Origin: Voacanga thouarsii
Lineage: Eukaryota; Streptophyta; Magnoliopsida; Gentianales; Apocynaceae
DNA length: 64,000 nt
Direction of reading: 5' to 3'
Assembly: GCA_026120185.1 (NCBI GenBank)
Contig: JANUWF010001481.1
Location: 2,981,001-3,045,000, forward strand
The stretch's first letter is position 1. Every line of letters starts with the position of its first letter. The notes below the pieces were generated by a model, which was given only the letters and a program-made list of their open reading frames with translations, was not told the origin of the DNA and searched no databases. Of the stretch, positions 1 to 64,000 are shown piece after piece. A program made the position numbers and the translations under genes.

Positions 1-622
1 GGTGAAAAACAGCTAATGAATTTTGAAATATAAAAAATGAGAGAAATGCCTACTAATAAGGGCGTCAATTCGAAAAGAAATAGCAAGTATTGTTCGGTGC
101 CTTCTCTTTAGGCTATCCCGAAGGCAGAAGGCAAAAGAAGGGGGAGAAAGGGGGAGGGAGGGGGGAGAAGAGAAATTAAATGGGCTAATATGGTAAGTGA
201 AGAGAAATCCATTCACTTAAGGCTATGAATTCCCCCCCAAAAAAATAGTGAGAATGTCCCTAGCTTGCTACTTGATTGTAGTAGTTTGGAAATTGTAGAA
301 CTGGAATTGTTTATTATTCCTAACTTATATGAATCAGAATGCTTGCATTCTTGACATAAGAAATGCGATGAAACACATTGAATAAATATGAACTTGTTTA
401 ACTCAACTTCAATGGCCTTAGTTATATCGAGCTTAATATATAAGTTTACATGAAATTGGGTTGGTTAAATAGGTATTGGATTGAATTCTTGAACTAGAAG
501 AAGGATAATATCTTTATTATAATGGCCACGTTCACCAAAATCTTCCTGTTCATAAGCTATCTACGTGGTATGTTTAATTTTTGTTTGCTTGAGGACAAGC
601 AATGCTTAAGTGTGAAGGAATA
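1..622 (+). mobile_element. 3' internal end of Athila/Tat-like element C
   Basis: Non-coding internal sequence just upstream of an LTR. Around 389-620 it resembles the 3' internal end of element D (24475-24802): both have a 'gaacttgtttaa-ttcaactt'-like stretch, then a TTGCTTGAGGACAAG motif, a purine run and an LTR starting TGATA. The purine run (about 610-622, GTGTGAAGGAATA) is a worn PPT. No coding potential is visible, and the rest of the element lies off the left edge. Assignment to the Athila/Tat type rests on this PPT-side signature, which is family knowledge rather than a protein match. Confidence 0.6.
585..602. other. Quasi-palindrome next to the PPT (TTGCTTGAGGACAAGCAA)
   Basis: Perfect 6-bp arms TTGCTT/AAGCAA around a GAGGAC centre, about 8 bp upstream of the worn PPT of element C. 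A slightly decayed copy sits at the same place in element D (24766-24782). Conservation next to the plus-strand primer suggests a function, but none is shown. Confidence 0.7.
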
Positions 623-1549
623 TGATAGGGCCTAATTTTGTCTATATTTTCCTAGTTATTTGAGGTCATTTTGTGATACTTTTAATACAATAACTAACCA
701 ATTCCCTTCCTATTTGATATTTTGGCTGTGGAAAGTTTTTTTAGATTTAATGCAAAAATTGATGAAATTGGAGAAAAAGTGAAGTATTCCAACATAGACT
801 CGGTGTCAGCCCCGAGAACCGAACCAGTGCCAACCCAGCACTGGAAGGAATTCGAGAAATAGAGCAAAACAAAGTAAACCGGTCCAGAGTTGAACCGGCA
901 CCGGCCCAATCGACGTAAACTAGTGTCGGCTCTATACTACTTAATGGTCGTGGAGATTCCTTTTAATATCAAAATTTGGAAGTTGTAATGCAAATCTTTT
1001 AGAAACTGAATTGGACACGAAATATGACTCTTGTATACACTTTTTAGCAATCTAAACTCCTATAAATACAAGAGAATAATAGTCCCTAAATGAGTTTTTC
1101 ACTCTTGGGTGCTGGAGAACCCTCCTAGAGAATACAAGACCACCAAGTTTGAGAAGGTCAAGGAAATCTTGGAGAAGAAAATGAGCTTTATAAAAAAGAA
1201 TGCAAAGGAGAATAGGATTACACTTGTCTATGAGTTTTTCTTCTATCTTTCTTTGTACTTCTATTTTGTTAAAGTTGAACTTATATATTTTAATTGTATT
1301 TAGAGGATATTTCTAAATTTGTGGTTTTGTATTGATTTTAACTTTTTAATCAATTGGTTATTATTTCTGTATTTGGTTACTTAATTTATTTAATGAATTA
1401 ATTGAATGTTCTTTCTTTCTAATGGACTTGAAAAAAGAAGTTAGGAGTGATTTAATTGATTTCATATCTATTATGTCTTAACTGGATTGCGAGAGAAGGT
1501 TAAGAACAAGAACTCAAGTAATTCAAAAATTGATTTATTTCACCTAGAA
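623..1549 (+). repeat. LTR of element C, first part
   Basis: LTR start TGATAGGGCC directly follows the PPT. The sequence is AT-rich apart from a GC-rich cluster at about 790-930 made of GGCACCGG/CCAGTGCC-type words. It is interrupted at 1550 by solo LTR A1 and resumes after the TSD at 6307. The restored LTR would be roughly 1.47 kb. A small ORF at 1109-1303 has no recognisable motif and is probably chance. Confidence 0.6.
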
Positions 1550-1868
1550 TGTAACACCCCGCTACCTAGGCCTGCCAGGGTCGGGGATGTCGCCCCGTCC
1601 AAAGAACAAGGGGTCTTTATAACTAGGTAACCCAAATAAAATAGCAGATTAAAATAATACTTTAACTCAAAAATTTATTATATCCCAAGAATAAATCCAA
1701 GAATAAATCCATGAATTCCTAAACACAAATCCATAAATAAAAATTATCCACTCTCAACTCCCCAAAGCAATACATAAGAATAAATGACAACATTCTCTTC
1801 CAATGCAGATAACACTAGCTACTCATCCCCACAGCAGGATCGACCTAAAATCATGGTAAAAAGAGTGA

Positions 1869-1884
1869 TGAGACAGAAATCTCA
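1869..1884 (-). other. Conserved LTR stem-loop (family A, A1)
   Basis: TGAGAC / AGAA / ATCTCA on the plus strand; on the minus strand TGAGAT-TTCT-GTCTCA, one pair being a possible G-U wobble. It lies about 320 bp from the LTR 3' end. On the minus strand it is followed within about 30 nt by a U-rich ATTTTAGG site, as in the other copies. Confidence 0.65.
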
Positions 1885-4277
1885 GTAAGCCCCCGTGTGT
1901 GAGTTGGGCTAAAAAGACAAAACACTTTTCATGATGCATGTACTAGCAGTATATCAAAAGCTTGTCATGCCTTCTTTACAAATTTAACTCTCACTTCTTG
2001 GAAGATAGTAGTGAGAAGTCATGGAGCAAAATGCCCTTAAAATATTCTGTTTGGAAAGATATGAATAATTAAAAGATTTTGAGCTTCGAATAAAATTCCA
2101 ATGACACTTTAGAACAGTTCCCCGAAAATAGCTCAACAATTAAAGCAACCAAGTTAATTTGACAGGGCACAGCGGTGGCTCTCACACCAGGTGAAGCACT
2201 TGACCCCCCGACAGGTGGTGAAAGGGCACAGAGGTGGCTCTCACTTCTATGAAGCACTTGACCCCCAACACCTGGTAGGTGTACATCCTACCGAGTGAGA
2301 TACTCCTCCCTCTCTCACTCAATCCAAATCGGTTGTCCCACTTCCGGCCGTCGATTCTACCAGAACCCCATCGCTAGTTGAGGACGACTCAACCTTCTAT
2401 AATGATGCCCTGATCGAAAAGAGTCAACCTCTCGGAGGTGGCCACCTGCCGAGAGATATCCCCAGACCAACCAAAGGCTAGTATAAAGGCCTAGCCCCCA
2501 TTGAGTACTCAACGTTATTCAATCTTCACAATTCATAAGGCTCCAAGGTGGAACCTAAAAAATTAGCTCAATACAGTTCCAAACAACATTTTTCAACTCG
2601 TACAAAAATTTTAGAAGACATGGCTTTAAGTCAATAATTTATTCCACAAATTCATAGTGGAGGAGCCACATGCTTAAATAAGTCATGCTGTGATTTTCAA
2701 AAATTAGATGCATGCCCAAAAATTTATCTCTTGCATATTCAAAACAAATCAAAATGTTTGATGCTTGGCTCCTAAGTCATGCCTGACACATTTTAAAAAT
2801 TTATAAATCTAGAAGTTTCTAAAATTAGAAGTTTTCAAAATGTAGAAAGTTTCCAAAATAAGAAGGTTCCAAATATAGAGGTTTTCAAAATCAGCTACCA
2901 TGCTAAAATTTTGTATTTGCAAAAGATACTCACCAACCTTACTTTCAAACCAAGATAATAAAATAAAATCAATTTCATGAATGCAAGGGAACTTACCTTA
3001 TCCTTAAGCTTAGGGTATGAACTCTAGTAGGTTGGTCCCTACCCTTGACAATCTTCTAAATCTATCAAAGAGTTCATATAAATTAATTACAACACTTTCT
3101 AGATCATCCCAAAAGAAAATCAAGTCCAAAATCAACTTTCACAAATAAAACAAACTCAACTCACTACTACCATGATCCTAGTGTCCCAAGCTTTAAGGCC
3201 AGATAATAAATAAAAAGGGTTTATAAGCTAAGTCTAATTTGATATTTAAAATCATTAGTGTTTTGGAAAATACGTACTAATAAGTTGAAGGTTTAAATCT
3301 TGCTAAGAAATATTTAGAGTTTATTTGATGAAGAGTCCTAGGTGGAATTAGGTAAAATAATGATTTATTAATAATTTAGTTGTTAGAAAATAATTGATAA
3401 CTAAAATTAGTTGAAAATAAATTTAATGAGTCTTGCTTGAAAGATAATAAATAAATTTTTAATGGGTTTTTATTAAAAGATAATAATTAAATTTTTAGTA
3501 ATAAATATTTTACTAATTATGATTATTTCCATAAAAGGCTTTATTTGATATTATCATTCTATATATAATATCTATATATTTTATTTTCTAGCAAAAGCTA
3601 TTATTTATTTGACTAAAATATCCTTATTATATATAATAATAAAAATTTACCCCTCCTAGGGTTTTTTGGAAATTACTAGCAAAATCCCATTATGAAATAT
3701 TTTATTCATGAAATAAAAATTAGCTTAGGGACAACTAGGTCATGATCGTATTTCTATGGCTAACCACAATCATGAGCATATACAATCCTTCAATTCATCA
3801 AATCATCCAAATCATGTATATAAGCATAGATCTAGACTTACTAAGGCATGATCTAACTATTACTAGCATAAATATAATCATAGCTTCAATAATCACACAA
3901 GAATATAATTCCTATTCATCATAGATGACATAAGCTCTAGCATACTTGATCATGGAGACATACATCAAACCCTAGAACACCATATATTCAACCAAGATAA
4001 GCAACTTATGCAAAAATCCCATCTCCAACATATTCATACATATATTCATGCTTCAATCTCAACTCATCACAACAATATATACTCAACCCTATTCATGATT
4101 CATCTTCTATCAACATCATCCTAGAGACATGAGTCTAGAATTTAAAAGAAGGGTTAAAAAGGCTTACTTTATTGATGAATACCTTGAAGGAGTTTCGAAT
4201 GAATCTAAACCCCTAGATGCCTAAATCCATCCAAAGGAGATGAAGGAAGCATGGCCATGGTTGATGAAATCATTCGG

Positions 4278-4280
<3 letters not shown>

Positions 4281-4316
<36 letters not shown>
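4281..4316. repeat. (AG)n microsatellite in LTR A1
   Basis: About 18 AG units. The corresponding place in LTR A2 holds a (CT)n tract on the plus strand (61746-61773), so the simple repeat belongs to the LTR family. Confidence 0.9.
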
Positions 4317-4321
<5 letters not shown>

Positions 4322-4606
4322 AGAAGAATAGAGTACATTAGCATGTTTAATCACATATATATTCATTAGAGATCAAAGATTAGCGAAGATGAAGTTGATT
4401 GAACAAACCTACCTTGAAGGTGTTCTTGAGTTTTCACAAAATTTCTGGTTTTTTATCCAAAAGAGCAAGTTGGATTTTGTAGTTTGATGTTAAAAATGGC
4501 ACGGATGGACTCACAGCAATGAATAGATGAAGTCTGAAATTTTTAGAGGTGGTTTGAAGTGATTTGGGTGGTATTAGGTGAAAGGAAGTAGTAGGTGTTC
4601 TTGGTA

Positions 4607-4608
<2 letters not shown>

Positions 4609-4640
<32 letters not shown>
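4609..4640. repeat. (GT)n microsatellite in LTR A1
   Basis: About 16 uninterrupted GT units within the solo LTR. I see no GT tract at the matching place in A2. Confidence 0.9.
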
Positions 4641-4641
<1 letters not shown>

Positions 4642-5994
4642 CTTGGATATTGAAGGGAATTGAGAGATTATAATGTGCAGCTGCCGAATTTTTGTGAGAG
4701 ATAGAGCTGGACAAATTTTTGTAGGGTTTGGGAGGTTGATTCTCTGATTTGGAAGGGAAAAGGAAATGTTAGTTGTTAAAATCCTTGAAGAATATTTTTG
4801 GGAAGCAAATTTGGAAACTAGATATCACAAGAATATCTTTGATTATTGGAGAGCTTTTGGAGATCTGCCATGGACGAATTTCTGGGCAGTGTTTTGGTTG
4901 AATGAAAGCTGGTTGAAGGAGGCTTAGGGTGGCCGAAATTATGGAGTATAATGGTGGAGAGAAGGTCTGGTTGTTTGAGGTATATTTTATAGAAAGTTGT
5001 TAAATCATGGTGGCTGGAATTTTGGTATCCAAATCAAGGTATGATTGCAGAATTTTTTTGGAAATCTTTTAGGCATCCATGGCTGGATTTTCGTGCAGAA
5101 CTTAGGGAGGACAATGGAGTTCAGTTAATGGAGGTTTAAGGGTGGTTTTTGCAGAAAAAGGATGGTGTTTTGGCTAGGGTTGAATTAGGAAATAAAGCTG
5201 GACAAAATTCTGCACAACATTATTTCGCATGGCTGGAATTTTCTGGGCAGTTTTTGGCTGCCCTTTTCCCGGAAATTTGTAGAGGCTTTGGAGGGGAATT
5301 TTAGGGGCTTTCAAGGCTGGTTTCCAGCCTACTTCATGGAGGAAAAATATGGCTAGGGTTCTGTACAAAAACTGGAAGAAAACAGCTTGCTTTTGGACCT
5401 CCAAAGCTGCGATTTGTACAAGATTTTTTTTCTGGTTTTGCACCATCTTTGTGCAGTCCGAAAATAGCCATAAAATCCAGATTCTAAGCTGATAAAAAGG
5501 GCCAATTTCTGGCAGCATTTGGGAGGGAATAATGGTCAAGAATTTCGACACCTTGAAGGCACACAAAGCTGGAAAAATTTCAGTTCTATGTACAAAGGGA
5601 AATGAACCTAACTAGAGTGAATTTTTAGAAAGTTCACTGAGGAATTTAATTCACTTGAAATCTTTCCCCCTCATCCATTGTTTCGGTCCATATGATGTCT
5701 TTTACTAAGACATTTTGAACCCTCAAAGCCACAACACATTGCTGGAATTTTTCTAGAATAAAATTAGCTTGAACACAATGAACAAACTAATGAATTGAAA
5801 ATTAGGAAAAACTAAGGATCAAGAGGAAATGAATTCCCCTTAGAATTTTTGTGTAGAGCAAAAGAGTAGGATTTGAAGACTCCTATCATGTCTCTCATAG
5901 GACAACATCTCTACCCTACTCCAAACACCACTAAGGCCGACAATGATACTTCCAAGCAAAAATAAAATTTAATCATGCTATAGCTCTAATAATG

Positions 5995-6048
5995 GAATTT
6001 GAACCCAAGACCTCAAGAATCAATTCTAAGGCTTTAGCCACTAAACCA
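5995..6048 (-). promoter_or_regulatory. tRNA-like A-box/B-box module in LTR A1
   Basis: On the minus strand an A-box TGGTTTAGTGG (6048-6038) matches the TRGYNNARNGG consensus fully. It is followed by a B-box-like GGTTCAAATTC (6005-5995). The module lies about 250 bp into the LTR, like those in A2 and in both LTRs of element B. It looks like an internal RNA polymerase III type-2 promoter or a tRNA-derived insertion; activity is inference. Confidence 0.6.
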
Positions 6049-6306
6049 CAATAACTCTTGTTCTTATTTTCTCTCTAAAAATATTTTCCTATTCAATCCT
6101 CAAGCTATCTCCCTTTCTCCACCTTAGGTAAAAATTACCATTTTGCCCCTCTCACACAATACTCACCAACAAGACTTCAAAACAATAAAACTCAAATCCA
6201 AAGCACATAAAATCATATGAAAATGTATTTAATCATGAAATAAAGCATGATATGCATCCCAACCCCCTTAATCTAAGGTTGGTTTCGACTGGGGTTTCAC
6301 ATAGAA

Positions 6307-6846
6307 TATAGGACTATTGGCTAGTTTCATGTCCATGTCACCTTGCATATATGGGTATTTGTTAAAGACTAAGTTTAATGCATCTTTTGAGTAAGACTAG
6401 TAAGATAGAATATATCCATTAAGTTACCTAGAAGATAAGGAATCATGGATTGTAAATGAAGTTATTCTAGTTTATTCCTTCATGGTGTCAGAATGATAAT
6501 TAATTGTGATAATTGCTAGTCAATCATTATTATAATTTCAAGAATTTCTATTTGTTTACATGTATTTTCTCCATATTCTCACTCCTTGATTATCCTTATA
6601 ACTTTTCTTGTGTGAACTTGATCTATTCTCTAATATATTAGTTTATTAGGTTAGTGTTCTATTTAATCATTTATTTTCTTGGCTAAACAATAAAGAATTT
6701 AATAAAACAATATAGGAGCCTAAGTTCCTGTGGATTCATGATGGGAATACTTGCCCGTATGTGTGGTTTTAATGGTTAGCATTTTAATTGAAACTTGATT
6801 AATTGTGGACTTTGTTGGCAATATTTTCTATACTAAAAGGAACGCA
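6307..6846 (+). repeat. LTR of element C, second part
   Basis: Continuation of the C LTR after the TSD copy (6302-6306). Its last 130 bp run parallel to the end of the element D 5' LTR (both have 'catgatggg.at', then 'agcattttaatt' or 'ggcattttaatt', then a 'gatt..ttgtg' segment). The LTR end is put at about 6846 (ACGCATCA), with uncertainty of some tens of bases. The 6847-6889 stretch is flank or leader remnant. Confidence 0.5.
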
Positions 6847-6889
6847 TCAAGTTTATCATGACAAATGAATGCATCTTTTTTCCTCCATA

Positions 6890-8734
6890 TGTAACACCCC
6901 ACTACCTAGGCCCATCAGGGCCGGGGATGTCGCCCCGTCCAAAGGACAATGGGTCTTTATAACTAGGTTACATGAAAATAGAATAATACAACATACTTTA
7001 AAATTAAATTTATTACAACCCAAAAGATAAATACTGGCACAAATCCAAGATAAATTGTTTGCAACAATCTCTCAAACAATACTTAAAGTAAATAACAAGA
7101 GTCTTCAAGCAAGGCAACATTCTAGCTAATGATCTCCACAGCAGGATCTTCCTGAAAATATGGCATAAAAGGTGGTGAGATAAAAATCTCAGTAAGCCCG
7201 TGTGTGCTTTAAGTGTTTCCGGTAAAATAATTCATGTATGCAAGTTGTAAAAGTTTCATAGGGAAAAGTGCTGGCAAGCAATAAATAAGTGTTGAAAATA
7301 AAGAGTGGTGTTTCACTTTTCAAATCATACATGTGCACAATAAATACAACCACTCAAATGGGTAGCCATGGGTTACCACACGTTGGGCCCCATGACCAAT
7401 AACAGTCAGAATGCCACACTTTGTGCAATGCTGACAAAAGGTAGGTGTACGGCCTATCGGGTGAGATACTCCTCCATCTATACACCCAAACTTATCGGTT
7501 GTCCACTCCGGAAATACACAGTCCACATGACTGAAACTTGCTAGCTCGGACCGGCATGACCTACCGGACTGGCGTCCTATCCAGGAAGGACTCACCCCTC
7601 AGAGGTGGCCACCTACTGAGAGACTTACCCTAACCCTTCAAAGACTAGTCCTGGTGGTCTACCCTTATTGAGTACTCAACGTTGATTGTTCCACTTGGGA
7701 GAAAATTGATCAAACTTTGCTTTATTTGGAAATAGCAATTAAAGGTTTCCAAAAGTCTAGTCAAGTTGGATTTTAGAAAAAGTTTAGATTTGTGTAAAAC
7801 TGCTTGTTCAATTTCCAAATGATTTGCTTGACTGAAATAAAAAGGAAAAACAGTCCTTAATTGCCTTTACAATTAAATGTCCTTATACATTGCATTTGCT
7901 TGCCACAATAACTTTTGGTCTTCACAAAACTCCATGCAGGAGCTTACCTGCTTCTTTGCTTGCTCTACTCAAAAGTCTTCCAAGGCTGACCTAACCCCTG
8001 CCTGGGGTAAACACAAAACATAAGGTCACATTCAAGCTATACCTACCTTACATAAATAATTCTTAGCTCATCTAATGACAACCATGTCTTACCATGACCT
8101 TAATGTCCTAAGCTTTAAGGCTAGATGCTGAAGAATTTTATAAAATACGTCTAGTTTGATAGGTTGAAATAACTAGGGGTTCTAAAATAATTGTTAATAA
8201 ATTATAGACTCAAATAATAATTCTTGAGTGTTATTATTAATAAATAAACCAATGTTTGAATTTTAAATATTATTAAGTCTTATTTAATATTAAGAAATGG
8301 TAATTTAAAACTAGCTTTATTATAAATAAATAATAAATTAAATAAATAATAATTTTTAATTAATTTCGAAGAGATAATCAATAATTAATAATAATTAAAA
8401 TTTATTAATAAATTATTTTAAATTTTCGTTTAATAAAAATATTAATAGTTTGATTTAATATTCTAATCCAAATCCCCTAGTGTTTCGAATTTTTTGAAGA
8501 AAAATATAGTAGTAATTTTAATTCATGTAATAAAATTTGTTGATGAATATAACTTAGAATTAACAAGAAAATAATCTTACATCATGGTCTTCCTATTGCT
8601 AGAAAAGATTCATGATCCCATTCTCCATCATCAAACAAGAAATTAATCTATTCATGAACAAACACTTAAACTATCTCATACTATCACATGGCCAAAAATC
8701 CTACTAAGCATAATCATCAATCATCGTTTCCATG
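6890..8734 (-). repeat. Family A LTR, 3' 1.85 kb, inverted (A3)
   Basis: Starts exactly at the LTR terminus TGTAACACCCC and runs as the reverse complement of the family A LTR 3' part, matching A2 from about 62150 to its end. At 8734 it stops inside the LTR, at CCATGG, and plus-strand LTR sequence takes over. The portion 6890-7671 is the reverse complement of 8775-9555 at about 97% identity by eye. The 91-codon ORF at 7320-7595(-) is simply the LTR block repeated at 8852-9127(+); I do not treat it as a gene. Confidence 0.8.
7176..7191 (-). other. Conserved LTR stem-loop (A3 copy)
   Basis: TGAGAT-AAAA-ATCTCA, a perfect 6-bp stem. Minus-strand equivalent of 9256-9271. Confidence 0.7.
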
Positions 8735-9555
8735 GACAACTGGTAAGTTTGGGTGTAGAGATGGAGGAGTATCTCTCAATAAGGGTAGACCACCAGGACT
8801 AGTCTTTGAAGGGTTAGGGTAAGTCTCTCAGTAGGTGGCCACCTCTGAGGGGTGAGTCCTTCCTGGATAGGACGCCAGTCCGGTAGGTCATGCCGGTCCG
8901 AGCTAGCAAGTTTCAGTCATGTGGACTGTGTATTTTCGGAGTGGACAACCGGTAAGTTTGGGTGTATAGATGGAGGAGTATCTCACCCGGTAGGCCGTAC
9001 ACCTACCTTTTGTCAGCATTGCACAAAGTGTGGCATTCTGACTGTTATTGGTCATAGGGCCCAACATGTGGTAACCCATGGCTACCCATTTGAGTGGTTG
9101 TATTTATTGTGCACATGTATGATTTGAAAAGTGAAACACCACTCTTTATTTTCAACACTTATTTATTGCTTGCCAGCACTTTTCCCTATGAAACTTTTAC
9201 AACTTGCATACATGAAATATTTTACCGGAAACACTTAAAGCACACACGGGCTTACTGAGATTTTTATCTCACCACCTTTTATGCCATATTTTCAGGAAGA
9301 TCCTGCTGTGGAGATCATTAGCTAGAATGTTTCCTTGCTTGAAGACTCTTGTTATTTACTTTAAGTATTGTTTGAGAGATTGTTGCAAACAATTTATCTT
9401 GGATTTGTGCCAGTATTTATCTTTTGGGTTGTAATAAATTTAATTTTAAAGTCTGTTGTATATCTATTTTCATGTAACCTAGTTATAAAGACCCCTTATC
9501 CTTTGGACGGGGCGATATCCCCGGCCCTGATGGGCCTAGGTAGTGGGGTGTTACA
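8735..9555 (+). repeat. Family A 5' LTR remnant of the gag-pol element
   Basis: Ends GGGGTGTTACA immediately before a tRNA-iMet PBS, so it serves as the 5' LTR of the element at 9558-14177. Only the last 0.8 kb of the LTR is present. Its first 40 bp (8735-8774) are an extra copy of the segment at about 8942-8982 with two mismatches. Normal LTR order then starts at 8775 (TCAATAAGGG). The junction with A3 shares TGGA. This is a rearranged, promoter-truncated LTR. Confidence 0.8.
9256..9271 (+). other. Conserved LTR stem-loop (family A)
   Basis: TGAGAT-TTTT-ATCTCA, preceded by CGGGCTTAC and followed about 20 nt later by ATATTTTCAGG, which resembles a 3' splice acceptor. The arrangement is shared with A1, A2, B, B2 and E2 LTRs. 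Confidence 0.75.
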
Positions 9556-9557
9556 AG

Positions 9558-9568
9558 TGGTATCAGAG
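9558..9568 (+). other. PBS for initiator tRNA-Met
   Basis: TGGTATCAGAG two bases after the LTR end. This is the usual start of the primer-binding site complementary to the tRNA-iMet 3' end and marks 9555 as the true 5' LTR end. Confidence 0.9.
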
Positions 9569-9653
9569 ACTAGGTTTAGGCAAGTATTGATAGTATATGT
9601 TTTGATTTATTAAGTTCAAATCTTTTGTCTGACCTTCTTGTTTGTGCTGTAGG

Positions 9654-10130
9654 ATGGTTAAAACGATTAGAACAGCAAGGAAAGGACAGCAATGGCACCC
9701 TCCCATTCCTATCTACCCGAAGGACCTACCTGTGCCTCAGTCTGCACCTCAGCCTGTACCACAGCCAATTATTGCCCTGGATGATAGTAGTGACGATGAG
9801 GTCCAGATCATTGAGCCACCTCCCATACCCGTGATCGACCTGGTTACTGATAGTGAAGACAAGGAGATAGACATGGAATATGTTCCCCTCCCTCCTAGTC
9901 CCATAGTTGATTTAACTGCTGACAGTGATGACCCAGGGGAGATAGATTATGAATCTCCACCTAAACCTTCCTTTGTAACCCCACCCAATCAGTTTGAGAC
10001 TGGGGAAAGTTCTAGGAGAGCTGGGAAGGAGCCAATAGATGGGTTTACCAGTGGGGCTGGGATAGACTTCACTAGGAATTCTGGGGGATGGATATATGAT
10101 GCCGACATTGAAGACTCTGATGAGGATTAG
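9654..10130 (+). CDS. Extra ORF1 upstream of gag: acidic protein with tandem SUMO-interaction-like motifs
   Basis: Intact ORF of 158 codons between PBS and gag. The ATG at 9654 is chosen because it directly follows a pyrimidine-rich acceptor-like site (GTGCTGTAG|G); the only in-frame extension upstream starts at a TTG. The N-terminus is basic (residues 3-10). Residues 16-60 are proline-rich. Three repeats spaced 21-24 residues apart each start PxP and carry a hydrophobic core with an acidic/serine tail: PIIALDDSSDDE (38-49), PVIDLVTDSED (59-69), PIVDLTADSDD (83-93). These fit known SUMO-interaction motifs (two or three V/I/L around D or x, then acids). The C-terminus ends EDSDED. No membrane segment is seen. 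It is the only undamaged reading frame of this element. Gag starts 273 bp downstream. SUMO binding is inference; it could be a generic acidic linker protein. Confidence 0.65.
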   Translation: MVKTIRTARKGQQWHPPIPIYPKDLPVPQSAPQPVPQPIIALDDSSDDEVQIIEPPPIPVIDLVTDSEDKEIDMEYVPLPPSPIVDLTADSDDPGEIDYESPPKPSFVTPPNQFETGESSRRAGKEPIDGFTSGAGIDFTRNSGGWIYDADIEDSDED

Positions 10131-10403
10131 GAAGGCCAAGTCCTGCTTTGTTTGAAACGTTTTATTTGCTATTTTCAATAAACTCCTAGGCTAGGAGTCT
10201 ATTCACCTTTACTGCTTTATTTTAAAATTTATGCAAATAAGAATACCTAGAGTACTCTAAGTTTTGAGAAAATTTATGTGTCATCATTTTTTATACAAAA
10301 TTGCATCCAATTTCCTTCCGCTTTAAGTTGAATGTGAATACATGCTCAATTGGATATTTTCAACTTTGATGCATTAACTCATTATTTGGGGAAATGGTTT
10401 AGA

Positions 10404-11560
10404 ATGGCACCCAAACGTCGTGCAGCCACATCCAGCAGAAGGGTTCCTGAGGCAGAACCTGTGACACCGGAGATGGAAACAACTCAAAGGACATCACCAA
10501 ATCAAGGGGATGAGAACGAAATGGGGCCGAAAATGGGATCGGAAGAACCGGTTAGTATGACTATGACGCAAGCATTCCACAAAATGATCGAGATTCTGCA
10601 AAACTTGACTGAGCTGAGGAATCCGAAAGGGGAAGATGAGGCGTTGGAGCGGTTTCTGAAATTTCAACCGCCTATCTTCTTGGGAGAGGCTGAACAAGAC
10701 CAAAAAGCGGAACAATGGGTGGAACAAATGGAGGACATCTTTGCCACGCTCCAGTATACTGAAAGGCGTATGGTGAAGTTTGCCGCATTCCGACTAATGG
10801 GTCTAGCCCGGGCATGGTGGCACAGGGTTCAGGATGATTGGGAGATGATTGACCAAGACTGGACGTGGGCTAATTTCGTGGAAGCATTCCGGGCAGAATA
10901 TATCCCTCAGTGGATAGTCGAGAAGCGGGAAGACGAGTTCTAGAATCTAAAGCAGGGAAGCATGACGGTAGCCCAATACGTTGTGCGGTTCACGCAACTG
11001 TCAAAGTATTGCAAGAGGCTGGTGGATACTGAACAGAACCGAACGAGGCAATTTGTTAAGGGATTAAGGCAAGAGCTAAGAAGGGCGTTAGCACCCTCTC
11101 CACCGACGACTTATTCGGGGGCTGTGGACACAGCCACCCGTACTGAGAATGAAGACCGCAATCGATTGGCTTCCCGACCGTTCGTACCGATAAGACCGCC
11201 GCCAAGACCTTTTCAGAGGTAGCAACCTAACAAGCATCCTGCCAACCAGCAATGGCAGAATCGGAGAAAGCAAGCCCGAACAACGCCAGTTAGTCCAGTG
11301 CAGAATCTTCCTTTATGCCGACACTGTGGAAAAAGGGGCCATGTTGAGAAAAATTGTTGGTCCAAAGGAGGAGAGCGGAAATGCTACCACTGTGGAGATC
11401 CGAGCCATCTACGGAACACCTGCCCTAAGCTTCTCCGGATTGGACCGGGGAACCCAGCTCAGAACCCGGGGCCAAATCGAGCCAATACCTCGGGAGCTTC
11501 CGGGAGTGGAATACAGAAGCCGCAAGTGAAAGCAAAAGTTTTCGCTCTCAACCGGGAGGA
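10404..11560 (+). pseudogene. gag: Chromovirus gag (family A), with in-frame stops
   Basis: Start ATG 10404 (MAPKRRAA) follows a TTTAG|A acceptor-like site. The retrotransposon gag core runs from about 10620 to 11190 (LKFQPPIFLGEAEQDQKAE; WTWANFVEAFR; KGLRQELRRALAP). Two CCHC zinc knuckles follow at about 11313-11430 (CRHCGKRGHVEKNC, CYHCGDPSHLRNTC). The frame is uninterrupted except for TAG at 10941 and 11220. Comparison with element B, which has CAA at the first site, fits a C-to-T change. Gag and pol share one frame, as usual for chromoviruses. Confidence 0.9.
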
Positions 11561-12023
11561 GGTTGGAGCTGATGCAGCGGTAGTGGAAGGTACGCTTGCT
11601 ATCCAAGGTCGTTCTGTTAATGCATTGATAGACCCTAGATCTACCCATTCCTATTTAAATAAGAATTGTGCATATCAATTGGGTTGGGATGGAGTAGAAC
11701 TACCTTTTACCTTGGTAGTAAGTACGCCTTTGGGGAAAATGGTGCAAGCGGATCGGTATATGCAAAATTGTAAAGTTGAAGTAGGGAGAGAAAGCTTGGA
11801 GGGAGATCTAATAGTCATAGCTATTGATGATTATGATTTAATATTGGGGATGGATTGGTTAGCGAAGCATGGTGCTAGAGTAGACTGTAAGAATAAGTCA
11901 GTTTAGTTCATTAGACCAGGGTATGATGTGTTGTAGTTCAATGGCGAGAAAGTAAAAGAATTGAAGTTTTTGATAGCCGGGGCTAAAGCCCGGAAGTTGT
12001 TGAGGTAAGGATGTCAAGGATAT
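11561..12023 (+). pseudogene. Retropepsin-like protease region (family A)
   Basis: Same frame as gag. The expected catalytic triplet region reads LIDPRSTHS; the glycine normally present (DPGSTHS, seen across the solo LTR in element B) is arginine here. The codon pair CCC-GGA in B is CCT-AGA here, two transitions at one CpG. The flap/ILGMDWL segment is at about 11840-11860. Stops TAG 11904, TAG 11934 and TAA 12006 separate it from RT. The product would be inactive. Confidence 0.8.
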
Positions 12024-13576
12024 TTGGCTTATGTGATAAACAAGCCGAAGGACCAGTGCACCTTGGAGGATACTGAGGTGGTAAAGGATTTCCCCGACGT
12101 ATTCTCTGCGGAACTCACTTCTCTACCTCCCAATCGAGAAGTTGAGTTCACTATTGATCTAGTCCCAGGAGCAGAATCGGTGTCTCGAACTCCGTACTGG
12201 ATGGCACCGGCGGAGCTGAAAGAATTGAAGGAGCAGCTGGAAGAGTTGGTGCGGCAAGGCTATATCAGACCTAGCACGTCACCCTGGGGAGCACCTGTGC
12301 TATTTGTGAAGAAAAAGGATGGGACTCTAAGATTGTGTATTAACTACCGAGGCTTGAACAACCTGAATATCAAGAATAAATATCCTCTGCCGTTAATTGA
12401 CGAGCTGTTCGACCAGTTGCAAGGATCCAGTTGTTACTCCAAGCTGGATTTGAGGCAAGGCTACTATCAAGTGAGGATAAAAGAGGAAGATATTCCTAAG
12501 ACGGCCTTCAATACGAGATATGGTCACTATGAGTTTGTAGTGATGCCTTTCGGGGTAACCAATGCAACCGTGGTATTTATGGATTTGATGCATCGAGTGT
12601 TCCAGCCTTACTTGGACAAATTCGTGGTAGTCTTCACCGACGACATACTCATATACTCCAAGAGCCCGGAGGACCATGCAGAATATTTGAAGTTGGTACT
12701 AGAAAAGCTAAGGGAGCATAAGCTTTACGCCAAGTTTAACAAGTGCGAGTTTTGGCTGGATAGTGTGGCATTTCTTGGTCACGTGGTGACCAAGGATGGG
12801 ATCAAAGTAGACCCGGCGAAGGTTGAATCTGTTTCGGACTGGAAGCAACCAGAGAACATCACCGAGATTCGAAGCTTCTTGGGATTGGCTGGCTATTACC
12901 GGAGGTTTATTAAGGGATTTTCAACGCTAGCATTTCCTATGACCCGGCTGCTGAGAAAGGACGTACCTTTTGTATGGAATGAAAAATGCGAAAAGAGTTT
13001 TCAAGAGTTGAAGTGGAGGCTAATACAGCGCCAGTGTTGAGTCTACCAGAAGCAGATAAACCTTACGCTCTATATACGGATGCTTCGAAGGAAGGCTTGG
13101 GAGCCGTTCTGATGTAAGATAGGAAGTTGATCGCCTATGCTTCTCGAAAATTGAAGCCACATGAAGTCAATTATCCCACGCATGATCTAGAGCTGGCTGC
13201 CATTGTGTTCGCATTAAAGAAATGTCGACACTATTTGTATGGGGCGGAATATGAGGTGTTCACTGATCACAAAAGCCTGAAGTACATCTTCACCCAGAAG
13301 GACTTGAATTTGAGGCAGCGAAGATGGATGGAATTTCTGGAGGAATACCGGTGTCCTATCAACTACCACCCCGGGAAAGCCAACGTCGTTGCTGATGCCC
13401 TGAGCCGGAAAGTCAGAATGGCCAGGCTAAGAGTACAAGAGGTTAAAATGGTTCAGGACGTGTTGGACAGAAAAGCAGAAGTGCAAGAAAAGAGGATCAT
13501 TATTAGCAACCTGAAGTTGACACCAGATCTAAGGTGGGAAATTGTTGAAGCCCAGCAGAGTAATGCGGAATTTTAG
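12024..13576 (+). pseudogene. Reverse transcriptase and RNase H (family A, Tekay/Del-like chromovirus)
   Basis: RT motifs are in order: [66 protein letters not shown], then FTDDILIYS (catalytic DD kept, usual I/V before it replaced by T). The thumb/connection AFLGHVV is followed by RNase [30 protein letters not shown] and ADALSRK. A frameshift lies near 13015-13040, TAA at 13115 (CAA in element B) and TAG at 13574. The GYYQVRI/RYGHYEF style is typical of plant chromoviruses; assignment to Tekay/Del is by recollection of those motifs and long LTRs. Confidence 0.88.
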
Positions 13577-14177
13577 CTTTTCAGGGATAAGGAGCTTAAA
13601 CGGCAAGGTAGTGAATTTCGACAGGACGGAGCGGGAGTGTTGTACTTCCGAGATCGTTTGTGTGTACCCGAGGAGCACCAGTTAAGGGACAAAATTTTAG
13701 AAGAAGCGCATAAGAGCAAGTACGCCATTCATCCGGGAGAGGTCAAGATGTATCAAGATCTGAAAAAGTCTTATTGGTGACCTGGGAAGAAGCAGAATGT
13801 GGTTAAGTATGTCTCAACGTGTCTAACCTGTCAGAAAGTCAAAGCGGAGCACAAGAAGGTGGCAGGATTAATACAACCGTTGCCAGTACCGGAATGGAAA
13901 TGGGAAGAAGTGACCATGGACTTCATCACCGGACTCCCTATGGCAAGGAACCAAAAAGACGCCATATGGGTAGTGGTGGATCGATTGACCAAGTCGGCGC
14001 ATTTCATACCCGTGAATGTAAGGGATTCAATGGAAAAGTTGGCTCAGACCTATGTACGGGAGATAGTCAGATTGCACGGAGTACCTTCGAGTATTGTGTC
14101 CGAACGTGATCCGAGATTTACATCCCGATTTTGGGGTAAGTTTCAAGAATCGATGGGTTCTAGTCTGAAGTTCAGTA
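13577..14177 (+). pseudogene. Integrase, truncated (family A)
   Basis: Zinc-binding HHCC (H-x5-H in HKSKYAIHPG; CLTC) then core DFITGLP and ERDPRFTSRFW. TGA at 13778 replaces a tryptophan codon (TGG in element B). The second catalytic Asp region reads SERD instead of the usual SDRD. Homology stops at 14177, before the DDE glutamate (QSER segment), so the catalytic core and any chromodomain are missing. From 14178 the sequence is minus-strand gag of another element. Confidence 0.85.
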
Positions 14178-15321
14178 TTGGAAGACCCTTCATCATTTGT
14201 AGGACTCATCCCTAACTTATTTTGATCCATTGTAAACACTTTTGCTTTCACTTGAATGTTAATCGATTTTCCTCATTCTTCCCACCATTTCTATTAGTAA
14301 CCTTATTTACTGATGGGTTGGAAGTTCTTTGGATACCTTGCAATCTTAGGTAATTGTTATTTAAAGTGAGTGGGATCTCCGCAGTTAAAACACCTTCAAT
14401 GATTATTCTTATGCGAATAGTCCTTTTCTCTATATCCTCTTGTCCCACAAAAACAACAACCTAATTCTTTCCAATTATTCATAGCCAAAGTGATTCGAGC
14501 ATGTTTGCCTTCATTATTCCAATATTACTTTAGTGGTCTCTTAGCAGGAAATTTCTCGACGAATGTTGTTGTTTTACTTGTAAACTTATTCTTATCTTCA
14601 TTCTCTGTTCTCATAGCATCATCAATAGCAATAGAATATGTCATGGATGGAAAATAAGCTAATGCATGTCTTAATTTTGGCCTTAAACCTTTTATAAATT
14701 GGCAAGCATGGTTCTGCTCAGTGTCAATCAAACGGCGATAATACTTTGACAATCTACCAAATTGTGCCGCATAGTATGCCACCATCATGTTTTCCTACTT
14801 TAAATTTTGAAATTTGTCTTCTCACTTTTCAATTATCCATTACAGTATATACTCCACTCGAAATGCTATCACAACGGTAATCCAATTGCACTCCTCCCCA
14901 TCTTGCTCTCATACTTCCTAGACCCTTGTCTACCAATCTTTTGCTGGCCTTTTCAGATGAAAGGATGCAAACTTTATCATCCTCTTTTCTGAATATTTTA
15001 AGGTTCAGAAGATGTCCTCCATGCTCTCAAGCCATATCTCAGTTTTTTGGTCTTATTCCGCTTCTCTTAAGAAAATAGGAGGCTGAAATTTCAAAAATTT
15101 CTCCAATGCATCATCATCGCCCTTTTGATCCCTCTTCTTCGTTAGATTCCGCACTATCTCTGTCGTTGTCCCAAAAATTGGGCAGCAGTCACTTCTTCAG
15201 CTCACCCAACTTCAATTGCACAAGGAGGGTTTGCCATCAGATTAGCTCTTTGGACTGGCTGATTTACTATCAAAGCCCTTCCGTTATTACTTATAGTGGT
15301 GCGAATTTTTGGAGGCATCTT
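14178..15321 (-). pseudogene. gag: Inverted gypsy gag fragment (element E2)
   Basis: Read leftward from 15321 it begins MPPKIRTT and follows gag of family A: LEKFLKFQPPIFL (about 15110-15070), the block at 14788-14525 (LSKYYRRLIDTEQN, FIKGLR, DAMRTENEDKNKF), then two worn zinc knuckles (about 14460-14370, CGTRGYREKDY and CFNCGDPTHFK) and the VKAKVFTMDQNKLG linker. Several stops occur. It ends at the junction with family A integrase near 14178; its pol and 3' LTR are absent. It is continuous on the right with leader, PBS and LTR (to 20017), apart from the inserted LTR F. Confidence 0.8.
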
Positions 15322-15364
15322 CATACCATCGATATAACTATTAGGCATGAAATAATCATGTTTT

Positions 15365-17103
15365 TGTAGCACTTTTCCTTAGTTTTTTGGCATACTTTTA
15401 TGAAATAAACAATGATTTTCTACTCAAAATTTGTTTTCATAGATCTTAAGAACTATTGATAAAAATGAGTAGAGTTAGGACTTAAATGATGTATTTTTAT
15501 ATGAATGAATATATGGGCATTTGAGGTCTTGGAATACATATTTCACAGCTTCTTTAAGTTTTTTTCAAGGGCAGGGCTTGATCCACGGCCATGCATCAAG
15601 CTCTACAAAACAAAAAAGATCTCAGAAGACATGCACGGCATAGTACACGGCCGTGCATGATCTCATGTGTAACAGGGGATAGACTATTGTTCCCAGAAGT
15701 TTGTAGAAAACAAGGAAAAAGTAACTCTGCCATCTGCATGGCCAGAGGTAGGTGGCATGCCATGCCAGCTACGAGGATTTTTGGAAGATTTTGTGCACAG
15801 CTAAGATGCACAATCATTTATACATCCATGCAAGTATCCTGAAGAGCTTTAGAAGTTCCTAAATTAATTCAAATGTGATTTAAACTTTCCAATTCCAACC
15901 AATGATGGTTTAGAGGGCTTCTATAAAAGTAAGGGACATCCAAGAACACATATGGCTTATATTCTTGAAGATACTTCTTCAAGAAACATAATTCTTTGAG
16001 GGAAAAGCATCAAAGAAGGCCAAGGAAGGAAGGAAAAGGCAAGGAGGTAAGAAGACTTGAGATTGTAGGCTTCCCAAGTTTAAATCTTTCACTCTTTCTC
16101 TTGTTCTTTCTGGTTTCCTAGTTTATTTGTTCTTAGTTCTTTTGTAATTCAAACAATTCAAGTTTTATATATGTTTTGAAGCTATGTTTGTGATTAGATT
16201 TTTATATTGGAGATTCATATATGTTCTTATCTTTAATATAATTAAGATTACCTCGAGTATTTGTGCAATTCTAGGTTTTATTCTTATCAATTGTGTTGAA
16301 TTAATTATGTTTGACTAACAACCTCTTGATTCACATACTTAAGTAAGCTAAGAAAATTTGATCTTATGATTGATTTTTCAAAGTGGCAAATATACTTAGT
16401 TGAGCTTCTAGGCTAAATGGCTTGGCTAAGTCATAGAGAATTGCATAATAATCAATTTGCATATTTTCAAGGCTAACTAGGTATCTAAATTAGTATTAGT
16501 GATATCTTGTATGCTTTTCAATTGTTCTTTATTTATAACAATTGAATAAGTGAAATATTAATGTCTTTAAGAAATAGTTAATCAATTTAGAGTAAATAGA
16601 ATAATGAAGTTAGGGATTTTAACCTATAGGCTAGCTAAAGGTTAATCCACTTTTACAAGAATAGGGGATTTAAATCGCTAAGAAAGCTCTCTAAAACCAA
16701 TTGCTCAAAGTAATAATATCAGTGATAAATGTCATAATTTGATCACACTACATAGGCCTAAGCATAGTAATTCTTAATTGGTTTCGAAGTTTCCTATTTT
16801 TGTCTTGTTTCATATTTTGATTTTGTTTCCCATTTAATTTTTGTTTCCTAATTTGGTTAGATTAGTTTTAGGTAGTTTCTTAATTCATTATCTCCCCCAT
16901 TTGTGCATACATATATATAGGTCATTATTATGATTGATTTAGCTAAGTGTTCACAATATGATTTCATATGCATAAAATGATTGGTGTTTTCTTATAGAGT
17001 GTACTTCTCTTGTTCCTTGTGGGATTTGACACCTTACTTTCCACTATGCTAATTTGTATATTAAGGAGTAAGGTTCAAAATTTGTTCGTGCATGACGACT
17101 ACA
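15365..17103 (+). repeat. Solo LTR F, unassigned family
   Basis: Starts TGTAGCACTT and ends GACGACTACA, with the 'CTTGTGGGATTTGACACC' type of tail seen near the 3' end of some long plant LTRs. It sits in the leader of minus-strand element E2, which continues on both sides, so it is a nested solo LTR of about 1.74 kb. The flanks are GTTTT (left) and TTTTT (right), a possible 5-bp TSD with one mismatch in a T-run. A palindromic CACGGCCGTG cluster lies at about 15640-15655. A small ORF pair at 15591-15842 is on both strands of this cluster and is not convincing as a gene. Confidence 0.65.
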
Positions 17104-17544
17104 TTTTTTATAAACCTATATTTTTATGCTGTGATTCTCCACCTCAAATAATAACAATTTAAACTTTCATAGGGCTAAAATGCTCATATTATGTAGCATA
17201 GTAAACACAAATGCAACTAAGAATTATTGAACATTAATAATTCAAACTAACCACATACATGTCAAGGACTCAAAATAATTGCATGAAAGTAAATATTTCC
17301 AAAGAGAATAAATACATAAGTGCAAACATCTCCAAATTCGTCTAATATCATTATCGGCCTTATCCATTCTCTCACTATTGAGAATAAAATCTACATTTAC
17401 TACTTAGTTTAATCATCATTCAATTTCTAAGGATCGATCTTATCCAAATCTAATAGTTTCGGATCTCAAAACTTAACTGGCTACTAGTCTGGATCTAACT
17501 CAAAATGTTGAAAGGAATGCCTAAACCTAGACTCTAATACCATT
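17104..17544 (-). mobile_element. E2 leader with PBS
   Basis: Untranslated leader between the E2 LTR and gag. The minus-strand PBS TGGTATTAGAG (17542-17532) differs by one transition from the tRNA-iMet PBS, and the following TCTAGGTTTAGGC matches the family A leader at 9569-9588. No ORF1-like frame is visible here, unlike A and B. Confidence 0.75.
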
Positions 17545-20017
17545 TGTAATACCACACAATCATAGGACTTGAATGGTTGCGGATGTTGCCCTATCTAAAT
17601 GATAAGGGGTATTTATAATGACAAAAATCAATAAATAAATAAATAACTTAGGAGATTTAAATGACTGAAAAGGAAATAGATTATAAACTCAAAATATTTG
17701 TCTTTACATGCTTCCAATACAAAGTCTCCTGAATCTAAGCCTACATGTCAAGACAAAAGAGTTCAAAGTGCATCATCTATCTTCCTTGGGTCTTACATCT
17801 ATACAAGTTCAGGGATTCACAAAAGTCTGCCTAAAACATATGATGAAAGTAGTGTGAGATATATATAATATATCTCAATAAGTCATGTAGTGTGCTACGT
17901 GAAATTTTAGAAAAAACTGCTTTCATGATGCATGATAATAGTACCTGGAATGGCTGAAGGAATTTCTCCTTCATCTTATGATGTACACAACAACAACTTT
18001 ATAGCTTCATGAAAACTTTGAAACTCATTTAAGCTTTTTGAGAAACATGTGTACTTTCACAATACACTTACCAAATAATATTTAAGAATCTATTTAAAAA
18101 TAATATATGTCAACTGAAAAAATCATGTCTCATCATTAATATTTTACCTGAGTGGCCTACATAGGATATACAATCATATCATCATAATTGCCTCAATGGC
18201 CCACTTAGGACATACAATCCTATTGTTATAATTGCCTAAATAGCCTTTATAGGATATATAATTATATCGTCATAATTGCCTCAATGGACCGGGTTTCCCA
18301 TGCTTGTCCTTCATTTCCACTTTAGAAAAATGTGTTGCTAGCTAAGGACAATTAAACATCAAATACTAACACCTCATGCAGAAAGAGATCACAGTCCGCA
18401 GGTGGCTACCAATCAAACAACGTTCTCAAACCAATGTAAGTTAGTATAAGTGCATAGTCCCTTTTGAGTACTCTAAGATCACATCAGAGATTAACACAAT
18501 GTCTCACGTAACTCAATACTTCTACAGCCAAATCCTTTTTCCAAAATATTTTCCATTTCGAAAATATTTTCTTTCCCAAAATCACTTTGAATATAAATAC
18601 ATGTAACATAGGTTCGTTCTAGTATTTTCATAAATTTATATTTTCATGCTATGGCTTTTGCAATCCTTATGCATGAAATGCAAGCATAATTGCTTAATGA
18701 AATTTAATGCAAGGTTTCCATACCATTTCATCATATGTATATGATTTCTCAAAACATAGCATGTTTGAACATTGCATAAATATTTATGCTTGCAAACAAT
18801 TCATAATAATTTTAATAAAAGAAACTAGCATGATTTGTAATATTTTTCTCATAAAATATTTTTATTGAAAATGCTACATGGATGTGGGACTTACCTTATG
18901 TCCTAACAAAAGAAAGAGTAGTCAATCATATGTCCAGAATTCCACACCTCCACCTCCTAAAAAATCTATCATATGAACCGGGCATATATCAAATTTCTAT
19001 CATTTATATTAATCATATAGTTCATTTCCTTATACACTACTTACATGCTTAGACCATTTCACTAACCCTAGCCTATCTCTTCTCACAACATGGTCATCAA
19101 CAAACATCATAGCAACTATGATCACACATAACATATACTCTCATATATGTACATAATAGTATCAACCAAAATATAATAATTTAAAGTGTCACATAACTAA
19201 GTTTCATTAGGTCTCAATCTTCCTATGATGATATTATAAGAAACCACATCAATTTAGAAAGGTTTTTATAGCTAGAACATAGTTTAATTATAGTTTGATC
19301 AAAACAGTCAGTTTTTCCTAAAACTAGACAAATTAGAGTATATTTTTCACAAATCAGTTCATATAGTAATATAATCCAAAACATCATGAAATTTTGCAGT
19401 GAATAACATAGACATCTATATAAACTACTGTAAGAATTTCAGGTGAATCTATGTTGTTTTACTATGGTAATTAATTGTTCAAACTCACAGTGACTCTATA
19501 ATAACGTTTTTAGCAGTGTTTTTAGAAAAATCATAAAGATCAAAATATTGGTCCAAATTGAGTAATTCTAATGATGAAATCTTCCTAAGACATGCTAGTT
19601 TATTGAGTAAATGTTTCAGATAAAATTCGAAAGGAAAGGGATTGAGTGAGGATTATAATCTTTGAGCAAAATCAGGTTTCGGATTTTATTGCACTAGTTT
19701 CAATTTGAAAAATCATATAAAATTAACCACATAAGTTTTTAACTTAATTATAATGGAAAAATAATCTTCATACATGATAAAATCATATAGAATCAAAATA
19801 TAGTCAAGTTATGAACAAAAAATTTCAGATCTAAAAGTAAAAGTTACAAATGCACCAATTCCAACATTAAAGTGATAATATAATATCAAGCCATCATCAA
19901 AAGGCCCTACAAATGCCTTTGTGCATCACATGTAATTCCTTTAAATGGTGTTGTTTTTTAATGGAATTTCGATAGTAGAGTGGCCGCTAGGAAATTTTCC
20001 AATCTAGAGATGTCACA
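17545..20017 (-). repeat. 5' LTR of element E2, about 2.47 kb
   Basis: On the minus strand it starts TGTGACATCTC and ends GGTATTACA next to the PBS. It contains GAGTACTCAA...GCCACCT (about 18480-18390), the skeleton of the block shared by family A and B LTRs, and the conserved stem-loop at 17855-17877. The 5' edge at 20017 is not certain, because a hairpin-like word (GTCACATTCTTAAAATGAG) crosses it. Confidence 0.65.
17855..17877 (-). other. Conserved LTR stem-loop, extended (E2)
   Basis: Arms TGAGATATAT and ATATATCTCA, a 10-bp stem with a 3-nt loop. Same place as the 6-bp stem of families A and B, and on the minus strand followed by a GTTTTAGG acceptor-like site. Confidence 0.7.
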
Positions 20018-20145
20018 TTCTTAAAATGAGACTATTTAAAAACAAGTAGCATTTTCAAAATGCAACCATATAGGACTAAATATGTTTTTTTTTTTTTTAC
20101 CAAAAGTTAAAAAATTCAAAATTTAAAAGATTATAAAACCTTAAG

Positions 20146-20203
20146 GTCGCATTCTTCAAATAAGACCTGGGAGTCTCAATAGGTCTCATTTAAAGAATGC
20201 GAC
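20146..20203. repeat. Imperfect hairpin, 23-bp arms
   Basis: Left arm 20146-20168 begins GTCGCATTCTT; right arm 20181-20203 ends AAGAATGCGAC. 21 of 23 positions pair, with a 12-nt loop. It may be a MITE relic or subterminal repeat. Confidence 0.75.
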
Positions 20204-20270
20204 TTTCAAGTGACAGAATGCACAAATATGCTACAATTTCTTGCAGGTCCTTGCCTACCCAGCAAGCTCC

Positions 20271-20402
20271 TAGAATGCAACAAAAACCTATAAATATATT
20301 TCTCACATCACAAACCACTTGTAATACAATATTCAAACTGATAGAATGCAACAAAACCTGTAAATACATTTCCCACGTTATTTTAAACCTCTTGTAATTC
20401 AA
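20271..20402 (+). repeat. Two-copy direct duplication, about 60-70 bp
   Basis: Unit with TAGAATGCAACAAAA, then CTTGTAAT about 50 bp later, at 20271-20341 and 20342-20402, with roughly 80% identity by eye. Confidence 0.7.
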
Positions 20403-20427
20403 TAAAATAATATAACAATATTACAAC

Positions 20428-21340
20428 TAATAAGTGCTCATTATGCACTTATTTTTCTATGTCAATTATACTATATTTAATATAAAATAATATTTAAATA
20501 ATTACTCATACACATAATTTTATATTATTTTGTGTAGGATTGAATAAATGAGGATTGAATGAAGAAAAGGATGAAAAAGGACAAAAATTGAAGAAAAAAG
20601 AAAGAAGAAAAAGAAAGAAAGAGAGAGAGGGAGAGAGAGAGAGATGCTGAGAATACACGACTCCATGCATATCAACACAAATGGCATCGTATATAATCAG
20701 TAGTCAAAAATATCAACATATCTTGTAGTCGATGGTGTCCGTGCAGCTCAATATTGATGCCTCCATGCATGATTATAGTACACATCTGTAGTCAAGTCTC
20801 TTGATGTCATTTGAAACTAAAACAAGTGAAGGAAAACATGCACGGCGTAATGTAGATCAATTCTGATGGCATTGTGCAAGTTCGCAATATAGAAACACAT
20901 ATCTGATTTGAAATAACTTTTAGGGCTTTCTAAGCCCTATAAATTGACCCTTATGAGATAATAAGTAGCAGCCAACTTTGGGGTAAAACACCCACACACA
21001 AAAGAGAGGAGATTGAAGGTGAAAATTTGAGGGTTGCTTATAGAAGGTTTGGAGAAGATGAAGAAGCAAGCTTAACTATTAGTTTTCTTTTCTCTCTTTT
21101 CTTTGTTTTTCACTTAGCAATATATTTAAATGCTTTAATTATTCTTAAAGAGATGAACCCTAGTTTGTTCTTGTGTAAAGTCTACTCTTGATTTGTTTAT
21201 TTCCAATTCCTAATGAATGATTACTTAATTTTATTGTGTTGGATTTGTTATTTGGTTACTTTCGCCTAATGAATTTGAGAGATAGATTTAGGAGTTGAAT
21301 TCCAATTAATGGATTCAATGTAGGTTTCCTTTTGATTAAT

Positions 21341-21371
<31 letters not shown>

Positions 21372-21372
21372 C

Positions 21373-21408
<36 letters not shown>

Positions 21409-21970
21409 TTAGAACTTGGTAATCATTGAGAGTTTGGTATCGCTTAGAGATAAAGGTACTGGGCTCTTCTGAATTTACCTTAGGTAATTAGGGGTTTTGC
21501 ACTTAATACTTCGTAGGTTCAATTAGGGAGGTAGAGATACCCTTTAATTAGCTAAAAATTGAAAATCCATAACTTAAAAGAGAATGGGTTTTGAATTTGT
21601 AGCCTCTACCGATATTAGAATTGGAAGTTAACGATCTTGAATTTGGTTTGGTATTAGGCTAATTTTGGGGATTCTTGACAAGTATATGTCTTGTACTCTA
21701 TTTTTTATCCTTGATTTTATCATGGTCAACCTTATGTGGAGATGTGTTGATTCTCTAAGTTTGCCCATTGTAGTTAGTGTATTTCATTAATTTGTTAGAA
21801 TAAATAATAGAAGAAGAGTTAGTGGTGGTAGCTTTATCCCTTCCCGGAGGATCTTTGATACTTGCCACTAAACTCTATACTACATGATGGGTATATTTGC
21901 CTAATTGTATGGTTTGAGTGTTTGGCATTTTAATTAAAATTTGATTGTGTGTTTTTCAGTAATAGCACAA
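20428..21970 (+). repeat. 5' LTR of non-autonomous element D
   Basis: Begins TAATAAGTGCTCATT; the 3' LTR begins TGATAAGTGCTTATT, so the 5' terminus has lost its TG by G-to-A. It matches 24803-25675 over about the first 900 bp. Repeats of GGCNNCGT/ATGCA words lie at about 20650-20890. (GT)n and (GA)n tracts lie at 21342-21371 and 21375-21406. The end is set just before the PBS at 21979 (about 21970, uncertain by a few bases). Confidence 0.75.
21342..21406. repeat. (GT)n then (GA)n microsatellites in LTR D
   Basis: GT tract 21342-21371 and GA tract 21375-21406 separated by GCAT. Both are absent at the matching point of the 3' LTR (about 25652), so they expanded after insertion. Confidence 0.9.
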
Positions 21971-21978
21971 TAAGTTTT

Positions 21979-21996
21979 TGGCATCGTTGTCAGGGA
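21979..21996 (+). other. Degenerate tRNA-Asp PBS of element D
   Basis: TGGCATCGTTGTCAGGGA. The tRNA-Asp primer site used by Athila/Tat elements is TGGCGCCGTTGCCGGGGA. The four differences are all G-to-A or C-to-T. Position just inside the 5' LTR fits. Confidence 0.8.
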
Positions 21997-22048
21997 ATGA
22001 AGATAGTATCATGAAAGTTTGGATTTTATTGATTTAGCCATAAATGTG

Positions 22049-22091
<43 letters not shown>

Positions 22092-23649
22092 ATTACTAGT
22101 TCTTTTATGTATATATTTTTGCATACTACTACCCATTACTTGTATATAGACTTGTTTCCCTTTTTATACTTTTTTTGCATATTATTTCGATTCTTTCTTT
22201 TTAGTCATTGAGATAAATAAATTGTATTAGGTTCTAATATTATATCATTATACCTCGTTGTATTATTATTTTTTATGTTGTTGTAAGTTGTTATGGGAAA
22301 TTATCTATACATTAGATTCTATTGATTAAGTTTTGTTTTAGTAATTAGCCTTGTTATTGTGTATTAATATCATTGTTGTTGTAGAATTTTATAGTTAGTA
22401 TTGTGATAGTATTTCTAGGTGGAAGTGTTGTTGTAAAATGCTATTCATTGAAGAGACTCTATTGTGGCATTCTTTTCAGTTTAGTTGAAGGAGTAGTTGT
22501 AATGGTGTTGTACTACATACATATATATATAGTGGAAGATTAAAATTTGATTGTTGTAGTGGTGAATTAATTAAGGAGTTGGTTGGATTGTAAAATGGTG
22601 TTATGTTTTGCAAAAAGTTGTTGTTTGATTGGAGATTTTATTAAGTTTGTATAACCTCTTGTTTAGTAGTTTTATAGTGTTGAAGTGAATTGAAGTTATT
22701 GTTGCATGTTGGGAGACTGTGATGCCATTTGGAGTTTACCGTATTAATCGATTGATAGTTATTGTGGCAGTCTTTTGAATTTCTTCCTAATAAGTCCACT
22801 AAACTTCTAATCATTTTCTCTCCCTATAATGCCTACAAGGCAAGGTGGTTAACATCTCTAGTTTTTACGAATATTTGAGATGAGTTGCCCCTATATTGGA
22901 TCTCATAAGATTTGTTATTTTGTATTCTGTAATATTGATACTAATGAATGTTGTTATCTAGTTGATTTAATTAGTTATGATGACACGTTGTATCCTTGTT
23001 GTTTATAATTGTATTTGTCTTGTTTTTCTTTGTATATTATTTATCTTTTTATCTTTTTAATTGTATCATTATAGCTATTTGTTGCACATTTGTGTGTTGT
23101 TATGTTTTTGTTCTTATTATTTTGAAAAAACAGGACATAAAATGGTGTCGTCTAGATTATATGAAACGGCGTCATATCAATCTAAAGGTACAAAACCATA
23201 GAGATATTGAGAATAAATGACGTCGTCTATATCATCTCAAATGGCGTCGTTCGTGTTTTTATAAAAAATATATTTTATTTTTTTTTATAATTCGTTCTTA
23301 TTTCTTCATTAGAATTTTTACTTGTGTTTTATTTTTATTTTTTGTAGTAATTAACCACTTCTTGGACATGGAAGCTTCTTGGATATATTTTGGACACTAA
23401 GCTTCAAGATACCCCGAGAGTATTGCTTATTATTTTCTCCCTATTTTGTTATTTTGTATCATATAAATGTATTTGTATCATATATTTTGGACAATGAGGG
23501 CATTTTCCCATTCAAATATGGGGGAGAGGTTGAATAATTTTCTTTTGCAAGCTTTTATTGATTATTTTAGGAATTTTCTTATTTTTGGGCTAAAATTTAT
23601 GTTTTTGTATTCGAGCTAAATTTTATTATTTTTTTTTTACATTGCAAGA

Positions 23650-23696
<47 letters not shown>

Positions 23697-24792
23697 ATAT
23701 GTATTAGTTTGGTAGAGCTATTATTTATATTTTTACTTAAGAATTTTACATAAGACTTTACTAGGAGAGTTGATTTTATATACTTTTATATATTGGGGTA
23801 TGACATAGGCCAAGTTTCAAAAAGTAAGTTAACCTTGTTTATGCCTTTGGAAATGTCATGAAACTTGATTCTTGAAAGTAGATGAGAACTTTGCGATGAA
23901 ATATAGAGTGTGGATTGCTAGCTTATATCTAGTCTCATGGCAATTCACATTCATTTATTCATTTATTTATTTTGTATGTTGTATTACACAAATCTTTAAT
24001 TGTATGTTGTATACTCTCTATTGTAAAGCCAAGTAGGAGCAAGAAATAGATTACTCAATGCACCTATCAAAGTGAAGAGAAAAAATACTCTAGGAATGCA
24101 AAAGCCGTGTCCTATAACAAAAAACAACATGTGATATAAAAAAAAAAGAACAAAGAGAATAAAAGCAAGAAGAAATAGAAAAATGCAAAAATGCAAAGGA
24201 TGCAAAAGAGTATTCAAATTAAAATCATTATAAATACATTCTTTTTGTAGAAAAATGATGAAAAATGAGAGGCTCCTACTTTGCTATTCCAAGTTGAAAT
24301 GTATTGTTATAATATTGTATCAAACTATAATGTATTGTTGTAATAGGATGTTAGACTTGTAATGTTTGTACCTTTTGTAAGCCACGAGACTTGAGTGAAT
24401 CAATTAATTCTAACTTGTATTAATCACATAGTTTGTATTCTTTATTGGAGAAGTAGAGTGAATCACATTTATTTGGTATAAACTTGTTTAATTCAACTTT
24501 GATGTTCTTGGTTGTGTCATATTTAATATATGGATATATATGGAATTAACTTGGATAGATAAGTGCTGGGATGAATTTTAAAGTGGATGATAAAATAATG
24601 TCTCTATCATTTTGGCCTTATTGCATATATGCAAACCTGTTCTTGTAAATTTTCCCAATATGCTATGTTTAAAATCATTTATGTTGCTTGTAAAACTATT
24701 TTGTTTATTTGCAAATAATTATATTTTACGTGTATACTATTTGTTCATTTGGGAATAATTTTGTTTTGCTTGAGGACAAGAAAAAGTTCCAG
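21997..24792 (+). mobile_element. Internal region of element D, no coding sequence
   Basis: About 2.8 kb between PBS and PPT with no frame resembling gag or pol, so a large non-autonomous (LARD-like) element. It contains (GT)n 22045-22088, (TA)n 23652-23692, and GGCGTCGT/AACGGCGTC words at about 23140-23255. Short ORFs at 22996-23220 and 23996-24217 are low-complexity and hydrophobic; I see no family. Confidence 0.7.
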
Positions 24793-24802
24793 TGTGGGGG
24801 AG
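24766..24802 (+). other. Quasi-palindrome and PPT of element D
   Basis: TTGCTTGAGGACAAGAAA (24766-24782 region) and the purine-rich tract GTGTGGGGGAG ending at 24802, directly before the 3' LTR TGATAAGTGC. Both are hallmarks of the Athila/Tat 3' end. Confidence 0.8.
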
Positions 24803-25675
24803 TGATAAGTGCTTATTGTGCACTTATTTTCTATGTAAATTGTACCATATTTATTATAAAATAATATTTAAATAATTACTCATTCTCACAATTTTATATT
24901 TTTTTTGTGTGGGATTAAATAAATAAGGATTGATTGAAGAAAAGGATAAAAAATGTGACAATTGAAGAAAAAAGAAAGAAAGAAAGGATTGAGAGAGATG
25001 TTGAGAGTGCACGGCATTGTGCATATCAACTCAAATGGCACCGTACATGATCAATGGGCAGAAATATCAAAACATCTAACAACCGATGGTTCTATGCAGC
25101 TCAATATCAACGCTGTCGTGCATGATTACAGCACACATCTACAGTTAAATCTCACAATGTCATTTGAAGAAAAAACAAGTGAAGGAAAATATGCAAGGCG
25201 CCATGCAAATAAACTCCAATGGCGCCGTGCAAGTTCGCAAAAAAGAAAGCAGATCTAATTTGAAGCAACGTTTAGGGATTTCCAAGCCCTATAAATATAC
25301 CCTTATGAGACAATAAGTGACGGCCATTGAAGGTAAAAAATGGAAGGTTGCTCAAAGAAAATTTGGAGAATATGAAGAAGCAAGCTTGTTTATAATTTTT
25401 CTTTTCTCTTTTTTTTATATTTTTCACTTGGCAATATATTTAAATTCTTTAATTGTTCTTGAAGGGATGAACCTTAGTTTGTTCTTGTATTCAATCTATT
25501 CTTGATTTGTTGATTTTCAATTCCGAATGAATAATTAGTTTTTTATAATGTTAGATTTAGTTTTTGGGTTGCTTTCTCCTAATGAATTCGAGAGATGGGA
25601 TTAGGAGTTGAGTTCCAATTAATGGGTTCAATGTAGGTTTTTCTTTGATTAACTCAAGAGAGATATTGAGGAATT
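24803..25675 (+). repeat. 3' LTR of element D, truncated
   Basis: Matches 20428 to about 21340 and then a little beyond the microsatellites. Homology is lost near 25675, so about 40% of the LTR is missing. The 98-codon ORF at 24962-25258 spans the GGCRCCGT-rich repeats and is not conserved in the 5' LTR. Confidence 0.7.
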
Positions 25676-26690
25676 TGATATGATCTTTAGTGGTTTTCTT
25701 AGTTAAATTGATGGAAAAATATCTCAGCTCATATAATGGAACCAAAACAGGGGAGTTTATGATAAAAAATGGAGGAATATAACTATCTATCTACACTCTA
25801 GCAAACCCTTGAAGAACTAGACATCAAAGACCCACAAGAATAGTATCAAGATCAACTATAGACTTACTCAAATACTTTTGAGACAACAAGATAGTCAAGA
25901 ACAAAAGAGTAGAAACTATAGGCACCCAAATAATGGAATTCAAAATAAACTTTGGAAGAGCAAAACAACTAAGACCTAATCAAGAGAAACCATATTGGAT
26001 TATCAAAAATATTTAGAAACTCATTCAAATGGAGGACTAAACCCTAAGCATAGTCTTGAATAAGATGGCAAAGACCTCTGAAGACTCTCTTTTTCAAATT
26101 TGAATTAAGTATGTAGATTTGTCTTGTCAAATCACAAAAGGATATATTTATACTACACTAACCCTAGCTAAGTGATTTCTGAGGTCCTAAGACAAATTAA
26201 GGCCTTAAAAGATCTTTACAAAGTGTTTAAAATAGAAAAAAATTGGAGAAAACATAAAAAATTGCAAAATAATCTGGGCCCCGATATGAGCCAGCGCCAG
26301 TTCTGGCACTAAGGCCGGTGCTGATTCTTCACAGAGTTTGAAACCCGTCACCCATAGTCCACAACCGGCGCCATTCAATTGGCTTGGGCTGGTGCCAGTT
26401 CTTTACTGGTTTGCCATTCTTCAGCCTTTTCTTTCTTCTTTGGTGCTAACTTGTGTTTTTGTTGGGGTTTTTGTTAGGATTCCTCTTGGATAGTCATCAA
26501 GTTGAGTTCTTATCTACCTTCAACATCCTTCTAAATCTCTACCATCCTCAAACATGATTTTATGAAAAATTGGATATCACTTTGGAACCTCTTGGTCCTT
26601 GATCTTGTCATTAGTCCTTGTAAGGTCATTCCCCCTTCTTGAGTTTGAACTTCTTGCCTAGCTTGTGTAGGGTTTGTGGACTCTTAAACG
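25676..26690 (-). mobile_element. Reina-like element: pol C-terminal tail and putative 3' LTR
   Basis: Minus-strand coding resumes after the inserted LTR at 26691: a worn stretch with LMTRSRTKRF (about 26620-26600), as found at the C-terminus of Reina-type pol. Further left the sequence is non-coding and probably 3' UTR and LTR. It includes a GC-rich group of CCGGCGCC/GGTGCCAG words at 26280-26400. I could not locate the LTR termini, and the join with D near 25675 is approximate. Confidence 0.45.
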
Positions 26691-28186
26691 TGAAAAACAT
26701 CCACGAATCCCTTCCGATGATCCAAGTAAACGATTAAGAAGATCATAAGTTTGAAGAATTACCTCTGGTTGGTGAAATCAATATCCTTCGATTCTGATGG
26801 TGCTGCTGCACGTGCAACCCGAATAATCATCAGACGCTGCAGTGCGTGAACGTCCTCTATCAAATACACACTACGAACTCACTCGTCACCCAGGGAGTGC
26901 TAGCGCCTAGGGTTTGAAAGGGTTTTTTTTTTTTTCTGGTAGAGAATGGCACGAATGTTCTCAGCAGAATTAGACTCTTGAAAAGATGGCTAGGGTTTTC
27001 TTAAAAACTCCCGAACCTCTTAGAGTCCAACCCTAATAATATCTTATCATATTTTAATTTAAATTCAAATTAAATTAAAATTGATATGATAAGATTCTGA
27101 CATTATCTCGGTTATTTAAACAATTAATTTACCGAGTCAGTTCTTATAATCTGGACATTATCCAGATACATCGAATGTGGACATATTTCCAAATTCATTG
27201 TATCTGGTAAATTTTCTAAGTTCGATTAACTTAGACATATTTTCAAATTCATCAAATCTGGTTACCAGAAAAATAACCTAACAAGTTCGCTTATTGTGTG
27301 ACCCTATAGGTTCATTTAACACTGGCATTGTGCCCAAATCATATTTAAATGGCGCACAAGTTATAAGCGGTTTTTAGCAAAACATTATAACTATCCAGGT
27401 TAAATGAAGATCGATGATCTCTTTGAACCAAACCATAATTTTATATTTAGTCATTTTGTCACACGATATCTAGATTAAGCATAAGGCACGGAGCATGTCA
27501 TCCTTATTAAGCTTAATCAATTATTTCTTGATTTCATAGTAGACTGTTCAAACAAATAATATCAATGTCTTAGATTAATATATTTGAGCATGGCCATGCA
27601 TTTTAACAATCTAACTTATCAAGGGGCCCATGGATATCTCTCCCATAATTGAGAGGGACAAATTCCTTCACTATCATTCATATTCCTCTCATTGATTTAT
27701 TCTATATCTAACAGTAGTCTAATTTATTATCTGATTAAAGACAACTTTAGACAACGTCAAAATATAGAATTTTTCAAGTAGGAAACTATGATGAATTTAG
27801 GTTGAAGGACTTTTAATATCATTATGGCTAGAAAGTACTTATGAGATGTTCCATGAAGTACTCTCACAGTGGGTCATGTCCAATATAATGTTCTCTAATA
27901 TTTATTTATGTTTTGACTCGATATCACAAATATCCATGACCAGAAAACATAGACATCAAGTCACAAACATACTAATCTTAATTTATTATTATTCCAATAA
28001 CAATAATCGATTAGGGACAGTTTTAGAATAGTTATTGTATTCATTGTAGGGTTTTACTATTAAGTCACGTACTTGATGACCACAAAATAAAATGCACTAT
28101 TCATGGAAAGAAAAACCTCATATTATTATATAAAATATAACGACAATAGTATAAGTACAAATTGACTCTAAGGCATATCCCTAACA
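26691..28186 (-). repeat. Copia-type LTR I, probably solo, in Reina-like pol
   Basis: On the minus strand it starts TGTTAGGGATATGCCTTAGA (28186 leftward), the same kind of start as Copia LTRs G and H (TGTTAGTGTTRTGCCCTAGA). A TG...CA end can be placed at 26691 (GGATGTTTTTCA). Reina-like pol coding lies on both sides, showing nesting. No clear TSD is visible (ACTTG against AAACG), so the left end or the insertion is altered. Confidence 0.6.
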
Positions 28187-29486
28187 ACTTGATTCCCATT
28201 ATCTCTCCTTTCTTGAAGTTGATTCTTCCACGAATCATCACCTACATTAAAAGAAGTTAAGTCACTGACGTTAAACATTGCACTCACTAGGTAAATCGAT
28301 CTTATAAGCATTATCTCCAATTTGGGTAATGACTTGAAAGGGCCCATCTCCTCTTGGGTCAAGCTTGCTCCTTCTTTGAGTAGGAAACCTCTCTTTGCGA
28401 AGGTGCACCCATACCTAATCACCGGGTTCAAATGAAACCTTTTTCGTTCCTTGATTTCACTTAATGGTGATCCCTTCATTTCACTTTGCAATAGTTGCCT
28501 TCATTTTTTCATGGAGAGTCTTCACCAATTCCACCTTCTTGACTCCATCAAGGTTCATCTGGTCACCTATAGGCAAAGGAACCAAATCTAAAGAAGTTAG
28601 AGGATTAAATCCATACATAATTTCAAAGGGAGAACAAGTAGTAGAGTGAATAGTACCTATTGTAGGTAAACTCAATAAGTAGCAAGTATTCTTACCAATT
28701 TTACAAGTTCTTCTTGATGATGGTCCTCAAGAGTTAGATGAGTGTTCGGTTGACCACTTTGTTTGTCCATCCATTTGAGGATGACAAGCTATGGAAAATA
28801 AAAGGTTAGTGTCAAGTTCGTTCTATAAAACCCTCTAAAAATGACCAAAGAACTTAGTATCTCTATCCGATACAATTGTCTTTGGAATCCATGCATCCTC
28901 ACTACTTCTTTGAAGAATAAATCTATAATATGGGAAGTATCATTAGTCTTGGAACGAGTCACAAATTGAGCTATTTTTAGAATCGATCAACAACTACAAA
29001 TATGGAATCCTTACCCCCTTTTGATCTAGACAATCCTAAGATAAAGTCCATTGAAATATCAATCCAAGGAGCATTTGGAGTGGGGAAAAGAGTGTACAAA
29101 CCATGTGGAAGTGATCTAGATTTAACCCACCTACAAATTATGCATTGAGAACAGTGTCTCTCCATATCTCTCCTTATTTTTTGCCAAAAGAAATGTTCCT
29201 TAAGGATGCCTAATGTCTTTGTAACACCAACATGTCCCATTAATTCCCCACTATGGGCCTTCTTAACTAGCAATTCCTCAATGGACCCCTTTGGCACACA
29301 AAGCCTTGCCTCTCTAAACAAGAAATCGGCATGCCTATAGTACTTAGCAAATGCACATTTCTCACAAGCATGAAATTTTTTCCCAAACTCCTCATCATTA
29401 ACATACAATTCTTTCACAAGTTCAAAACCAAGAAGTTTAGCATCTAAAGAATTTAAAAGTGCATACCTTCGAGATAATGCATCCAC
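28187..29486 (-). pseudogene. Reina-like chromovirus integrase
   Basis: At 29486-28977: end of RNase H/start of integrase (DALSRRYALL, LGFELVKELY), zinc domain HSGELMGHVG...CSQCIICRWVK, then core ISMDFILGLSRSKGG. Further left HSTTCSPFEIMYGFNPL (28655-28600) and the C-terminal GPFKSLPKLE...FNVSDLTSFNVGDD (28340-28230) follow. The segments are separated by frameshifts and stops, and the piece with the second Asp and the Glu (28680-28975) is heavily worn. The wording (YRHADFLFRE, PHGLYTLFP) is typical of the Reina clade. Confidence 0.8.
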
Positions 29487-30440
29487 AACTATATTCTCCC
29501 TACCCTTTTTGTATTAAATGACATAAGAAAATGTCCCAATAAACTCCAACCACCTTGCATACCTTTTGTTTAAATTTTGTTAACTTTTGAGATGTTTAAG
29601 GGTCCCATGATCAGTATGGATCACAAACTCTCTTAGTAAAAGATAGTGTTGCTAATACTCTACGGTCCTAACTAATGCAAAAAGTTATTTATCATAAGTG
29701 GAATAATTGAGGGCTACCCCAGACAATTTCTCACTAAAATATACAATAAACTTTCAGTCTTGGGTTAAAACTACACCTATCCCTACCCCACTTGCATCAC
29801 ACTCTATCTTAAATGCCTTCTCAAAGTTAGGTAGGATAAGAATTGGAGCTTGACTCAATTTGTCTTTAAGGGTTTGAAAGGATTTTTGTTGGGCTTCCTC
29901 CTAGCTAAATCCTACCTTTTTCTTCACCACTTTGGTTAGAGGGGCTGCTATGATACTAAAATTCTTGATGAATCTCCTATAGAAACTAACTAGCCCACGA
30001 AAACTACAAACTTAGGTAATGGTGGTAGGAGTGGGCCAATCTTGGATGACTTTTACCTTTTGCTCATTAACCTTAATCCCCTTAGCACTCACAACATACC
30101 CAAGGAATGTAACCCTCTCCAAACAAAAAGTACATTTTTCCAAGTTAGCATATAATCTCTCTTTGAAGAGCAATAAGCATGTATTTAAGATGATTCAAAT
30201 GATCTATATATGATTTTCTATATATCAATATGTCATCAAAGTGCACAACAACAAACTTTCCAATGAATTCCCTTAGAACATGATGCATTAAACGCATAAA
30301 AGTGCTAGGAGCATTAGACAACCCAAAAGGTATAACAAGCCACTCATATAACCCTTATTCAGTTTTAAAGGCCGTTTTCCGCTCATCCCCTTCCCTAATT
30401 CTAATTTGGTGATAACTGGATTTCAAATAAATTCTATGAC
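29487..30440 (-). pseudogene. Reina-like RNase H and RT (3' half only)
   Basis: Minus strand, right to left: the RT piece HQIRIREGDERKTAFKTE (about 30420-30365), [20 protein letters not shown], then HFDDILIY (about 30220). RNase H remains include IHTDHGTLKHLK near 29620-29580. The N-terminal half of RT (palm start, VPKKDG and KIDLRSGY motifs) is missing: at about 30440 the sequence jumps to the protease-linker region. Confidence 0.7.
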
Positions 30441-30965
30441 TTCACTCTCTTTTACAAAGTAGTTCACTCTTCTTTTATCTCCTCTTTCTTGTCCTTGCTT
30501 ACTTCCATTCATGATGGTTAAAGGCTATTCTCTCCCTCAACTCTTTCTATGTCCTCTCTTATTCTTTTCTCTCTAACTTTTATTTTTGTTTAGCATCCTA
30601 TGCTCCCTTTCTCTTCTCTCTTTCTCTCATGATTCTTTAGTCTTTGTTCACCTCACTTAGAGGCATGGGGGTAAGGGTAAATTTAGACCCTTCCTTAAGA
30701 ATGGAGTAAGTGTTCTTCCTCCTATCATGCTTCACATTTCTATTATATTGCCAAGGCCTCCCTAGGAGCAAGTGCCCTCTTGCATAGGCACCGTATCACA
30801 TAGTACATCATCCTTGTACTTTCCTATCTCAAAAGATACTAAAACTTGTTTGTTAACCCTCAATTCTCCACTATCATTCAGACTAACCTCAACAAAAAGA
30901 AAGAATCAAAAGAGTATAAATAAACCATTCAAGGTCATCAAATTAAAACCATTGCCTAATAAAAA
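30441..30965 (-). pseudogene. Reina-like protease/linker remnant
   Basis: Minus strand at 30890-30720 reads ELRVNKQVLVSFEIGKYKDD then LCDTVPMQEGTC, parallel to the protease C-terminal part of Reina elements. The low-complexity CT-rich stretch 30450-30660 covers the linker. No intact frame is present. The element is truncated on its 5' side near 30965; gag is not found. Confidence 0.5.
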
Positions 30966-31879
30966 ATAAGTCAGTCATCACCAGCTCATGATATATCCAA
31001 CATGCAAATCGGAAATACTTAAATCATACAAAAGGACAACATGAAATTAAAGCATCCACATTTACACAGAAACCTTGTTGGAGCAAGATGCTTCCCTTCA
31101 AATGCCCTGACAAAATGTTAAAAAGGAAGAAATTATTAAAATTCTTTTCTAAAAAGCAAATTATATGAGCTAATAAAAGAACATTAACAAAGAGAATCAC
31201 CTGAAAAATAGATGCCACAACATATAATGTGGTAAGAGTACACATAGCCGCTGAGGTTTAATCTTTCTCCTTGATGTCCTACCGCATCAGCATTATAGCC
31301 TTCATAGGCAAGGGATGTGGGTTTTGTTAGGGAGAAAGGGCGGGATATGGATTTTGTTTAGAAGGCTTGGCATCCTGTCTCTATAGCCTACGATAGACTA
31401 TCCCACGAAATGGTTAAATTGGAAATTCCTCAATGCATGACACAGTTATTTCTTGAGATAAACATTCTGGAGGTTGCACGCTCATAGTAACATAATCTAC
31501 TCTATTAGAGAGATCCTCAATATATGAAATATTTCTCTCTTAGATATTGGAATGGGATGGCTCTACAGTCCTATCCTCACACACACCCTTTATCATCCCT
31601 GAAGATTAAATCGAAATTACTATGAAATCCTTGCCTAGCAAATAATCGGGTGCAATCTCAGTGTGCAAATCATCCCCCACCTCATCATGAATCCATGGTA
31701 CCATCTCTTCATTAACTTCAGCAACAGGGGGTGATCTTACACGATGATTTGGCAGAGGATATGCTCTTACTCAAGGTCTTTTCCCCCCGCACCTAACTCC
31801 TGCATGTGCACATTCTTTTATAAGAGCTCGAAGCCTCAAAATAGGTTGCACTAGTGCAATAATTAACCTACTTAAATCA
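30966..31879. other. Unassigned stretch next to the PMD pseudogene
   Basis: No supported gene. It may hold the decayed 3' part of the PMD gene on the minus strand. Small ORFs (31024-31245) show no motif. Confidence 0.3.
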
Positions 31880-33430
31880 ATCTAATTTAGACCAGCATAT
31901 CTATCGTGTGCCAATGATATGCTGTAAGTCCTTGAGCATACATATCTCGTATCACTATAAATACTCTCTGACAAATTGTGTTAGCATTGTTCATTTAGTG
32001 GCTAGTCATGATCATAGCTCGTCTCACAATATCAGCATAAAAAAATATACAAAAATTGGAGAGATATTTAGAAGGTTATTCAAATTAGTAAATCAAAAAT
32101 TAGGTAGATATTTACGACAACTATCCTAGATCTAATAGGCTAATATCCTGATGAAAGTAAACCACGAATGATGGGGATCCCAATCCAAAGACGAGTATGG
32201 TCCATATACCCCTGCATATAAGCACTGTGTCCACGTCTGAAAATACAACCCATGATATAAATTGTAATCTCCAGAAGGATTACTCTATCTATCGATCTCG
32301 TGTACATTAACCCTTATATTACAATCTATTAGTATAAACTAAAGTATCCCAATTTGGTGCATAACCCGGTTTAGAAAGTAGAGCTCAACCATTTCCAACC
32401 GATAAGTGTTATACATGAACTCTATATATCGAGTCCCTCTAAACAAATTAAGGGGAGAAGACTCATTAAATCAGACTAATAAGGCTGCCAAACAAACTAT
32501 CATACAAACAATGCATGTAAGGATTCAAACATACGATGAGGTATAAATAAAGTATGTATACATAAAAAAATATGTGTATATACTCACGTCCTCTCGAAAG
32601 AGCATCAAGTTAGAAGCGATATAACACCATAACATGTGTAAATGTATAAAAGAGGTATAAACCCACATCTCATCGAGCACTATACGATACAAGTGGTGGT
32701 AGCTCATCATGAAGTCTACCTCGCTCTAGTCGTACGCTTCCATGCCCACATCTATAACGTAGTTAAAAAGGTATTAGAAGTAAGACATATGTTATCAACA
32801 AAAAAATTAACCAAATCTCAATCTTACTTGAAGTAAGACCATCGGGCGACAAATCTCCTGAGCCAACCTAATAGCAACTTGGCAAAGATATCTATACATA
32901 TATGCTAAGACTGCACTACCCAAACCAAATGTGCCATATGCCTCCAAATCCTCTACAATTGGTAATATCTCAAGTGCAATAAGTTCTTTGATTTATTAAA
33001 AAAATAATAGCCCCCAGATCAATATGAAAATAAAAAAATGGGCATGCTATAGGATATAGTCATCATTCAAGTCATCTGGCAGAGGAATGTCCAAGTACTC
33101 CTCAATAGGAGGCTTCCTAATCCAATTACCCTGAATGTCCTCAACCTATGGTCAGATACCAAACAGTCTATCACAAAAATCAATCTAATCAAATTTACCT
33201 TGGTGACAAGGAGTCACTATCATTGGATCCCCATCTACCCTAAGGCCCCTAGCTACATCCATTAATGTCACGATATCCTCCTCCTAATGAAAGGTGAAAT
33301 GTATTGGTCTCCTCCCACTATCGCTCTACTAAAGTTGTAACGAGGGCATAATCATCTTAGATATGTCCAACTCATCTAAGTTCACCAAAACCGACCCTAT
33401 CCACTAACTGCATCACTCTGTCGTAAATAG
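31880..33430 (-). pseudogene. Plant mobile domain (PMD, aminotransferase-like) pseudogene with introns
   Basis: Minus strand, right to left. Exon 1 (33430-32828) has VMQLVDRVGFGELR, ALVTTLVER, ETNTFHLSLG, GLRVDGDPM, then EDLEAYGTFGLGSAVLAYMY and RLAQEICRPMVLLQ. These follow PMD family order. An intron with GT...AG ends (32827-32752, 76 bp) joins LLQ to MWAWKR (family: LLQLWAWER). A second GT...AG intron is at 32587-32485. Exon 3 has MVELYFLNRVMHQIG (32400-32350). Several stops and at least one frameshift, many at expected Trp/Gln codons, make it a pseudogene. PMD proteins occur both as host genes (MAIN/MAIL group) and inside transposons; I cannot tell which this was. Confidence 0.65.
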
Positions 33431-33539
33431 AAGTATGCTTCTAAAATATAGAATCATATCATCTAAACAGCAATAGAACCTCACATGTATATTGATCACT
33501 AGGCCATACAAAGAGGAATGATGACTTGACTGAAGAGTC

Positions 33540-34850
33540 TATTAGTGTTATGCCCTAGAGGCAATCACTTGTACGTTGTATATGACACATTTTATTTTAA
33601 TAAAAGGTATTATTTATCTTATAATTTCTTTTATTTACCTATGTATAATATAACTGTTAGATAATGTCCCTAGTACAACACTGTGTTAAGGAAATCATGA
33701 TAGAGATCATGATATGAGATTCCTACTATAATGTATAGTGTTAGTACTTAAATAGTCCATAGTCGTACTATTAATGAGACTGGACATCATTAATGCGTTA
33801 AGACTAGCATGTGTTAGACTTCCTGATTTGATCAGGTGGTGGTTCTCATATCCGTGAGTATTGAGATACTCAAAATTAACACATGGATGCTTGTTAATGG
33901 AACAAGTTTATTAGATGACCTAGCTATGAGATAATCACATGGATAACTATTTAATGCCAGTGATATAATCTCAATATAGCAAACATGCAAGTATCCTTAG
34001 ACTTGAGATATCCAAGATACATTATTTGCTGAGCATTGTGCTTTGATTACAATCTCTAGAGTTCGATCATGGGCCGCCTATGGGATGGAATTGGGTATAT
34101 TGTGAGGTAAAAAAAAGTAGTTGAGAGGGTTAATAAAGGATTTACCACTCCTAATAGTAGGGGCGAACATCTCACAGCCACTTGTAGGAATTACTACTCA
34201 AAAAGTCTTTAGCCAAGGCGTCTGTGTATTAGAAACATTTTCAATTGATACACATCTAGAGTAGCGGGTTCCTGGTACAAGTACTATTATATTCGGGCCA
34301 GAATTAATTCTGGAGGGAGTTGGCACTAATTTCGTACTCTAAACCGAATGAGATATTGTATGATAAAATGAGTTAATTGCACTGTAGTTTGTTATTGAAG
34401 GGTTTATGTCAAGCCACTTAACTTCTTGGACTCTTGGGTGGTCATGGTGTGTTACTAGATACCGCTCATGATCTGGGAATATAGGTTTATTAATTGATGA
34501 ATTAATAAACCAATCATGATTAGAATTAATATGATTAATTCTAATTAATTATGAATTATTAATCTCAAAGACGTTTGAATTAATTCATGTTCGTTACCAA
34601 TTGACTAGAAAACCTAATAAGTCACACACAATAGAGGATTATATACTCAATATGCTATTTGATAACATAGTGGGGTTAATTGCGAGAAAGAGAAATTGTG
34701 GCCAAATTATAAGAAGTTATAATTTATGGGCCAAATTGTAATTGTAAAAACTTGATTTTTCCAATTACAATTAGAGAATTCTAACTGTTTTAGAATTCTC
34801 AATTTTCAGTGATTTTTCATGTGATATATTAGATATACATGAAACCTACG
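33540..34850 (+). repeat. Copia-type LTR H, 3'-truncated
   Basis: Close relative of solo LTR G (50911-52621): alignable from TATTAGTGTTATGCCCTAGA to about 34850. The first dinucleotide is TA where G has TG. Beyond 34850 it departs from G and the last 0.4 kb is missing. It lies directly downstream of the PMD remnant. Confidence 0.75.
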
Positions 34851-34859
34851 TGTGATATA

Positions 34860-35485
34860 TTCTTCCTCACAAATTTCTTTCTTCTTCCCGCTACCCATAA
34901 CCCCCCTTCTCGCAGATGCCAGTGACACCCTACCTCCACCCCCACGCTTGCCTCCACCCCTCTCTCCCTACCTCAGCCCCCACCCGCATGCCGCCCCTTC
35001 TCCCTTCCCCCTAACCCGTGCACCACCCTCTACACCCCCCCTGTTCACCCCTTCCCCGCTCACCCCCAACGCAGATCTCCCTTTCTCCTCACCTGACCAC
35101 CCCCCTGAACCCCCTCCCCCCGCCGCTCGTCCCCTACCCAGATCTCCCCCTCTCCCCTTGCAACCACCTCGCCGCTGCTCGTCCCCTCCCATCGCTCTCC
35201 CCTAACCCAGATCTCCACCCCCTCCCCCCGATCGCCGACCCCGGTCCCCTTCCTCGTCCCCATAACCACTTCCTATTCTTGCTTCCCTCCTACCCGAGCT
35301 CCCCCCACAACCTCTTCCTATTTTCCCAGGGCAGGAACTCGTCACCGCCTCCACCACTGGCAACTACCCCATCCAGAGAATTCCTCCTCACAGGCCCAAT
35401 ATTGAATCAAAGCTTCATGGCTGGAAAGCATTTGGAGAATTGTTCTACTCTGCAAGATGTGCATAAAACTGGTAAATTCTGTTAA
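34860..35485 (+). other. C-rich, pyrimidine-skewed tract with open frames
   Basis: At 34890-35330 the plus strand is made mostly of C and T with many CCCC runs, in sharp contrast to the AT-rich surroundings. Overlapping frames (34852-35205, 35018-35485) encode Pro/Ser/Leu-rich low-complexity sequence without domains. The second ends just past a GTAAATT donor-like site at 35472. It might be a first exon or 5' UTR of a lost gene, or captured DNA. No function is claimed. Confidence 0.4.
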
Positions 35486-38400
35486 ATTATGCCCTTACTA
35501 GTAAGTTCTACTCTGCTACTTCTTGGTGCAACAAGGACAGTTTCGGTTGCTAGAAGAGAGGGAGCAAAAAAAAATGTTTTGATGGGCTTGGAGTGATTGA
35601 ACTAGCTTGTAGAGTTTGCCTTAGCTAATGTTGTTTCGTGTGTGCTGAGGGCTAGCTATTCAGTTTGTGCTGAAGAAAGGAGTAGCGAGCTCCTTACTAT
35701 TGAGTGTAGGTGTGCTATGTGCAATTAAATGGTTACATGGGTAAATGTTGTGGCACCCCATAACAAGAGTATTTGACATGGTTATATGGGAAAATGTTGT
35801 GGTGATCTTAGGAGTTCTACTTTGAATCAGAGCACCAATTCATGGTCCTCTGATGTTTTTGCTTGTATTGGATATGGATGCCCTTTTTGTGTATTTGTTT
35901 TTCCTATTGACCATCGTGTAGGTTCACCAAAATAATCATTCAATTAACAAAACTAAGTAAACGCTAGTGGCTCCAACTGATCTGCACTTTGGCAAGGCAT
36001 TAATTTTTTCTTCATTACTTCCTAATTTCCTTATGGTTTTTTATAGGGAATTGATTGTGAAAATATCAAGTTTCATAAATACATATAGACAGCTTAAAAA
36101 CATTTTCTACGTTGAAATATTTTGGTGCTAGACAAATAGTGTAAAAATACATTAATATCTCTCAGCTTGCTAGACATGAAAATCATTGAGGTCAGCATCT
36201 TAGCTGGACACTATGGCTTGCTTGAGTTTGGGAAATTATGCTGGTTGATGATTATGTCTATTTTTTGCAATGATACTAATTCTCTTTCTTCCCTTTGGAC
36301 ATGTTTATGCTTGTTGTTTTCTGATCCTTCTTTTGGATGATAACTTATATGAATGGATCCCCATGAGTGATGAGTTATCATTCATTGTGAGTGATGGGTG
36401 ATCATTCCCCATGGGTAATGGGCAATTATCCTTACATTAGTTCTATTGAATAATTATTGTGACGTTTAATGTTTTTTTTTTTTAATGTTGTTGATTTTGT
36501 GGTGGCTTGGTACCTAGAAACGTCCAGTAATTGGGGAAAATTCTGCTGATCTTTTTTTTTTTTTTTTTTGGTCATCTTGATACTCCAAATAAGTTGATTA
36601 CCCTTAAACTTAATTTTATACAATAGATTTAAATAGGGCTTTTTGCATACTTGTCCACTTCTTATCAAGAAACTTTTACTTAGAAAAATAAACTTTTTAG
36701 GACTTACTAAGGATCCATCCTTTTTGTTTAATGATAAGTTATAGTAATTCCCAAGCTCATCAACTAATTCTTACAACGCCATTAACTAATTCCCAACTCT
36801 CTACATCTTCTCTTGAGACAGAATGTGTTTTAGCAGAGAGTAGTGAGACAAGAAAGAACTGGTCAGTGGCTGAGGTCCTTGTACTGTGTTTTAGCAGAGA
36901 GTTGGGATGGGATGAAAGAGAAGTCTAAGATCTCGTAACCTTGTGCTCATGCACGAAGAAAGAAAAGTTAGGTCTATATCTACATTGGCAGTGAATGTCT
37001 TTTGAAGTATCTTATCAGACTTTGAGCTGTTAAATTTTTTTATCGATTTACCAACAGAGACAGAATGTCAATCCTTAATGCATATCATTTAGATTTCTTC
37101 ATATTAAACTAGGATGCTAGCTTAGAATTTGCTGAAGGCTGCTTGATGCTAGACCAAGACATTGATTCATATGTAACCTAAAGGGGAAAAAATGTTATAT
37201 TTTCTCCATATATTTTAACTTGAGAAAGTACATGATTTTTATCCAGTTAGCAATTAACTTCCATAGTGTGCAAACTAGCATAGCCTTTTCTGGCATTTCA
37301 AGTGTTCAAATAAATCATGTATTATTAAGCCTTTATCTTTTTAATATGAACTTTATTAATGATTACTTTAAGGGCAAAATTCAGGCCATCTATGAGGAAT
37401 GTATGAAAATTGTATCTCAATAAATGCTTCAAGTAAATGCCCTTTGGTTACCTTGTCTCGTAGAATCAAATGCATTGATCCTCCCACTTTTATCACAGCT
37501 CAGATTACAGACTCCTTTGATTTAGAACACTTCTATCCAGGCTTCAAAGAGTTGCATCCTGGAATTCAATCTTTTATAGTGGTCAACACCTCAACAGTAG
37601 TTCCAATGTAGTCTAATTTACTTGTTTCTACAGGGTGGTGCTACAGTTTGGTGTATCGGCTTTCTGAAAATTTAGGGTCAAGGACTGACAATTTTAGGAG
37701 GTATGAATGAAGTGTATCGTTACTTGTAATTCCTTTGTATCTAAATGTAGATGCCTGATGTTTACCAAAAAAAAATGGTATATTAAGCTTTTCCTTTTAC
37801 TTTTAAGAAAAATTGCATCGGCACTGATTCTCGGAAGGAATTCAAATACTCTGCTATGAGCAACCTTTTTTTTTCCCCCCCTCAACATTACAGATTTGAG
37901 CACTTTACTTCAACTGTATGATTCTCAACTCAAAGAATGCTCTTTGCTGGTTATGGAATATTTTGCCCTTTTCACCCACTTCATGGCCTTCCACTTTCCA
38001 TTTGTGCTTTGGGCTATTTTTGCATCTTTTTTGTTCCACTACTTGTTTCTACTTTTCATGTTCTACTCCAGTTTCTTTACTTTTCCATATCTCTAATCTT
38101 CCTAATCATCTACTTTAGAATATCCAGTTTATTAGTATGAGCATAAGTTTGCTCTAGTTAAGCCTCGTCAAGTATTATATGATTACAAGTTTTGGCTGTT
38201 ATTTTTCTTTTAAGACTGCTATGGCATTGTTGTAATCTTTTGTTTATGTTATCTATTTTATCATTCCCATTTTTATGCGAACCTTGTTCTAAAACATAAG
38301 ATAATAGTTTATGATTTGGCTGGCTAATAGATTGGATGGGTCAATTATGACTTTAAGTTCCTATTTTTGTAGATCAGTTTTAGCTTCTCTTAAACATGAT

Positions 38401-39335
38401 ATTCATTTTAGGATTAAAAAAGATTATAAGTGAATTTTTGTTTTTTATCACCTACCACAAAAAGTTAATAACAGTACTTTCTTTGATTTCTACTTGGTAT
38501 AGGAATTAGTTTTCAGTTTGAGAAGTTGAAGAAATTGAGAGAATATCACATGACAAAGAAGACTGCAAGTGCATCTTTCTTATTTGTTACTACCACGATG
38601 GTGTTAAGGTAAACCTTAAACATGTAATATTGGAAAACCCCACACCAAGTGGACCCTTACAATTCATTTAGTCGTTTGTATCATTCGCCTAAAATGCATA
38701 TCAATTTTGGATTCTTATTGCCAGGACAATGTTGAGCTAAGTAGATTCTGGTGCCGTCCAACTTAAGGGGAGTTTCCCAGGTGCTAGAGAACTTTGAAAG
38801 TAGGCTTCAAATGGAATTGTATTAGCCTTCAATTTCATATTCTATTTGAAAGTATGCTTGTAGAGTTGGTGCAAAAAGCTGTTGACACACAGATTCAAGA
38901 AGTGTTGAAGACAAATGAGCGGTTGATAGTGGAGGTTTCTTTGCTAACACAGAAGTTTAAGGACCTAAGTGGATCAAATCAACCAGAAAATTAATATTCT
39001 TTCACTGTGTTTCTTAATTGTATTAATATTCCTTTACTGTTATTAAACCATGGACTTGTAGTTCATCTCACTTTCATATTATGATAATCTTTTGTATTTA
39101 ATTAAAGATGATGTTTGGTTAGGATTTGTGGTATTTTGTGAGGGAATTATATTTGTTTTGAATTTGTGGAAGGATGATGTTTATGTTTGTGGAAGGATGA
39201 TGTTTGTGTTAGATTTGATGATGTTTATGTTGGGTTTGTGGATATGTTTTGGCTTTATTATTTTATGAATTTGTCAAATGCAGGTGTTTGGTTATATGTT
39301 TAGATGAACTAGAATTCTGCCAAATTAAAGAAAAA
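35486..39335. other. Unassigned 3.9 kb, possibly inside a CACTA element
   Basis: AT-rich with T-runs (36470-36484, 36550-36570) and short frames only. Two stretches look exon-like: 38500-38608 (GISFQFEKLKKL..., followed by AAGGTAAAC) and 38725-38994, whose end (LVQKAVDTQIQEVLKTNERL) predicts a short coiled coil of the kind seen at the end of some CACTA or host proteins. The 37399-37611 frame has no motif. Nothing is firmly identified. Confidence 0.3.
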
Positions 39336-40247
39336 TTACCAACTGAAAAATTAGTTGGTAATTGAATAGAATTTGGTTGGTATTTCAATTGGTAATTGAA
39401 AATAATTCGGTTGGAAATATATTAAATAACAGTTAATAATTTTCAAACCAACTATCTACCAACAAACAACTTAGTTGGTAATTTACCAACAAAAAATTAC
39501 CAACAGATTTTAAATTACTAACATAGTTAGAAAATTACCAACTAAATATTTGGTTGGTAAAGAAAAAAAACTACCAACGGAAAAAAAGAATTAGCAACTG
39601 AACAACTCGATTAGTAATTTACCAATAAAAAATTACTAACAGATTTTAAATAACTAAAATAGTTGGAAAATTACCAACCGAAAGTCAGTTGGTAAATAAA
39701 TGAAACTACCAACTAAAAATAATAATTACCAACCAAAAGTCAGTTAGTAATTACCTACACATATATTGGTTGGTAGCAACATGTCTCAGTTGGTAAATTA
39801 GTAAATTACAATCTTATATTCAATACAAATTTACTAACCAAAAATTATAAATTTACAAACTACATTTTCGGTTGATAATTACCAACTGCAACAATCGGTT
39901 GGTAACATAAATGTTTGCTGGTAATTACCAACTAAAATAGTCAACTCAAATGCCAAACTTAATGCTAAATTTCCTACCGAAGATTTTACATTACCAACCG
40001 AAATAGTCAACTCAAATGCTAAACTTAATACCAATTTTCCAACCGACGATTTTACAGTACCAATAGAAATGTAGTTAGTAATTACCAACTGACTCCAAAA
40101 AATTTCGGTTGAAAAATCTACAAGCTAAGGTTTTTGCATGTGACGCCATTCGGTTGGTAATCGGTTAGTAAATTATAATTACCAACCGAATTTAGCTAAC
40201 TACCAATCGATTTTGTCAGTTGGTAAATCACTTTTTTTCTAGTAGTG
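39336..40247 (-). mobile_element. CACTA (En/Spm) transposon terminus with subterminal repeats
   Basis: On the minus strand the terminus reads CACTACTAGAAAAAAAGTG from 40247, the typical CACTA end. The adjoining 0.9 kb is packed with direct and inverted copies of TTACCAACYGA/TCRGTTGGTAA, as in CACTA subterminal regions. It interrupts Copia integrase coding after GNAL; the 3 bp at 40248-40250 (AGG) would be one TSD copy. The opposite terminus and TNP2 transposase were not found, so the element is truncated or its other end has decayed. Confidence 0.8.
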
Positions 40248-41250
40248 AGGGCATTACCCAAAAGATATTTAGTAACATTCATTGAGGACATGAGGGCTCT
40301 TGCTATTTCAAGTAAATCTTTGTCTTTTCTTTCAACTGTTCCATTTTGTTGTGGTGTATCACGAGAAGTTGATTGATGTACAATACCCTTCTCTAAGAGA
40401 AACATCCCCAAATGTTTATTGAAATATTCTGTTCTTTTATCTATCCTCAAGATGCCAATTTTGGGTTGAAATTGGTTTTCAATCATATGGAAAAATTCTT
40501 AACCCTTTGTCCAACTTTAGATTTTTTCTCTAATGAGTACATCCACGTAACTCTTGTATGATTATCAATAAAAATTACAAACCACTTTTTTTCAGAAATT
40601 GTGGTAACTTTAGATGGACCCCAAACATCACTATGAACCAAATGAAATGGCTCAGATGCAGAATATGGTTTTGTAAGAAAGGAAACACGATGTTCTTTAG
40701 CTAAATGGCAAACCTCACAACATATTTCTGAACAATCAGTTCCTTTAAAAGGTCCAAGAAATAAACGTTTGAGATATGGAAAATTAGGGTGTCCTAATCT
40801 CTTATGCCATAACATTATTTGATAATAGACAAAAGTAGAGTTAGTACTACCCAGTCCTGAGTATGTTTATTTCCAAATGTTATTTCATCAAAGTAGTATA
40901 GCCCATTTATTTCTCTAGCGGTTCCAATCATCTTCCTCGAACTCTAGTCCTGAAAAACACAATGTGTGGGTAGAAAAAGAATAGAACAGTTAGAATCTTT
41001 TGACAATTTACTGACAGAGAGAAGATTACAGGTAAATTTTGGAATATGTAAAAGTTATTTTTTTCTGAAACTTTAACATGTCATTTGCCTGCAATTAGTG
41101 AAAAACTTCTATCAGCTATTCTGATATTTTCGTGAAATATATGTGAACGGCTTGCCATATTATCAAGGGCCGTCAAATCAATAATCTAAGGACAAGCTTT
41201 TGCAAGCATGGAGAATGCTTTTACTTTCTACCTAATTATGCCACGACTTG
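40248..41250 (-). pseudogene. Copia pol fragment: GAG-pre-integrase and integrase (Copia 1)
   Basis: At 40815-40483: LWHKRLGHPNFPYLKRLF, CCEVCHLAKEHR (HHCC zinc domain), then HSDVWGP and FIDNHTRVTWMY. At 40486-40248: LRIDKRTEYFN (expected S/D before N changed), HQSTSRDTPQQNGTVERK and NVTKYLLGNAL, broken by the CACTA end. A frameshift near 40483 separates the two parts. The protease zone, 40816-41250, is worn. Confidence 0.8.
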
Positions 41251-42336
41251 ACGGGAACACTAGGTGAAGAATAGGACTTTAGCAACTTAGGAAGATGGTC
41301 AATTTGTTCTTTGGTGAAGGAAAATGAATCAGCTTCATGAGCAGTAGTAGTGTTCCATTCTCCAGTTCTATTTCACTAGCCATTTATTGGTCTTCCATGA
41401 TTTTTGTAGCAAGTTTCCTTGGTATGACATGATTTTCCATAGTAGTCACAGCATAGATGAATTTTTATCTCCGTTGCATTAATTCTACAGTATTCAATGA
41501 TTGACCTAGGCCTTCGGAATTGCAGGAACTGGTGTCCCTAAGCTATCTTAGAATTGGGAAACTGCTAGGGTAGACCCTTCAATAGTTCTGACTGAAAGAG
41601 GGTGCTTCCTTCCTAGCATCACATGTTTGCAGGTCTCTTGCTGACATACTTTAGAGAATACCTCTCCAATTGGTGGTAAAGGATCTCTCCCTATGATGTG
41701 ACCATGTACCTCATTGAATTCAACATTTAAGCCTGCAAGAAACTTAAAAATGCTACTAACACCTACCATTTTCTTGTAGTGGTTGTGGTCCTCCTATAAG
41801 TTCCACTCATAGTCATTGAAAAGGTCCAGATCTTGCCAAATTATTTTCAAAGAATTAAAGTATTTAATAACAGAATCCTCACCTTGTGAATTTCACCAAT
41901 CGTATGGTTAACTATACTGGGACTAATTCCCAAGATCAGGGTACATTTGAGAAACAATGTCCCATAGATCCTTGGTAATAGTGTCACACATATAATTCAC
42001 ACCAATCTCTTCAGTCAGAGAATTGGCAAGCCATGTCATCACCATGGAATTTTCAGCATTCCAAGTGGTATAGGCATGATGTTTCACATTAGGTGTCACT
42101 GTGTCTCCTCTGAGATAACTAATTTTGACTCTCCCTCTAATATTTATCCGAACTAATTGAGACCAACAAAGAAAATTATTATCATTTATCTTGATAATAG
42201 AAATCTAAATCATATGGCTTTTTGAAGGGTTTTAGGTGATTTCGGGTTCAGTTTGAAAGGAACGAGTGTTGGCAAATGTAATTTTTGACATGTTAGGGAC
42301 AAGAGGATGGGTTCAATCCCTAGGAATTTGTTCTCT
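41251..42336 (-). pseudogene. gag: Copia gag (Copia 1)
   Basis: Best piece 41769-41548: IFKFLAGLNVEFNEVHG, then GRDPLPPIGEVFSKVCQQE, parallel to gag of Copia 2. Upstream parts (to about 42250) show the worn beginning of gag. Stops are frequent. Confidence 0.7.
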
Positions 42337-42573
42337 GCTCTGATACCAAAAAGACAAGGAAAGATTGGATTGAATTGTTTCTGCATTGAAGTTACATAGG
42401 ATTTTAAGGATCTTTTATAGGATGCATTTATGGTAACTAGTCTCTCTAATTATATTATCCCTATGATTGCTCTAATTGATTTACTTACAGCTATAATTGA
42501 CTTAATTACAGCTATACAAATCTATATTTAATTACAAAAAATTACTCCTAAAACTACTCCTAATTTTCCAACA
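42337..42573 (-). repeat. Copia 1 PBS and 5' LTR (about 220 bp)
   Basis: Minus-strand PBS TGGTATCAGAGC at 42348-42337, perfect for tRNA-iMet. The LTR runs from TGTTGGAAAATTAG (42573) to about 42353. It is short, as in several Copia lineages. Confidence 0.75.
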
Positions 42574-42627
42574 TTACCTGATTCTAATCTAATATCTAAA
42601 TCTAATTCTATGTCTAAGCTAGAAAAG

Positions 42628-42877
42628 TGTTGGAAATTCGGTGTACTTAGGCAATTAGTGCCTAGGAGTATGTAATTATAAATTAGGGCAGTTAGTTGTG
42701 AATATGTGCATTTTAGGAAAGTTGACTTTTATTGTCTTACATTAGTGATTGCCTTAAATCAGTGATTTCATTCTTGATTTGAAGGTTTTTTATTACATCA
42801 TGTATTTTCCTATAAATTTCAATTCAATGAATAGAGAAATTATCCCTATACACTTACCTTTTGATTTGGTATTAAAG
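42628..42877 (+). repeat. Copia 2 5' LTR (about 235 bp) and degenerate PBS
   Basis: Starts TGTTGGAAATTCGG. The PBS remnant TGGTATTAAAG (42867-42877) has transitions against TGGTATCAGAG. The LTR end near 42863 is approximate. It is head-to-head with Copia 1, with 54 bp (42574-42627) between LTR starts. Confidence 0.7.
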
Positions 42878-42970
42878 TAAATCGATTTTTTCCCATCTTC
42901 TAGTTCTTGTTGTCTTTTTCTTCCATTTTTTTTTTATAATTTTTTTCCCACTCCCTAAACCATTAGCACC

Positions 42971-43905
42971 ATGTCAGAAATCTCTATCAACTCTACCACC
43001 CCAGTTTCCGAACCCACTCCTATCTAAATAACATTGAAAAATTTTGCTGCAACCAATACCGAATCACACTCTATCTAAATCACCGCGATTCGTCTGAATG
43101 GTGATAATTTTTTGCAATTGTCTAAATCAGGTCACATGTATATTCATGGTCATAGGAAGATGGGATACCTAACTAGTGAGAAAAAACCTCCGGCTGAGAA
43201 TGATCCGACGTACGCTATATGGGATGCTGAAATTTCAATGGTCATGATGTGGCTGGTAAATTCAATGGAAGAAAACATTAGCTGTAACTATATATGCTAT
43301 CTAATGGCACAAGAGCTTTGGGAGAATAAGAATCAAATGTACTTGGATTTGGGAAATTAGTCCCAATCTTCGAGTTAACTCTAAAACTAGGAGAGATGTG
43401 ATAAGGGGAGGACAATGTGACTAAGTATTTTAATTTGCTGAAGAGAGTATTGCAGGATCTTGATCTTTTCAACACCTATGAGTGGAAATCCATAGAGGAT
43501 GCTTGCCATCATAAGAAGCTAGTGAAGGACAATTCGATTTTCAAGTTTCTTGCAGGCCTTAATGTCAAGTTTAATGAAGTGAAGGGACGAATCCGAGGAA
43601 GATAGCCCTTGCCTCCAATTGGTGAAGTTTTTTCGGAGGTAAGAAGAGAGAAGAGTTGTAGGAACATTATGTTGGGAAAAAAGGGACCTAGAATAGCCAT
43701 AGAAGGGTCTTCTCTTATTGTTACAGGTTTGGGTTCTGCCCTGGCAGCTGCAGGTTCAAACTTGGCAAAATATCCCAGGAATTCACACAAAAGTGCTGAA
43801 AAAAACCTCGAGTTTGGTGTGATTATTGCAATAAATCATGTCACACTCATGAAACCTATTGGAAAATACAAAGGAAGTAACGAATTTCAAGCCTAGACAG
43901 AGGAA
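42971..43905 (+). pseudogene. gag: Copia gag (Copia 2)
   Basis: ATG 42971 (MSEISINSTTPVSEP). The gag domain has HMYIHGHRKMGYLTSEKKPP, WLVNSMEENIS, then YFNLLKRVLQDLDLFNTYEW, IFKFLAGLNVKFNEV, PPIGEVFSEVRREK. Stops at about 43025 and 43359 and frameshifts break it. The order and wording equal those of Copia 1, so both belong to one lineage. Confidence 0.8.
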
Positions 43906-44480
43906 TCAACGTGGTCCTCCTACTACAAATGAGGCCGAAGTCAGCCCCTTCACTAAGGAGCAGTTGGGCTATCTCCGAATACTGCTAAACTCAAATTCTT
44001 TGTCTAGTACTCCTAGTGTTTCTGTGGCACAAATAGGTAGCGAGATATTTGCTCTATCTTGTAACCTAAATTCTTCTACTCCATGGATAATAGATTTTGA
44101 AGCATCAAACCATATGACTAGTTCTTTGAATTTCTTTAACTCTTATTCTCCATGTTCTGGATTTGAAAAGGTTAAAATTGCATATGGAAGTTTTTCCCCA
44201 TCACAGGTAAAGGTTCTATAAAAATCTCTGAAAGAATAGGTCTTAAATATGTCGTTCATATTCCTAAACTTACCTGCAATCTCTTGTCGTTAGTAAATTA
44301 TATGTTAATTTAACTATTTGGTCACTTTCTTTATGTTGTGTCTTTCAAGACCGAAGCTCAAGGAGGACGATTGGCAATGCTAAGATGAGAGATGGCCTAT
44401 ACTATTTTGAAGGTGATTTGTCTAGTAATAAAAAGGCTCAGGCCTAAGTAGTAATAGTTCTATCTCTATTTTTTAACAAA
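43906..44480 (+). pseudogene. Copia protease region (Copia 2)
   Basis: Frame 43859-44221: NEAEVSPFTKEQLGYL then WIIDFEASNHMT. The usual active-site motif is WIIDSGASDHMT, so S-G is replaced by F-E and the enzyme would be dead. Further coding to 44450 is worn. Confidence 0.75.
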
Positions 44481-45418
44481 TTATGTTTTGGCATTACAAA
44501 TTAGGACATCCGAGTTTTGTCTATCTAAAACATCTATTTCCATCACTTTTTAAAAATATTGATATCATATCTTTACATTGTGAGAGTTGTTTTTTAGCAA
44601 AGAGTCATCGCAGAACTTATATTCCTAAATCCTATTGTCCATTAAAACACTTTTATTTACACCACAATGTTGTTTGGTGGCCTTTAAAAATCACTACTAT
44701 GATAGGGAAACAATGGTTTGTGACATTTATAGATGACCATACTCGTCTTTATTAGATTTACATCTTGCATGAAAAATCTGATGTTGAAAAAACTTTTTAA
44801 GATTTTTTCAATCTGATTGAAAATCAATTTCAAACAATAATTAGTATACAACGTTCAGATAATGGAATGGAGTATTTCAATAAGTTTTTGGCTGTTTTTT
44901 ATGCGAAAAAGGTATTTCACACCAATTTACGTGTCGTGATACATCTAAACAAAATGGAATTGCTGAAAGGAAAAAATAAACACTTGCTTATGGTAGCTCG
45001 TGATCTCATGTTTCACAAGAATGTTCCAAAGTATTTGTGGGGGGATGCAATCTTGACAGCATCATGCTTAATTAATGGTCTACCTACGCATGTTTTACAA
45101 TACAAAACACTATTAGATGTTTTCAAAAGAGAATTTCCTGCATCAAGGCTCAATTCGGATTTACCGTTGAAAGTTTTTGGCTGCACCATTTGCCTAACAA
45201 ATTTCAGTCTAAGTTAGATCCGAGAGCTGAGAAATGCATTTTTTTTTTTAGGCTATGCACCTAATCAAAAAGGGTATAAATGTTTTAACTCTCACAACAA
45301 AAAAAAAATACCACATTACTATGGATGCCTCGTTTTGTGGAAAAAAATCCATTTTTTACGCAAAATTCTCTTCAGGGAGAGAAAATACAGAAAGAAAAAT
45401 TTTGGGAGACATCTGAAG
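44481..45418 (+). pseudogene. Copia GAG-pre-integrase and integrase (Copia 2), cut by element B
   Basis: FWHYKLGHPSFVYLKHLF and CESCFLAKSHR (zinc domain), WFVTFIDDHTRLY, a TAG at about 44754, then MEYFNKFLAVF, VPKYLWGDAILTASCLING and VFGCTICL, and finally LDPRAEKCIFF. It stops at 45418 where the LTR of element B starts. RT and 3' LTR would lie beyond the right edge of the window if the nesting is simple. Confidence 0.8.
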
Positions 45419-45695
45419 TGTAATACCCTATTTTGAACCACCATTAGTTCATGGAGAAAGTCATGCATAGCATAGCCTATTATATTTTATTTGATAACTG
45501 TGAACTATTTTTGTGAAGCCTATGTGATTTATGTGCTTGATGTTTCATTGAATTATTTATTTGAGCATAGCAGTGTTATATGAGATGGTAGAGTCTTAGT
45601 TCTTATGGAGTAAAATTTAATGAAAAAAAAGAATGAAGTGAGTTGAGTTAGATTTATGGAAATTTATTTGATGATTATTAACACAAAAGTTATTG

Positions 45696-45749
45696 TGGAA
45701 TAGTGGTTAGAGCTTGGTGTGTATTCTTTGGTGACTTGAGTTCAAATCA
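45696..45749 (+). promoter_or_regulatory. tRNA-like A-box/B-box module in B 5' LTR
   Basis: A-box-like TGGAATAGTGG (one mismatch to TRGYNNARNGG) and B-box-like AGTTCAAATCA. The shared surroundings GTTATTGTGG...GTGGTTAGAGCTTGG link it to the copies in A2 and in B's 3' LTR. Confidence 0.55.
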
Positions 45750-48217
45750 CAACTCTTGCAAACTTTTTCTTTTTTATCTTTGATTAAACTATTTTTTACC
45801 CCTATTTATTTTCCCCATGGCTGAAACCCAAGGGCTGCCGCCTTCTTATTTTTCCCACCTCCTAAAAAAAATAGGAATGTGATTATTTTGGGGATTACTA
45901 AAAAAGAACTATGGTAAATTAAATTCCTAATATTCTTTAGTTAATATTTTATTCTAACATTTTAGGAAGTGAAATATTCCAACATCTAGAGTTTCCTATA
46001 AGGTCTTATCCAAAGGATTAATTATGGAAAGAAAAAGATAGAAGCTTTGATTTTGGAAACTAGATTTTATCACCAAAAATAATTATACCTGAATTAATTA
46101 ATTTTTACTAAAATAAATTAGGATATTAACTAAATTATTTCTTGGATTAATAACCTATTTTCATTGCTTAAAATTTCTGAAAAAACACAGAACCCTAGCC
46201 GCCACTAAGGGTTGTTTTAATTACTTTCCAATTCTCTAAAATATAGGAATCTACCTTAAGTAATTTTAACCAACCAAAGTTCCTTTAGGCTAAGCAAATA
46301 ACTAGAAATTTCTCTCTTCTCTCCTCCTAAATTTTGGCCACTGTAGCATCCTAAAACACAAACATAAACTCCTTCTATTCATTGCACAATCTCAGCCAAA
46401 CTAAGAAGAGCAAAAGCTGTCATTTTTCCCTTATTTGTTCAAGAGTCCAAAACAATGTGTAATTCTTTCCAAACATCAAAAAACCTAAACCTAACATATT
46501 CCCTTCATCAAACTAGCCTCAAACAAACCCTAAACACCTTCTACTACCCAAAAATTCTAGTCACCAACCCTCCTCCGCATCTCGGCCAAAACAGCACCAA
46601 AACTCCATCAAAGATGAAAACCAACTCTAAGGTAAGCAACTCCAAAACTCTTTATCAACTCCTCTTCAATTATTCTCATCTTCTTCTCCTAAATCTTGAT
46701 CAAAAGCAATTGATTTACCCCTATCCCCAGTGACCTTCGAACTAAGGAAGCCAAAGGGGAACAATCGATTCTCTCCCTCAAGCAAACCCAAGCAACCACC
46801 AAAAGTGCCACATTTTCCCTTGTTGTACCGTCAAAGAGGTAATTAAGTCTTAACTCCTCTGATTTATATTAGGGTTGAATATATGGTGGGGACATTATGC
46901 ATAAAGCCTAGCATAAAGCATGATTTGATTAGATTGATGAACTCGATGGTGTAATATAACGAACTAGGCATATATGGCATTGAATATGGATAAAAATTGC
47001 TATGATAATCTGGATCTATTGTATGTTGAATATAGATAAGATCTTTTGATGAAGTTAGGGTTAATATATGGAGTTAATGGTAATTGAGCATAGAAGTCAT
47101 TATGTAGATTATTCGATTTGTCTATAAGCATGCATAATGATGAGATGCATTATTATGGGAAGTTATAGAGATTACTTAATGCATTAATTCATCTAGATGC
47201 CATGGATAAATTAGATGATTAATATGATCATGGGGATTCATGTTGCATGAAATGATAGTGGCTAGGCCATGTGCAATATTTTGATTTCTAACATAGAATC
47301 ATTGATACTAGATAAGGAAGAAATCTAAAAAGAGTGCAAGCATTAGCTTTGGCTCGACTAGTTAAGTAATCAAGTAAGTCTCTGCATAACTATTTTGCTA
47401 AATATTACATGTTTGCAAGTCTTTTGTACAATGGTGTCACTGTGATGATTGACATGAGGATTGAAACAATGAATGAACATGATGAAATAATATTGTTGTA
47501 TTTTGATACTTGGATTGAGAACGTGGATATTTTAAACTCCAAATGATTTTGTCAAATCTTAAATTTCAAACTAAAAATGGTTTATTTTCCTTTTTCACTA
47601 AAATGTTTTGGAAAGCTTTTTGTGAAAAATCACATTTTACAAAGACAGGATAATTAATGATTGTGAAAATAAGGGAAATGATTCTACCCCTAAATGGAAA
47701 GCGTTGAGTACTCAGCAGGGATAGGCTAGTGGGACTAGTCTTGGAGAGTTGGAATGAATCTTCTAGCAAGCAGCCACTTTTAGAAGATAAACTCTACTTA
47801 AAGAGGCAACAGTACTACTTAGTCAGGCCGGTCCGAGCTAACATATTAGTCTATGTGGACTTTATTCTTTTAGATTGGACAATTAGTGTATTGGGTGTAG
47901 AGATGGAGGAGTATCTTATCCTAGTAGGCGGATTACCACTGCCCAGTGTTGAACGGTTACAATGGGAGCTATCATGATGGTAGTTATGATATTGCCTTGA
48001 TATTGATATTGATAATGAATCATTACTAATCCCTACTTTATGAATTTATGAAATTGATGAGTGGCTGATTTATTGAGAGTTGTTTTGAATATGGCGAGCA
48101 TTGCTCCACCCAATGGTTGTTTATTGATGAAAATTGACTTGCAAACTTATTTTGTGATTTTGGTAAACCTACATGCACAAAATATTTAAATGTGACATCT
48201 GCACATACGGGACTTAC

Positions 48218-48233
48218 TAAGATTCCAATCTCA
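48218..48233 (+). other. Conserved LTR stem-loop (B 5' LTR)
   Basis: TAAGAT-TCCA-ATCTCA; one pair of the 6-bp stem is lost. GACTTAC precedes it, as in family A (GGCTTAC). Confidence 0.65.
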
Positions 48234-48640
48234 AATTATTTTGTATCATGTTTTTAGGGGAATAATTTAATTGAGCAGGTTGAAGAAATAAGAGATGATC
48301 ATTCAATTTATTTTATTTTATTTTACTTTGTATTTCTTCTGAGAGACGATTGTTAGTTTCTAAATTTTCAGACTTGTAAGTTTTGACTTCAATATAATAC
48401 GATCATTATTTTATTTCATCTAATCATTTTCTTTTTGTACCTCGTTATCAAGACCTCTGGTCCATTAGACGGGCGACATCCTGCCCTATTTGGGTGCGTA
48501 GGCAATGGGGTGTTACAAATGGTTTAGGCGATTAACTTGATTGAATAGTACCTAAACTCTAGGAATTGAGATTTATTGAATAATACTTGAACACTAGGAA
48601 TCTAGATTTAGTTCTGACTTCTTTATGTTTTACTTATAGG

Positions 48641-49228
48641 ATGAATAGAAGATCTGTAGCTATGACCAGGGATTGGCCTTTTATGTGTGGTCCTGCGAGT
48701 GGTAGAGCACCTAGCCCCCTTCCCATACCAGATTCATCATCATCTGATTCAGAGATAGAACCCAGGAGAGGATGGTTTTTGGGTGAAGATGAGATAGACC
48801 GTGAGCCATCTATGATAGAAGACTTTGGAGTAGAGAAAGAACCCGAGGACCCGATACTTGAGATGCCTGCACTTGAATGGATTATGGATATGGTAGAGTA
48901 TGAGAGAGATGATGAGGGGGAGATAGGGGATGGAGGAGTAATGGGTGATAAGAGTGAGGACGAGCTAGGAGGACTTGGGATTGAGGGGGAGATAAGAGAG
49001 CTTGAAAGCAAGGGTGAAGCGGAAGTGATTGAGGAGGAGGATAGAATTGATACACCTGCGACCCCATCAATAGAGGAAGGAGTCCCGATGCTTCTGGGAA
49101 ATGAATCATATAAGTTAGAATCTGGGAGACCCAAGAGTGTATTAATGTTAGCTATGGAACAGTTTGGGGATGTAGAGTTGAGAGCTAAGCTGAGAGGTAA
49201 GGAACTTGCCGGGTTTATGTTGGGTTAG
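48641..49228 (+). CDS. Extra ORF1 of chromovirus B: acidic protein upstream of gag
   Basis: ATG 48641 directly follows a TTACTTATAG|G acceptor-like site, as for ORF1 of family A. 195 codons, rich in Glu, Asp, Gly and Ser. It has PIPDSSSSDSEIEP (about residues 28-41) and WIMDMVEYERDDE, which are weakly like the motifs in the family A ORF1. After the TAG at 49226 the frame continues to about 49360 (PRKKHRSFSFSR, SETSEDSSDSSDA), so the ancestral protein was probably longer and had a basic patch and an acidic end, like A's EDSDED tail. No known domain. Function unknown; conservation of place, charge and start context in two families argues against chance. Confidence 0.5.
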   Translation: MNRRSVAMTRDWPFMCGPASGRAPSPLPIPDSSSSDSEIEPRRGWFLGEDEIDREPSMIEDFGVEKEPEDPILEMPALEWIMDMVEYERDDEGEIGDGGVMGDKSEDELGGLGIEGEIRELESKGEAEVIEEEDRIDTPATPSIEEGVPMLLGNESYKLESGRPKSVLMLAMEQFGDVELRAKLRGKELAGFMLG

Positions 49229-49665
49229 CCTAGGAAAAAGCATAGATCTTTTAGTTTTTCAAGAGACTGTGTGATGAATCATCCCAACAGTAGTGCAGGT
49301 TAGCTAGTGGAGCCTCCTTCTGAGACCTCTGAAGATTCCAGCGACTCTAGTGATGCTTAGAGTTTATAGGACCTTTAGTGCTTATTCTTTTACTTTTATC
49401 AAAAGATGTTTGCTTATTTATTTGATTTAGGAATGATTATTTGTTTCTGAATTTTAGGTAGCTAGAATAAAAGGAGTACCTTATCGGATACTCCCTTATT
49501 TTGTACCAAGTTAATTTGATTAATAAAAGCATGATTCTATTGATTTATCTATTCTACTTGGAGTATTATATGGAATATTTATTTTCCACTATTTCAAACT
49601 TATTAGTTACTCAATTGCATGTCATGAACTTTTCTCCTAATGAACCTTGTATTGGGTGCAAATAG

Positions 49666-50910
49666 ATGGCACCAAGACGGAGGGCTGCAGAACGAGGTAG
49701 GGCTGCTCAGAAGAGCGAGTCATCAGCTCGCAAGTTTGAGCAAGCACAGTGATTCACACTAGAGATGGAGGAGAATTTCGAGCAGGAGCAGGAATTAACA
49801 TTGGGAGGATCCGAAAAAGTGACCATGGTGCAAGCCTTTGACAAGGTGGCTTCTATTCTTTAAAAATTGACTGAGAAGGTGGATAAGATGGATAAGAAGG
49901 CACCTAAGGGTGAAGATGAAGCACTGAAATGATTCTTAAAGTTCTAACCTCCAATGTTCCAGGGAGAGGTGGAACAGGACGAGAAGGCAGAATAGTGGAT
50001 TGAGTAGATTGAGGGCATTTTTGCGACTCTGCAATATACCGAGAAGAAGAGGGTGAAGTTTGCTGCATTCAGATTAAGAGAACCTACCCGAGCATGGTGG
50101 CAACGAGTCTAGGAGGACTGGGAGAGAGAGGATTATGACTGGACGTGGGATAACTTTGTTGAGGCTTTTAGAGCAAAGTACATTCTACAATGGGTACTTG
50201 AGAAGAGGGAGGATGAGTTCCAAACCCTCAAGTAAGGAGGTATGACTCTGTGGCCCAGTATGAGGCACGGTTTACTCAACTGGATAACTACTGCAAGTGC
50301 TTAGTGGACACCGAGCAAAAAAGGACACAACAGTTTGTGAATGGCCTTAGGCAGGGCCTAAGAAAAGCACTGGCTCCATCTCTGCCAGCAACATATACTG
50401 CCGTAGTGGATGCAGCGACTCGGACGAAGAACGAGGATTGGAACCGACCGATGAACTAACCATTCCAACCAAGTTGTCCACCAATGAGACCCCTGACCCA
50501 CAAGCAATTTGCTAGCCCAATACAATGGGAGAATAAGGGAAAATAGATAAGGATAATTCCACTAAGTCCTATGTTGAATGCCCTGATGTGCCGGAACTGT
50601 GGAAGGCATGGTCACATAGAGAAGGATTATGGGTCAAATGGGGAAACAAAGAGATGCTTCAACTGTGGCAATCCAAACCATCTAAGAAACAACTGCCCTA
50701 AACCACTCAGGATGGGGCAAGGAGCTGCCACCCAACTAGCTGGGGCAAACAGAAGTGTACCCGCGAGGACGATTGGAAGAGAAGGTCACAAACCTCAAGT
50801 AAAAGCTAAGGTCTTCATTCTGAACCGGGAAGAGGTTGGGCTGACTCAGCAGGGGTTGAAGGTACGCTTTCTGTACAAGGTCAATCTGTTTCTGTTTTGA
50901 TAGACCCCGA
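49666..50910 (+). pseudogene. gag: Chromovirus B gag and protease start
   Basis: MAPRRRAAERG at 49666, following GCAAATAG|ATG. The gag core is parallel to family A (ATLQYTEKKRVKFAAFRL, WTWDNFVEAFRAKYI) but with about ten stops, mostly at Gln/Trp codons. A frameshift lies near 50240. The next part (50250-50459) has FTQLDNYCKCLVDTEQ. Zinc knuckles CRNCGRHGHIEKDY (last Cys lost) and CFNCGNPNHLRNNC lie at 50586-50700. The protease start (PQVKAKVFILNREEVG) is frameshifted. It is cut at 50910 inside the protease active site by solo LTR G. Confidence 0.85.
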
Positions 50911-52220
50911 TGTTAGTGTTGTGCCCTAGAGGTAATCACTTGTACATTGTATATGACATATTTTATTTTAATAAAAGGCATTATTTATCTTACATTTTCT
51001 TTTGTTTACCTTTGTATGATATAACTATTAGATAATGTCCCTAGTACAACACTGTGTTATGGAAATCATGATATGAGATTCCTACTACACTATATAGTGT
51101 TAGTACTTAAATATTCTCCAGTCGTAGTATTAATGAGACTGGACATCATTAATGTGTTAAGACTAGCATGTGTTAGACTTTCTAATTTGATCAGGCGGTG
51201 ATTCTCATATCCGTAAGTATTGAGATACTCAAAGTTAACACATGGATGCTTGTTAATGGAACAAATTCATTGGATAACCAGTGATATAATCTCAATATAG
51301 CAAGCGTGCAAGTATCCTTAGACTTGAGATCTCCAAGGTACTTTGTTTGCTGAACTTTGTACTTTAATTCCAATCTCTAGAGCTCAATCGAGGGCAGTCT
51401 ATGGGATGGATATTGGGTACATTGTGAGGTAAACGAAAGTAGTTGAGAGGGTCAATAAAGGATTCACCACTCCTAATAGTATAGGCAAATATCTCACAGC
51501 CACTTGTAGGAATTACTACTCGAAAAGTCTTTGGCCAAGGTGATTGTGTATTGGAAACAATTCCAATAGATACACATCTAGAGTAGTGGGTTCCTAGTAC
51601 AAGTACTATTGTATTCGGGCCAAAATTAATTCTGGAGGGAGTTGGCACTAATTCCTTACTCCAAACTAAATGAGATATTGTATTGTAAAAGAAGTTAATT
51701 GCACTGAAGTTTGTTATTGAAGGGTTCATGTCAAGCCACTTGACTTCCTGGACTCTTGGGTAGTCTTGATGTGTTGCTAGATACCGCTCATGATCTGGGA
51801 ATATAGGTTTATTAATTGATGAATTAATAAACCAATCCTGATTAGAATTAATATGATTAATTCTAATTAATTATGAATTATTAATCTCAAAGACGTTTGG
51901 ATTAATTTATGTTCGCTACCAATTAACTGAGAAACCTAATAGGTCACACACAATAGAGGATTATATACTCAATATGTTATTTAATAACATAGAGGGGTGA
52001 TTAATTGTGAGAAAGAGAAGTTATTATGGATAAATTATAATTAGTTATAATTTGTAGTCCAAGTTATAATTGTGAGAACTTGATGTTTCCAATTACAATT
52101 ATGAAATTTTAATTATTTTAGAATTTCAGATGTTCAGTGGATTTTGGAACATATATTGAATATGCTCGAAACCCTAATAAAAAGGTGATTCACACGAAAA
52201 TAGGAGCCACAAAACACATG

Positions 52221-52279
<59 letters not shown>

Positions 52280-52621
52280 TTGCTGAAAACGTGGAGAAGC
52301 CCTAGCCACCATTTTTTTCTGCTAGCACAGGAAATTTTGGTGCTTGAGTATTCCTCTATGTGGATTACTGTTAGAGATAATCACACACTGTAATTATTGT
52401 GGTTAGACGTCCAACTCTAGTGGAGTTTGCATAAGAGGATTGCTGGATCACGCCTCGACTTGAAGAAGGTCAATTTTGTTCTTCAGATGATCACCCAAAG
52501 GTAAAAGCTATTACATTTATTATCATTATATCTTATTTTCCACACATACACGGGTCCTGGGAGGGTATCTCATTTTATTTTACGCTGTGTCGTATACGAT
52601 ACAAGCCTGAGATTCCCAACA
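50911..52621 (+). repeat. Copia-type solo LTR G, 1711 bp
   Basis: TGTTAGTGTTGTGCC ... GATTCCCAACA inserted in the protease of element B. TSD: CCCGA (50906-50910) and CCCGG (52622-52626), one transition apart. Removing it rejoins the codons of the protease motif D-P-G-S-T. Contains (CT)n at 52224-52276. It is related to LTR H. The ORF at 51364-51729(-) shows no domain. Confidence 0.9.
52224..52276. repeat. (CT)n microsatellite in LTR G
   Basis: About 25 CT units near where the transcribed leader of the LTR would be. LTR H has no such tract; it diverges just upstream. Confidence 0.9.
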
Positions 52622-54560
52622 CCCGGATCAACTCATTCATACATGAACGATAAGTGTGCATGCCATTTAGGTTGGGATGGGGTAGAATTACCTTATACTA
52701 TATTGGTAAGTACATTCTTGGGGAGGCAAAAAGATACGAGTAGGGCAATGCAAGATTGTGACATTATGGTGGGGAAAGAGAGTTTGAAGGCAGAACTTAT
52801 AATCCTACCTATCGATGACTATGATTTAATTCTGGGTATGGATTGGTTAACAAAACATGGAGTAAGAGTGGATTGTAAGATCAAGACGGTGCAGTTCATT
52901 AGACCCGGATTTAATGTATCGGAGTTTAGTAGGAAAAAGCTAAAAGAGTTAAAATTTCTGATAGCGGGAATGAAGGCGTGGAAGATGCTAAAGAAGGATT
53001 GTATAGGATATTTGGCTTACTTAATCAATAAACCAAAGGATAAATATACCTTAGAAAGCACCGAGGTGATGAAGGACTTCGCAAATGTATTCCCGGTCGA
53101 ATTCACTTCTCTTTCTCCTCCGCGAGAAGTCGAGTTCACTATAAATCTAGTTCCTGGAACTAAGCCAGTATCGAAGACCATTTATCGGATGGTGCTTGCG
53201 GAATTGAAGGAGTTAAAGGAATAATTGGAGGAATTGGTTAAGCAAGGGTATATAAGACCAAGTACTTCACCTTAGGGAGCCCCAGTGTTGTTTGTAAAGA
53301 AGAAATATAGGATGCTGAGGTTGTGTATAGACTGTAGAGGGTTGAACAACTTCACAATCAAGAACAAGTACCCCTTACCTCTAAATGATGAGTTGTTCGA
53401 TCAGTTGCAAGGCTCTTGTTACTTATCCAAATTGGACCTCTGACAAGGTTTATTACCAAGTGTGAATCAAGGAGGAGAATATTCCTAAAACAGCCTTCAA
53501 TACTAGATATGGGTACTATGAGTTTGTAGTGATACCGTTTGGAGTAACCAATGCACCCGCAGTCTTCATGGACTTTATGCATAGAGTTTTCCAGCCGTAC
53601 TTGGATAAGTTCGTAGTGGTGTTTATTACGATATTTTAAACTCCTCTAAAAGTCTAGAGGAGCATGCTGAGCATTTGAAATTAGTGTTGGAGAAGTTGAG
53701 AAAGCATAAGCTCTATGCTAAATTCAGCAAATGTGAGTTTTGGTTAGATTCAGTGGCATTCCTCGGTCATATGATATCCAAAGATGGAATTAACGTGCAT
53801 CCAGCAAAATTCAAAGCTGTCTCAAATTAGAAGTAACTGGAGAATGTAACTGAGATTAGGAGTTTTCTTGGATTGGCTGGTACTACTATCGATTTATCAA
53901 GAACTTCTCTACACTGGCTACATCGATGACCTGACTACTAAAGAAGGACGTACCGTATGTCTGGAGCGATAAGTATGAAAAGAGCTTTTAAGAGGTTAAG
54001 AGGAGATTGATGATGGCACCAGTATTGAGTTTACCTGAGGAAGGTAAACCCTATTCCTTGTACACGGACACCTCGAAGGAAGGACTAGGGACAATATTGA
54101 TGCAAGATAGGAAAGTTATCACCTATGCCTTAAGGAATTTGAAGTCGCATAAGATTAACTATCTAACGCATGACTTGGAATTGGCTACGATAGTGTTTGC
54201 CCTAAAGAAGTGACGACACTACCTATATGGAGCGGGGTATGAAGTCTTCACGAATCATAAGAACCTGAAGTATATCTTCACGTAAAAGGATTTGAATCTA
54301 AAGCAAAGAAGATGGATGGAGTTTTTAGAAGAATATAAGTGTCCAATTAACTACCACCCGGGGAAGGCTAACGTAGTAGCTGATGCGCTGAGTCAAAAGG
54401 TGAGGATGGCTGGTATAAGAGTGCAAGAAGTCCAAATAGTACAAGAACTCTTAATGTGAAAGGCAAAGTAGAAGAAGGAAAGATCAGCTTGTGTAACCTA
54501 AAGATGGAACCTAAACTGAGGCAAGAGATTGGTAAGGTGCAGTGAAGCAATCAAAACTTT
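52622..54560 (+). pseudogene. Chromovirus B protease, RT and RNase H
   Basis: Protease continues with GSTHSYMNDKCA and DYDLILGMDWL, then the RT approach [40 protein letters not shown] (G-to-R at the KDG turn), [17 protein letters not shown], then frameshifts around 53440 and 53620. The catalytic YxDD region reads VFITILNSS-like in the present frame, so it is destroyed. RNase H pieces: [33 protein letters not shown]. Multiple stops. Overall it follows family A closely. Confidence 0.85.
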
Positions 54561-55981
54561 CAAACTTTTAAAGAAAAGGAAATGAAAAGAGGAAATAAGG
54601 AATTTTGGACTAATGAAGCTAGAGTATTGTATTTCTGAAAATGGATATGTATAGCAGATGACCCAGTATTGAAGAGAAAGATAATGGATAAGGCTCACAA
54701 GAGCAAGGATACTATTCATCCTAGAGAAGTGAAGATGTACTAAGATTTGAAGAAGGTCTACTGGTGGCCGGGGATGAAAAAGGATGTGGCGCGATACGTC
54801 TCTACTTGTCTAACTTGCCAGAAAGTAAAGGTGGAACATAAGAAAGCAGCTAGATTACTACAACCATTGCCTATTCCTGAGTGGAAGTGGCAGAAGGTAA
54901 AGTTGGACTTTGTTACCGGACTTCAGATGTCGAACACTTTGAAGGATGTCATTTGGATTGTGGTTGACAAGTTGACCAAGACTGCTCATTTTATTCCGAT
55001 AAATATTAAGAATTCTATAGAGAAGCTGGCTAAGACTTATATTTGGGAAGTGGTTAGATTACATGGTGTACTATCGAGTATCGTATTCGACAAGATCCCA
55101 GGTTTACTTTAAGGTTTTGGACCAAGTTTCAAGAGTCGATGGGAACGACTCTGAAGCCTAGTACTTCTGCTTACCCGCGGACTGATGGACAGTCCAAAAG
55201 GGTTATCCAGATATTAGAGGATATACTTAGGGCTTGTGTATTAGATTTTAGATATAAGTGGTTATATTGTATACCTTATGCTGAGTTGGCATACAACAAC
55301 AGTCATTAAGCATCGATTGGGATGGCACCCTATGAAGTGTTATATGTACGGAAATGTCAAGTACCATTGTATTGAGGTTGGACTGAGGATGGGCTAATCA
55401 GCAAGTCTGGGGAGGTAAACCTTGAGGAGACGGCAGACAAATTAAAGATGATGAGAGAAAGACTGAAAGCAGCACAAAGCCGACAGAAAAGTTATGCGCA
55501 CAATAAAAGAAAAGAACTAGAGTTTTAAGTGGGAGATCAGACTTTCCTGAAGATAACACCGAGCAGGGGGATTCTGAAACATCCCAAAGGCGAGAAGTTG
55601 AGTCCTAGATATTTAGGACCATTTTTAGTGATCGAGAAGATTGGACCTGTAGCATATCGATTGCGAGTTGTCGGAAGGGTTGTCATGAATTCATGATGTG
55701 TTCCATGTATCTCAGTTGAAGAAATACAACCTTGATCCGAAGTATGTATTGAACGATGAGCCATTAACTCTACAACCTAATTTGAGCTATGTTGAGAAAG
55801 ATTTAGGTTTTGGATCGGAGTGTCAAGGTGTTGAGGAGTAAATAGATACTTATGGTGAAAATTTTATGGGATCATTACAGTACTTAGGATGCCATATGGG
55901 AAACTAAAGATTAGGAAAGGAAGAAATATCCAAACTTGCTCTAAAGGCATAATGCTCTGAATTTCGGGATGAAGTTCTCTC
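54561..55981 (+). pseudogene. Chromovirus B integrase with chromodomain-like tail
   Basis: Zinc domain VYWWPGMKKDVARYVSTCLTC, core LDFVTGLQMS, then worn DKIPGLL, and PRTDGQSKR (the E of the DDE triad region, QSER in relatives, reads QSKR). HPKGEKLSPRYLGPFLVIEK (55575-55640) is the C-terminal domain. LKKYNLDPKYVLNDEPLTL and DHYST..AIWE (about 55875-55905) resemble the end of chromovirus pol, the latter the core of a chromodomain. Frameshifts at several points. It ends just before the PPT. Confidence 0.8.
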
Positions 55982-55994
55982 AAGGGGGAGAGGA
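55982..55994 (+). other. PPT of chromovirus B
   Basis: AAGGGGGAGAGGA directly before the 3' LTR start TGTAATACCC; plus-strand primer site. Confidence 0.85.
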
Positions 55995-57837
55995 TGTAAT
56001 ACCCTATTTTGAACCACCGTTAGTTCATAGGGAAAGTCATGCATAGCATAGCCTATTATATTTTATTTGATAACTGTGAACTATTTTTGGGAAGCTTATG
56101 TCATTTATGTGCTTGATGTTTCATTGAATTATTTATTTGAGTATAGCAGTGTTATATGAGGTGGTAGAGTCTTTGTTCTTGTGGAGTAGAATTCAATGAA
56201 AAAAAGAATGAAGTGAGTGGAGTTAGATTTATGGGAATTTATTTGATGAATATTAACACAAGAGTTATTGTGAAATAGTGGTTAGGGCTTGGTATGTATT
56301 CTTTGGTGACTACGTTCGAATCCTAACTCTTGCAAACCTTTTCCTTTTTATCTTTGATTAAACTCTTTTTTTTTTCCTATTTATTTCCCTCTTGGCCAAA
56401 ACCCTAGGGCTGCCGCCTTTTTATTTTTCCCACCTCCTTAAAAAATAATAGGAATATGATTATTTTGGGGATTGCTAAAAAAGAATTATGGTAAACTAAA
56501 TTCCTAATATTTTTTAATTAATATTTTATTCTAACCTTTTAGGAAGTTAAATATTCCAACATATAGAGTTTCCTAAAAGATCTTATCCAAAGGATTTATT
56601 ATGGAAAGAAAAAGATAGAAGCTTTAATTTTAGAAACTAGAATTTATCACCAAAAATAACTATGCCTTAGTTAATTATTTTTGCCTAAAATAAATTAGGA
56701 TATTAACTAAATTATTTCTTGGATTAATAACCTATTTTTATTGCTTAAAATTTCTGGAAAAACAATGAACCCTAGCCGCTACTAAAGGTTGTTTTAATAA
56801 CTTTTCAGCTCTCTAAATTATAGGAATCTACCCTAAGTAAATTAAACAAACCAAAGTTCCTTTAGGCTAAGCAAATAACCAGAAATTTCTCTCTTCTCTC
56901 CTCCTAAATTTCGGCCACTGTAGCACCCCAAAACACATCATAAACTCCTTCTATTCATTGCATAATCTCGGCCAAATCAAGAAGAGCAAAAGCTGCCATT
57001 TTTCCCCTGTTTGTTCAATAGTCCAAAACAAGGTGTAATTCTTCCAAATATCAAAACACCTAAACCTAATCTATTCCCTTCATCAAACCTACCTCAAACA
57101 AACCCTAAACACCCTCTACTGCCCAAAAATTCTAGCCGCCAACCCTCCTCCACATCTCGGCCAGAATAGCACCAAAACTCCATCAAAGCAGAAAATCAAC
57201 TCTAAGGCAAGCAACTCCACAACTCATCAACTCCTCTTCAATTCTTCTTATCTTCTTCTCCTAAATCTCGATCAAAAGGGACTGATTTACCTCTATCCCT
57301 AGTGACCTTCGAACTAAGGAAGCCAAAGAGGAACAATCGACTCTCTCCCTCAAGTGAACCCAAATAACCACCAAAGGTGCCACCTTTGATCTTATTGTAC
57401 TGGCAAAGAGGTAATTGAGTCTTAACTCCTCTTATTAATATTAGGGTTGAATATATGCTGGGGAAATTATGCATGAAGCCTAGCATGAAAGCATGATTTA
57501 ATTAGATTAATGAGCCTGATGATGTAATATAATGAACTAGGCATATATAGCATTGAATATGGACAAAAATTGCTATGATGATTTAGACCTATTGTATGTT
57601 GAATAAAGATGAGATCTTTTGATGAAGTTAGGGTTAATAAATGGAGTTAATGGTAATTGAGCATGGAAGTCATTATGTAGATGGTTCGATTTGTCTATAA
57701 GCAAGCATAATAATGAGATTTATGATCATGGGAAGCTACAGAGATGACTTAATGCATTAATCCATCAAGATGCCATGGATGAATTAGATGATTAATATGA
57801 TCATGGGGATTCATGTTGCATGAAACAATAGTGTCTA
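55995..57837 (+). repeat. 3' LTR of chromovirus B, interrupted
   Basis: Matches 45419-47269 of the 5' LTR, then is cut at 57837 by a minus-strand LTR of the same family. The missing 1.25 kb should lie right of the window. Confidence 0.85.
56271..56323 (+). promoter_or_regulatory. tRNA-like module in B 3' LTR
   Basis: A-box-like TGAAATAGTGG and CGTTCGAATCC, in which GTTCGAATCC is a perfect B-box core. This copy keeps the CpG lost in the 5' LTR. Confidence 0.6.
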
Positions 57838-59844
57838 TGTAACACCCTACTACCTATGTACCTAAATAGGTGGGATGTTACTCCATCCAATGGATTAGGG
57901 GTCTTTATAACGAGATACAAAAGGAACGAAAATGACTAAATAAAATAATGCGATAATCTTATTACAACCAAAGTTAAAACTTATATAAGTCTGAGAATCT
58001 AAAATTAACAATTGTATCTCCAAAAAAAAATCCAAAGTAGAAATAAATAAATTGAACGTCATCTCTTATCTTTTCAACATGCTCAATAAAAGCTCTCCCC
58101 TGAAAATATGATGTAAAATAGTGTGAGATTGGCATCTCAGTAAGTCCTATATGTGTGAATATCATATATAAATATTTCATGCATACAGGTTCATCAAAAC
58201 CACAAAATCATGTTTACAAGACTTTTCATTCATAAACAATCAGTCAAAGAAGCATTGCTAATCATATCCAAAGCAATTCTCAATAAATCATCATCTTATC
58301 ATAATCATAAAGGAGCATTGGTCATCATATCCAAAGCAGTTCTCAATAAATCATTATCTCATCATAATCATAAGTTAATTATGTAGGGATTAGCAATGAT
58401 TCAAATAATAGTATCACCATCCATATCATAGTTACTACCACGATAGCGTCCCAATATAACCTTTCAACAATGGACAGTACGGGATTTTTTCACTAGGGTG
58501 AGATACTCCTCCATCTCTATACCCAACACACCAATTGTCTAACCCGAATAAATAAAGTCCACATAGACCTATATGCTAGCTCGGACCGGCCTGATTAAGT
58601 AGTACTGTCGTCTTTCCAAGTTGAGTTCATCTTCTAGAAGTGGCCTCCTACCAGAAGACTCATTCTAGCTCTTTAAGACTAGCACCACTAGCCTACTCCC
58701 ATAGAGTACTCAACGCTCGCTATTTAGGGGCAGAATCATTTCTCTTATTTTCACAATCGTTGATTACTTTATCTTTGTAAAATGTGATTTTTCACAATAA
58801 GTTTTCCAAAACAATTAGTAATAAAGAAAAGAGAAATCCTTTTCAGTTTAAAAGTTGAGATTTGACAAACACAATTAGAGAATAAAATGACCACGTTCTC
58901 AAACCAAACATCAAAATACCACAATACAATTCATCATATTCAACCAACATTCCAATGATCATGCCAATCATCATATTAACACCATTTCAAATATCATTGT
59001 ACAAAAATACTTACAAACATATAATATTTAGCAAAACAGTTATGCAGGGACTTACTTGGATATTCTCAATAATCAACCAAGGCAACGTTTGACCTTTTTT
59101 TTATCTTCCATATGTAAAATCAATGTTTCTATGGTTAGAACAGAAATAATGCACATGACCTAGCCACTATTATTTCATGCAACATGAATCTCCATGATCC
59201 CATAGATCAACCATGGTATCTAAACGCATCAATTTAATAAACTATGCCCATATTCTTCTCTCGTTATGCTACTCATCATTAAGCTTACATATACTCAATT
59301 TAACTAATCAGGATGATAACCCCCATACTAAACTATCATTAAATCCCTATAATAACCCCAGATGAATTAAAAAATCTCATCTTTAACCAACCATAAGATG
59401 GATCTAGGTCCAACTTAACATGATATCATAATATTTCACCCCATATTCACCTAGATCAACTATTTCTCTATCAAACTCAACTATCCCATCCATTCATGCT
59501 TTTCATGCTATACTTTATACATAATAACATCACTATAAAAATCAGTCTCATTTAAATCAATTGGGATTGAGTCTCAAAATACCTCTTGGATAAACAAGAC
59601 TACAAAACAAATGTGGCTCCTTGGCGATCGGTTGAGTTCACTTGAGAGGAAAAGATGATTGGGTCCCTTAATTCTTGCTCTTAGGTTTCGATTTTGGTAG
59701 TGATTGGAGTTGTGATGGCCAAAATCTTGGAGAGAAAATGTGGTTGTTTTTTTTTTTTTTTTTTTGAAGAAGAAGAAGAAGAGAGGTTTAGGGTTTGATT
59801 GGTGACTATTTTGATGAAGAGTATAGGTTAGGTTTAGGTGTTTT
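57838..59844 (-). repeat. Second family B LTR (B2), inverted and nested
   Basis: Starts exactly at the LTR terminus TGTAACACCC and reads as the reverse complement of the last 2.0 kb of the B LTR. It stops at 59844, where LTR A2 begins at its own terminus. This fits an inverted insertion into B's 3' LTR that was later interrupted by A2. It has the shared block (about 58490-58715) and the stem-loop. Confidence 0.8.
58124..58139 (-). other. Conserved LTR stem-loop (B2)
   Basis: TGAGAT-TGGC-ATCTCA on the plus strand: a full 6-bp stem, restoring the pair missing in the B 5' LTR copy. Confidence 0.7.
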
Positions 59845-60097
59845 TGTGAAACCCCACCTAAAGCCAACCCTAGAGTAAGGGGGTCGGGAGTGCATATCAT
59901 ATTATTTTGCATGAATATATATTTTTTTGAATGATTTTATGTGCTTTAGAATCGTGGATTATAGGTTTAAATGCTTAGTTATGCTTATTGTGTAGGAGGG
60001 GTAAAATGGTAATTTCACTTGAGGTCAGAATAGGAAGATAACTTGAGGAGTAGATAAGAAAAATATGTGGGTGAGAAAATAAGAACAAGATTTAATG

Positions 60098-60152
60098 TGG
60101 TTAAGTGGTTAGAGCTTGGTGAATTAATCTCTAAGGTCATGGGTTCAAATCC
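60098..60152 (+). promoter_or_regulatory. tRNA-like A-box/B-box module in LTR A2
   Basis: Perfect A-box TGGTTAAGTGG and B-box-like GGTTCAAATCC (one change from GGTTCGAATCC), followed by CATC. Best-preserved copy overall, about 255 bp into the LTR. Confidence 0.65.
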
Positions 60153-61745
60153 CATCATTTAAGTTTTATCATGATTATCTTAATTAAGTTTGAATTTTTG
60201 TTTTCTTGTATTCCATAAAAATAGGAATGTTGTTTTAGGGGAGACATGAAGAGAATGTCCTAATCTTATCCTCATGTCCTAAAAAGAATTCTAGAGGGAT
60301 TCTTGTCCATTTTATTACCTCTAGCTTGTCCTAACATCTTTATAATTTAAAACCATTAAATCCTTTCTTTTAAATTCCAAAACAAAAAATTCTGTGATAA
60401 TTCCTCCACCTTGAATTTCGAAAATCAGCTGTGGAGGATGGGAAGTTGGCCGAAAATAGGAGGAGAAATAGGAAGGGTTTCCAAGAGAAAATCATTCACC
60501 ATGATAGCTCCTTCAAACTCACCTTCATGTTGTTCATCTTCTAGTAAAGGAAAATCTGGAAATTTTCCAAAATTTTTGCAGGCCATTTCTTCGAAAAATT
60601 CAGCCAGTAAACCCACTCATTTTCTGCCAGAAAAATGGTCATTTCATGTAGCTTGAAGGCTGGAAAATCTGTGCAATTTTTGGACTGCACAAACAGCACC
60701 AAACCAGAAAAAAATTCTGGACATTTCGCAGCTTTCAACCAAGGAAATGAAGCTGTTTTGGTTTATCTTCAAGCCAGCAAAACTCCTTAGTATTTCTCCA
60801 GCATTAAGGCTGGGATATCACCTTTGAAAGACCTTCAAACACCCCAGAGGAACCACTGAAAATCGGGCTCAAGAAGTGCAGCAAATTCTGCACCAAGAGC
60901 TACCAATCTTCGAAACTAAGAATAACTTGAAACCAGAATTTTCCAGCTTTGCTCCCTTCTAGCCTAGGCCGAAAATCACCTTCAACCTCTATAAAATTGA
61001 ACCTTGCTCAGCTGTAGACTGAACACCATTAACCCCACACTTACCTTGAGCATATGGACTCCATAGCCACACCACAAAACACTCCTAAGATCACTCCATT
61101 CAAACTCTTTTTGAACTTCAAATAATTTCAGCATTTTACTCCATTAAAATCACTCTTGTATTAGGCAAATAAACCAGAATTTCCTCTGCCATTTAAGACT
61201 GAATTTTGGCCAGCCTTGGAGCAACATTAACCTTCAATCAATTCAACAAAGCCACCATGTTTAGCCGGCACCATTGAAGACCATAGAAACCTCTCTTGAT
61301 CAAACACCATAGCTAACCTCTTACCTTAAACAACTCCACAATTTTCTCCATTTGAATTTCAAATAAAATCTGATCACTCTCTCTCTCACAAGCTGAAAAC
61401 CGAAACTCTCATTCACTCCATACCATTCGGCCAGCCCTCTACCAAAATTCGTGCAGCATTTCTTCCAAATTCTCTCCATTTTCACCTAGAACACCAAGAA
61501 CACACACTATCCTTCTTCAAGCCTAACCCTACTCTAAACACCTCCAATCACTCTCAAATACTCCAAATCACTTCCATTTAATCTCTAAACTTCATTTCTG
61601 GTATTTATAACACAAAACCTCGCAAACAACAATTTTCGAGCAGATCAAAATTAACTTTTCATTGAAGGTCTCAAGAACATCAACAAGGTAAGTCAAGAGC
61701 AACCTTCTTATTCATCCTCTTCCATTCGATTGTACTGTTCTAATG

Positions 61746-61773
<28 letters not shown>
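61746..61773. repeat. (CT)n microsatellite in LTR A2
   Basis: About 14 units, at the position corresponding to (AG)n of inverted A1. Confidence 0.9.
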
Positions 61774-61777
<4 letters not shown>

Positions 61778-63792
61778 ACCGAAATGGTTGATCAACCATC
61801 AACCATGGTCGTTTTCCCGTTGGATCATTCAAGGCTCTCAATCGCGTGGACCTTCTTAATTCTTCATCGAAGTGTTCATCAAATCAAGTATTTTCCTTTA
61901 ATCCTTCTTTTAATTCGGTATTCATGTCTCTTAGATATTGATGGGAAGAATGAAATATGGATAAGGGATTGAGTATATGCATGTGGATTAAGGGGATGGA
62001 GTTAGGACATGATGATTGTTGTATATGACTAGGATGTATGTGTTTTCCTTTCGAATCAATGTATGTTCTTCATGCTTAATGAATTTTATGGAGGTTTGAA
62101 GCATGATTAGATATTATGACACCAAAGGTGATTAGGCTTTTATGTTCTTATTTTTCCATGGAAACCATGATTGATGATTACGCTTAGTAGGATTTTGGCC
62201 ATGTGATGGTAAGAGATAGTTCAAGTGTATGTTCATGAATGGATTAATATATTGTTTGATAATGGAGAATGTGATCATGAATCCTTTCTAGCAATAGGAA
62301 AATCATAGTGAAAAAGTATTTTCTTGTTAAGTCTAAATTATTTTTATTAACAAATTTTGTTACCTTGAATAGAATACTACTATATTTTTCTCTATAAAAT
62401 TCGAAACTCTAGGGAGATTTGGAGTGGTTTATTAATTAAAATATTAATATTTTCTTTATCAAATAAATGAGATCTTTTATTAAAAATGATATGTATAGTA
62501 ATAAATCCTTTACAATAAATAAAATATTATTTATATTAAAATCTATTTGTTATTTATTAATTAAAATTTAAAATAATTCATTCATTATTAATTTTATTTA
62601 TTACTAATTATTTATTATCTATTTAAAAATTAATTAAAGGTTATTTGTAATTAAATATTTATTTATAATAAAGCTATTTTTAAATCACCATTTATTAATA
62701 CTATTTAGGACTTAATATTCAAACCTTAGTTTATTTATTAAAAATAACACACAAGAATTACTGAATGAGTCTATAATTTATTAGCAATTATTTTAGAACC
62801 CCAAGTTATTTTAACTTATCAACTAAAACTTATTTTATAAAATTCTTTATCACCTAGCCTTAAAGCATAGGATATTATGGTCATGGCTAGACATGGTTGT
62901 AACTAGTTGAGCTAAGAAATTATTTATGTAAGGCAGGTATAGCTCGAATGTAACCCTATGTTTTGTGTTTACCCCAGGCGGGGTTAGGACAGCCTCGGAA
63001 GACGTTTGAGTTGAGCAAGCAAAGAATCAGGTAAGCTCCAGCATGGAGTTTTGTGAAGACCAAAAAGTTGTTGTGGCAAGCCAAACACGATGTATATGAA
63101 CATTTATTTTGTGAAGGCAATTAAGGACTGTTTTTCCTTTTTATTTCAGTCAAGCAAATCATTTGAAAGTTAAACAAGCAGTTTTACACAAAATGCTAAA
63201 CTTTTTCTAAAACCCAACTTTGACAAGACTTTTAGAAACCCTTAATTGCTATTTCCAAATAAAGCAAAGTATGATCAATTTTCTCCCATGTGGAACAATC
63301 AACGTTAAGTACTCAATAAGGGTAGACCACCAGGACTAGTCTTTGAAGGGTTAGGGTAAGTCTCTCAGTAGGTGGCCACCTCTGAGGGGTGAGTCCTTCC
63401 TGGATAGGATGCCAGTCCGGTAGGTCATACCGGTCCGAGCTAGCAAGTTTCAGCCATGTGGACTGTGTGTTCCGGAGTGGACAACCGGTAAGTTTGAGTG
63501 TAAAGATGGAGGAGTATCTCACCCGGTAGGCTGTACACCTACCTTTTGTCAGCTTGCACGAAGTGTGGCATTCTGACTGTTATTTAGTCTTGGGGCCCAA
63601 CGTGTGGTAACCCATGGCTACCCATTTGAGTGGTTGTATTTATTGTGCACGTGTATGGTTTGAAAAGCGAAACACCACTCTTTATTTTTTACACTTATTT
63701 ATTGCTTGTCAGCACCTTTTCCTTATGAAACTTTTACAACTTGCAGACATGAATTATTTTACCGGAGACACTCAAAGCACACACGGGCTTAC

Positions 63793-63808
63793 TGAGATTC
63801 GTATCTCA
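63793..63808 (+). other. Conserved LTR stem-loop (A2)
   Basis: TGAGAT-TCGT-ATCTCA, followed by CCATGTTTTCAGG. Stem identical to the copy at 9256, loop different. Confidence 0.75.
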
Positions 63809-64000
63809 CCACTTTTTACACCATGTTTTCAGGAAGATCCTGCTGTGGAGGTCATTAGCTAGATTGTCGCCTATGCTTTGAAGACTCATGTTATTTACTT
63901 TATGTGATGTTTTGGAGAGATCGTTGCAAACAGTTTATTTGGATTTGTTCCAATACTTATCTTTAAGGTTGTAATAAGTTTAATTTTAAAGTCTTTATTT

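What the first reader, a model, noticed from the sequence alone, without database searches (positions are those of the whole stretch)
9654..10130. Retrotransposon ORF1 with three spaced SUMO-interaction-like repeats
Seen: the only undamaged frame of a dead chromovirus encodes three units (38-49, 59-69, 83-93), each PxP + hydrophobic core (IIAL, VIDL, IVDL) + acidic/Ser tail, spaced 21-24 residues. Known: SUMO-interaction motifs have exactly such cores next to acids or phosphorylatable serines, and tandem copies bind poly-SUMO in SUMO-targeted ubiquitin ligases. Inference: the element may dock on SUMOylated chromatin or silencing proteins to steer integration or evade silencing. I know of no described chromovirus protein of this kind, but I could not search.
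Basis: partly seen in the sequence, partly recalled or inferred. Interest (0 to 1): 0.85.

Follow-up and report, generated by a model that had tools for sequence, protein, structure and literature searches.

The report
Retrotransposon protein with paired SUMO-binding-like motifs
A small, probably unstructured protein encoded ahead of gag in a decayed plant-type retrotransposon belongs to a family whose repeated, well-kept stretch looks like two SUMO-binding motifs back to back, which gives a long-unexplained extra gene of plant retrotransposons a function that can be tested.

Summary
The ORF is real: 9654-10130(+), 158 aa, between the primer-binding site and gag of a decayed Ty3/gypsy element. 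Its three hydrophobic/acidic cores (residues 39, 60, 84) exceed composition shuffles (36 of 20,000). An extra ORF here is a known thing (ORF0/5' aORF of RIRE3, Retrosat2, sunflower Tekay), function unknown. New: 34 homologous JGI proteins, many of them fragments, define a 19-residue unit, acid-[VI][QE][IV][LI]-E-PPPIP-[VI][VI]DL[VT]-[TS]-acid: a SUMO-interacting motif (SIM) of reversed polarity, a proline linker and a forward SIM. Of 35 proteins, 27 carry the double unit (33 units); 200 shuffled rounds gave mean 0.24, maximum 2. The unit is better conserved than the rest (79% against 41% over 66 pairs from a search with the unit masked). Human ZNF451 has the same layout, but here the linker is shorter and the PLRP arginine absent, so E3-ligase membership fails. 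The intact frame proves nothing (chance 0.37-0.51). dN/dS could not be done. Most likely a multivalent SUMO-binding adaptor; SUMO binding is untested. An HP1-type PxVxL reading overlaps the same residues and stays open.

The parts
8775..9555 (+). 3' part of the 5' LTR, ending GGGGTGTTACA
9558..9569 (+). primer-binding site TGGTATCAGAGA (11 of 12 bases of the usual plant iMet-tRNA site; that consensus is recalled)
   Evidence: sequence
9654..10130 (+). ORF0 (5' additional ORF), 158 aa, acidic, 15.8% proline, low AlphaFold2 confidence
9801..9857 (+). unit 2 (residues 50-68), complete double unit: (DDE)VQII-EPPPIP-VIDLV-TDSE
9873..9929 (+). unit 3 (residues 74-92): (EID)MEYV-PLPPSP-IVDLT-ADSD
10404..10943 (+). 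start of gag (MAPKRR...), interrupted by an in-frame stop
11298..14215 (+). decayed rest of gag-pol: zinc knuckles, protease, RT, RNase H, part of integrase
48641..49228 (+). ORF in the same place in a second, diverged element; 195 aa, acidic, PIPDSSSSDSE near its N-terminus and one weak unit-like stretch ILEMPALEWIMDMVEYERDDE; homology marginal (E 0.22)

Best explanation
ORF0 is the 5' additional ORF of a Ty3/gypsy element, probably of the Tekay chromovirus lineage. It encodes an acidic, proline-rich, probably disordered adaptor whose working parts are repeated double SIMs: an acid-preceded strand (V[QE]I[LI]) expected to lie in the SUMO groove in one polarity and an acid-followed strand ([VI][VI]DL[VT]) in the other, joined by EPPPIP. 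Each unit would grip two SUMO moieties, or one groove in either polarity, so that repeated units give avidity for poly-SUMO or multi-SUMOylated host proteins, possibly raised by phosphorylation of the following S/T (CK2-like sites). Shown here: the frame, the family, the unit and its selective conservation. Inferred: SUMO binding. Speculative: that the element uses it to reach or disturb SUMO-rich nuclear sites (silencing complexes, integration targets).
For: 34 homologues. Double-unit pattern (written after seeing the family) 33 times in 27 of 35 proteins, against mean 0.24 and maximum 2 in 200 shuffled rounds. In 44 stretches scoring 25 or more: hhXh core in 38, at least three acids in positions 16-23 in 44, [ST]xx[DE] in 35. 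Unit 79% identical against 41% for the rest over 66 pairs (12 of the 13 masked-search hits that span the unit), unit ahead in 65. Masked search: 13 of 15 hits span the region and all 13 carry the unit; the other two start inside or after it. [quoted passage not shown] Units 2 and 3 of the window ORF differ mostly silently (pS 0.83, pN 0.39, 19 codons).
Against: No SUMO-binding measurement. SIMs are loose motifs and many putative ones are likely not real (PMC8616421). The unit profile matches no PDB chain at E<=10, not even the ZNF451 chain. The same residues also fit PxVxL (35 of 44 broad, 22 of 44 strict). Some columns outside the unit are as conserved as any in it (the top four columns lie outside), so the unit is not the only constrained part. 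Homologues are short JGI records without named hosts or DNA, so neither dN/dS nor their place before gag was tested. The ORF of the second element has no clear unit. For the silencing idea: the MOM1-SUMO contact is reported as not required for silencing in Arabidopsis (PMC6084981, outline heading and section 9).
Confidence: 0.6

Rival explanations
1. The conserved stretch P-x-V-x-L inside each unit (PVVDL, PVIDL, PIVDL) is an HP1-type chromoshadow-domain ligand, so ORF0 binds a plant LHP1-like protein and tethers the element to chromatin.
For: Broad PxVxL in 35 of 44 units and strict in 22 of 44; four broad matches in the window ORF, reached in 16 of 20,000 shuffles.
Against: It does not explain the conserved D at the second x (37 of 44), the following acids, or the first strand VQIL-E. 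The leading P is lost while the core VVDL or VIDL stays in one unit each of P0003 and P0010; in the last unit of P0030 (EIDLT) the P and one core position are both changed. The PxVxL consensus and the plant LHP1 partner are recalled.
Confidence: 0.15
2. Acidic/hydrophobic transcription-activation or other protein-binding segment with no link to SUMO (for example recruiting Mediator, or binding the element's own Gag or integrase).
For: Acidic and proline-rich composition, low predicted order; such composition is common in activation domains (recalled).
Against: Activation domains are usually rich in aromatic/Leu clusters and loosely conserved (recalled); here a unit of near-fixed spacing is kept (32 of 33 double units have a 6-residue linker).
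Confidence: 0.15
3. ZNF451-type SUMO E3/E4 ligase module: the double SIM clamps SUMO-charged E2 and builds SUMO chains.
For: Same order reverse SIM - proline linker - forward SIM. Local alignment of the family consensus with the 5D2M peptide is reached by 13 of 5000 shuffles; with the IDLV half kept and only the first half shuffled, by 229 of 5000 for the consensus and 120 of 5000 for the window unit.
Against: Linker between cores is 6 residues (9 in P0030) against 10 in ZNF451 counted the same way (a review counts the ZNF451 spacer as eight); spacer length and the PLRP Arg are reported as critical (PMC12751080, PMC12630355, passages), and none of the 33 double units has an Arg in the linker.
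Confidence: 0.06
4. Chance low-complexity acidic/proline sequence with no function, intact only by luck.
For: The frame is expected to survive by chance.
Against: Family-wide conservation of the unit.
Confidence: 0.04

Closest known systems
ORF0 / 5' aORF of Tekay-type chromoviruses: RIRE3, RIRE8, Retrosat2/FRetro3 (rice), sunflower Tekay 13-2
   Same: Place between 5' LTR and gag; proline-rich and low order (sunflower 402 aa, 92.5% disordered, 15.9% proline; here 158 aa, 15.8% proline); LTR ends alike (TGTCACACCC...GGGCGTGACA in Retrosat2 against TGTAACACCC...GGGTGTTACA here)
   Different: Published guesses are metabolism/catabolism and a dsRNA-binding-like fold; the word SUMO is not in either paper's held text. 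Their sequences were not at hand, so whether they carry the unit is untested
ZNF451 tandem-SIM SUMO E3 module (PDB 5D2M)
   Same: Acid - reverse SIM (IQFV / VQII) - proline linker - forward SIM (YIDLV / VIDLV) - Ser/acid
   Different: Linker 10 against 6; PLRP Arg absent; one to a few repeats; retrotransposon protein without zinc finger
RNF4-type SUMO-targeted ubiquitin ligase (tandem SIMs)
   Same: Several IVDLT-like cores with acids (RNF4 sequence recalled)
   Different: No RING: no Pfam family is matched by more than one of 35 members, best E 0.016
Plant SUMO pathway parts linked to transposons (KAONASHI ULP1-like genes in Mutator-like elements; MOM1/PIAL2 silencing complex)
   Same: Link between plant transposons and SUMO (KAONASHI recalled, search listing only; MOM1 abstract and one section)
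   Different: Protease genes or host silencing factors, not a retrotransposon-encoded SIM adaptor

Membership tests
5' aORF/ORF0 of Tekay-type chromoviruses | Separate ORF between 5' LTR and gag, same strand | tested here: met
   ORF 9654-10130 between LTR end 9555 and gag ATG 10404
5' aORF/ORF0 of Tekay-type chromoviruses | Host element is a chromovirus (integrase chromodomain) of the Tekay lineage | tested here: inconclusive
   Element A is cut off inside integrase. Of six translated pieces of element B's integrase region one has SH3_Tf2-1 at E 1.3e-13; none matched a chromodomain at E<=1. Lineage rests on LTR ends and PBS only
5' aORF/ORF0 of Tekay-type chromoviruses | Sequence similarity to described aORFs | not tested
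   Sequences of described aORFs were not held; published work itself found none between sunflower and grasses
SIM-bearing protein | hhXh/hXhh aliphatic core with flanking acids or phosphorylatable Ser | tested here: met
   definition from PMC8616421 (passages)
SIM-bearing protein | Core lies in a disordered region | tested here: inconclusive
   mean pLDDT 59, pTM 0.18 with a 35-row alignment; DSSP returned nothing; residues 51-60 (unit 2) have the highest block mean, 75
SIM-bearing protein | Binds SUMO through the core | not testable with these tools
   needs a binding assay
ZNF451-type tandem-SIM E3 | Reverse SIM, proline linker, forward SIM in this order | tested here: met
   33 units in 27 of 35 proteins
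ZNF451-type tandem-SIM E3 | PLRP linker with essential Arg and fitting length | tested here: not met
   linker 6 residues in 32 of 33 units, Arg in 0 of 33
HP1 chromoshadow PxVxL ligand | PxVxL | tested here: met
   35 of 44 broad, 22 of 44 strict; motif recalled
HP1 chromoshadow PxVxL ligand | Binds a chromoshadow domain | not testable with these tools
   needs a binding assay
SUMO-targeted ubiquitin ligase | RING domain | tested here: not met
   no Pfam family matched by more than one of 35 members at E<=0.1, none of the five a RING

The most novel reading that the evidence does not exclude
A lineage of plant LTR retrotransposons encodes, ahead of gag, a dedicated SUMO-clamping protein built of paired reverse-forward SIM modules that hold two SUMO moieties (a chain, or SUMO-charged E2 plus a second SUMO), so that the element captures or rewires the host SUMO pathway during transcription, silencing or integration. 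That would give the long-unexplained ORF0/5' aORF its function and be a retrotransposon counterpart, evolved separately, of the ZNF451 tandem SIM.
Probability: 0.25. Interest if true: 0.88.

Novelty: new variant of a known kind. Interest (0 to 1): 0.62.

Why it matters
Extra ORFs ahead of gag are described in rice, maize, sorghum and sunflower elements and have no accepted function. A conserved, repeated double-SIM unit turns that into a direct binding question with a simple answer. If true, an LTR retrotransposon carries its own reader of a host modification tied to chromatin and silencing, and a linker variant is added to the few known tandem-SIM modules.

Tried and rejected
Rejected as evidence: the intact frame. 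Rejected as membership: ZNF451-type E3 (Arg and linker length) and STUbL (no RING). Tried without result: Pfam on ORF0 and on all 35 members; PDB by sequence for the unit profile (21 stretches; no match, not even the ZNF451 chain) and for the protein, where the only hit is a designed protein at E 0.0096 with no stretch passing on its own; plasmids; viral contigs with the ORF0 alignment and with the RT frame and genome contigs, no relative confirmed; therefore no homologue DNA and no dN/dS. The second structure job was run on P0016 alone, without an alignment (mean pLDDT 46), and is not used as evidence. The homology of the second ORF (48641-49228) is marginal: E 0.22, ahead of all 500 shuffles but close to the best of them (0.5) and to an unrelated frame (0.31). 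In one search I translated that ORF one base out of frame, so its shuffle numbers there are void; the protein was redone, but that shuffle test was not repeated. Selection bias: searches found homologues partly through the unit itself, and one search scored only the 7989 candidates sharing most words. One search masked the unit, but its nine query rows came (P0016, prepared, was left out for its acidic low-complexity run); 5 of its 15 hits were query rows, 2 were new, and 4 of the 9 query rows were not returned for a reason I do not know. Pairs dropped for too little overlap: 12 of 78 (all those with P0034), 327 of 595, and 10 of 34 for the window protein.

Full report
What is there. A Ty3/gypsy element lies on the + strand: LTR end at 9555 (GGGGTGTTACA), primer-binding site TGGTATCAGAGA at 9558-9569, an intact ORF at 9654-10130, gag from the ATG at 10404, then protease, RT, RNase H and part of integrase, with 8 in-frame stops in the 1260 gag-pol codons counted and a frame change near 13010. 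The element breaks off near 14.2 kb. The ORF encodes 158 aa without any Pfam match at E<=1. AlphaFold2 with a 35-row alignment gives mean pLDDT 59 and pTM 0.18, and DSSP returned nothing, which fits disorder but does not prove it; the block of residues 51-60, in unit 2, is the most confident (75). That the host is a plant is inferred from the element type; no host was identified.

Is the pattern more than chance? Cores IIAL (39), VIDL (60) and IVDL (84), each followed by acids and serines, are there. Three core-plus-acid sites are reached in 36 of 20,000 shuffles of the same composition. The 'undamaged frame' argument fails: with the decay seen in gag-pol the chance of no stop is 0.37 (length) or 0.51 (nine codons one transition away from a stop).

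The family. A search with the single protein gave 3 relatives, and a search with their alignment 32 (the 3 included) among 7989 candidates scored. A third search with the unit replaced by X gave 15, two of them new: 34 relatives in all, each from one JGI contig (longest contigs 0.9-2.9 kb), unnamed, many of them fragments. Members that reach the N-terminus mostly share M-V-R-x-x-x-T-A-R-K-x-x-x-W-H-P-P-I-P-I; others show acidic PAGPEIE-like stretches, one or two (rarely three) units, a SFEESRE stretch, a basic RTAKRTR stretch and a C-terminal GFYEP or GFW (by eye). P0030 is the nearest relative (58% in the alignment). The window protein lacks the SFEESRE and RTAKRTR stretches but keeps FTRNSGGW near its end (by eye).

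The unit. Nearly all units align without gaps over 19 residues: [VI][QE][IV][LI]-E-PPPIP-[VI][VI]-D-L-[VT]-[TS]-[DE]-x-E; P0030 has three more residues in one linker. Of 44 stretches scoring 25 or more in 30 of 35 proteins (a few of them degenerate), 38 have an hhXh core, 32 have hh[DN]L, 44 have at least three acids in positions 16-23, 35 have a CK2-like [ST]xx[DE], and 35 have the reversed strand with at least two acids before it. A double pattern (acids, hXhh, linker of 5-10 with two or more prolines, hhXh, acids; written after seeing the family) occurs 33 times in 27 of 35 proteins; 200 rounds of shuffling all 35 gave mean 0.24 and maximum 2. Of the eight proteins without it, P0021, P0025 and P0027 begin inside or at a unit, P0023, P0028 and P0035 begin about where or after it would end, P0032 ends or changes before it, and P0020 has a degraded unit. 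Among masked-search hits the unit is 79% identical against 41% for the rest, ahead in 65 of 66 pairs (12 proteins; pairs with P0034 fell out). Over all proteins it is 66% against 36%, ahead in 246 of 268 usable pairs of 595; the window protein against 24 of 34 others gives 69% against 27%. The unit is not the only constrained part: the four most conserved single columns lie outside it. Within the window protein, units 2 and 3 differ mostly at silent sites (pS 0.83, pN 0.39; only 19 codons); unit 1 against unit 2 does not show this (pS 0.60, pN 0.53). This is protein-level evidence of constraint; dN/dS on homologues could not be computed.

Mechanism. [quoted passage not shown] The unit has both: acids then V-Q-I-I, and V-I-D-L-V then T-D-S-E. 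Two SIMs of opposite polarity in one short stretch are known from human ZNF451; the PDB chain 5D2M_G holds DDIQFVSEGPLRPVLEYIDLVSSDDEEP, and a review describes an anti-parallel and a parallel SIM there, tethering donor SUMO and a second SUMO on the E2 (PMC12751080, passages). Local alignment of the unit consensus with that peptide scores 43 against a shuffle mean of 23 (13 of 5000 reach it). When the IDLV half is kept and only the first half shuffled, 229 of 5000 reach the score for the consensus and 120 of 5000 for the window's own unit, so most of the likeness is the common forward SIM and the likeness of the first half is modest. A profile of 21 unit stretches found no PDB chain at all, ZNF451 included. 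The linker is 6 residues (9 in P0030) against 10 counted the same way (the review gives eight for ZNF451), and the PLRP arginine, reported as essential (PMC12630355, passages), is missing. I therefore propose a SUMO-binding adaptor and do not file it as an E3 ligase.

Rivals. PxVxL, the HP1 chromoshadow ligand (recalled), lies on the same residues: 35 of 44 units broadly, 22 strictly. It leaves the fixed Asp, the acids and the first strand unexplained, and the proline is lost while the core stays in one unit each of P0003 and P0010. It cannot be excluded. An acidic activation or Gag-binding segment is also possible.

What is known. Extra ORFs ahead of gag are described: ORF0 of Retrosat2, RIRE3 and RIRE8 in rice and of maize, sorghum and Brachypodium homologues, said not to be found outside grasses (PMC3485330, passages), and a 5' aORF in sunflower Tekay elements, 402 aa, 92.5% disordered, 15.9% proline, nuclear by prediction, in 500 of 523 elements (PMC11728184, passages). 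Proposed functions are catabolism and a dsRNA-binding-like fold. The word SUMO is in neither text. My searches found no report of a SUMO link: 'Tekay' with 'SUMO' (one paper, a genome annotation, listing only); LTR retrotransposon, integrase or chromovirus with SIM (909 papers, none of the 20 listed held the SIM term); SIM with retrotransposon and integration (8,651 papers, 20 listed; the best one, PMC5741268, mentions SIMs only in its references, passages); SIM with transposon anti-silencing (no paper). Unlisted papers and those outside the library were not seen. In plants MOM1 binds SUMO through a SIM, but the paper heads a section 'not required for transcriptional silencing' (PMC6084981, abstract, outline and section 9), which weakens the simplest escape-from-silencing story.

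Second element. Another, diverged element in the window (about 47.8-58.7 kb) has a stop-free acidic ORF of 195 aa in the same place (48641-49228). The family profile scores it above the other unrelated frames of the window and all 500 shuffles, but only at E 0.22. It shares PIPDSSSSDSE and a loose ILEMPALEWIMDMVEYERDDE, so it may be a distant relative in which the unit has drifted; not proven. Its survival fits its low number of stop-prone codons (0.38), though not its length (0.006).

Verdict. The gene kind is known; the repeated double-SIM unit and its selective conservation were not found described in the searches named above. SUMO binding about 0.6; the downstream role is open.

Noticed in passing
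6890-7672 and 8775-9555: LTR-derived stretches of about 783 bp, 98.2% identical in inverted orientation, with a 1.1 kb spacer, directly upstream of the element; looks like a reversed LTR abutting a 5'-truncated LTR.
   Followed up: partly
46894-48517 and 57838-59525: The flanks of the second element match each other mainly in inverted orientation (74-75%), not as direct LTRs, so its real 3' LTR is unclear.
   Followed up: partly
62152-63994: Reverse-strand copy of the same LTR family, 85-92% identical, running to the window end.
   Followed up: partly
14634-15134: Reverse-strand gag-like fragment (65% identity) right behind the broken integrase of the first element.
   Followed up: no
48641-49228: Stop-free acidic ORF ahead of a heavily damaged gag in the second element (10 stops in the 381 gag codons counted), possibly a distant ORF0.
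   Followed up: partly
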